A stretch of DNA of 35,546 nt from Synergistaceae bacterium (GTDB lineage Bacteria; Synergistota; Synergistia; Synergistales; Aminobacteriaceae). The stretch covers positions 1 through 35,546 of the forward strand of contig JAISUL010000043.1 of the NCBI GenBank assembly GCA_031272145.1, read 5' to 3'. Shown piece after piece: positions 1-35,546 of this stretch (position 1 is its first letter; each line of letters begins with the position of its first letter). The position numbers and the translations under genes were made by a program. Under the pieces are notes generated by a model. It had not been told where the DNA came from and made no database searches. It saw only the letters and a program-made list of their open reading frames with translations.

Positions 1-251
1 AGTAACACGCATGCCACGTCCCCGCCCTTCAGGGTGACCTCGGCTAGGAGGTCTGCGATCTTTTGGCCCCTGTATAGGCCTGGCACGCGGAGCTCCACGT
101 TTACGAAGCGCGGCGGCACCTCGGTGTCGGCGGCTTCGTGGAGCGCGGGAAAAAAGACCTCCAGCGCCTCGAAGAGTAGAAGCGTCAGGAGCTCCTTCCA
201 AAGCAGGTCGTGGCGTATACGCTCTTTTCGAGATTTCGCTTGTTTTTTCAT
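1..251 (-). CDS. Rpn family / PD-(D/E)XK nuclease transposase-like protein, N-terminal part (cut by window edge)
   Basis: The reading frame starts at the ATG at 251-249 and stays open to the window edge, giving the first 83 residues. The opening (KKQAKSRKERIRHDLLWKELL), an aromatic FPALHEA segment and the later LAEVTLKGGDVACVLL stretch match the N-terminal pattern of the Rpn/YhgA-like recombination-promoting nuclease family, in which a basic helix precedes a D-x-LWKELL helix and a strand carrying the nuclease core. In that family the proteins are DNA endonucleases linked to RecA-independent recombination. The nuclease active-site residues lie outside the window. No Shine-Dalgarno sequence precedes the ATG; a TATAAT box lies only 6 bases upstream, so the mRNA may be leaderless. 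Family identity is inferred from pattern, not from a search. Confidence 0.6.
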   Translation of the reverse strand, partial: MKKQAKSRKERIRHDLLWKELLTLLLFEALEVFFPALHEAADTEVPPRFVNVELRVPGLYRGQKIADLLAEVTLKGGDVACVL

Positions 252-257
252 GGGGGT

Positions 258-287
258 ATTATAGCAGCCGGGCGGCGGTCCTGGCAA
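258..287 (-). promoter_or_regulatory. Sigma-70-type promoter of the Rpn-family gene, apparently leaderless
   Basis: On the minus strand TTGCCA (287-282) and TATAAT (263-258) are separated by 18 bases, matching the sigma-70 consensus at 11 of 12 positions. The expected start site falls at or within a base or two of the ATG at 251. Confidence 0.65.
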
Positions 288-314
288 AACAAAAAGGCCC
301 GTCTTCCGGGCCTT
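286..314 (-). terminator. Rho-independent terminator of the minus-strand RNA
   Basis: A perfect 8-bp stem (arms 307-314 and 294-301, loop TCTTC on the plus strand) is followed on the minus strand by TTTTTGTTTT. On the plus strand there is no T run, so it works for minus-strand transcription. It overlaps the -35 region of the Rpn-family promoter. Confidence 0.75.
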
Positions 315-555
315 CCTTATACCTAAAACCCCACAATGCCGTGTCCTGAACGTTTTGACCCGTTCCTACCAGAGTGGAGTCGCCTCGCCTTAGTTCAGTT
401 GTTCGGCAGCCGTATCGGTGTCCCGGTCATCATCCCCGGCAAGGACGTTGCTCCTATTTGAACGAGCGTTGGCTCAAAACATTATTCACGATCACGCACA
501 CCGCAGGGAGCTTTTCATGCAAACCGCAGGAAGCTTTTTGCTGCTCGCTGAACGA
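287..555 (-). ncRNA. Candidate structured non-coding RNA (6S-like architecture, family unproven)
   Basis: This 364-base gap holds no convincing protein gene. On the minus strand it has an extended -10 promoter at one end and a strong intrinsic terminator at the other, which would give an RNA of about 265 nt. By eye it folds into a long rod. A closing stem pairs 483-474 with 358-349 (10 bp, one G-U). A large, roughly symmetric internal bubble of about 14-16 nt per side follows. A terminal stem then pairs 454-451 with 379-376 and 444-438 with 389-383. Closing stem, central bubble and terminal stem is the plan of 6S RNA, the RNA polymerase decoy. The first 70 nt form a separate leader that contains a direct repeat. 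I could not match the primary sequence to a family with certainty; tmRNA and RNase P signatures are absent. Confidence 0.4.
496..538. repeat. Two-copy 23-bp direct repeat inside the candidate ncRNA
   Basis: The 20-base units at 496-515 and 519-538 match at 18 of 20 positions. Each contains ACCGCAGG followed by AGCTTTT. They lie in the 5' part of the predicted minus-strand RNA. Confidence 0.75.
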
Positions 556-560
556 TGTTT

Positions 561-569
561 ATTATATCA
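561..569 (-). promoter_or_regulatory. Extended -10 promoter of the minus-strand RNA
   Basis: On the minus strand the sequence reads TGATATAAT (569-561): a perfect TATAAT preceded by the TGn extension. No good -35 hexamer is visible at 17 bases, which is usual for extended -10 promoters. Transcription would start near 555-553. The dapB promoter must lie in the same short divergent region. Confidence 0.55.
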
Positions 570-615
570 TAAAACACGCGAAACGGAGCGCATTTTAGAA
601 ATTGGGGGGCTTTAA

Positions 616-1263
616 ATGAAGTACGGAATCGTCGGCGCCTCAGGGCGCATGGGTAGGGAGATCGCGCTGGTTTTCGGCGCGGAGGGGCACGAGCTGGTTC
701 TCACCGCGGACGTCGCGGGGACGGAGTGCCGGGGCAGGCCGGAGGTCATTCTCGACTTCTCGTCCCCGGCGGCGCTGGTCGGGACGCTGGCGCTCCGCTC
801 AGAGCACGGCTGCGCCCTCGTCGTGGGCACCACCGCCCTGAGGGGCGACCAGCTTGACGCCCTCAGGACGATCCCCGCAGCGGTCGTCCAGAGCTTCAAC
901 TTCGCGACCGGCGTCAACATACTGAAGATGGTCCTCAGGGACTACGCGCCCATGCTCTCGGGCTGGGACGCCGAGTTCGTGGAGGCGCACCACAACAAGA
1001 AGAAGGACGCGCCCTCGGGCACGGCCATCCTGCTCAGGGACGCGGCCGGGCGCGGCGGGGCGCCCATACACTCGCTGCGCCTCGGAGGCGTGCCGGGCGA
1101 CCACGAGGTGCTCTTCGCGGGCGAGGGCGAGGTGCTGACGTTCGGCCACCGCGCCATCTCGCGCTCCGTCTTCGCGTGGGGCGCGCACCTGGCCGCGAAG
1201 TTCGCCGTCCGCGCCCCGAACGGGTTCTACTCCTTCGAGGACGTCCTGCGAAACAAAACGTGA
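616..1263 (+). CDS. dapB: 4-hydroxy-tetrahydrodipicolinate reductase
   Basis: This is the second committed step of the diaminopimelate/lysine pathway, reducing hydroxy-tetrahydrodipicolinate with NAD(P)H in the cytosol. The nucleotide-binding GASGRMGREI is at residues 7-16 and VVGTTAL marks the central sheet. EAHHNKKKDAPSGTA carries the paired histidines, the catalytic lysine and the substrate-binding SGT. At 215 residues it is shorter than the enterobacterial enzyme (about 270) and resembles the compact form known from Thermotoga. The ATG at 616 is preceded by a G-rich ribosome site (GGGGGG at about 605-610). It stands alone upstream of the SRP RNA, with its start facing the divergent ncRNA promoter. 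Confidence 0.95.
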   Translation: MKYGIVGASGRMGREIALVFGAEGHELVLTADVAGTECRGRPEVILDFSSPAALVGTLALRSEHGCALVVGTTALRGDQLDALRTIPAAVVQSFNFATGVNILKMVLRDYAPMLSGWDAEFVEAHHNKKKDAPSGTAILLRDAAGRGGAPIHSLRLGGVPGDHEVLFAGEGEVLTFGHRAISRSVFAWGAHLAAKFAVRAPNGFYSFEDVLRNKT

Positions 1264-1269
1264 TATACT
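1261..1269 (+). promoter_or_regulatory. Extended -10 promoter of the SRP RNA
   Basis: TGATATACT overlaps the dapB stop codon: the -10 hexamer TATACT (1264-1269) is preceded directly by TGA. The expected start is at the GGGCG near 1276, which is the 5' end of the SRP RNA closing helix. Confidence 0.55.
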
Positions 1270-1275
1270 CTGCTC

Positions 1276-1411
1276 GGGCGCCCCTCAACGCGGGGGCTCA
1301 GTCCTATGCGGCAAAGACCCGTGAACCCTGTCAGGCCCGGAAGGGAGCAGCAGTAAGCGGTGCACTTTGGGTGCCATGGGGTCGCTGGGCTCCCGCGTCG
1401 GGGGGCGTTTT
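1276..1411 (+). ncRNA. ffs: Signal recognition particle RNA, small bacterial (4.5S) type
   Basis: The conserved apical domain that binds Ffh is at about 1321-1358, with the SRP signatures GTCAGGCCCGGAAGGGAGCA and CAGTAAGC. The 5' arm starting at 1276 (CGCCCC, then ACGCGGGGGCTCAG) pairs continuously with CTGGGCTCCCGCGT and GGGGCG at 1385-1407. The RNA then ends in TTTT (1408-1411), so its own closing helix acts as the terminator. It has no visible Alu domain, as expected for the small form. It guides nascent inner-membrane proteins to the translocon. It sits between dapB and the acyl ligase; a reading frame that runs through it toward the ligase is spurious. Confidence 0.92.
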
Positions 1412-1458
1412 CCCTATTTTGCTTTTACGAAGCGCAACACGCGAAAGGAGCGAGAGCT

Positions 1459-2985
1459 TTGGAAAAATCGACAGACACTAGGCTGGACGTCCTGATAGAC
1501 CGCCGCCTCGGCGAAAAACCGGACGAACGCTGCCTCTGGTGGAACGGAACATGGTACGACCGCGCCTACCTGAAGGGGCTGGCCGACGCGGCGGAGCAGA
1601 GGCTGGCCGAGGCCGGCTTCTCGAAGGGGCAGAGGCTCGTCATAATGACGCCGAACAGCCCGATGGTGCTCGCCCTCTCGATAGCGACGTGGCGGCTCGG
1701 GGGCTCGGTCGCGCCGCTCAACGCGAAGGCCGGCGCCGCCTCCCTCTCCGCGACCCTCAGGCTGCTCGACCCGTTCGCGGTCGTCACGGCAAGCGAGACG
1801 CGCGGCGACGTCCAGTCCGTCCTCGACGAGCTAGCACTGCCTCACGCGCTCTGCCCGCCCATGGGTCCGCTCCCGGCGTTCTCGGGCGGCGGCCGCCCTC
1901 AGGTGCGCGAGGTGCGCGAAGGCGAGGACGAGCTCGCGGTGATATTCTCGACGTCTGGCACGACCGGCGCCCCGAAGGCCGTCCCTCTGACTCACGCGAA
2001 CCTGATAAGCAACTGCATCGGCTGCATACACATACTGAAGGCGCTCCGTCCGCGCGACGTGTTCCTCAACGTCCTGCCGAACTTCCACGCCTTCGGCTTC
2101 ACCGCCTGCACTCTGCTGCCGTTTTTCTCCGAGGCGGCGCAGGCCATAGTGCCGGGCTTCATGCCGCCCCAGAACACGGTGAGGGCAATGGCCGCGGCCC
2201 AGCCCAACGTTGTCATCCTAGTCCCGACCATGCTCTACTTCCTGCTCGGCCTGCTCGAGCGCGAGGGCGGGGATAAAGACCCGGCGAGGTTCGGCGACAT
2301 CAAGCTGGTCATAACCGGCGGCGACAGGCTCAACACCGCGATGGACGAGAAGTCAAAGGCGCTTTTGGGCAAGAACGTGCTGGAGGGCTACGGCATAACG
2401 GAGTGCTCGCCGGTGGTGGCGGTAAACGACTGCTACGAGAGGCGCAGGCTCGGCACAGTGGGGGAGTTCCTCGACTGGTGCTCGTGGCGGCTGCGGGGCG
2501 AGGACGGAAGCGGCGGCGACGCCGTGAACCCCGCCGACGGCGAGGGAGTGCTGTGGGTCAAGGGGGGCTCGGTCTGCTCGGGGTACTTCCGGCTGGAGGA
2601 AAGCGACAGGTCGCGCTTCGACGACGGCTGGTTCAACACCGGGGACTACGTGAAGATCGACGGCGGGTACGTGAAGGTGCTCGACAGGGTGAAGGACATC
2701 ATCATCGTCGGCGGCTTCAACGTCTACCCTCAGGAGGTCGAGGCGGTGCTGGCCGAGCATCCGGCTGTGCAGACCGCAGTGGTCGTCGGGATGCCGCACT
2801 CGGTCAGCGGCGAGGTGCCCAAGGCGTGCGTCGTCAAAAAACCGGGCGCGGAGGCGTCGGAGACTGACCTCATCCGCTACTGCAAGGAGCGCCTGTCTCA
2901 CTATCAAGTGCCGCGCAAGGTCGAGTTCATGGACTCGCTTCCCACGTCGGCGGCGGGGAAGGTCTTGCGGCGGCTGCTTAAATAA
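1459..2985 (+). CDS. AMP-dependent acyl-CoA / acyl-ACP synthetase (ANL superfamily)
   Basis: This enzyme activates a carboxylic acid, probably a fatty acid, as acyl-AMP and transfers it to a thiol (CoA or acyl carrier protein). The ANL motifs appear in order: STSGTTGAPKAVPLTH (P-loop-like A3), YGITECSPVVAVN (A5), FNTGDYVKIDGGYVKVLDR (A7/A8 hinge), GGFNVYPQEVE and the catalytic lysine of AAGKVLRRLLK at the C-terminus. LPNFHAFGFT and the ECSPV form resemble the acyl-ACP synthetase half of Aas, so a role in phospholipid acyl recycling beside pgsA is plausible. The true start is the TTG at 1459, preceded by AAAGGAG with an 8-base gap; an upstream ATG at 1360 lies inside the SRP RNA and is rejected. 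It has 508 residues. The pgsA start follows 14 bases after the stop. Confidence 0.85.
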   Translation: MEKSTDTRLDVLIDRRLGEKPDERCLWWNGTWYDRAYLKGLADAAEQRLAEAGFSKGQRLVIMTPNSPMVLALSIATWRLGGSVAPLNAKAGAASLSATLRLLDPFAVVTASETRGDVQSVLDELALPHALCPPMGPLPAFSGGGRPQVREVREGEDELAVIFSTSGTTGAPKAVPLTHANLISNCIGCIHILKALRPRDVFLNVLPNFHAFGFTACTLLPFFSEAAQAIVPGFMPPQNTVRAMAAAQPNVVILVPTMLYFLLGLLEREGGDKDPARFGDIKLVITGGDRLNTAMDEKSKALLGKNVLEGYGITECSPVVAVNDCYERRRLGTVGEFLDWCSWRLRGEDGSGGDAVNPADGEGVLWVKGGSVCSGYFRLEESDRSRFDDGWFNTGDYVKIDGGYVKVLDRVKDIIIVGGFNVYPQEVEAVLAEHPAVQTAVVVGMPHSVSGEVPKACVVKKPGAEASETDLIRYCKERLSHYQVPRKVEFMDSLPTSAAGKVLRRLLK

Positions 2986-2999
2986 GGGGGGTGGGCAGC

Positions 3000-3644
3000 A
3001 TGAGCGGCAAGATCAAGGCCAAGGTTAAGCAGAAAATGGGCGCGGGCGTGAAAAAGATCCGCAAGAAGGCGGCAGGGGCGGTTAAAGTGATGAACCTGCC
3101 CAACATCCTGAGCCTGACGCGGGTCTTCCTTGCGCCGCTGGTGCTGCTGTTTTTGTCGGTGCACATCAGCGGCCCTGTGCATTTTTTGGACTTCTTGGGC
3201 GCCGCGCCGACGTGGGGTGACCTGCTGGCCGGAGGGGTCTTCATCGTAGCGGCCCTGACCGACTCGCTCGACGGCTACATCGCGCGCAAGCACAAACTTG
3301 TCACCACGCTGGGGAAGTTCATCGACCCCCTGGCGGACAAGGTGCTGGTCATAGCGGCGATGGTCAGCCTGGTGGAGCTCCACAGGGTTCCGGCGTGGCT
3401 GGTGGTCGTCATCATAACGAGGGAGTTCGTCGTGACTGGCCTCAGGCTCGTTGCGGCGGCGGAGGGGCAGGTCATAGCGGCGTCCGGCGGGGGGAAGCTG
3501 AAGACGGTGATTCAGATCATAGCGGTGATACTGCTGATTCTAGACCTACCCGGCGGCCTCGCTATGATGTGGCTGGCTATGGTTCTCACGGTGTGGTCGG
3601 GTATGGAGTACCTGATCAGCGGGGCAAAAATGCTAATGGAGTAG
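3000..3644 (+). CDS. pgsA: CDP-diacylglycerol--glycerol-3-phosphate 3-phosphatidyltransferase
   Basis: This membrane enzyme makes phosphatidylglycerol phosphate from CDP-diacylglycerol and glycerol-3-phosphate. The CDP-alcohol phosphatidyltransferase signature D-x2-DG-x2-AR-x8-G-x3-D-x3-D is complete in DSLDGYIARKHKLVTTLGKF followed by IDPLAD. NLPNILSLTR opens the first membrane segment, and several further hydrophobic helices follow. The ATG at 3000 has a G-rich ribosome site in front; an in-frame GTG at 2991 is possible but sits too close to it. Unusual for the family is a lysine-rich, probably amphipathic N-terminal extension of about 30 residues before the NLPN motif. It lies in an apparent operon with the ligase upstream and topA downstream. 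Confidence 0.9.
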   Translation: MSGKIKAKVKQKMGAGVKKIRKKAAGAVKVMNLPNILSLTRVFLAPLVLLFLSVHISGPVHFLDFLGAAPTWGDLLAGGVFIVAALTDSLDGYIARKHKLVTTLGKFIDPLADKVLVIAAMVSLVELHRVPAWLVVVIITREFVVTGLRLVAAAEGQVIAASGGGKLKTVIQIIAVILLILDLPGGLAMMWLAMVLTVWSGMEYLISGAKMLME

Positions 3645-3682
3645 CGAAAACAGCATTTATTACGTCTTAAGGAGAGAACGCT

Positions 3683-5953
3683 TTGGAGCCCAAAGGAAAG
3701 ACCAAGGGGGCAGTAAAGGCCGCGCCGGCCAGAACGAAGGCCAAAACCGCGCCGGCCAAAACGAAGGCCAAGGCTGGGCCGGCTAAAACGAAGGCTAAAG
3801 CTGCGCCGGCTAAGCCAAAGGCCGCGCCGACTAAGACTAAAGCAAAGACCGGGGCAGGCAGGACTCTTGTGATCGTCGAGTCTCCGTCGAAGGCCAAGAC
3901 GCTTGCCAACATACTGGGGTCGCGCTACGTCATCAAGTCCAGCGTCGGGCACATCAGGGACCTGCCGCGCAGCCGCATGGCCATCGACATCGAGCACGAC
4001 TTCGCGCCGGAGTACATCATTGTCAAGGGCAAGACCGCCATCAAGAAAGAGCTGGTGGAGCTTTCGCACTCCGCACCAAGCGTTCTGCTGGCGTCCGACC
4101 CCGACAGGGAGGGCGAGGCCATAGCGTGGCACCTCTCCGAGATCCTTGGCATACCGCTGACGAAGGACTGCCGCATCAAGTTTCACGAGATAACGGAGCG
4201 CGCCGTGCGCGAGGCCGTTGCGCACCCGACTCAGATAGACATGCGCAAGGTGTCGGCTCAGCAGGCTCGGCGCATCCTTGACAGGCTAGTCGGCTACACC
4301 CTGTCGCCGCTGCTTTGGAGTAAAATCCGATACGGCCTCTCGGCCGGGCGGGTTCAGTCGGTCGCCCTAACGCTTGTCTGTGAGAGGGAGAAGGAGATCG
4401 AGGCGTTCGTCCCAAGCGAGTACTGGAACGTCGTCGTTCACGCGCGGGGCGAGCGGGAGCCCGATTATGAGCTCAAGGTGAACAAGCTTGACGGGAAGCC
4501 CCTCTACAAGGACAACCTGCCGCTCCTTATAAAGGACGAGGCGACAGCGGACATGCTGCTAGGCGAGGTTCGTAACAACCCGATAATCGTGTCGGACTTT
4601 CTGACCAAGGAGAGCATGCGCAAGCCGCAGCCGCCGTTCAAGACCAGCAGCATGCAGCAGGACGCGGCCAGGCGCCTCGGCATGTCGCCGCGCCGGACGA
4701 TGCGGGTGGCGCAGGAGCTGTACGAGGGCCTGAACATGCCCGGCCGCGGCCACGTCGGCATGATAACGTATATGAGGACCGACAGCCTGAGAAGCGCGCC
4801 TGAGGCCGTCGCGCAGTGCCGCGCTCTGGTGGCGGAGCAGTGGGGGAAGAAGTACCTGCCAGCGAAGCCGAACGTCTACGCGCCGGACGAGCGCGCTCAG
4901 GACGCCCACGAGGCCATACGCCCGACCGACGTGTTCATAACGCCCGAGTCGGTGCGCGACGCCCTGACGCCGGAGCAGTTCCGCCTCTACGACCTGATAT
5001 GGCGCCGCTTCGTTGCGTCGCAGATGGCCGACGCGGTGGTGGCAGTCTTCACTCTGACGGCAGATGCGGGCCGCGTCGGGATGAAGCAGATAGGCGAGGC
5101 GTTTGTCTTCGACGGTTGGAGCGCCGCGCAGCCATTAGTACTGAAGAACGGCTCCATCAACAAGACCACGCCCGGCGCGGTGCTGTCCTTCGTGTCGAGC
5201 GAGAAGGAGCAGCGGTTCACGCGTCCGCCCGCGCGCTACTCGGAGGCCACTCTGATAAAGACGCTGGAGGAGGACGGGATCGGGCGCCCATCCACTTACG
5301 CGACGATAGTCGAGACCATATCCGACAGAGGCTACGTTGAGAAGACGGAGGACAAGCGTCTGGCGCCGACGTCGCTTGGCATCACCGTTGACGGCTTCCT
5401 CAGGAAGTACTTTGACAGCAAAAGCCTGTCGTCGATAGTTGACGTGTCATTCACAGCCCAGATGGAGAAGGAGCTCGACGACATCGAGGAGGACAAGCGC
5501 CAGTGGCTGGACGTGATGCACGAGTTTTGGGCTGACTTCTCCGCAACAGTCGAGGCGGCCAAAGGAGCGGAGAAGATCCCCCTGCCGCCGCCGGAACCGA
5601 CCGGCGAGAACTGCCCCGAGTGCGGCGCGCCGCTCGTCAAGAAGCGCGGCCGTTTCGGCGAGTTCATCGCGTGCACCGGGTATCCGCAGTGCAAGTACAC
5701 GCGGGCAGTGCTGGAGGTAATCGGCGTAAAGTGCCCTAAGTGCGGCATAGGCGACATAGCCAAGCGCAAGAGCAAGAAGGGCAGGACGTTCTACGGCTGT
5801 TCCCGCTACCCTGAGTGCGATTACGTAGCGTGGAGCAAGCCGACAAACGAGAAGTGCCCTGAGTGCGGAGCGCTGATGCAGAGGAAGGGGAAGAGCCTGC
5901 TGTGTCCGGACTGCGGGGCGAAGATGGACGTGAGGGAGGAGGACGGGGCGTAG
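3683..5953 (+). CDS. topA: DNA topoisomerase I (type IA) with N-terminal Ala/Lys-rich tail
   Basis: It relaxes negative supercoils through a covalent 5'-phosphotyrosine. The Toprim domain starts at about residue 55 (VIVESPSKAKTLANILG) and includes SDPDREGEAIAWHL, which binds magnesium. The catalytic tyrosine is Tyr363 in GMITYMRTDS. The C-terminus has three zinc-ribbon modules with CPECG, CPKCG and CPECG knuckles; the last one ends CPDCG. The start is the TTG at 3683 with TAAGGAG upstream. The first 54 residues are almost only Ala, Lys, Thr and Pro in (K/T)(A/T)KA(A/G)PAK-type repeats, like a histone H1 tail; such tails are more usual at the C-terminus of actinobacterial TopA. The gene ends at a bidirectional terminator facing the ankyrin array. 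Confidence 0.96.
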   Translation: MEPKGKTKGAVKAAPARTKAKTAPAKTKAKAGPAKTKAKAAPAKPKAAPTKTKAKTGAGRTLVIVESPSKAKTLANILGSRYVIKSSVGHIRDLPRSRMAIDIEHDFAPEYIIVKGKTAIKKELVELSHSAPSVLLASDPDREGEAIAWHLSEILGIPLTKDCRIKFHEITERAVREAVAHPTQIDMRKVSAQQARRILDRLVGYTLSPLLWSKIRYGLSAGRVQSVALTLVCEREKEIEAFVPSEYWNVVVHARGEREPDYELKVNKLDGKPLYKDNLPLLIKDEATADMLLGEVRNNPIIVSDFLTKESMRKPQPPFKTSSMQQDAARRLGMSPRRTMRVAQELYEGLNMPGRGHVGMITYMRTDSLRSAPEAVAQCRALVAEQWGKKYLPAKPNVYAPDERAQDAHEAIRPTDVFITPESVRDALTPEQFRLYDLIWRRFVASQMADAVVAVFTLTADAGRVGMKQIGEAFVFDGWSAAQPLVLKNGSINKTTPGAVLSFVSSEKEQRFTRPPARYSEATLIKTLEEDGIGRPSTYATIVETISDRGYVEKTEDKRLAPTSLGITVDGFLRKYFDSKSLSSIVDVSFTAQMEKELDDIEEDKRQWLDVMHEFWADFSATVEAAKGAEKIPLPPPEPTGENCPECGAPLVKKRGRFGEFIACTGYPQCKYTRAVLEVIGVKCPKCGIGDIAKRKSKKGRTFYGCSRYPECDYVAWSKPTNEKCPECGALMQRKGKSLLCPDCGAKMDVREEDGA

Positions 5954-6047
5954 GCCGCGTTTTCTTTTCGTTGTGAGACTGGCCGGCGTGGGGTTGGCTA
6001 CCCCATCGATGTTGCCGAACCCCGAAACGCTGCGCAAGTCATTAAAA

Positions 6048-6086
6048 CCGGGGGGCTTAATCTCGATCCATCCCCCCGGAGTCTTT
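6048..6086. terminator. Bidirectional terminator between topA and the ankyrin array
   Basis: A perfect 8-bp stem (CCGGGGGG at 6048-6055, CCCCCCGG at 6072-6079) is followed by TCTTTT on the plus strand and by TTTTAAT on the minus strand. It can end topA transcripts in one direction and ankyrin transcripts in the other. Confidence 0.65.
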
Positions 6087-6099
6087 TGGCTTATGGTGA

Positions 6100-6120
6100 T
6101 TTGGGGTATGAGACCCCAAA
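6100..6120. repeat. GGGGT/ACCCC palindrome, single copy
   Basis: TTTGGGGT and ACCCCAAA arms flank the 5-base centre ATGAG. The inner 15 bases (6103-6117) fit the palindrome family also seen at 17698, 32355 and 35169. It lies just beyond the last ankyrin gene's stop codon. Confidence 0.7.
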
Positions 6121-6131
6121 ACGCTCCCGCC

Positions 6132-7811
6132 TTAGTTATTCATGGCCTCTATCAACTCGGCCAGGGCGGGGGTGCCCTTCAAGCCCTCATTTCCGTTGGC
6201 GTGGGAGAGAACGTCGTCTCCGTCGTTATCCCGCGCCTTGGGGTCAGCACCGGCTTTGAGCAGGATGGAGAGCGCCTTAGGATTGTTGTTGTGCGCGGCA
6301 CCCATCAATGGCGTAAAGCCGTCCATGCTCTTCGCGTTGACATTGGCACCGGCTCCCAGCAGGGCGGCGATCACATGGGTACTGTTGCCACAGGCAGCGG
6401 CCATCAAAGCCGTCTCGCCGTAAGTGTCCTTAGCGTTGACGTCAACTCCAGCTTTGAGCAGGAGAGAGATCACCTCAGGGTTATGGTTGAGCTCGGCGGC
6501 TAATGCTAAAGCTGTTCTGCCGTACTCGCCTTTCGCATTGAGATCAGCACCGGCCTTGAGCAGGACGGAGATCGCCTCAGGGTTGCTGTTGTACCGCGCA
6601 GCGTACAACAAGGCCGTCTCGCCGTTATTGTCTTTCGCGTTGACGTCTGCCCCAGCTTCGAGCAGGGCAGAGATCGCCTCAGGGTTGCTATTGGCGGCGG
6701 CGGCGCACATTAGGGCAGTCCAGCCCTCCTTAAAACAGCCAGCGCTCTTCGCCTCGACGTCTGCACCGGCTCTCAGCAGGACGGAGATCACCTCGGGGTT
6801 ACTGTTAAACTTAGCGGCACCCATCAAAGCCGTCAGGCCGTCAGGACTCCTAGCGTTGACGTCCGCCCCAGCCTTGAGCATGGCCGAGATCACCTCAGGA
6901 TTGCTGTTGAGCCCAGCGGCGGTCATAAAAGTTGGCACACCGTTCTTGTTCGTCACGTCGAGATCGGCTCCGGCATTGAGGAGTGCGGAGATCACCTCGG
7001 CATTGCGGTTGAACTCGGCGGCGATCATTAAAGGCGTCGAGCCGTTATTGCTCTTCGCCTCGATATTTGCCCCGGCTGCGAGCAGGACGGAGATCACTTC
7101 AGGGTTACTGCTATTTTTAGCGGCACCCATCAAAGCCGTTAAGCCGCCCTTGTCTCTCGCGTTAACGTCCGCCCCCGCTTTGAGCAGAACGGAGGCTACC
7201 TCAGGGTTGCTGTTGCCATAGGCGGCGAGCATCAAGGCCGTCACGCCGCCTCTGTCCTTCGCGTTGACGTCCGCCCCGGCCTTGAGTAAGACGGAGATCA
7301 CCTCAGGGTTGCAGTTGTTAGCGGCGGCGTACCGTAGGGGAACTCCACCGTTTTCGTCGCATGCGTCTACGTCTACCCCGGCTTTGAGCAGAACGGAAAT
7401 CACCTCAGGATTTCCGTTAGACTTAGCGGCGTACATTAAGGGCGTCCAGCCGTCGGCGCTCTCCGCGTTGGCATCTGCCCCTGCATTAAGCAGGACGGAT
7501 GTCACCTCAGGATTACTGTTACCAAGGGCTGCGAGCATCAATGCCGTCAGGCCGTTCGTATCTTTCGCGTTGACGTCCGCCCCCGCCTCGAGCAGAACGG
7601 AAATCGCTTCAGGGTCACTGTTATTAGCGGCGGCATATCGTAAGGGCGATCCGCCGTGTTCGTCACATGCGTCTACGTTGACGGGTGTGAGCACGGTATG
7701 CCAACCGCCACGCTGCATCTTGTAGACCCCGTCGTTAATAGCCTCTTTGATTTCCTGAGGCGTCCCGGTTCTGCAGAGTGCGATGAAGCCGTCAAGCAGC
7801 AACTTCGTCAT
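6132..7811 (-). CDS. Ankyrin-repeat protein (array member 1, 14 repeats, no signal peptide)
   Basis: This 559-residue protein is made almost wholly of ankyrin repeats. Residues 1-55 form a cap (TKLLLDGFIALCRTGTPQE, then a YKMQRGGWH insert) shared with its neighbours. About 14 repeats follow, most of them 34 residues long with the pattern TALMxAAxxNSNPEVISVLLKAGADVNAKDxxG. A C-terminal cap (LKGTPALAELIEAM) closes it. Repeat 9 holds an extra short loop (SAGCFKEGW). The long inter-repeat asparagine runs and the near identity of many repeats point to recent internal duplication. AGGAGG lies about 9 bases before the ATG at 7811. No signal peptide or membrane segment is seen, so it is probably cytosolic. 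It would be the last gene of the minus-strand array. Partner proteins are unknown. Confidence 0.88.
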   Translation of the reverse strand: MTKLLLDGFIALCRTGTPQEIKEAINDGVYKMQRGGWHTVLTPVNVDACDEHGGSPLRYAAANNSDPEAISVLLEAGADVNAKDTNGLTALMLAALGNSNPEVTSVLLNAGADANAESADGWTPLMYAAKSNGNPEVISVLLKAGVDVDACDENGGVPLRYAAANNCNPEVISVLLKAGADVNAKDRGGVTALMLAAYGNSNPEVASVLLKAGADVNARDKGGLTALMGAAKNSSNPEVISVLLAAGANIEAKSNNGSTPLMIAAEFNRNAEVISALLNAGADLDVTNKNGVPTFMTAAGLNSNPEVISAMLKAGADVNARSPDGLTALMGAAKFNSNPEVISVLLRAGADVEAKSAGCFKEGWTALMCAAAANSNPEAISALLEAGADVNAKDNNGETALLYAARYNSNPEAISVLLKAGADLNAKGEYGRTALALAAELNHNPEVISLLLKAGVDVNAKDTYGETALMAAACGNSTHVIAALLGAGANVNAKSMDGFTPLMGAAHNNNPKALSILLKAGADPKARDNDGDDVLSHANGNEGLKGTPALAELIEAMNN

Positions 7812-7828
7812 GCGAAAAACCTCCTAAT

Positions 7829-7862
7829 CTTAGTAGGGAGAACTAAGGGAAATGCTCCCCCT
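7829..7862 (-). other. Small hairpins between ankyrin genes 2 and 1
   Basis: GGGAG at 7836-7840 can pair with CTCCC at 7855-7859, and alternatively CTTAGT with ACTAAG around 7829-7847. These alternative weak stems lie directly upstream of the AGGAGG of ankyrin gene 1, like the stronger hairpins at the other two spaced junctions. Confidence 0.35.
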
Positions 7863-9342
7863 AATGCATCATGGCCTCTATTAACTCGGTTATGGCGTGG
7901 GTACCCTTCAACGTCTCGTTCTCGTTGGCGTAGGTGAGGACGCTATTGCCGTTGTTGTCCAACGCCTTGGGTGCGGCGCCGGCCTTAAGTAGGATGGAGA
8001 TCGCCTCAGAGCTGCGATTGAACTCAGCAGCGAGCATCAAGGTCGTTACGCCGTCATTGTTTTTCTCGTTGACATCTGCCCCAGCGTAGAGCAGGGCGGC
8101 GATCACCGTGAGGGATCTGTCCTTAGCGGCACACATCAATGCCGTCCAACCGCTGTTGTTTTTCGCGTTGACATCGGCCCCGGCCTTCAGTAAGACAGAG
8201 ATTACCTCGAGATCTGGGATGTCGGAGCTTACAGCGTACCACAAGGCCGTATTGCCGTCTTTGCCCTTTGCATTGACATCTGCCCCAGCTCCCAAAAGAA
8301 CGGAGAGCACAGGAGCATTGTTATGCCTAGCGGCATACAATAAGGGTGTCACACCGTCAGTGCTTTTTGCGTTAACATTGGCCCATGCTCCCAGGAGCGC
8401 GGATATTGCTGCAAGATTGCACTTGCAGGAGCGCATGGCGCACAACAATGCCGTCCAACCGCTAGTGCTTTTCGCATTAACATCTGCCCCTTCCTTCAGT
8501 AAAGTGAAGATCATAGGAAGGTTGTTGTGCTCGACGGCGCACATTAAGGCCGTCCAACCGTCAGTAGCCTTCATGTTGACATCTACTCCAGCCTTGAGCA
8601 GGGTAGAAAACACTTCAGGTCTACGGTTAATTTCAGCGGCTAATGCTAAGACAGTTCTGCCGTCATTACTCTTCGCGTTGATGTCTGCTCCAGCGTTGAG
8701 CAGGACGGAGACTACCTCAGAATTGCTGTTGCCTCCAGCGGCGCACATTAAGGCAGTCCAACCGTCCTTGTTCTTCGCCTTAACATCCGCCCCAGCATTG
8801 AGCAGTACGGAGATCAGCGCAGGGTTTTGGTTGTTTCCGGCAGCATCCATCAAAGTCGTGTTGACATCTATTATCCCTGCTTTGAGCAAAGTTGAGAGCA
8901 TATAGGTGTTGTTGTTTGCAACGGCGTGCCTCAAAACTGTGATGATATCTGCCCCTGCTTCGATGATGGCCGATAGTACGGCTGGGTGTCGGTCGTTCTC
9001 AACGGCGTACATCAAGGGCGTCCAGCCGCCATTGCTCTTAGCGTTGATACGTGCTCCAGCTTTGAGCAAGATGGAGAGTGTTTTAGGAAAGGGGTTGGAA
9101 TCGGCTGCGTACATCAAGGCTGTCTTGCCGTCATTGTCCTTCGCGTTGACATCTGCCCCAGCGCAGAGCAAGACGTAGACCGCCTCAGGGTTACTGTTGA
9201 ATGCAGCGGCATACATCAATGCCGTCGAGCCGCTGGTGCTCTTCGCATTGACGTCGCCCCCGACTTCGATAGCCTTCTGAATCTCCTGAGGCGTTCCGGT
9301 TTGACAGAGCTCGATGAATTTCGCAATCAACAACTTTCCCAA
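7861..9342 (-). CDS. Ankyrin-repeat protein (array member 2, about 13 repeats, degenerate start)
   Basis: The 493-residue frame has the shared opening (GKLLIAKFIELCQTGTPQEIQKAI) of the short-cap type, passing directly into DVNAKSTSG. About 13 repeats follow; the third and fourth (around residues 105-160) are eroded and have lost their loops. The C-terminal cap is LKGTHAITELIEAM. The start is uncertain: the position of the neighbours' ATG is a TTG at 9342 with GGGGG only one base away, and a TTG at 9333 has better spacing. The DNA is visibly less GC-rich than the flanking housekeeping genes (some 60-base stretches near 8461 are about 43% GC). Poor start, eroded repeats and lower GC suggest an older or decaying copy. 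Confidence 0.8.
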   Translation of the reverse strand: MGKLLIAKFIELCQTGTPQEIQKAIEVGGDVNAKSTSGSTALMYAAAFNSNPEAVYVLLCAGADVNAKDNDGKTALMYAADSNPFPKTLSILLKAGARINAKSNGGWTPLMYAVENDRHPAVLSAIIEAGADIITVLRHAVANNNTYMLSTLLKAGIIDVNTTLMDAAGNNQNPALISVLLNAGADVKAKNKDGWTALMCAAGGNSNSEVVSVLLNAGADINAKSNDGRTVLALAAEINRRPEVFSTLLKAGVDVNMKATDGWTALMCAVEHNNLPMIFTLLKEGADVNAKSTSGWTALLCAMRSCKCNLAAISALLGAWANVNAKSTDGVTPLLYAARHNNAPVLSVLLGAGADVNAKGKDGNTALWYAVSSDIPDLEVISVLLKAGADVNAKNNSGWTALMCAAKDRSLTVIAALLYAGADVNEKNNDGVTTLMLAAEFNRSSEAISILLKAGAAPKALDNNGNSVLTYANENETLKGTHAITELIEAMMH

Positions 9343-9376
9343 ACCCCCTAAACTCTATGCACAGTTTGACTCCAGC

Positions 9377-9850
9377 CTATCGATTCGCGGCCTCCGTCAG
9401 CTCGGCCAGGGCTGTGGTGTCCTTCAAATTATCGTTTTCGTTGGCGTAAGCTAGGACGCTGACTCCGTTGTTGTCCTTCGCCTTGGGGTCGGCGCCGGCT
9501 TTCAGCAGGGCCGAGATCACCTCGGGGTTGCCGTTGTACGCGGCGGCGAGCATCAAGGGCGTCCATTCGCCGGCCGTGGTATTTGTAACGGCGTTCACGT
9601 CGGCACCGGCCTTGATGAGTGCGGAAACAGCCCCAGGGTTGGGGTTGGAGGCAGCGGCGATGGTCAGGGGCGTCCAGCCGCCATTCGACTGTGCGTTAAC
9701 GTTGGCTCCGTCGGCAATGGCCTTCTGAACGTCCTCAGGCGTCCCGGCGGCGCAGAGCGCGATGAACAATTCATCCGCGCCCACGGCTGCGGCGATGCCC
9801 GCGCAGACAAGCGTGGCGAGCGCAACAACCAAACAAAGCGACTTTTTCAT
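9377..9850 (-). CDS. Secreted ankyrin-repeat protein (array member 3)
   Basis: This 157-residue protein begins with a clear signal peptide: KK, then the hydrophobic LCLVVALATLVCAGIAAA, with cleavage likely after AVGA. The mature part starts DELFIALCAAGTPEDVQKAI, which aligns with the cap of the cytosolic neighbours. Two full ankyrin repeats follow, the first with an inserted TNTTAGEW loop, and then the C-terminal cap (LKDTTALAELTEAAN). Export would place it in the periplasm or outside the cell. GGGAGG precedes the ATG by about 8 bases. It follows array member 4 by 15 bases and is very likely co-transcribed with it. Confidence 0.87.
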   Translation of the reverse strand: MKKSLCLVVALATLVCAGIAAAVGADELFIALCAAGTPEDVQKAIADGANVNAQSNGGWTPLTIAAASNPNPGAVSALIKAGADVNAVTNTTAGEWTPLMLAAAYNGNPEVISALLKAGADPKAKDNNGVSVLAYANENDNLKDTTALAELTEAANR

Positions 9851-9865
9851 GAATAAAACCTCCCG

Positions 9866-10426
9866 CTAATATTTTGCTGCCTTTATCAACTCGGCCAGGA
9901 CAGGGGGTACCTGCAAGGCCTTGTTCTTGGCGGCGTAGGACAGGACGCTGTTTCCGCTGGAGTCACGCGCCTTGGGGTCGGAGCCGGCTTTGAGCAGGGC
10001 GGAAATCACGTCGGGGTTTCTGTTGAACTCCGCGGCGTACATCAAGGGCGTCTTGCGGCCTGGGCCTCTCGCGTCCACGTCTGCCCTGGCCTTGAGCAGG
10101 ATGGACGTGGCCTCAAGGCTGCGGTTGTACCGCGCGGCGTACATCAGGGGCGTCAAGCCGCTGTAGTCCTTCGCATTGACGTTTGCCCCGGCCTTCAGCA
10201 GGGTCGACAGCACCTTGGGGTTGCTGTTGAACTCGGCGGCGTACATCAAGGGCGTCCGGCCGTTCATGTACTTCGCGTTGACGTCGGCGCCGGCGTCGAT
10301 GGCCTTCTGGACGTCCTGAGGCGTCCTGTTGCGGCAGATCGAGATAAATGCCTCCGTGCTAACGGCAGCGGCGGCGACGCCGGAGTAAACAAACATGGCG
10401 AGCACAACGAGCAGCAGTCTTTTCAT
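9866..10426 (-). CDS. Secreted ankyrin-repeat protein (array member 4)
   Basis: The 186-residue protein has an N-terminal signal peptide (KRLLLVVLAMFVYSGVAAAA, cleavage likely near AAA-VS). The cap that follows (TEAFISICRNRTPQDVQKAI) matches the rest of the array. Three ankyrin repeats starting TPLMYAA follow, then the C-terminal cap (VPPVLAELIKAAKY). It and member 3 are the only exported ones. AGGAGG precedes the ATG, and the stop codon of member 5 lies only 12 bases upstream, so members 5, 4 and 3 form a tight transcription unit. No membrane anchor or lipobox is seen. Confidence 0.87.
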   Translation of the reverse strand: MKRLLLVVLAMFVYSGVAAAAVSTEAFISICRNRTPQDVQKAIDAGADVNAKYMNGRTPLMYAAEFNSNPKVLSTLLKAGANVNAKDYSGLTPLMYAARYNRSLEATSILLKARADVDARGPGRKTPLMYAAEFNRNPDVISALLKAGSDPKARDSSGNSVLSYAAKNKALQVPPVLAELIKAAKY

Positions 10427-10438
10427 GAATAAGACCTC

Positions 10439-12025
10439 CTAGTTAGTGTGCGTAGACTGATAGCGGCTCATGGCATCTATCAGCTCGGCTATGACGGGGC
10501 TGCCTCTCAGCGCCCTGTTTGCGTTGGCAGCGGCGAGGGCGTCGTCTCCGTCCTTGTCCAGCGCGTTGGGGTCGGCGCCGGCTTTGAGCAGGATGGAGAT
10601 CGCCTCAGGGTTGCTGTTTTGCGTAGCGCACATCAATGCTGTCGTGCCGCGATTGCTCTTCACATTGACGTCGGCGCCGGCTTCCAGCAGAGCTGAGATA
10701 ACAGGGGCGCTGCTGCAATGGGCGGCAATCATCAAAATCGTCTCGTTGCGAATGTCCTTGACGTTGACGTCGGCGCCGGCTTCCAGCAGGACGGAGATTA
10801 TCTCGAGGCTGCGGTTGTACTGAGCGGCTAATGCCAAGGCCGTCCTGCCGTCCTCGTTCTTTGCGTTGACGTCGGCGCCGGCTTCCAGCAGGGTGGAGAT
10901 CACCTCGGGGTCTTTGTTGTATTTCGCGGCGTAAAACAGCGCCGTCTCGCCCATATCGTCGCGTGCATTTACGTCTGCACCGGCGTTGATCAGGGCGGAG
11001 ACCACGGCGGGGCTGCTGACGTCGGCGGCGAACGTCAGCGCAGTCCAGCCATTTATGACCTTTGCGTTGACGTCGGCTCCGGCGTCTATCAGGAGCGAGA
11101 ACACATCAAGGCCGTGCCTAAACTTAGCGGCAAGTATCAATGCCGTCAAATTCTCAGCGCTCCTGGCGTTTACGTCGACTCCGGCCTTGATCATGGCCGC
11201 TATCACCTCCGGGCCGCGGTTGGCTGCTAGGGCGGATACCAAAGGCAGCACGCCGTTATTGCTCCTAGCGTTGGGGTCGGCGCCGGCGTCCAGCAGAGCG
11301 AAGATAGCCTCTGGGTTGCTGCTGGAATCGATGGCGTCTCCCAGGGCCGTTGCGCCGTACTTGTCCTTCGCATTGACGTCGGCTCCGGCCTTTAGCAGCG
11401 TGGATATAACCTCGGGGTTGCTGTTATACTCGGCGGCTAGCATCAATGCCGTCCTGCCGCTCGGGTCACTCGCGTTGACGTCCGCGCCGGCGTCGAGCAG
11501 GGCTGTTATCACCTCCGTGTTGCTGTTGAAGCCGGCGGCAGTCATGAAAAGCGGCACGCCGTTCTTGTTCTTCACGTTGACATCGCCTCCGGCCTTGAGC
11601 AGGGCGGCCACAACCTCAGGATCGCGCTTGGACTCGACGGCGCACGACAAGGCCGTCCCGCCGTCGATGTTGTCCTTAACGTTCACGTCGGCTCCGGCCT
11701 TGAGCAGGGCGTAGATCACCTCAGGGCTGCGGTTAAACTCAACGGCGAGCCTCAAGGCCGTCCCGCCGTTCTTGTCCTTAGCGTCCACGTCGGCTCCGGC
11801 CTTGAGCAGGACGGAGATCACCTCGGAGTTGCTGTTGTTGGCGACGGCGTACCTCAAGGCCGTCCTGCCGCGCTTGTCGCATTCGTCCACGCCGACGGGC
11901 ACGTACTCGGGATGCGAACCGCCCTTAATCTTCTTATAGACACCGGTGTCGATGGCATCCTTGACCTCCTGAGGCGTCCCGGTTCTGCAGAGCGCGACGA
12001 AGTCATCAATCAGCAGCTTTTTCAT
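10439..12025 (-). CDS. Ankyrin-repeat protein (array member 5, 13 repeats)
   Basis: The 528 residues comprise the long-cap opening (KKLLIDDFVALCRTGTPQE plus a YKKIKGGSHPEYVPVGVDE insert), 13 ankyrin repeats of mostly 34 residues and the C-terminal cap (LRGSPVIAELIDAMSR). An eight-residue tail (YQSTHTN region) is found in no neighbour. There is no signal peptide. Repeats 4 to 8 are more diverged in their loops than those of member 1, and the gene looks more GC-rich than member 2. AGGAGG stands about 9 bases before the ATG at 12025. Confidence 0.88.
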   Translation of the reverse strand: MKKLLIDDFVALCRTGTPQEVKDAIDTGVYKKIKGGSHPEYVPVGVDECDKRGRTALRYAVANNSNSEVISVLLKAGADVDAKDKNGGTALRLAVEFNRSPEVIYALLKAGADVNVKDNIDGGTALSCAVESKRDPEVVAALLKAGGDVNVKNKNGVPLFMTAAGFNSNTEVITALLDAGADVNASDPSGRTALMLAAEYNSNPEVISTLLKAGADVNAKDKYGATALGDAIDSSSNPEAIFALLDAGADPNARSNNGVLPLVSALAANRGPEVIAAMIKAGVDVNARSAENLTALILAAKFRHGLDVFSLLIDAGADVNAKVINGWTALTFAADVSSPAVVSALINAGADVNARDDMGETALFYAAKYNKDPEVISTLLEAGADVNAKNEDGRTALALAAQYNRSLEIISVLLEAGADVNVKDIRNETILMIAAHCSSAPVISALLEAGADVNVKSNRGTTALMCATQNSNPEAISILLKAGADPNALDKDGDDALAAANANRALRGSPVIAELIDAMSRYQSTHTN

Positions 12026-12047
12026 GCATAAAACCTCCTAGTTCTAA

Positions 12048-12073
12048 TAGGGGGACATTGACTGCCCCCCCTA
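12048..12073 (-). other. Intergenic hairpin between ankyrin genes 6 and 5
   Basis: TAGGGGG and CCCCCTA arms (7 bp) flank a loop containing GACTG. A second small GGGG/CCCC stem follows at 12081-12093. There is no T run on the minus strand, so it is more likely a processing or stability element than a terminator. The loop resembles the one at 13181-13187. Confidence 0.5.
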
Positions 12074-12095
12074 GGGAATAGGGGAAACGCCCCCG

Positions 12096-13148
12096 CTAGC
12101 GGCTCATGGCGTCTACCAGCTCGTCTATGATAGGCGCGTCTCTGAATGTCGAGTTTGTCATGGCGTTGGCTAGGGCGTCGTTCCCCCTTTCGTCCAGCGC
12201 GTTTGGGTTGGCGCCGGCCTTGAGCAGCATGGAGATCGCGTCGGGGGAGCCGTTGTGTCCGGCGCTCATCAATGGCGTTACGCCCCTATTGCTCTTCGCG
12301 TTGACGTCGGCGCCGGCGTCGATCAAGAGGGAGACCACGGCGGGGACGTTGAAGTGTGCGGCGGTCATCAACGCCGTCTCGCCGTAAATGTCCACCGCGT
12401 TTGGGTCGGAACCGGCCTTGAGCAGGACGGAGACCACCTCGGGGTTGGGGTTGTTGTCAGCGGCCAATGCCAATGCCGTCCTGCCGTACTCGCCCTTTGC
12501 GTTGATATCCGATCCGGCTTTGAGCAAGGCGGAGATCACCTCAGGGCTGCTGTTGCGCCGCGCGGCGCACAACAGGGCAGTCTCTCCGCTATAGTCTTTC
12601 GCGTTGACGTCTGCCCCGGCTTCGAGCAGGGCTATGGTTACCTCGTGGTTGCTGTTGAACTCGGCTGCGTACAACAAAGCTGTCAGGCTCCTACTGTCCT
12701 TCGCATTGACGTCAACCCCGGTATTGAGCAGGACGGCGATAACCGCGGAGTTGCTGTTGCGCGCGGCACCCATTAAAGGTGTCTGGCCGCTCTTGTTTGT
12801 TGCGTTGACGTCGGCTCCGGCTTTCAGCAGGACGGAGACCACCTCAGGGTTGTCGTTGGCATATGCGGCGAGCATCAATGCCGTCACGCCTACAGTGTCC
12901 TTCGCGTTGACGTCAGCGCCGGCATTGAGCAGGACGGAGATCACGTCGGGGTCGCGGTTGTTGTTGGCGGCGCACCTTAAGGGCGTTCCGTCGCGCTTGT
13001 CGCACGCGTTTACGTCGACGGGCGCGAACACTGGGTGCGAATCGCCCTTAGTCTTCTTGTAAACCCCGGAGTCGATGGCCTCCTGAACCTCCTGAGGCGT
13101 CCCGATTTTGCAGAGCTCGGTAAAGTCATCAATCAGCAGCTTTTTCAT
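12096..13148 (-). CDS. Ankyrin-repeat protein (array member 6, 8 repeats)
   Basis: The 350 residues consist of the long N-terminal cap (KKLLIDDFTELCKIGTPQE, with the insert YKKTKGDSHPVFAPVDVNA), eight ankyrin repeats and the cap FRDAPIIDELVDAMSR. The third and seventh repeats are one residue shorter (33). It most resembles member 7, and the two may be the most recent duplicates: the caps end in almost the same IIDEL(V/I)DAMSR. No signal peptide. AGGAGG lies 9 bases before the ATG. Confidence 0.88.
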   Translation of the reverse strand: MKKLLIDDFTELCKIGTPQEVQEAIDSGVYKKTKGDSHPVFAPVDVNACDKRDGTPLRCAANNNRDPDVISVLLNAGADVNAKDTVGVTALMLAAYANDNPEVVSVLLKAGADVNATNKSGQTPLMGAARNSNSAVIAVLLNTGVDVNAKDSRSLTALLYAAEFNSNHEVTIALLEAGADVNAKDYSGETALLCAARRNSSPEVISALLKAGSDINAKGEYGRTALALAADNNPNPEVVSVLLKAGSDPNAVDIYGETALMTAAHFNVPAVVSLLIDAGADVNAKSNRGVTPLMSAGHNGSPDAISMLLKAGANPNALDERGNDALANAMTNSTFRDAPIIDELVDAMSR

Positions 13149-13174
13149 GCATAAAACCTCCTAGCTTTATAAAG

Positions 13175-13193
13175 GGGGGCACCGACTGCCCCC
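13175..13193 (-). other. Intergenic hairpin between ankyrin genes 7 and 6
   Basis: GGGGGC and GCCCCC form a 6-bp stem around the loop ACCGACT. Position and loop are like those of the hairpin at 12048, which suggests that hairpin, ribosome site and gene were duplicated as one unit. Confidence 0.5.
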
Positions 13194-13210
13194 TAGGAAA
13201 AACGCTCCCG

Positions 13211-13858
13211 TCAGCGGCTCATAGCGTCTATCAGCTCGTCTATGATTGGCGTGCCTCTGAAGGCCAAGTTACTGGTGGCGTAAGCTAGAGCGTCGTTCCC
13301 GTCCTTGTCCAGTACGTTTGGGTTGGCGCCGGCCTTGAGCAGCAGGGAGATCACCGTGGGGTGGCGGTTGTACCGCGCGGCGTGTGACAGGGCTGTCAAG
13401 CCGTTCTTGTTCTTCGCGTTGACGTCAACCCCGGCATCGAACAGTGCGGCGATAACCGCGAGGTTGCTGTTGTGCGTCGCGCCGACCAAAGGTGTCTGCC
13501 CGTTATCGTCTTTTGCGTTGACATCTGCTCCGGCTTTCAGCAGGACGGAGACCACCTCAGGGTTGTTGCCATAGGCGGCGAGCATCAAGGCCGTCACGCC
13601 GCTACGGTCCTTCGCGTTGACGTCCGCGCCGGCATTGAGCAGGACGGAGATCGCCTCGGGGTTGCGGTTGTTAGCGGCAGCGTACCTCAAGGCCACCCCG
13701 CCGCGCTTGTCGCATGCGTCCACGCCGACGGGCACGTACTCTGGATGCGAACCGCCCTTAGTCTCCTTGTATATCCCGGCGTCGATGGCCTCTTGAATCT
13801 CCTGAGGCGTCCCGGTTTTGCAAAGCGCGATGAAGTCATCGAGCAGCAGCGTTTTCAT
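13211..13858 (-). CDS. Ankyrin-repeat protein (array member 7, 4 repeats)
   Basis: The 215 residues carry the long cap (KTLLLDDFIALCKTGTPQE, insert YKETKGGSHPEYVPVGVDA), four ankyrin repeats and the cap FRGTPIIDELIDAMSR. It is the shortest cytosolic member. It is the first gene after an intrinsic terminator, so it is either the head of the main array transcript or reached by read-through from member 8. GGAGG lies 9-10 bases before the ATG at 13858. No clear promoter could be assigned between terminator and start. Confidence 0.87.
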   Translation of the reverse strand: MKTLLLDDFIALCKTGTPQEIQEAIDAGIYKETKGGSHPEYVPVGVDACDKRGGVALRYAAANNRNPEAISVLLNAGADVNAKDRSGVTALMLAAYGNNPEVVSVLLKAGADVNAKDDNGQTPLVGATHNSNLAVIAALFDAGVDVNAKNKNGLTALSHAARYNRHPTVISLLLKAGANPNVLDKDGNDALAYATSNLAFRGTPIIDELIDAMSR

Positions 13859-13881
13859 GGGTGCTACCTCCTATAAGATAG

Positions 13882-13912
13882 AAAAAATATCGGGAGCCGT
13901 GCAACTCCCGAT
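13882..13912 (-). terminator. Rho-independent terminator between ankyrin genes 8 and 7
   Basis: On the minus strand an 8-bp perfect stem (ATCGGGAG/CTCCCGAT, 8-base loop) is followed by ATTTTTTC. It lies about 120 bases after the stop of member 8 and 25 bases before the start of member 7. It would either end the member 8 transcript or attenuate expression of the seven-gene array. Confidence 0.75.
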
Positions 13913-13947
13913 TGTTCCAAAAGCCCAAGGGCTCCATGCCTCCAGCC

Positions 13948-14016
13948 GCAAAACAGCGCAAACGCCGTCCGCATGCCCAATAGGCTGGCGTGGGATGATC
14001 TGTTTGCGCTGTTTGC
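13948..14016. repeat. Long inverted repeat between ankyrin genes 8 and 7
   Basis: GCAAAACAGCGCAAAC (13948-13963) is the reverse complement of GTTTGCGCTGTTTGC (14002-14016) apart from one extra A. The 38-base interior holds no reading frame. It could be a strong RNA hairpin at the end of member 8 or a remnant of a small mobile element. Confidence 0.65.
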
Positions 14017-14030
14017 CGCCCTACCCCATG

Positions 14031-14813
14031 CTATAGGAGATCATCGCGCCAATCCCAAAAGGACAGGTCAATCCCCAGCGGTTCGTCAGACCCAAGCTTG
14101 CGCTTGAGCGCGAAGAAGACATCCGTGTTGGCGTTGAGCCTGGCGTAGGCAAGGACGTTCTTGCCCCTGTTGTCCTTGGCGTTGATGTCGGCACCCTCCC
14201 TGAGCAGAAGGCCGACGCCCCAGGGTTTGAAGTTGGACGCGGCGGCGAGCATCAGGGGGGTTGCGCCATCGTTGTCGCGCGCGTTGACGTCGGAGCCGCC
14301 GTCGACCATGGCGTAGAACAGCACAGGGTTCAGGCCAAGGAAACGGCTGCACACGACCAGCCACATCAGGGCAGTCCAGCCGTTACTGCTCCTTGCGCTG
14401 GTGTCGGCCCCGGCCTTGAGCAGGCGGACGATCGCCTCGTGGCCCATATCGCGAATGGCGGCGTTCATCAGGGCGGTTAAACCGTTCTCGTCCTGTGCGT
14501 TGACGTCGGCCCCGGCATTCAGCAGGGCGGAGATCACGTCCGGATCGCCGCTGTAGTACGCGGCGTACATCAGGGCGGTCGCGCCGTGAGCGTCCTTCAA
14601 GTTGACGTCGGCTCCGGCTTTCATCAGAACTTTGAACAAGCCATAGTCGCGGCGGGCAAGGGCCAGCATCAGGGCGGTAAAGCCGCTATCGTCCGCGAGA
14701 TCGGGGGATGCCCCTTCGTCGAGGGCACGCTGCATCCAGGCGGCAGCCGTCACCTTGGGCTCCGCATCCTTCTTGAGGAGGGCGTTAGAGCCCTCAGACA
14801 CCAAATCAGACAT
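14031..14813 (-). CDS. Ankyrin-repeat protein (array member 8, divergent, 5 repeats)
   Basis: This 260-residue protein differs from the other seven: it lacks their N-terminal cap and instead begins SDLVSEGSNALLKKDAEPK with a short helical region (AAWMQRALDEG). Five ankyrin repeats follow, the fourth with an insert (VVCSRFLGLNPVLFYAMVDG), and then an acidic/aromatic tail ending SFWDWRDDLL. The ATG at 14813 has AAGGA upstream at good spacing; the ATG at 14822 would overlap that ribosome site. It has its own -10 box and is followed by its own terminator, so it is probably a separate unit. It may represent the older gene next to which the array expanded, but that is inference. Confidence 0.82.
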   Translation of the reverse strand: MSDLVSEGSNALLKKDAEPKVTAAAWMQRALDEGASPDLADDSGFTALMLALARRDYGLFKVLMKAGADVNLKDAHGATALMYAAYYSGDPDVISALLNAGADVNAQDENGLTALMNAAIRDMGHEAIVRLLKAGADTSARSSNGWTALMWLVVCSRFLGLNPVLFYAMVDGGSDVNARDNDGATPLMLAAASNFKPWGVGLLLREGADINAKDNRGKNVLAYARLNANTDVFFALKRKLGSDEPLGIDLSFWDWRDDLL

Positions 14814-14834
14814 GGAAATCATCCTTTCCAGTAA

Positions 14835-14840
14835 TATAAT
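14835..14840 (+). promoter_or_regulatory. -10 box of trmFO
   Basis: TATAAT stands 39 bases before the trmFO start codon. No good -35 hexamer is visible. It lies back-to-back with the minus-strand -10 box at 14848. Confidence 0.45.
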
Positions 14841-14847
14841 GGAGAGT

Positions 14848-14853
14848 ATTATA
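14848..14853 (-). promoter_or_regulatory. -10 box of ankyrin gene 8
   Basis: TATAAT on the minus strand lies 34 bases upstream of the chosen ATG at 14813. The -35 region is weak. The two divergent -10 boxes are only 7 bases apart, so the trmFO and ankyrin 8 promoters may compete for polymerase. Confidence 0.45.
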
Positions 14854-14878
14854 CCACACTATGGGGTCGGAGGCCAGA

Positions 14879-16183
14879 ATGATTCTCACAATTATAGGCG
14901 GAGGCCTGGCTGGCTGCGAGGCGGCATGGCAGGCGGCCTCACGCGGGGTTCGAGTGCGGCTGTTCGAGATGCGCCCGCTCGCCGGGACGCCCGCGCACAC
15001 CTCGGGCAGGCTGGCGGAGGTCGTGTGCAGCAACTCCTTCGGCAGCGTGGGCAGCGACTCGGCGGCTGGCATCCTCAAGGCCGAGCTGTCGCTGTGCGGG
15101 TCGCTCATCCTGGACTGCGCGCACGCGTGCAGCGTCCCGGCGGGCGGCGCTTTGGCGGTAGACCGCGCCGGCTTCTCCGAACTCGTGGAGCGCCGCATCG
15201 AGGCTCACCCGAACATCGAAGTCGTCCGAACCGAAATCGACGCCATACCCGAAACGGGCATCATAGCCACAGGCCCCATGACATCCCCCCGGATGGCCGC
15301 AGCGCTCCGCGGCGTGATAGGCGACGGCCCTGGGGCGCATGACCCCTACTTATCGTTCTTCGACGCCGTGGCGCCGATAGTCACGCGCGAGTCCGTGAAC
15401 ATGGATAAGGCGTGGCTCGCGGGCCGCTACGGCAGGGGGAACGACTACATCAACTGCCCCATGAACGAGGCGGAGTACGCCGCGTTTTACGGCTTTCTGA
15501 CTCGCGCCGAACAAGCAGGCGGGCACGGCGGCGCGGACTCGTACTTTGAGGGGTGCATGCCGATCGAGGTCATGGCTAAGCGCGGAGTGGACACTCTCAG
15601 GTTCGGCCCTATGAAACCAGTCGGCCTGACAGACCCCCGCACTGGCCGTCTGCCCTACGCGGCGGTTCAGCTTCGGCAGGACGACGCGGAGGGGCGGCTC
15701 TTCAACATCGTGGGCTTTCAGACTGGACTGAAGTGGGGCGAGCAGGCCAAGCTCATCCATATGATCCCGGGGCTGGAGGAGGCGGAGATAGTGCGCTTCG
15801 GCGTGATGCACGAAAACATCTACGTGAACGCGCCCCGCGTGCTGGACCAGCACCTGCAGCTAAGAGCGCGCCCCGGCGTCTTCCTGGCCGGCCAGCTAAC
15901 GGGAGTCGAGGGCTACATGGAGAGCACCGCGATGGGCCTGGCGGCGGGGGTAAACGCGGCTCGCACGCTGCTGGGCTTGGGGTGCGTGACGTGGCCGCGT
16001 CCGACCGCGATAGGGTCGCTGATAAACTACCTAATGGACGCCGGGCCTGACGGGAGCAAGAACTTCCAGCCCATGAACGCAAACCTCGGCATCTTCCCCC
16101 CGCTTGACGAGAAAGTTAAGGACAAGAAGCTGAAGGCGCGCCTGATGTACGAGCGGGCTATCGCCTGCGTGCCGCCTCTATAA
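14879..16183 (+). CDS. trmFO: Methylenetetrahydrofolate--tRNA-(uracil-5-)-methyltransferase TrmFO
   Basis: This FAD and folate enzyme makes m5U54 in the T loop of tRNA. The FAD-binding IIGGGLAGCEAAW is at residues 5-17. The family signature EMRPLAGTPAHTSGRLAEVV with CSNSFGS follows, and then YINCPMNEAEYAAFY and TGVEGYMESTAMGLAAG. It has 434 residues, the normal length. The start is the ATG at 14879, with GGAGG five bases upstream; the ATG at 14861 has no ribosome site and would add six residues in front of the MILTIIGGG start. Its last 26 bases overlap the end of hldE on the other strand. Confidence 0.95.
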   Translation: MILTIIGGGLAGCEAAWQAASRGVRVRLFEMRPLAGTPAHTSGRLAEVVCSNSFGSVGSDSAAGILKAELSLCGSLILDCAHACSVPAGGALAVDRAGFSELVERRIEAHPNIEVVRTEIDAIPETGIIATGPMTSPRMAAALRGVIGDGPGAHDPYLSFFDAVAPIVTRESVNMDKAWLAGRYGRGNDYINCPMNEAEYAAFYGFLTRAEQAGGHGGADSYFEGCMPIEVMAKRGVDTLRFGPMKPVGLTDPRTGRLPYAAVQLRQDDAEGRLFNIVGFQTGLKWGEQAKLIHMIPGLEEAEIVRFGVMHENIYVNAPRVLDQHLQLRARPGVFLAGQLTGVEGYMESTAMGLAAGVNAARTLLGLGCVTWPRPTAIGSLINYLMDAGPDGSKNFQPMNANLGIFPPLDEKVKDKKLKARLMYERAIACVPPL

Positions 16184-17579
16184 TGGCCGAGCTCGACAGG
16201 CCGTCTACGAGGGGCAGGATCACGACCTCCTCCGCGTACTCCCGCCCCGGAAGCTCGTCCGCTTTATAATCCCCGCCCTTAGCCAGCACGTTGGGGCGCA
16301 GTTCCGACAGGAGCGCCTCGGGCGTGTCAGAGCCGAACACCACCACCGCGTCCACCGCCCGCATCGACGCCAGCACCGCGGCCCTGTCCGCCTCCCGGTT
16401 GACGGGCCTGTGTGGCCCCTTGATCCGTCTGACCGAGGCGTCGCTGTTTAATCCAACTATGAGTTTGTCGCCCAAAGCGCGAGCTGCCGTCAAACTCGCG
16501 GCGTGGCCTGCGTGAAAGAGGTCGAAACACCCGTTGGTGAACACCACTCGGAGGCCGGCGTCCCTCCACTCGCGGCACGCGCGCACGGCCTTGTCACGCT
16601 CGTTCAACCCGAATATTGGGGCTGTGTTCTGTGGCTTATGCTCTAGGTCGGACGCGGTTATCGGGTACGTCCCGGCGCGGGTCACGACGATCTGCGCTGC
16701 CTCGTTTGCGAAGCGGGCCGCCTCAAGCACGGAGCGAGAGCCTGACGCCGCCATGCAGGCTATCACCGTGTCGCCGGCGCCGCTGACGTCGAAGACCTCC
16801 ACCCTGCGCGCCGGGATGTGAACCGGGCCATTTTCCTTTTCTATGAGGGTCATGCCGCTCGCGGAGCGGGTTAAGAGCAGCCAGTCCATGCCGTACGTGC
16901 GCCGCAGCTGTGCGCCGGCCTGGGCCACGGCGCCGTCCTCGTTCGGCACGGGGTAGCCCACCGCGGCGGAGAGCTCGGCCAGATTCGGCGTGGCGCCGGC
17001 TGCGCCCCTGTACTTCTCCCAGTCGCTGCCCCGCGGATCAATTAAGACCGGCACGGGGTTAGTCAAACTCGCGCAGCGCTCTATGACGGCGCGGCATATC
17101 GCGGGCGAGCAGAACCCCAGCCCGTAGTCCGAGAGGATCAGAGTGGAAACGCCTTGTGCGAGGACGCCATCCAAAATCGACACGACCACGCGCACGTCGT
17201 CCTTGTCCGCTCGTGCCTCACTGATCCCCTCGCGGTCGAAGCGCGCCACCTGCTGACCCTCGCATATCAGGCGCGTCTTGGTTAGGGTCGGGCCGTCGTG
17301 CTCAAACAGCTCCGCCTCTATGCCCCCGGCTTCGAGGTGTGCGCGAACCCGGGACGCGGCGTGGTCCCGTCCCACGCGCCCCATCAGGAAGACCTGGCAG
17401 CCGAGGCCGCGGAGGTTCATCGCGACGTTCCCTGCCCCGCCGAGGTTGTCCCGCTCCGAGCCGCACACCACCACCGGGATGGGCGCCTCGCGCGAGACGC
17501 GCGACGTAGTGCCCTCGATGTACCGGTCGAGCACGACGTCCCCCAGCACGGCCACGCATCTATGAAGAAAATCACGCAT
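16158..17579 (-). CDS. hldE: Bifunctional D-glycero-beta-D-manno-heptose-7-phosphate kinase / 1-phosphate adenylyltransferase
   Basis: It makes the activated heptose for the lipopolysaccharide inner core. Residues 1-320 are a PfkB-type kinase: VVLDRYIEGTTSRVSREAPIPV, GGAGNVAMNLRGLG and the catalytic DVSGAGDT. Residues 340-473 are a nucleotidyltransferase: FTNGCFDLFHAGHAASL holds the HxGH motif, followed by GLNSDASVRRIKGP and LAKGGDYKADEL. At 473 residues it matches the E. coli fusion (477). The ATG at 17579 follows GGGGG at 8 bases; a GTG at 17588 is the alternative. Together with kdsA and the KdsD-type gene it shows that the host has an outer membrane with a KDO/heptose core. It is convergent with trmFO. 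Confidence 0.93.
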   Translation of the reverse strand: MRDFLHRCVAVLGDVVLDRYIEGTTSRVSREAPIPVVVCGSERDNLGGAGNVAMNLRGLGCQVFLMGRVGRDHAASRVRAHLEAGGIEAELFEHDGPTLTKTRLICEGQQVARFDREGISEARADKDDVRVVVSILDGVLAQGVSTLILSDYGLGFCSPAICRAVIERCASLTNPVPVLIDPRGSDWEKYRGAAGATPNLAELSAAVGYPVPNEDGAVAQAGAQLRRTYGMDWLLLTRSASGMTLIEKENGPVHIPARRVEVFDVSGAGDTVIACMAASGSRSVLEAARFANEAAQIVVTRAGTYPITASDLEHKPQNTAPIFGLNERDKAVRACREWRDAGLRVVFTNGCFDLFHAGHAASLTAARALGDKLIVGLNSDASVRRIKGPHRPVNREADRAAVLASMRAVDAVVVFGSDTPEALLSELRPNVLAKGGDYKADELPGREYAEEVVILPLVDGLSSSAIIEAARRR

Positions 17580-17632
17580 ATCACACACCCCCTGGGAAAT
17601 TTTACTCCCTCATTTTTGGAATCTCAGACCCC

Positions 17633-17660
17633 TTGACACAAAAAAACTTCCGTGTAGAAT
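17633..17660 (+). promoter_or_regulatory. Promoter of the feo operon
   Basis: TTGACA (17633-17638) and TAGAAT (17655-17660) are separated by 16 bases. This is the best -35/-10 pair in the 200-base gap. Transcription would start at about 17667, giving a leader of about 113 nt that includes four tandem palindromes. A decayed palindrome of the same family (17618-17632) abuts the -35 box. Confidence 0.7.
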
Positions 17661-17676
17661 GTTTCACGCATGAAAC
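17661..17676. promoter_or_regulatory. Candidate operator at the feo promoter
   Basis: GTTTCA-CGCA-TGAAAC is a perfect 6-bp inverted repeat with a 4-base spacer, directly after the -10 box and covering the expected start site. The position suits a repressor such as an iron-responsive regulator. The sequence is not a canonical Fur or DtxR box, so the regulator is unknown. Confidence 0.45.
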
Positions 17677-17697
17677 AATTTTCCGCCACTTTTGAAA

Positions 17698-17764
17698 GGA
17701 GGCTTAGCCTCCGAGGGGGGCTCAGCCCCCGAGGGGGCTCAGCCCCAGGGGGGTCTTAGACCCC
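17698..17764. repeat. Four tandem GC-rich palindromes in the feo leader
   Basis: Perfect palindromic arms surround a CTYAG centre four times: GGAGG-CTTAG-CCTCC (17698), GGGGG-CTCAG-CCCCC (17716), GGGG-CTCAG-CCCC (17734) and GGGGT-CTTAG-ACCCC (17750). Spacing is 18, 18 and 16 bases. The last hairpin ends only one base before the GGGAGG ribosome site of feoA, so folding could affect translation. Confidence 0.85.
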
Positions 17765-17779
17765 AGGGAGGAATGTCAC

Positions 17780-18085
17780 ATGAACAGCGGAACGGCGAAC
17801 GTAATGCCTCTGTCCTTCGCGGGCAGGGAGGAGCGCTGCTTCATCAGACAGAGCGGCAGCGGCGAGGAGCGGAAGTTCCTTGAGCACCTTGGCCTGACCG
17901 ACGGCGGCGAGATAACTCTGGTCGCCAAGAACGGCGCCGGCGTGATAGTCAGAGTCCGGAACTCGCGCCTGGCCATAAGCCGCGAGGCCGCTGACAAGAT
18001 CATGGTCGCGCCAGTAATTTGCTCGCGCTCGCACCCGCGCCCGTGCGCATGCCCGGTGCCCGCGGCGCAGAAAGCGGCGAGGTGA
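17780..18085 (+). CDS. feoA: FeoA family protein, first copy
   Basis: FeoA is a small SH3-like cytosolic partner of the FeoB ferrous iron channel. This 101-residue copy has the core pattern (FLEHLGLTDGGEITLVAKNGAGVIVRVRNSRLAISREAAD, read in parts) typical of the domain, with G-L-T-x-G-x-x-I and the terminal RLAI-A-x-K strand. A Cys/His/Pro tail (CSRSHPRPCACP) extends the C-terminus. GGGAGG precedes the ATG by 8 bases. Its TGA is next to the start of the second feoA. Paired FeoA proteins before FeoB are common in anaerobes. Confidence 0.85.
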   Translation: MNSGTANVMPLSFAGREERCFIRQSGSGEERKFLEHLGLTDGGEITLVAKNGAGVIVRVRNSRLAISREAADKIMVAPVICSRSHPRPCACPVPAAQKAAR

Positions 18086-18090
18086 GCGCC

Positions 18091-18333
18091 TTGGCTACTC
18101 TGAAGGACGTTCAGCACGGGGAGACGGTGCGCGTCGTCGCCATCAACGGCGAGGGCTCGGTCAAGCGCCGCCTCATGGACATGGGCATCACGAAGGGCGT
18201 CGAGATATACGTCCGAAAGGACGCACCCCTCGGCGACCCCATCGAGGTCAGAGTTCGCGGCTACGAACTCTCCTTGCGCGGGGAGGACGCGGCGAAGATT
18301 ACCGTGGAGGAGGCGAAGTCATGCCAGAGTTGA
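18091..18333 (+). CDS. feoA: FeoA family protein, second copy
   Basis: This is an 80-residue FeoA domain: ATLKDVQHGETVRVVAI, RRLMDMGITKGVEIYV, and GDPIEVRVRGYELSLRGEDA toward the end. I place the start at the TTG at 18091, preceded by GAGGTG six bases away; a GTG at 18082 overlapping the previous stop is the alternative. The gene overlaps the feoB start by 13 bases, which implies translational coupling. It is closer to the canonical FeoA length than the first copy. Confidence 0.87.
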   Translation: MATLKDVQHGETVRVVAINGEGSVKRRLMDMGITKGVEIYVRKDAPLGDPIEVRVRGYELSLRGEDAAKITVEEAKSCQS

Positions 18334-20507
18334 CTAACCCAATAGTGATCGCTCTGGCCGGCAACCCGAACAGCGGCAAGACCACGCTGTTCAACCGGCT
18401 CACTGGCTTGAACCAGTTCGTCGGCAACTGGCCTGGCGTGACGGTCGAGAAGAAGGAGGGCCGCCTCAAGGGAGGGGCCAACTCGGGGAACCGCGCGACG
18501 GTGATAGACCTGCCCGGCATCTACTCTCTCTCGCCGTACAGCCCTGAGGAGAAGGTGGCGCGCGAGTACCTGCTGGACCGCAGCGACGGCCCCGACGTCG
18601 TGATAGACGTGGTCGACGGCACGAACATAGAGCGCAACCTCTACCTCGCGACTCAGCTTCTGGAGGTCGGGACTCCCCTCGTCATAGCGCTCAACATGAT
18701 CGACGCGGTCGAGAAGAGCGGGGACGAGATCGACGCGGAGAAGCTCTCCCGGCGCCTCGGCTGCCCCGTGATAAAAATGTCGGCCATAGACGGCACGGGC
18801 GTATCAGAGGCGGTCGACGCGGCCATAGATTTAGCCGGCAAGCACGTCAGCGGCGGCGGAAAACAACTCCGATTTAGCGGCGAGGTCGAGCAGGCGCTTT
18901 CATCTTTAAGCGCCCTCCTCCCATCGGGCGTGGAGCCGAAGCGGTTCTTCTCCATCAAGCTGTTCGAGCGCGACCCACTGACCGCGGAGTTTGACGGAGC
19001 GATCAGGGCGAAGGCCGAGGAGTTCATAACCCCAGTCGAGGCCGAGGAAAAGTTCGGCGACGACGCCGAGAGCATCATAACGAGCGAGCGCTACGCGGTC
19101 GTGTCGGACATCGTGCGCGAGTGCGTCAAGAAGAAGAGCGACTCGCGCATGAGCACGTCTGACAAGATAGACCTGTTCGTGACGGACAGGCGGCTGGCGC
19201 TTCCCCTGTTTGCCGCCGTGATGTTCATGGTCTACTACGTGTCTGTGACGACCGTCGGGGCTTGGGCGACGGACTGGGCTAACGACGGGCTGTTCGGCGA
19301 GGGCTGGGAGATGTTCGGCCTGTCGATACCGGGCATTCCAGTGATCGCGGCGCGGTTTCTCGAATGGGCTGGCACGGCTGAGTGGCTAAACGCTCTGATA
19401 ATCGACGGCATCATCGCTGGCGTTGGGGCTGTGCTGGGCTTTGTGCCTCAGATGCTCGTGCTGTTCGTGTTTCTCGCCATACTGGAGGACTGCGGCTACA
19501 TGGCGCGGATTGCGTTCATTCTCGACAGGGTGTTCCGCGGGTTCGGGCTTTCCGGCAAGTCCTTCATCCCCATCCTGATAGGCACGGGCTGCGGGGTGCC
19601 TGGCCTTATGGCGTCTCGCGCTATAGAGAACGACCGCGACAGAAAGATGACCCTGATAACGACGACGTTCATACCGTGCAGCGCGAAGATCCCGGTCATA
19701 GGGCTGATCTCCATCGCCGTGTTCAACGGCACCTGGTGGGTTGCGCCGAGCGCGTACTTCGCCGGGCTCGTAGCGATCCTGGCGTCCGGCATCATCCTAA
19801 AGAAGACCAGCATCTTCGCCGGCGATCCCGCTCCGTTCGTCATGGAGCTCCCGCCCTATCGCATGCCGACCGTGGTCGGGGTGTGCCACGGGGCCTGGGA
19901 GAGGGCAAAGGCCTTCATAGTCAAGGCCGGAACGATAATACTTCTCTCGGTCATCGCAGTGTGGTTCTTGTCCTCCTTCGGCGTGGCCGACGGCGGCATC
20001 GCCATGGTCGAGGACATAAACGACAGCATCTTGGCGGCAGTTGGGCGCTTCGTGGCAGTCCTGTTCGTGCCGCTGGGCTTCGGGGACTGGCGCGCCGCCG
20101 TGGCGTCCATCACCGGGATCATAGCGAAGGAAAACGTCGTCGGAACTCTGGCCATACTCTACGACTTCTCCGCCGAGGCGGTGGAGGAGGGAGCGGTTGG
20201 CGCTTCGTGGGGAGGCTTCGCAGCTGCGTTCGGGCCAGTCGTGGCTTACTCGTTCCTGATGTTCAACCTGCTCTGCTCGCCATGCTGCGCCGCGATAGGC
20301 ACGATATGGCGCGAGATGAACAACAAGGCGTGGACGCTCTTCGCCCTCGCATGGCAGACCGGCGTCGCGTGGCTTGTAGCCCTCTGCGTGTACCACTACG
20401 GTCTTCTGTTCACCGAGGGCGTCTTCGGCCCAGGCACTGCCGTGGCCATTGCCGTTACCGCCCTATTCCTGTTCCTGCTGTTTCGTCCGGCGAAGGAGGT
20501 GGCTTAA
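18321..20507 (+). CDS. feoB: Ferrous iron transport protein B
   Basis: FeoB is the inner-membrane Fe(II) transporter with an N-terminal G domain. G1 is GNPNSGKTTLFNRLTG (residues 12-27), G3 is DLPGIYSLSPYS, and G4 is NMID. A helical spacer runs to about residue 280. The membrane domain carries the two Gate regions, with EDCGYMARIAFILDR, GTGCGVPG and NLLCSPCCAAIGTIWRE including conserved cysteines. It has 728 residues, within the usual range. The stop codon overlaps the ATG of the next small gene (TAATG). Confidence 0.96.
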   Translation: MPELTNPIVIALAGNPNSGKTTLFNRLTGLNQFVGNWPGVTVEKKEGRLKGGANSGNRATVIDLPGIYSLSPYSPEEKVAREYLLDRSDGPDVVIDVVDGTNIERNLYLATQLLEVGTPLVIALNMIDAVEKSGDEIDAEKLSRRLGCPVIKMSAIDGTGVSEAVDAAIDLAGKHVSGGGKQLRFSGEVEQALSSLSALLPSGVEPKRFFSIKLFERDPLTAEFDGAIRAKAEEFITPVEAEEKFGDDAESIITSERYAVVSDIVRECVKKKSDSRMSTSDKIDLFVTDRRLALPLFAAVMFMVYYVSVTTVGAWATDWANDGLFGEGWEMFGLSIPGIPVIAARFLEWAGTAEWLNALIIDGIIAGVGAVLGFVPQMLVLFVFLAILEDCGYMARIAFILDRVFRGFGLSGKSFIPILIGTGCGVPGLMASRAIENDRDRKMTLITTTFIPCSAKIPVIGLISIAVFNGTWWVAPSAYFAGLVAILASGIILKKTSIFAGDPAPFVMELPPYRMPTVVGVCHGAWERAKAFIVKAGTIILLSVIAVWFLSSFGVADGGIAMVEDINDSILAAVGRFVAVLFVPLGFGDWRAAVASITGIIAKENVVGTLAILYDFSAEAVEEGAVGASWGGFAAAFGPVVAYSFLMFNLLCSPCCAAIGTIWREMNNKAWTLFALAWQTGVAWLVALCVYHYGLLFTEGVFGPGTAVAIAVTALFLFLLFRPAKEVA

Positions 20508-20653
20508 TGCTGGCCAACATAGTAGTTGGAGCGCTGATTCTGGCCGCGGTGTTCTTCGCCGTCAGAAAGGTAATGCGCTCGCGCGGCGGATGTGAGTGCT
20601 GCGGCACATGCGACAAGTGCGCGAAAAGAGCAAGTGAAAGTAAGGGGAAGTAA
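20507..20653 (+). CDS. FeoB-associated Cys-rich membrane protein
   Basis: This 48-residue peptide has one membrane helix (ANIVVGALILAAVFFAV), a basic stretch (RKVMRSR) and the cluster CECCGTCDKC with five cysteines. It matches the FeoB-associated Cys-rich family found directly after feoB, probably an accessory in iron binding or a FeoC replacement. AAGGAGGT precedes the ATG, which overlaps the feoB stop. It is followed at once by the porin gene. Confidence 0.88.
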   Translation: MLANIVVGALILAAVFFAVRKVMRSRGGCECCGTCDKCAKRASESKGK

Positions 20654-20654
20654 T

Positions 20655-22241
20655 ATGAAGAAGTTATACGCCGCCGTGTGGTTTCTCGCCCTGACCGCCC
20701 TCTCCGGCGCGGTTTTTGCGCCACAGGCCGAGGGGGCGGGGGCAGTAGTAAACCCCTTCTCCGACCTGCCGGCGGGACACTGGGCTTACGACGCCGTAAG
20801 CGGGCTGGCTGCGCGCGGGGTTTTATCCGGTTTTCCTGGCACTGGCCCGACGTACAAGGGAGGGCGTCCGGCGACGCGCTACGAGGTCGCATCAGCTCTG
20901 GCGCGCGCCCTAGCCCTGGTCGACCTCGAGAGCGCCTCCGTGGCCGACGTCGAGACGCTGAAGCGCCTGGTCGCCGAGTTCAGCGACGAGCTTGGCGCGC
21001 TCGGGGTGAAGGCCTCCCTGCTGGACAAGCGGGTCGCGGCAACAGAGGAGCGCCTCGACGGGTGGAAGATATTCGGGGAGATGCGCCTAGACGCCGAGAA
21101 GTGGAACGACGACGCCCCGAACAACGGGAACCAGATTTTCCTGAGCCGCGCCAGGTTGGAGCTCCAGAGGGAGTTCGACGGCATCCTCTTCTACGCTAGG
21201 CTGGAGGACGACGGCGACGGCAAGGAGTTCAACGTCTACTTCGACGAGTTCTACGCCGAGGTGCCGTTCTTTTACGACACGACCCTCACTGTCGGGCGCT
21301 TCGCCAAGAACATGGAGGAGGACTACCGCTTCGCGACGGGCGGAGCGTCAGACATGGCGGCCGAGGCGTGGTTCAGCGACAACACGGTCGACGGCATAGC
21401 CATAAGCAAGACGCTCGCCACAGGCGTGTTCGACCTCTACGCGGCCCGAGTAAGCGACTTTCCCTCCCCTTCTCCGAACGACAGCGAGGACGACCTGTCC
21501 GCGTGGGAGGTCTTTGTGTCCGCGAAGTTCCAGTTCTCCGAGCGCTTCGGACTAGATTTCGGCGCTCAGGGCGTCTTCGGCGACGACCGATCAGCTGTCG
21601 CGACGGACGTTGGGGAGTTCAAGACGAACCGAATCCTGACGCCATTCGTCGGAGTCCGGGTTGGCTTCGCCCCGGACATGACGTTCAAGGCTCTCTACTA
21701 TTATCAGAAGGGAAGCTTCGAGGCCGGGGAGGCCGGGGAAAACGGGGAGGCTTGGGAGGCTGGGGAGGCTGGGGAAAACGGCGACTACGACACGGAGGCC
21801 AGCGCGTACAACTTGATCGTCGACGTGCACCAGGACGCCCTGAAGTTCACGAGCCTCTGGCTGGAGTACAGCCGCGTGAACTCGGACTTCTACCTGGCAT
21901 GCGGGAACACCGCCCTCATGCCCGGCGGCCCGTGGGAGGTGGTGGACGGGGGCTTCATTGGCCGGCACATGGGCGAGCCGCGCGAGGACGTGGAGATAAA
22001 GCGCGCCGGCGCCTTGCAGACGTGGGGCGACCAGTGGAGCACGTGGCTCTACGCCGCCGAGCACACGTGGACGGACAGCGAGGGCAAGATGACGCAGCTG
22101 GGCGTCGGCGCGGAGTACATCTACACCCCGTCCGTGACCTTCGCCCTGAGCTATATCACCGTGGACTGGAACAGCAGGGCGGAGAGCAGCGGCCACGTCG
22201 ACGAGCACCGCCTCCAGTTCAGGACGGTCGTGACGTTCTAA
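20655..22241 (+). CDS. S-layer-homology-domain outer-membrane porin
   Basis: The 528-residue protein has a signal peptide (KKLYAAVWFLALTALSGAVFA). An SLH domain follows at about residues 33-88 (NPFSDLPAGHWAYDAVSGLA, GVLSGFPG, TRYEVASALARAL), then a coiled-coil spacer (VETLKRLVAEFSDELGALG) and a beta-barrel with alternating aromatic strands ending in FRTVVTF. The terminal Phe is the usual outer-membrane assembly signal. SLH porins tether the outer membrane to peptidoglycan in diderms such as Negativicutes, Deinococcus and Synergistota. An acidic loop with repeated GEAGENGE lies near residues 355-377. The ATG at 20655 is one base after the previous stop and has AAGGGG upstream, so it belongs to the feo operon. 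Confidence 0.87.
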   Translation: MKKLYAAVWFLALTALSGAVFAPQAEGAGAVVNPFSDLPAGHWAYDAVSGLAARGVLSGFPGTGPTYKGGRPATRYEVASALARALALVDLESASVADVETLKRLVAEFSDELGALGVKASLLDKRVAATEERLDGWKIFGEMRLDAEKWNDDAPNNGNQIFLSRARLELQREFDGILFYARLEDDGDGKEFNVYFDEFYAEVPFFYDTTLTVGRFAKNMEEDYRFATGGASDMAAEAWFSDNTVDGIAISKTLATGVFDLYAARVSDFPSPSPNDSEDDLSAWEVFVSAKFQFSERFGLDFGAQGVFGDDRSAVATDVGEFKTNRILTPFVGVRVGFAPDMTFKALYYYQKGSFEAGEAGENGEAWEAGEAGENGDYDTEASAYNLIVDVHQDALKFTSLWLEYSRVNSDFYLACGNTALMPGGPWEVVDGGFIGRHMGEPREDVEIKRAGALQTWGDQWSTWLYAAEHTWTDSEGKMTQLGVGAEYIYTPSVTFALSYITVDWNSRAESSGHVDEHRLQFRTVVTF

Positions 22242-22252
22242 GGGAGAGAGCG

Positions 22253-22294
22253 ATGGAAGTGCACCATATTCCTTTTTTCGGCGATACGGATTAG
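22253..22294 (+). CDS. Possible 13-residue leader peptide
   Basis: AGGGAGAG (22241-22248) is followed by an ATG and 13 codons (MEVHHIPFFGDTD) ending at TAG. It lies between the porin and the efflux adaptor and overlaps the inverted repeat at 22275. It may be a leader peptide controlling the efflux operon, or a chance frame. Confidence 0.25.
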   Translation: MEVHHIPFFGDTD

Positions 22295-22306
22295 AATAGC
22301 CGAAAA
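22275..22306. promoter_or_regulatory. Inverted repeat around a -10 box upstream of the efflux operon
   Basis: TTTTCGGC (22275-22282) and GCCGAAAA (22299-22306) form perfect 8-bp arms 16 bases apart and enclose TAGAAT (22292-22297). Such a layout fits a repressor operator over a promoter. It could instead be a weak terminator for the porin, although no T run of note follows. Confidence 0.4.
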
Positions 22307-22325
22307 TTTGCTTGCAAAGGCGGGT

Positions 22326-23528
22326 GTGTTTCTATTGATGAGGTTCTTATCGATATTCCTGTTTTTCCTTGCCGGTGCCGGCGCGTCTGAGGCGGCGGCA
22401 CCGGCTGCTCCGGCGGCGCCGTCTGTCGTGCTCTACTCGGTGGGCAGCGCCGACCTGGCGCTGGGGAGCTCGTACGTCGGGCGCGTCGAGGCGATTCAGT
22501 CCGTGTCCATGCTGCCTCAGGTGACGGGCACGATCGACAGGGTTGCGTTCAAGGAGGGTTCGATGGTTAAGGCCGGAGACCTCCTGTTCAAGATCGACGA
22601 CGAGCAGTACCGCGCGACGGTCGACGGCAGGAAGGCCGACCTCGCCAAGGCCGAGGCCGCCCAGAAGAACGCGGTGCGCTATTACGACCGTCTGAAGGCG
22701 GCTGACCGGCGCAGCGTCTCGGCGACGGACGTCGACTCGGCGGAGAACGACGTCCTTCAGGCAAAGGCCGGGGTGGCCCAGGCTCAGGCGGCTCTGAAGC
22801 TGGCTCAGATAGACCTAGACCACACCAGAATACCCGCCCCCATAACGGGGCGCATAGGCAAGGCCGCCATGACCAAGGGCAACTACGTCACCCCCGCCGG
22901 GGTGCCTCTGGCCGAGATAGTCCAGATGGACCCCATCCGCGTCGCCTTCGCCATGCCCGACAGGGACTACTCCAGCCATACGCCAGCCTCAGGCGACCTG
23001 CCTTATACGTCGAGCCTGACCCTCGCGGACGGGACTGCGTACCCGTTCAACGGCGAGAGGGACTTCGACGACAACGTGGTTGACTCCAAGACCGGCACTG
23101 TGACGGTGCGCCTACGCTTCCCGAACAGCGACGGGCTGCTGGTGCCGGGCGCGATGGTGCGCGTGGAGGTCAAGCCTGCCCCTCACGTCGGTCTGGTTAT
23201 ACCTCAGGAGGCCGTTGTGTCGAACTCGGACGGGGACATGGTGTACGTCGTCGACTCGGCGGACGTCGCCACGCCTAAGGGCGTCAAGCTCGGATTGGCG
23301 GTCGGGTCTATGGTAGAGGTTCTCTCAGGGCTCGCCGAGGGCGACAATATCGTGCACCAGGGGATACAGTCGGTCATACCCGGCTCGCCGGTCAGCCCCG
23401 TCACCATCAAGAAAGCGGCGAAGACCCCGGCCGAGCTCGCGATGGAGTCCGGCTACGACCTCAGCACCTCCAGCCCCGCCAGCCCAGACAGCAGCGGCGG
23501 CGGCGGCAGCAGCACCAATGCCAACTAG
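22326..23528 (+). CDS. RND efflux periplasmic adaptor (membrane fusion protein, AcrA/MexA type)
   Basis: It links the inner-membrane RND pump to an outer-membrane channel. It has a signal peptide (RFLSIFLFFLAGAGASEAAA) and a biotinyl-lipoyl half (VSMLPQVTGTIDRVAFKEGS). The helical hairpin contains ADLAKAEAAQKNAVRYYDRL, the second lipoyl half contains IDLDHTRIPAPITGRIG, and beta-barrel and membrane-proximal domains follow (VRVEVKPAPHVGLVIPQEAV). The C-terminus is a Ser/Gly-rich tail. A GTG at 22326 has AAAGG five bases away and is my choice; an ATG at 22338 is the alternative. There is no lipobox cysteine, so it is probably not a lipoprotein. The pump gene follows after 21 bases. Confidence 0.9.
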   Translation: MFLLMRFLSIFLFFLAGAGASEAAAPAAPAAPSVVLYSVGSADLALGSSYVGRVEAIQSVSMLPQVTGTIDRVAFKEGSMVKAGDLLFKIDDEQYRATVDGRKADLAKAEAAQKNAVRYYDRLKAADRRSVSATDVDSAENDVLQAKAGVAQAQAALKLAQIDLDHTRIPAPITGRIGKAAMTKGNYVTPAGVPLAEIVQMDPIRVAFAMPDRDYSSHTPASGDLPYTSSLTLADGTAYPFNGERDFDDNVVDSKTGTVTVRLRFPNSDGLLVPGAMVRVEVKPAPHVGLVIPQEAVVSNSDGDMVYVVDSADVATPKGVKLGLAVGSMVEVLSGLAEGDNIVHQGIQSVIPGSPVSPVTIKKAAKTPAELAMESGYDLSTSSPASPDSSGGGGSSTNAN

Positions 23529-23549
23529 AGCGGGTTAGGTTAAGTAGAT

Positions 23550-26500
23550 ATGTTCTCGAAATTTTTTATCGACCATCCGCGGTTTGCGACTGTCATTTCG
23601 TGCGTGCTGGTCATAGCGGGGCTCATGGCGGCTATGGACCTGCCGGTTGAGCAGTACCCCAACGTCGCGCCGCCGCAGGTCTCCGTGTCCGCGACTTATT
23701 CAGGCGCCGACGCCGCCACTCTGACCAACACCGTGGCCGCCCCCCTGGAGAACGCCATAAACGGCGTGGACGGGATGATCTACATGAACTCCACGTCGAG
23801 CAACTCCGGCAGCTACTCCCTCACAGTTACGTTCGAGGTCGGCACTGACCCAGACATGGCCCTGGTCAAGGTGCAGAACAGGGTTCAGCAGGCGATGTCG
23901 CTTCTGCCGGCGGCGGTCACTCAGAACGGCATAACTGTCAGGTCGAGCTTCGCGAGCAACCTCGGCTTCGTGGCCCTGATATCGCCCCATGGGACGAGGG
24001 ACTCCCTGTCCCTTCTGGACTACGCCAACAACAACGTGGCCACAGTGCTGAGCCGCGTGCCTGGGATGGGGGACGTGCAGGTCTTCGGTGCCAAGTACAG
24101 CATAAGGGTTTGGCTCGACCCCGCGCGCCTCGCGTCCCTCGGCCTGATTGCGACGGACGTGGCGAACGCCGTGTCCGACCAGAACCGCCAGGCCTCGCTC
24201 GGCTCGATAGGCGGCGCGCCAGCCGGCGATTTGAACACGCCGGTAGTCTACACCATGATAACGAAGGGACGCCTAGAAAGCGTCAAGGACTTCGAGAACA
24301 TCATCGTGGCGACCGACGTAGCCGGCACGAGCATAGTGAAGCTGCGGGACGTCGCGCGCATCGAGCTCGGCGCCGAGAGCTACAGCCTGGCCGCCAGCCT
24401 CGCCAACGCCCCCTCCGCCATGATGTCCCTGTCGATGAACTCCGGAGCCAACGCCCTCGACGTCATGGCCGCGACGAAGAAGGCCATAGACGAGCTCTCG
24501 CGGAGCCTGCCCGACGACATGCAGTTCATCATAGGCTACGACTCAACGGACTACGTCAAGGCGACGATACGCGAGATACTGTTCACTCTCGGCCTCACGT
24601 TCGTGCTGGTCGCGCTGGTGTGCTACCTCTTTTTGCAGAACTGGCGCGTGACACTGGTTCCGATCATCGCCATCCCTATCGCTCTGACCGCGACGTTTAT
24701 CGGGCTTGCGGTGCTCGGCTTCAGCATAAACATACTGACGCTTTTCGCACTGGTGCTGGTCATAGGCACGGTGGTTGACGACGCGATACTTGTGGTGGAG
24801 CGCGTTCTGTTCGTTATGGACAGGGACAAGTCGAACTCGGTCGACGCGACGGTTCAGGCGATGCAGGACATAACCGGCCCGATGTGCGCCACCACCCTGA
24901 TATTCTTGGCCATCTTCGTGCCGGTGGCTTTCATGGGCGGCATAACAGGCGAGATATACCGGCAGTTCGCCGTCACCATCGCGGTTTCGGTCATGTTCTC
25001 GCTCGTCGTGGCTCTGACGATGTCCCCCGCTATGTGCGCCAACCTCCTGAGCGACATCAAGCCCAAGACTCGCGGCCCTCTGGCATGGTTCAACGCCGCC
25101 GTTAAGTCGAGCACCAAGGGATACGTGAAGTGGGCCATATGGATAGCGCGCCGCACCGTCGTGGTGTGCCTGCTCTTCGCGGTCGTGGTCGCCATCTCGC
25201 TGGCCATATTCAAGGTCACCCCGACGGCCTTCGTCCCCGACGAGGACCAGGGGGTTGTGATGACCTCGGTGCAGCTGCCGGAGGGTGCGTCTCAGACCAG
25301 GACGAGCCCCGTTATGACGCACTTCATCGCCGAGTCCACCAAGGTGCCTGGCGTGGCCTACTACGCCGCGGGAATCATGGGCCACAGCATACTTATGGGC
25401 GACAGAGGCGAGAACGTCGGCTCCACGATAATGCCGCTGACGAACTGGTCGAAGCGCGACGCCCCGTCGCTTCGTCAGGACGCGATAGCGAACCAGATAC
25501 GCGCCATCGCCGCGCAGATCCCCGAGGCCAGCATAAACGTGTTCACCCCTCCGGCCATAATGGGAATAGGAATGTCGAGCGGCCTCGACCTGAGGCTTCA
25601 GGCGCGGGCCGACACAGACCCATTCAAGCTGGCGTCCATCATGAACGACTTCATAGCCAAGCTGAACCAGTCGCCGGAGTTCCTGTACTCCTTCAGCAGC
25701 TACACGGCGAACACGCCCCACCTCTTCCTCGACATAGACAGGGACAAGGCCGAGGCCATCGGCACGTCCGTGTCGGACGTGTTCGGGGTTCTGCAGACGT
25801 ACTTCGGCACGACGTACGTGAACGACATAAACATCGGCAACCAGACGAACAAGGTCATACTCCAGGCCGACTGGCCGTACAGGAACACGGAGGACAGCAT
25901 CGGGCAGGTCTACGTCAACGGCACAGACGGAGCCCAGATACCGCTCCGAAGCCTCATGACGCTGCGCAAGATCATGGCGCCGCGCACGATAGCGAGGTAC
26001 AACCTGTACCCGACCGCCGCGATAACCATATTTATGAAGCCGGGCTACTCGACGGGACAAGGGATAGCGAGGGTGGACCAGCTGGCCGCCGACCTGCCTG
26101 AGGGCTACGACTACGAGTGGTCTGGCCTGACGTACCAGGAGCAGAGCGAGGGGGGCCAGACCAACCTCATCCTGATAGTGGCGGTGATCTTCGGCTACCT
26201 GTTCTTGGTCGCCCAGTACGAGAGCTGGACTGTGCCTATGGCGGTCATTCTGTCGCTTCCCGTCGCGCTGCTGGGGGCTCTGATCGGCATATTCGTCATG
26301 GGCATAAGCCTCAGCATCTACGCCCAGCTCGGCATCCTGCTCCTGGTCGGCCTGGCCGCGAAGAACGCCATTCTAATAGTAGAGTTCGCGAAGGAGCAGC
26401 ACGAAGTCCACGGCCTGCCGATAATAGACGCGGCAGCCGAGGCCGGCATGGAGCGCTTCCGCTCCGTCATCATGACGTCGTTCACCTGCGTGTTCGGCGT

Positions 26501-26687
26501 GCTCCCCATGCTTGTGGCGCGCGGCGCCGGCGCGGTGAGCAGGCTCCACGTGGGCACCACGATGTTCTTCGGCATGAGCATAGCGACCCTGTTCGGGATA
26601 TTTATAATCCCCGGCATGTACGTCGTCCTGCAGAGCAACAGGGAGCGGATAAAGGCGGCCATCGCGAAGCTAATGAGCGGCAAATAG
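23550..26687 (+). CDS. RND multidrug efflux pump (HAE1 family, AcrB/MexB type)
   Basis: This is a proton-driven inner-membrane exporter, 1045 residues long. It has the canonical opening (FFIDHPRFATVISCVLVIAG, PVEQYPNVAPPQV). The proton-relay DD pair lies in TM4 (IGTVVDDAILVVERV, about residue 410). The porter domains are followed by a C-terminal membrane half with GLAAKNAILIVEFAKEQ and the large periplasmic loops with EGASQTRT. The HAE1 rather than CusA subfamily is suggested by the NVAPPQVSVSATY region. No outer-membrane factor (TolC/OprM) is encoded next to it. It ends 4 bases before the stop of the convergent kdsD-type gene, with no terminator between. Confidence 0.94.
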   Translation: MFSKFFIDHPRFATVISCVLVIAGLMAAMDLPVEQYPNVAPPQVSVSATYSGADAATLTNTVAAPLENAINGVDGMIYMNSTSSNSGSYSLTVTFEVGTDPDMALVKVQNRVQQAMSLLPAAVTQNGITVRSSFASNLGFVALISPHGTRDSLSLLDYANNNVATVLSRVPGMGDVQVFGAKYSIRVWLDPARLASLGLIATDVANAVSDQNRQASLGSIGGAPAGDLNTPVVYTMITKGRLESVKDFENIIVATDVAGTSIVKLRDVARIELGAESYSLAASLANAPSAMMSLSMNSGANALDVMAATKKAIDELSRSLPDDMQFIIGYDSTDYVKATIREILFTLGLTFVLVALVCYLFLQNWRVTLVPIIAIPIALTATFIGLAVLGFSINILTLFALVLVIGTVVDDAILVVERVLFVMDRDKSNSVDATVQAMQDITGPMCATTLIFLAIFVPVAFMGGITGEIYRQFAVTIAVSVMFSLVVALTMSPAMCANLLSDIKPKTRGPLAWFNAAVKSSTKGYVKWAIWIARRTVVVCLLFAVVVAISLAIFKVTPTAFVPDEDQGVVMTSVQLPEGASQTRTSPVMTHFIAESTKVPGVAYYAAGIMGHSILMGDRGENVGSTIMPLTNWSKRDAPSLRQDAIANQIRAIAAQIPEASINVFTPPAIMGIGMSSGLDLRLQARADTDPFKLASIMNDFIAKLNQSPEFLYSFSSYTANTPHLFLDIDRDKAEAIGTSVSDVFGVLQTYFGTTYVNDINIGNQTNKVILQADWPYRNTEDSIGQVYVNGTDGAQIPLRSLMTLRKIMAPRTIARYNLYPTAAITIFMKPGYSTGQGIARVDQLAADLPEGYDYEWSGLTYQEQSEGGQTNLILIVAVIFGYLFLVAQYESWTVPMAVILSLPVALLGALIGIFVMGISLSIYAQLGILLLVGLAAKNAILIVEFAKEQHEVHGLPIIDAAAEAGMERFRSVIMTSFTCVFGVLPMLVARGAGAVSRLHVGTTMFFGMSIATLFGIFIIPGMYVVLQSNRERIKAAIAKLMSGK

Positions 26688-26691
26688 AGCG

Positions 26692-27675
26692 TTAAACTAT
26701 CCCGTATCTCATCAGGTCGTGCACGTGCAGCATCCCGACGGGCTTCTGACCGTGCACGGCTATTACTACGCTTATCTCGCGCTCCTCCATCAGCATGGCC
26801 GCGTCCGCCGCCAGGCCGCCGGCCTCGATCGTCACCGCGTTTCGCGTCATGCAGTCCCCTATCCTCATGTTCAGCGCCTCGACCCCGTGCCTCTCCATGA
26901 GCCGCCGCAGGTCTCCGTCCGTAAATATCCCGGCCAGAGCTCCGTCCTCGTCCACGACGCATGTGGCCCCGTACTTTTTCTCCGTTATCTCGAACAGGGC
27001 GTCCCTCACGGAGACGTCAAGGGAGACCTTCGGCAGGCGCTCCCCGCCGGGCTCGCACAGGTCGGATACACGGGTGAGCAGGCGGCGCCCAAGGGTTCCG
27101 CCCGGGTGCAGGGCGGCGAAGTCCTTCCCCCCGAAGCCCCGGAGCCGAGCCGCGGCCACAGCCAGAGCGTCGCCCATGGCCATCTGAACGGCGGTGCTGC
27201 TGGTCGGGGCCAGGCCTAGCGGGTCTGCCTCTGACCTCACGCCCGAGTCGATGACTACGTCTGCCCTCCGCGCGAGCTCCGAGTCCGTCCCACCGGTGAT
27301 CGCTATGACTGAGGCCCCGATCCTCCTGAACCAGGCGAGGGGGGGCAGGAGCTCCGGCGTTGCGCCGCTGTTGCTGACGAAGAGCCCGACGTCCCCCCTG
27401 AGTACCATGCCGAGGTCTCCGTGCGACGCCTCCGCCGCGTGCAGGAAGAAGGACGGAGTGCCGAGGGACGCCAGAGTGGAGGAGACCTTGCGCCCGACGT
27501 GCCCCGACTTCCCAAGCCCTGTCACGACGACTCTGCCCTTGCATGAGGCCATGACCCGTGCCGCGTTGGCGAAGTTTTCCCCAAGCCTCCCAGCCGCCTC
27601 CGCCAAGGCCTCGGCCTCGCCCGCGGCGACCATGCGCCCGAGGGAGACAAGCTCCGATTCGGTCAGCGGCAGCAT
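26692..27675 (-). CDS. kdsD: D-arabinose-5-phosphate isomerase (KdsD/KpsF/GutQ family)
   Basis: It converts ribulose-5-phosphate to arabinose-5-phosphate, the first step of KDO synthesis. The SIS domain (residues 35-180) has GLGKSGHVGRKVSSTLAS, EASHGDLGM, SNSGATPEL and GGTDSELA. The LHPGGTLGRRLL segment then leads into two CBS domains (residues about 205-327). The length of 327 matches the family. The ATG at 27675 lies inside the end of kdsA (13-base overlap) with AGGTGGGG as ribosome site, so the two are translated together. The combination supplies both substrates and product for KDO. Confidence 0.92.
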   Translation of the reverse strand: MLPLTESELVSLGRMVAAGEAEALAEAAGRLGENFANAARVMASCKGRVVVTGLGKSGHVGRKVSSTLASLGTPSFFLHAAEASHGDLGMVLRGDVGLFVSNSGATPELLPPLAWFRRIGASVIAITGGTDSELARRADVVIDSGVRSEADPLGLAPTSSTAVQMAMGDALAVAAARLRGFGGKDFAALHPGGTLGRRLLTRVSDLCEPGGERLPKVSLDVSVRDALFEITEKKYGATCVVDEDGALAGIFTDGDLRRLMERHGVEALNMRIGDCMTRNAVTIEAGGLAADAAMLMEEREISVVIAVHGQKPVGMLHVHDLMRYGIV

Positions 27676-28502
27676 TCAATACCCCACCTAACTCTGTGCA
27701 TCGCCAGAACCTGGTCTATAAATGCGCCCATCTCGCCGAGGGGTATCATGTTCGGGCCGTCGCTCTTGGCGTTCTTCGGGTCCGGGTGGGTCTCGACGAA
27801 GAGGGCGTCTATGCCGACGGCGGCGGCGGCTCGGGCAAGGGGCAGTGCCATCTCCCGGTCGCCCCCGCTTGCGTCCCCCATGCCACCAGGCCTCTGGACG
27901 CTGTGAGTCGCGTCGAACACCACAGGGAAGCCCAGCCCTCGCATGACCACGAGCGAAGTCATGTCCACGACGAGCCTGTGGTACCCCATGACCGTCCCGC
28001 GCTCGCACAGCATCACTCGCCCGTTGCCGGACTCCTCGCACTTGGCCGCGGCGTTTCTCATGTCCTCCGGCGCGAGGAACTGGGCCTTCTTTATGTTCAC
28101 GATCCGCCCGGTCCTGGCCGCCGCGGCGAGCAGGTCGGTCTGGCGGCAGAGGAACGCCGGTATCTGTATCACGTCCGCGACGCGCCCAGCCGGCTCGGCC
28201 TGATGGGGCTCGTGCACGTCCGTCAGGATTGGCACCCCGGCCCTTTCCTTTATGTCCGCCAGCATGGCGAGGCCCATCTCCAAGCCAGGCCCGCGCCACG
28301 AGTTTATCGACGTGCGGTTGGCCTTGTCGAACGACGCCTTGAAGACGTAGTTCACCCCCCGCGCCAGGCATACCTCCCTCATGGCGAGGGCAACCTCCAT
28401 GCCGAGCGGCTCGCTTTCGAGGGAGCATGGCCCCGCGATGAGCGTGAGCCCCTGCGCGCCGTCGACGACGAAGTCCCCGATTCTATATTTTTCTGCGTTC
28501 AC
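27663..28502 (-). CDS. kdsA: 3-deoxy-8-phosphooctulonate synthase (KDO-8-phosphate synthase)
   Basis: It condenses arabinose-5-phosphate with PEP in the KDO pathway. Motifs are IAGPCSLES, FKASFDKANRTSINSWRGPG, TDVHEPHQ, IPAFLCRQTDL, ERGTVMGYHRL and FDATHSVQRPGG. It has 279 residues. The start is a GTG at 28502 with AAAGGAG about 8 bases upstream. The DNC/N form at the metal site was not resolved by eye, so I cannot say whether it is metal-dependent. The gene is divergent from the unknown gene at 28614. Confidence 0.95.
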   Translation of the reverse strand: MNAEKYRIGDFVVDGAQGLTLIAGPCSLESEPLGMEVALAMREVCLARGVNYVFKASFDKANRTSINSWRGPGLEMGLAMLADIKERAGVPILTDVHEPHQAEPAGRVADVIQIPAFLCRQTDLLAAAARTGRIVNIKKAQFLAPEDMRNAAAKCEESGNGRVMLCERGTVMGYHRLVVDMTSLVVMRGLGFPVVFDATHSVQRPGGMGDASGGDREMALPLARAAAAVGIDALFVETHPDPKNAKSDGPNMIPLGEMGAFIDQVLAMHRVRWGIECCR

Positions 28503-28542
28503 GTTCAGCTCTCCTTTAATAAGTGGCGCTCAGATGCTCACC

Positions 28543-28548
28543 ATTATA
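28543..28548 (-). promoter_or_regulatory. -10 box of the kdsA operon
   Basis: TATAAT on the minus strand, 41 bases upstream of the GTG start. No strong -35 hexamer was found. Confidence 0.45.
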
Positions 28549-28553
28549 TATTC

Positions 28554-28562
28554 TGTTATACT
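28554..28562 (+). promoter_or_regulatory. Extended -10 promoter of the 28614-32309 genes
   Basis: TGTTATACT is an extended -10 (TGn + TATACT). Transcription would start near 28569, about 45 bases before the ATG. It lies 6 bases from the divergent kdsA -10 box. An imperfect GGCAG/CTGCC hairpin follows at 28567-28579. Confidence 0.5.
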
Positions 28563-28613
28563 ATGCGGCAGGTGCTGCCGAAGTATAAGCGGCGACGAGG
28601 GAGGCGGGCTTGC

Positions 28614-29549
28614 ATGGATGATGAACGTCTTGCTGAGGGCGCGGAGCCGTCGCTGGATTCCGAGGGCGCGGAGCCGAAGTACGACTACGGCGTTTTGAAG
28701 GGCTATTTCTACACGCCTCGGCGCGGGGACGTGTACGGAGCGTTTTACTTTCTGTTCGACGGGACGAACGGCGAGGTGCTGGACAAGGTCTTCTGGACGA
28801 CGCGCACGCCGTCTGGGCCGCCGATAAACGTGTCGATGGGCTGGCGGGAGCTCGGCAAGTACATCCCCCTGATGGGGACGTACGACAAGAGCTTCACCGA
28901 GAAGCTGGGCACGGTGGTGCACGAGGTGCTGAGCTCCGCCGCCTGCGTCAGCCTCATGCGCCCCATAGGGGCCGAGGAGTTCCTCGCCGGCCTGAGGGAG
29001 GAGCTCAAGACCGCGTTTGAGCGCAGCACGCATTATTTTATGGACCTTGAGATGGCGATGGAGCTGGTCTCCAACAACGACGTCGCGGCGGCAGGCCTGC
29101 TTAACACGGAGGCGAACGCGCCTAAGCAGGAGGCGGAGGACGTCCGGTCGTTCAAGGGGACGTTCGTGACCTGCCTGCCCATAATCGACCCGACGCGCGG
29201 CAAGGCCATATCCGACCTCATGCCAGGCGACAGGGTGTTCGTTAAGCTTCAGGGCGAGATAGGGGAGATAGTCCAGAAGTACCTTGCCGCCCGGGGCGAG
29301 GGGCTGGAGTTCCCCGTGGAGTCCGTGGAGAAGCGCGAACAGGGCACTTTCTGCGTGATATTCAAGATAAGCGACGAGATTCGCGGCGTCATGACGTCCA
29401 CGAAGGACATCCGCCTGAGCATGGCCTCGGTCGAGCCGAAGCGCCGCATCAACATCAAGGTGGGCTTTGACGACGTGGTGTTCTTCGGTGCCATAGGCGT
29501 GGCTGCCCTGGCCATAGTGCTGGTGATCAGGCTGTTTTTGCTGTCGTGA
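28614..29549 (+). CDS. Unknown protein with a single C-terminal membrane helix
   Basis: I do not recognise this 311-residue protein. The first 25 residues are acidic and low in complexity (DDERLAEGAEPSLDSEGAEP). The middle has a soluble part with KGYFYTPRRGDVYGAFYFLF and TYDKSFTEKLGTVVHEVL. A later mixed alpha/beta part (SDLMPGDRVFVKLQG, VESVEKREQGTFCVIFKISD) could be a small barrel. The C-terminus is one hydrophobic helix (VVFFGAIGVAALAIVLVIRL), so it is likely tail-anchored with the bulk in the cytosol. No cysteine or metal motif stands out. GGGAGG precedes the ATG at 28614. The next gene begins 33 bases downstream. Confidence 0.75.
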   Translation: MDDERLAEGAEPSLDSEGAEPKYDYGVLKGYFYTPRRGDVYGAFYFLFDGTNGEVLDKVFWTTRTPSGPPINVSMGWRELGKYIPLMGTYDKSFTEKLGTVVHEVLSSAACVSLMRPIGAEEFLAGLREELKTAFERSTHYFMDLEMAMELVSNNDVAAAGLLNTEANAPKQEAEDVRSFKGTFVTCLPIIDPTRGKAISDLMPGDRVFVKLQGEIGEIVQKYLAARGEGLEFPVESVEKREQGTFCVIFKISDEIRGVMTSTKDIRLSMASVEPKRRINIKVGFDDVVFFGAIGVAALAIVLVIRLFLLS

Positions 29550-29582
29550 ACTCTTCAATCTTAATTTAACGAGGTTGATATT

Positions 29583-30641
29583 TTGCTCAATAAGCTGAGA
29601 ACGCATATGCGGTGGGTGATGATCGCCATCGTCGCGGCCTTCCTTCTGTCAACGTTCCTTATGTACGACACCGGCTCACGCGGAGGCGGCAGCGGCGAGC
29701 GGCGGGAGGACTACCCCGTCGCCGAGGTGAACGGGCGGCGCCTTATGAGGTCGGCGCTTGACGGTATGGTGTACAGTTTTCTGGACAGCCAGGGCAGCGT
29801 GGCCTCTCCCGACATGCCCATGATATACCGCGTGGTTTTTGAGAGGTACGTGATAGAGACTCAGGCTGCGCAGGAGGTCAGGGACAGGGGCATAGAGGTG
29901 TCAGACGCCGAGGCCGAGAGGGCGATGAAGGACTACGCCGACCGGGCATTTCCGACGCGCGAGGCGTTCTACCAGTCCCTGCAGCGCCGCGGCATAAAGG
30001 TCGAGGACTACGTCAAGGACGTAGCCCGCCAGATCGCCAACCAGCGCCTCGTCGAGCAGGGCATAGGCACCATCTCGGTCAGCGACGACGAGGCTCTGAA
30101 GTTCTACGAGGACACGAAGGACCTGTTCTTTCGGCGGGCACCGGGCTTCATGGTGAACCTTGCCGACTTCTCCGACAGAGAGGAGGCTGAGAAGCTGAGG
30201 GTAGCGCTCCTCGGCGGCGCGTCGTGGGACGTGGCCGTGTCCGGGGACGCAGTAGACCGCTCGAAGGTCATAAACGTCACGACGTCCCCAGTCTTCGTGC
30301 CGGACGCGTCGTTCGAGGCTGGCGGCAGCCTCGAGGCCATGGCGTCGGACGACCTGCACGCCGTGAGCTCCGTCTTCGAGCTGTCGAGCGGGGACTTCGT
30401 CGTCGGAGTCAAGACCGAGGCCGTTGCCGAGCGGGTCTCTCCCTACGACGAGGTGAGCGCGGACATAAAGTCGCTGGTTATGCGCCAGAAGGAGCGGGAT
30501 GCGCTCTCCGCCTTCAGCCAGAGCCTTCTGGACAGAGCCAAGGTTGTCATACTGGACAAGGAGCTCCTGCCCGACGAAACGCCGGTCCTGCAGCCCGTGT
30601 CCGAGGTAGGTTCGGCGGACGCTTCCGCTGACAAGTCATAG
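29583..30641 (+). CDS. Membrane-anchored SurA/PpiD-like chaperone (peptidyl-prolyl isomerase family)
   Basis: The 352 residues begin with a short cytosolic part and one uncleaved membrane helix (WVMIAIVAAFLLSTFLMYD), then face the periplasm. AEVNGRRLMRSALDGMVY is the SurA/PpiD N-terminal helical domain start, and a long helical chaperone region with EVSDAEAERAMKDYADR follows. The parvulin domain (residues about 180-310) is weakly conserved and lacks clear catalytic histidines, so it may act only as a chaperone. The TTG at 29583 has GAGG at 8 bases. It likely helps fold outer-membrane proteins such as the SLH porin. It is followed by pckA after 9 bases. Confidence 0.7.
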   Translation: MLNKLRTHMRWVMIAIVAAFLLSTFLMYDTGSRGGGSGERREDYPVAEVNGRRLMRSALDGMVYSFLDSQGSVASPDMPMIYRVVFERYVIETQAAQEVRDRGIEVSDAEAERAMKDYADRAFPTREAFYQSLQRRGIKVEDYVKDVARQIANQRLVEQGIGTISVSDDEALKFYEDTKDLFFRRAPGFMVNLADFSDREEAEKLRVALLGGASWDVAVSGDAVDRSKVINVTTSPVFVPDASFEAGGSLEAMASDDLHAVSSVFELSSGDFVVGVKTEAVAERVSPYDEVSADIKSLVMRQKERDALSAFSQSLLDRAKVVILDKELLPDETPVLQPVSEVGSADASADKS

Positions 30642-30650
30642 GAGGTAACT

Positions 30651-32309
30651 ATGTCTACGATTGGCTGGTACAACCCCGAGAACTTCAAGAATATCTCTCA
30701 GACTCAGGTCAGGACGACCATCGAGTCCCTGTTCTACGGAAACAACGTCATAAAGGTTCCCGACATGAAGGTCGCCTACGAGCTGGCGAAGAACAGCCCC
30801 GGCACCGTGGAGCTCACAGGCATGCCAGTCTACATGCCGGAGGAGCAGGGCCTGGCCGCCGGGGCGAACGTGCTGCTGTTCAACGACGGAGCCGTCTTCG
30901 GGCGCACGGCGGCGGCGCGGCGTATAGTCGGATACCCCAACGTCGACGTGGCCAAGATGGCGACCATCGCGCGCGATGCGGTCTACAACCTGCGCTACCG
31001 CCGGCTCTACGCGGCTGACGCCTTCATCGGCCTGGAGGAGGACTTCATGGTGGCGGCGCACCTTATCGTGCCACAGGGGTTCGAGAACAACCTCTACAGC
31101 TGGATGTTCAACTTCCAGTACGTCAACGAGAAGTACAAGACCATGTACAACCGCTCGCGGAAGATCTCCGACGTCGACGGCGACATATTCATCTTCGCCG
31201 ACCCGGACTGGACTCACCCTGACTTCCCGCTCGGGCTGGCGTTCTTCTCGCCCAAGGAGAACTGCGCGATGGTGCTCGGCATGAGGTACTTCGGCGAGCT
31301 AAAGAAGGGCACCCTGACCCTCGCCTGGGGCATAGCGGCGCGGAACGGCTACGCCTCGTGCCACGGGGGGCTGAAGCGCTACACGACGAAGGACGGGAAG
31401 AAGAAGTTCGTCCTCGCGGCGTTCGGCCTGTCAGGGTCGGGCAAGTCCACGATAACGCACGCGAAGCACGGCGGCAAGTACGACATAATGGTGCTCCACG
31501 ACGACGCCTTCGTGGTGAACGTGAAGGACAAGTACGCCATAGCGCTTGAGCCGGCGTACTTCGACAAGGTTCAGGACTACCCCATCGGCTGCCCGGACAA
31601 CAAGTTCTTGGTGACGATGCAGAACTGCGGCGTAACTTGTACCGAGGACGGGAAGTTCATAGCCGTGACGGAGGACGTGAGGAACGGCAACGGACGCGCG
31701 ATGAAGTCGCGCTTCTGGTCGCCGAACCGAGTCGACCGCATAGACGAGCCGCTGAACGCGATCTTCTGGCTGATGCGCGACCCGACGATCCCGCCCGTGC
31801 TGAAGCTGACCGGCCCCGCGCTGGGTGCCGTGCTTGGCGCCACTCTGGCCACGAAGCGGACGAGCGCCGAGCGCCTGGCCCCCGGAGTCGACCCCAACGC
31901 GCTGGTCTGCGAGCCCTACGCGAACCCCTTCCGCACCTACCCGCTTGAGATGGACTACACGCGCTTCAAGCAGCTTATATCCGACGGGGTGGACTGCTAC
32001 ATCCTGAACACCGGCGACTTCATGGGCACGAAGGTGAAGCCCGCCCACACGCTGGGCATTCTGGAGGCCATAGTGGAGGGCACCGCCAAGTGGGAGCCGT
32101 TCGGGAACTTCACCGGCATGCAGATCATGCCCATGCCCGACTTCAAGATAGACCCCAACGACAAGGCGTACCGGGAGCAGCTTCTTGCGAGGTTCCAGGA
32201 TAGGCTGAACTTCGTGAAGTCCCGCGACACCGAGCTGGGCGGTATGGACAAGCTCCCCGAGGACGCGCACGCCGCACTGGAGCTAGCCGTAAAGGAGATG
32301 GCGGGGTAA
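30651..32309 (+). CDS. pckA: Phosphoenolpyruvate carboxykinase (ATP), divergent
   Basis: It interconverts oxaloacetate and PEP with ATP. The P-loop is FGLSGSGKSTITHAKH at about residue 260, followed by the metal-binding acidic pair in LHDDAFV. GELKKGTLTLAW holds the active-site lysines, and ASCHGG has the histidine expected in HCSANV of the E. coli enzyme. A C-terminal DEPLNAIFWLMRDPTIPPV with LTGPALGAVLGATLATKRTS follows. These motif variants and the 552-residue length place it in a divergent anaerobe branch. AGGAGG stands 4 bases before the ATG. It ends the apparent operon and is followed by palindromes and a terminator. Confidence 0.85.
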   Translation: MSTIGWYNPENFKNISQTQVRTTIESLFYGNNVIKVPDMKVAYELAKNSPGTVELTGMPVYMPEEQGLAAGANVLLFNDGAVFGRTAAARRIVGYPNVDVAKMATIARDAVYNLRYRRLYAADAFIGLEEDFMVAAHLIVPQGFENNLYSWMFNFQYVNEKYKTMYNRSRKISDVDGDIFIFADPDWTHPDFPLGLAFFSPKENCAMVLGMRYFGELKKGTLTLAWGIAARNGYASCHGGLKRYTTKDGKKKFVLAAFGLSGSGKSTITHAKHGGKYDIMVLHDDAFVVNVKDKYAIALEPAYFDKVQDYPIGCPDNKFLVTMQNCGVTCTEDGKFIAVTEDVRNGNGRAMKSRFWSPNRVDRIDEPLNAIFWLMRDPTIPPVLKLTGPALGAVLGATLATKRTSAERLAPGVDPNALVCEPYANPFRTYPLEMDYTRFKQLISDGVDCYILNTGDFMGTKVKPAHTLGILEAIVEGTAKWEPFGNFTGMQIMPMPDFKIDPNDKAYREQLLARFQDRLNFVKSRDTELGGMDKLPEDAHAALELAVKEMAG

Positions 32310-32336
32310 GCGCAAGCAAACCCCGTCAAGCAGCGT

Positions 32337-32369
32337 GGGGGCTTATGACCCCTTGGGGTCTTAGACCCC
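32337..32369. repeat. Two tandem GGGG-type palindromes after pckA
   Basis: GGGGGCTTATGACCCC at 32337-32352 and the perfect GGGGTCTTAGACCCC at 32355-32369, 18 bases apart. The second is identical to the last unit of the feo leader array (17750). Confidence 0.8.
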
Positions 32370-32378
32370 ATCATAAAT

Positions 32379-32422
32379 CCGGCGGGGGAGGGGTATTATT
32401 ATTCCCCCGCCGCCGGAATTTT
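32379..32422 (+). terminator. Probable terminator of the pckA operon
   Basis: CGGCGGGGG (32380-32388) pairs perfectly with CCCCCGCCG (32404-32412), followed after a short GC stretch by AATTTT. The T run is short and offset, so efficiency is uncertain. Confidence 0.5.
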
Positions 32423-32443
32423 GGTGCGCGCATGGAGTCAGAG

Positions 32444-32641
32444 ATGAGCGGTAGCAGAAAATATAAGAGCGGCGCTATGGCCTCGATCCACAAGACCGCT
32501 GAGGCGCTTTATACGGCAGGGGCTATCGGCAGAGACGCTATGCTGGAGTTCGACGAGGCTTGCCTTGAGCGTGAGGGGCTTCCTCGCGCGCCGGGCCGCC
32601 TGAAGGTCAGACATCCTTTGGCGAATACGAAGGTCGTGTAA
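32444..32641 (+). CDS. Truncated HigA/XRE-type antitoxin-like protein
   Basis: The 65 residues contain AMASIHKTAEALYTAGAIGRDAMLEFDEACL. This matches the N-terminal segment that precedes the helix-turn-helix in small XRE-type antitoxins and regulators of the HigA kind, with the pattern aIHetA..LyeaGaI....M.eFDe.CL. The DNA-binding helix-turn-helix that should follow is missing. It is replaced by about 24 residues of unrelated basic sequence (PRAPGRLKVRHPLANTKVV). The ATG at 32444 has GGAG six bases upstream; an ATG at 32432 is the alternative. No toxin gene lies beside it. It is most likely a remnant or a domain-loss variant. Confidence 0.45.
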   Translation: MSGSRKYKSGAMASIHKTAEALYTAGAIGRDAMLEFDEACLEREGLPRAPGRLKVRHPLANTKVV

Positions 32642-32650
32642 AATTTGGTG

Positions 32651-33973
32651 ATGTCCAAAGAAGATCGCAAGCTCGACATAATGCTTTGGGTCGTGGCCAT
32701 AGGGTTCTTTATGCAGACCCTTGACTCCACGATAGTCAATACCGCTCTGCCGTCCATAGCAAAAAGCCTGAACGTTAGCCCCATGAATATGGAGTCCGTC
32801 GTCTTCTCCTACTCGCTCATGGTCGCCATGATGACGCCGGCCTCCGGCTGGCTCGCCGACAAGATAGGCACGCAAATAGTCTACCTCTTCGCCGTGTCCA
32901 TCTTCTCGATAGGCTCGTTCCTCTGCGCCATCTCGGACAACCTGACATTCCTCGTGTGCTCACGCGTCATTCAGGGCTTCGGCGGGTCGATGCTGCTTCC
33001 CGTCGGGCGACTGGCCATCATGCGCAACTTCCCGAACGAAAAGTTCCTCCCAGCCATCAGCTTCATGGCTGTGCCAGGCCTCATAGGCCCGCTGCTCGGT
33101 CCGACGCTCGGCGGCTGGCTCAGCGAGGACTTCTCGTGGCACCTCATCTTCCTGATAAACGTCCCCTTCGGCGTCCTTGGCATAATCGCCACGCTGCTGT
33201 ACATGCCAAACAACTCCATACCCGTGCACAGGTTTGACGTCGAGGGCTGCCTGCTGGTCTCCTGCGCCATGGCCGCCTCGACCGTCGCGCTCGGCGGCAG
33301 CGACATGGGCATCTCCGTATGGGCGTGCGTATCCTTCGGCGTCCTATTCGTGGCGTCTACCGCGGCCTACATCCTGTGGTCGTTCAAGACCCCTCACCCC
33401 CTCTTCGACCTCAGCATGTTCAGGATCAGGAGCTTTTCTATCGGCATATCGGGCAACCTGTTCGCCCGCATAGGCATCAACGCAATGCCCTACCTGCTGC
33501 CCATACTCTTCCAGACCGGCATGATGTACTCGCCCGGACGTGCCGGCATGATGATGCTCCCGCAAGCCACGGCGGCCATACTGGTCAAGCGTCCTGCGAC
33601 GCCGCTCATAAGGCACTTCGGCTATCGGAACGTGCTCATAGTGAACACCATACTGGTGGGTACGACCATGGCCATGTTCTCAGTGGTCAGCGCGGACGTG
33701 TCCCTGTGGGTCGTATGCGCGCTGAGCTTCGTCATGGGCGCCGTAAACTCGATACAGTTCACGGCGATGAACACCTACACCCTGGCCGACCTCCCCCAGG
33801 ACGTGGCGAGCGGTGGCAACTGCATGCTGTCCATGATGCAGATGCTGGGCATGACCATAGGCGTGGTGATCGCCGGCCTGATCCTGAGCCTGTCCGGGTC
33901 GTTCGCCTTCACGTTCATGGTGATGGGCTGCATAACGCTGCTGTCCACGAGCATATTCTGGAACGCAAAATAA
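32651..33973 (+). CDS. mdtD: MFS multidrug exporter, DHA2 family, MdtD-like
   Basis: This inner-membrane proton antiporter has about 14 predicted helices in 440 residues. The sequence follows E. coli MdtD closely in key places: GFFMQTLDSTIVNTALPSIA, PASGWLADKIG, SRVIQGFGGSMLLPVGRLA, GPLLGPTLGGWL, ARIGINAMPYLLPILFQ, and MNTYTLADLPQDVASGGNCM near the end. It lacks MdtD's extended basic C-terminus. The ATG at 32651 has no clear ribosome site; in-frame TTG (32645) and GTG (32648) precede it. The glycosyltransferase ribosome site overlaps its stop codon. Confidence 0.88.
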   Translation: MSKEDRKLDIMLWVVAIGFFMQTLDSTIVNTALPSIAKSLNVSPMNMESVVFSYSLMVAMMTPASGWLADKIGTQIVYLFAVSIFSIGSFLCAISDNLTFLVCSRVIQGFGGSMLLPVGRLAIMRNFPNEKFLPAISFMAVPGLIGPLLGPTLGGWLSEDFSWHLIFLINVPFGVLGIIATLLYMPNNSIPVHRFDVEGCLLVSCAMAASTVALGGSDMGISVWACVSFGVLFVASTAAYILWSFKTPHPLFDLSMFRIRSFSIGISGNLFARIGINAMPYLLPILFQTGMMYSPGRAGMMMLPQATAAILVKRPATPLIRHFGYRNVLIVNTILVGTTMAMFSVVSADVSLWVVCALSFVMGAVNSIQFTAMNTYTLADLPQDVASGGNCMLSMMQMLGMTIGVVIAGLILSLSGSFAFTFMVMGCITLLSTSIFWNAK

Positions 33974-33985
33974 AGGAGAAAAATC

Positions 33986-35055
33986 ATGGTTTTTACGGAT
34001 GTCAACACCCTGAAACACGAGTATAATAGCGGAGAGCGGAGAGCGGAGAGCGGCACTGCGCCCCGATCGGCCTCTTCGTCTACAAGCGCCCTGACCACAC
34101 CAAGCGCACCCTAGAAGCCCTAGCCGCCAACGACCTAGCCCAAGAAAGCGACCTCTTCATCTTCTCCGACGGCCCGAAGGATAGCGATCCGCGTTCCGAG
34201 AAAGGCGTAGCTGCTGTCCGCGAGTACATACGCTCGATTGATCGAGGCCTCTTCAAGTCCATTTCAGTTCTGGAACACCGCACCAACCAAGGGTCGGCGA
34301 AATCCGTTATTTACGGAATAACCGACCTGTGCGACCGCTTTGGGCGTGCCGTTATCGTCGAGGACGATATTCTGACCGCCCCGCGCTTCCTGCGCTTCAT
34401 GAACGACGGGCTTGACGCCTACGAAAACGCCCCGCGGGTTTTCATAGTCGGCGGCCATTGGGCAATGAAGAGCAGGCCGGGAGACAAGGCGTTTTTCATC
34501 GACGCGCCGGGCGGAACGTGGGGCTGGGCTACGTGGAAGCGTGCATGGGATTTGTACGACTATCACGTGAAGGGCATTCAGGAATTCCTCAAAAATAAGC
34601 GCCTCGTGTGGGAATACGATCTGCGTGGGCGCTGCAACAACACGGCCATGCTGTTGCGCCATATCGAAGATCCCGATGTCTGGGACTGCATGTGGCATTG
34701 GAAAGTTTTCATGGAGAAGGGCATGACGCTCTACTCGCCATACGCCCTGACGAAGAACATCGGCTTCGGCGATGAGGCGACGCATACGCCTAAGGGGGGA
34801 GACTGGTGGGCTGACAACATCGACCTATCCATCGACCGCCCGATCCTCATGCCCGACAAAGTCGAGCCGGACGCGGAGCGGGAGGAGGAGCTCGCCAACG
34901 TGAACTACGTTGCGTCGTTCCGCGACCGCTGGAAGAACTGCGGCTTCACCCCGCGCGAGATAGTGAAGGCGGTGTTTTGGTTTTTCTACAGGCCTTTGCG
35001 GTACATCGAGATGATCATGCCGTTTGGAATATCGTTCGGGATATACAAGCGCTAG
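33986..35055 (+). CDS. Glycosyltransferase (GT-A fold) with out-of-frame start; phase-off or frameshifted
   Basis: From 34030 to 35055 one frame is open and encodes a sugar transferase of the type found in surface-polysaccharide loci: APIGLFVYKRPDHTKRTLEAL, FIFSDGPKDSD, NQGSAKSVIYGI, the metal-binding VEDDI, then GGTWGWATWKRAWDLYDY. That frame has no ATG, GTG or TTG before 34399, which lies after the catalytic core starts. The only good start is the ATG at 33986 with AAAGGAG, but its frame hits TAG at about 34112. The two frames differ by +1 and are separated by a GCGGAGA tandem repeat (34029-34053). One more 7-base unit would join them into about 358 residues without a stop. A TATAAT also lies at 34022-34027. 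Pseudogene or assembly error are alternatives. Confidence 0.7.
34029..34053. repeat. Heptanucleotide tandem repeat (GCGGAGA) at the glycosyltransferase start
   Basis: Three full copies of GCGGAGA plus GCGG (25 bases). Seven is not a multiple of three, so each gain or loss of a unit shifts the frame. Confidence 0.9.
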
Positions 35056-35168
35056 GGGCAGGACGCGCTTCAGAGGCGCCCCGCCAGCGCAGGCTGCGTA
35101 TGGCGGAGCTCTTGTCGCCTCCTGCGCCTTGGGGGGTGGGGGAAACCCGCAAAAAACTAAGGCCTCTT

Positions 35169-35227
35169 GGGGTCTAAGACCCCCCCGGGGTCTACGACCC
35201 CTTCAGCGCGAGGGGGTCTGCAACCCC
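35169..35227. repeat. Three GGGGT/ACCCC palindromes, the last inside a coding end
   Basis: GGGGTCTAAGACCCC (35169), GGGGTCTACGACCCC (35187) and GGGGTCTGCAACCCC (35213). The first two are 18 bases apart. The third encodes the last residues (GLQTP) of the minus-strand Rpn-family protein. On the minus strand TTTTTT lies about 12 bases beyond the outermost hairpin, so it may also serve as terminator. Confidence 0.8.
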
Positions 35228-35546
35228 AAGATGTCGCTCTCGGACAGGCCAGTCAGCTCCGCGATTTCGCTCAAGGACGTCTTGCGGGCAAGCAGCTTCC
35301 TAGCCACGTCCGCAGCCTTGCGAAACATCCCCATGACCTCGCCCTCGGCCTTGCCTTTGGCCTCGCCCTCGGCAATGCCTTCGACCTTGCCCTCGTCGCG
35401 TGCCCGCTGGTAGAGTATCTCCTTCAGCGCCTGCTTCGCCATCGGCGTCAACACCGGCATGCTTCTCGCCTCCTCAAAAAAGTAGCTCACGTCCTTCTTC
35501 AGGGCGTTTAACATCCTGCCGTCACCAAGCTCCGCGATGCCCTCGA
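35203..35546 (-). CDS. Rpn family / PD-(D/E)XK nuclease transposase-like protein, C-terminal part (cut by window edge)
   Basis: The frame is open at the window edge and ends at TGA (35205-35203), giving the last 113 residues. It shows the usual tail of the Rpn family: a helical part (LKKDVSYFFEEARSM, MAKQALKEILYQRARDEGK), a Gly/Glu/Lys repeat (EGIAEGEAKGKAEGEVMG) and a final helix-turn-helix-like part (KTSLSEIAELTGLSESDI). The Gly/Glu region is prone to change length in this family. The nuclease domain lies outside the window. The last residues are encoded by a palindromic repeat. Confidence 0.7.
   Translation of the reverse strand, partial: EGIAELGDGRMLNALKKDVSYFFEEARSMPVLTPMAKQALKEILYQRARDEGKVEGIAEGEAKGKAEGEVMGMFRKAADVARKLLARKTSLSEIAELTGLSESDILGLQTPSR

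Follow-up and report, generated by a model that had tools for sequence, protein, structure and literature searches.

Most of what is known of repeat-based phase variation comes from host-living Proteobacteria and Campylobacterota. In Haemophilus influenzae and Neisseria, SSR contingency loci, which include lipooligosaccharide glycosyltransferase and mod genes, carry a non-triplet repeat near the 5' end, and the locus described here likewise places such a repeat near the start of a probable surface-glycan enzyme gene whose register would decide its expression. It differs from them in belonging to another phylum, in carrying its repeat in a conserved start cassette that is common to unrelated genes, and in that the sequence and length of the repeat unit vary by locus.

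Heptanucleotide SSRs occur in H. influenzae in the promoters of hmw1A and hmw2A and as an AACAACC tract near and within TonB-receptor genes, and in one strain a heptamer lies inside a reading frame with a frameshift (PMC2651432). The likeness to the present locus is one of 7-bp units tied to phase-variable surface genes. However, the hmw tracts lie in promoters and run to 13-38 copies, whereas here 3.7 copies lie in the coding leader of a glycosyltransferase gene. For Synergistetes/Synergistota no account of repeat-based phase variation was found in the open literature, most subscription journals being outside the scope of the search.

The window analysed is the whole of a 35,546-nt stretch from a Synergistaceae bacterium (GCA_031272145.1, contig JAISUL010000043.1). 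The features of the locus, all on the plus strand, are as follows.

32645..33973, plus strand: upstream MFS transporter gene (Pfam MFS_1, E 1e-41)
33974..33979, plus strand: Shine-Dalgarno-like purine-rich region (AGGAG), right behind the MFS stop codon (from the sequence)
33984..34001, plus strand: conserved cassette start TC-ATGGTTTTTACGGATG, with start codon ATG33986 and codons M-V-F-T-D
33986..34114, plus strand: upstream-start frame as it stands, 42 codons, closed by TAG at 34112-34114 (from the sequence)
34022..34027, plus strand: TATAAT box immediately 5' of the tract (manual comparison of cassette copies)
34028..34053, plus strand: heptamer array (AGCGGAG)3.7, proposed to act as the switch (Tandem Repeats Finder)
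34054..35055, plus strand: intact glycosyltransferase frame, 333 codons and stop, out of frame with ATG33986

The start codon ATG33986 lies 12 nt past the stop of the MFS gene and is preceded by AAAGGAGAAAAATC. The glycosyltransferase frame, closed on its 5' side by TAA TAG at 34024-34029, stays open between 34030 and 35055. The first ATG, GTG or TTG in it is ATG34399, and a search of the window between the tract and the enzyme domain gave no usual in-frame start. Starting at ATG34399 would drop the N-terminal third of the product of this frame (P0001), including the E-D-D at residues 111-113 that is conserved in the alignment. A first-pass annotation had already described a catalytic frame lacking a usual start before 34399 and, in another frame, an ATG at 33986 with a good ribosome site and a stop at about 34112; both descriptions stand. 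It had counted 3.6 copies of GCGGAGA between them. The heptamer array is real, but Tandem Repeats Finder gives the unit as AGCGGAG and the count as 3.7 copies, in a perfect array of 26 nt.

The tract is thus a perfect tandem repeat inside a reading frame, with a unit that is not divisible by 3. The window has no other perfect array with a period of 4, 5, 7 or 8 and at least 3 copies, and when it was resampled 200 times under a first-order Markov model, no resample had a 7-mer run of 26 nt or more. Repeats of a different kind are found at 6132-14822 on the minus strand, where adjacent long ankyrin-repeat-like genes have internal DNA repeats of ~102 bp (33-34 residue units). An Rfam scan of 33800-34300 gave no known RNA. 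Gaining one heptamer or losing two would join ATG33986 to the enzyme frame in one continuous frame, with the 333 downstream codons intact, while other small changes fail. The 358 codons that the first-pass annotation gave for this joined frame are right.

We consider it highly probable, from the sequence, that this locus undergoes repeat-mediated phase variation and that the gene is OFF in the assembly. Translation would start at ATG33986 within the conserved leader (ribosome site, start codon, MVFTD and TATAAT box), and the leader frame would enter the heptanucleotide tract ahead of the GT-A catalytic domain. Replication slippage, presumably reversible, would alter the number of heptamers. 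The register of the assembly would give a 42-residue peptide and leave the enzyme OFF; since 7 is not divisible by 3, the enzyme would be made in only one of the three registers. What is directly seen is the anatomy of the sequence, its register, the intact frame, and the layout of leader plus tract at other loci and in other genera.

Searches of Pfam (E<=0.001), NCBIfam (E<=0.01) and, by sequence, the solved structures gave no match to P0001. Its AlphaFold model, built from a seven-sequence input, is good across most of the protein (mean pLDDT 81, pTM 0.82), and the best Foldseek matches of the model are POMGNT1 (E 8e-11) and GnT-I (E 7e-10). On this modelling P0001 is a GT-A glycosyltransferase. 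The GT13/GNT-I family (GnT-I, POMGNT1) shares the GT-A fold and supplies these best solved-structure matches, but P0001 is only about 11-13% identical to them and matches no Pfam family at the above threshold. Membership of the GT13 (GNT-I) class was considered and rejected, as the family's model PF03071 gave no match to P0001 and scored the paralogue on contig C105 of the same genome at 10.7 bits against a cut-off of 25.4. Homologues of P0001 at E 1e-10 occur in 16 of 188 Synergistota genomes, and most of those inspected have a start codon a few codons 5' of the A-P-I motif, without a repeat. Judging from the context of its relatives, P0001 probably modifies surface glycans.

The tract of 3.7 copies is shorter than the at least 5 copies of longer units that published screens for hypermutable tracts require (PMC6321876). 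Because it is so short, the locus may switch at a low rate or may be locked OFF. In the latter case the tract would have shrunk below a useful switching length and the gene would be a pseudogene in the making, which we regard as rather improbable. The count compares with 6.4 copies in the C105 paralogue and 5 to 29 in other tracts of the genome, and decay is known in the family, a truncated C-terminal remnant near-identical to the end of the C105 paralogue lying on contig C83 (L024:119-205, minus strand). Against decay, all 333 codons are intact, the base pattern is coding-like (GC 0.56/0.41/0.77 by codon position) and the predicted fold is confident; moreover, reversion would take a change in repeat units only.

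Relatives of the gene also carry repeats. The C105 paralogue (69% identity across 325 residues) carries (GACGAGG)6.4 at the matching position, and its frame is open from an ATG next to the tract. In G068 (L035), which belongs to another genus, a homologue has an ATG, then (TCCTC)4, then an out-of-frame domain, and in a homologue from Synergistales bacterium MS502-76 (G004) the frame is broken by G14 inside the gene. Selection for a switch would leave such a pattern, with different repeats at or near one place, some of them in frame and others not. In addition, a gene of MS502-76 (L018:462-495) is open through (GA)17 and its product resembles that of the own-genome C38 gene, whose tract is (GCGGAAGC)15.6; the type of repeat thus differs here too at corresponding places.

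Two further repeats were seen in other Synergistota genomes. In G003, (GTACAGC)10 opens contig C153 (L028:1-70), about 150 nt upstream of another P0001-family glycosyltransferase, and in MS502-76 an apparently FkbM-like methyltransferase gene is broken at (GA)9 (L017:4289-4306).

These comparisons bear on two other explanations of the out-of-frame start. Programmed ribosomal frameshifting at the repeat, which would make the enzyme from the present sequence, could account for a long open stretch behind an out-of-frame start. However, the C105 paralogue is open without any shift, and the tracts at homologous places (AGCGGAG, GACGAGG, TCCTC and G14) differ in sequence and unit length. As they share no sequence there is no common slippery site, and the explanation, which we find hardly credible, was rejected. 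An error of sequencing or assembly in the tract would fit with the genome being a draft of 107 contigs. It is nevertheless very unlikely: the 26 nt are far below common read lengths, an independent homologue (G068) is also out of frame, and an error of this kind would itself require slippage by unit length.

The phase-variation reading gains context from the leader, as the locus appears to belong to a leader-plus-repeat cassette found on surface genes. We define this cassette as a start region RTGGTTTYTACKGATG (16 nt), a purine-rich ribosome site about 6-13 nt upstream, and a repeat with 3 or more copies that begins +41 to +46 from the motif start, with a TATAAT-like box adjoining. At the window locus the start and ribosome site occupy 33974-34001 and the tract begins at +42. 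The pattern TRGTGGTTTTTACGGATG, at up to 3 mismatches, has five copies in the genome of the window and none for a reversed-pattern control; a longer first leader pattern with variable bases gave only two copies. All five leaders precede a tandem repeat about 42 nt on, with a different unit at each and 5 to 20.8 copies at the four loci other than the window's.

Window: AGCGGAG x3.7, before the GT-A glycosyltransferase
C105: GACGAGG x6.4, before the glycosyltransferase paralogue
C59: GGTCGCC x5, before a GT4-type gene
C38: GCGGAAGC x15.6, before an unnamed gene that resembles the MS502-76 gene with (GA)17 (L018)
C16: CAGG x20.8, before an FkbM methyltransferase gene

Across Synergistota, the 16-mer RTGGTTTYTACKGATG occurs in 24 of 188 genomes, with up to 11 copies per genome, and its reversed pattern has no matches. 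A repeat of at least 3 copies stands behind 46 of the 54 unique exact Synergistales copies inspected, and in 44 of those 46 it starts at +41 to +46 from the motif. The repeat-bearing copies span six genera and two families. The other copies comprise arrays that are short or degenerate, one contig end and three matches apparently due to chance; the last (L159, L162 and L163, in other genera) have the 16-mer without a repeat and look accidental. In viral contigs, taken as an outside control, the 16-mer has 117 exact matches, none of them ahead of a repeat with 3 or more copies, and these too look accidental. An alignment of 48 cassette copies shows a purine-rich GGaGgtgA at -13 to -6 whose conservation far exceeds background, and the start codon is ATG or GTG with no other variation. 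The TATAAT-like box holds a conserved place between motif and repeat in variants such as TATAAT, TAAAAT, TACAAT and CATAAT, and because its reading frame varies it may serve as a signal in the DNA and not as codons.

The likely target gene in other genera is often found about 100-1000 nt downstream of the cassette, which therefore need not always act by frame fusion. The products of these likely targets mostly have hydrophobic, signal-like N-termini, and a few have BspA-type or GLUG repeats. A switch in the leader or in transcription, in which TATAAT is a promoter and the repeat, placed at the transcript start or within a leader peptide, sets expression through attenuation or RNA effects, would suit this distance from genes with signal-like N-termini, as well as the box that stays beside the tract though its frame varies, and terminator-like hairpins were seen by eye after two copies (L157 and L158). 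Yet the window has no usual in-frame start between tract and enzyme domain, the ribosome site ahead of the start codon is itself conserved, and the enzyme frames of C59 and C38 are likewise open from the tract. For the window locus we judge this kind of switch unlikely. The first-pass annotation had named the TATAAT at 34022 as a promoter that might tell against a frame switch; the box turns out to be a conserved part of the cassette before the repeat, with no usual in-frame start to serve, although it may contribute to transcription. The annotation's proposal of slipped-strand phase variation with the gene in the off state is itself supported by the heptamer of the paralogue, the pentamer of the out-of-frame homologue, the recurring cassette and the abundance of tracts in the genome.

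That abundance was assessed in 1.16 Mb sampled from the genome of the window (a draft of 107 contigs), which contains 41 tracts of period 2, 4, 5, 7 or 8 above length thresholds, compared with fewer than 1 expected from Markov resampling. In two relatives, sampled at 200 kb each (0.4 Mb in total), no tracts of these periods were found. The pattern (GA)11 has 386 overlapping matches in the genome of the window (G000), whereas 180 of 188 Synergistota genomes lack it altogether; besides G000, only G004, G022, G003, G001, G141, G147 and G029 have any. Extrapolation from the sampled tracts suggests ~40-45 such (GA) tracts in the whole genome. Many of the tracts lie in genes for glycosyltransferases (GT2, GT4, GT8 and one GT56/WecF-like gene) and for FkbM methyltransferases, of which there are several; a subtilase and a DegT aminotransferase gene also stand behind tracts, and of all these genes some are open and some out of frame. 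A loss of mismatch repair might have explained this abundance but was rejected, MutS and MutL both being present with open frames. MS502-76, which is rated 99% complete and has long repeats too, gave no MutS_I or MutL_C match, and mismatch repair may be absent there.

Further tracts were noted. A G13 tract lies at the point where a DegT/DnrJ/EryC1-type aminotransferase gene becomes open (L122:9076-9088). Three GTGCC-type pentamer arrays of about 10-13 copies (L092:14626-14690, L092:15820-15867 and L102:19641-19688) have similar flanks, without a long downstream frame. The genome of the window also has a second shared leader (L051:2093-2137 and 3371-3399, minus strand; L082:689-727, plus strand), in which a promoter-like stretch of about 65-90 nt, near-identical between the copies (GCCCGGCGTGCTATAGTC...GGAG), ends in an ATG fused directly to (GA)n, before different enzyme genes.

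The three copies of this second leader are 85-91% identical and carry (GA) in 22.5, 14.5 and 19.5 copies. Four leaders in G153 that are 88-94% identical have GCAA in 10.8 to 14.8 copies. Unequal copy numbers in duplicated leaders are an indirect sign, read from the sequences, that such tracts are unstable.

Taken more widely, we favour, with some reserve, the view that Synergistales have a reusable phase-switch cassette before many unrelated surface genes, in which the unit is freely replaced while the cassette is kept, and that this genome is unusually switch-rich for its phylum. The cassette would consist of the conserved ribosome site, the start codon, the MVFTD codons, the TATAAT box and a repeat at a fixed distance; its targets would be glycosyltransferases and a methyltransferase here, and secreted or lipoprotein-like products in other genomes. 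The mechanism of slippage is known, but a conserved cassette with exchangeable repeats in Synergistales is apparently undescribed. If true, such a conserved start cassette would offer a way to study the birth of switch tracts and their spread between genes. The sequence RTGGTTTTTACKGATG would be a simple handle for finding switchable surface genes in uncultured Synergistales, and many of the 'frameshifted' genes in Synergistales assemblies are probably switched off, not dead.
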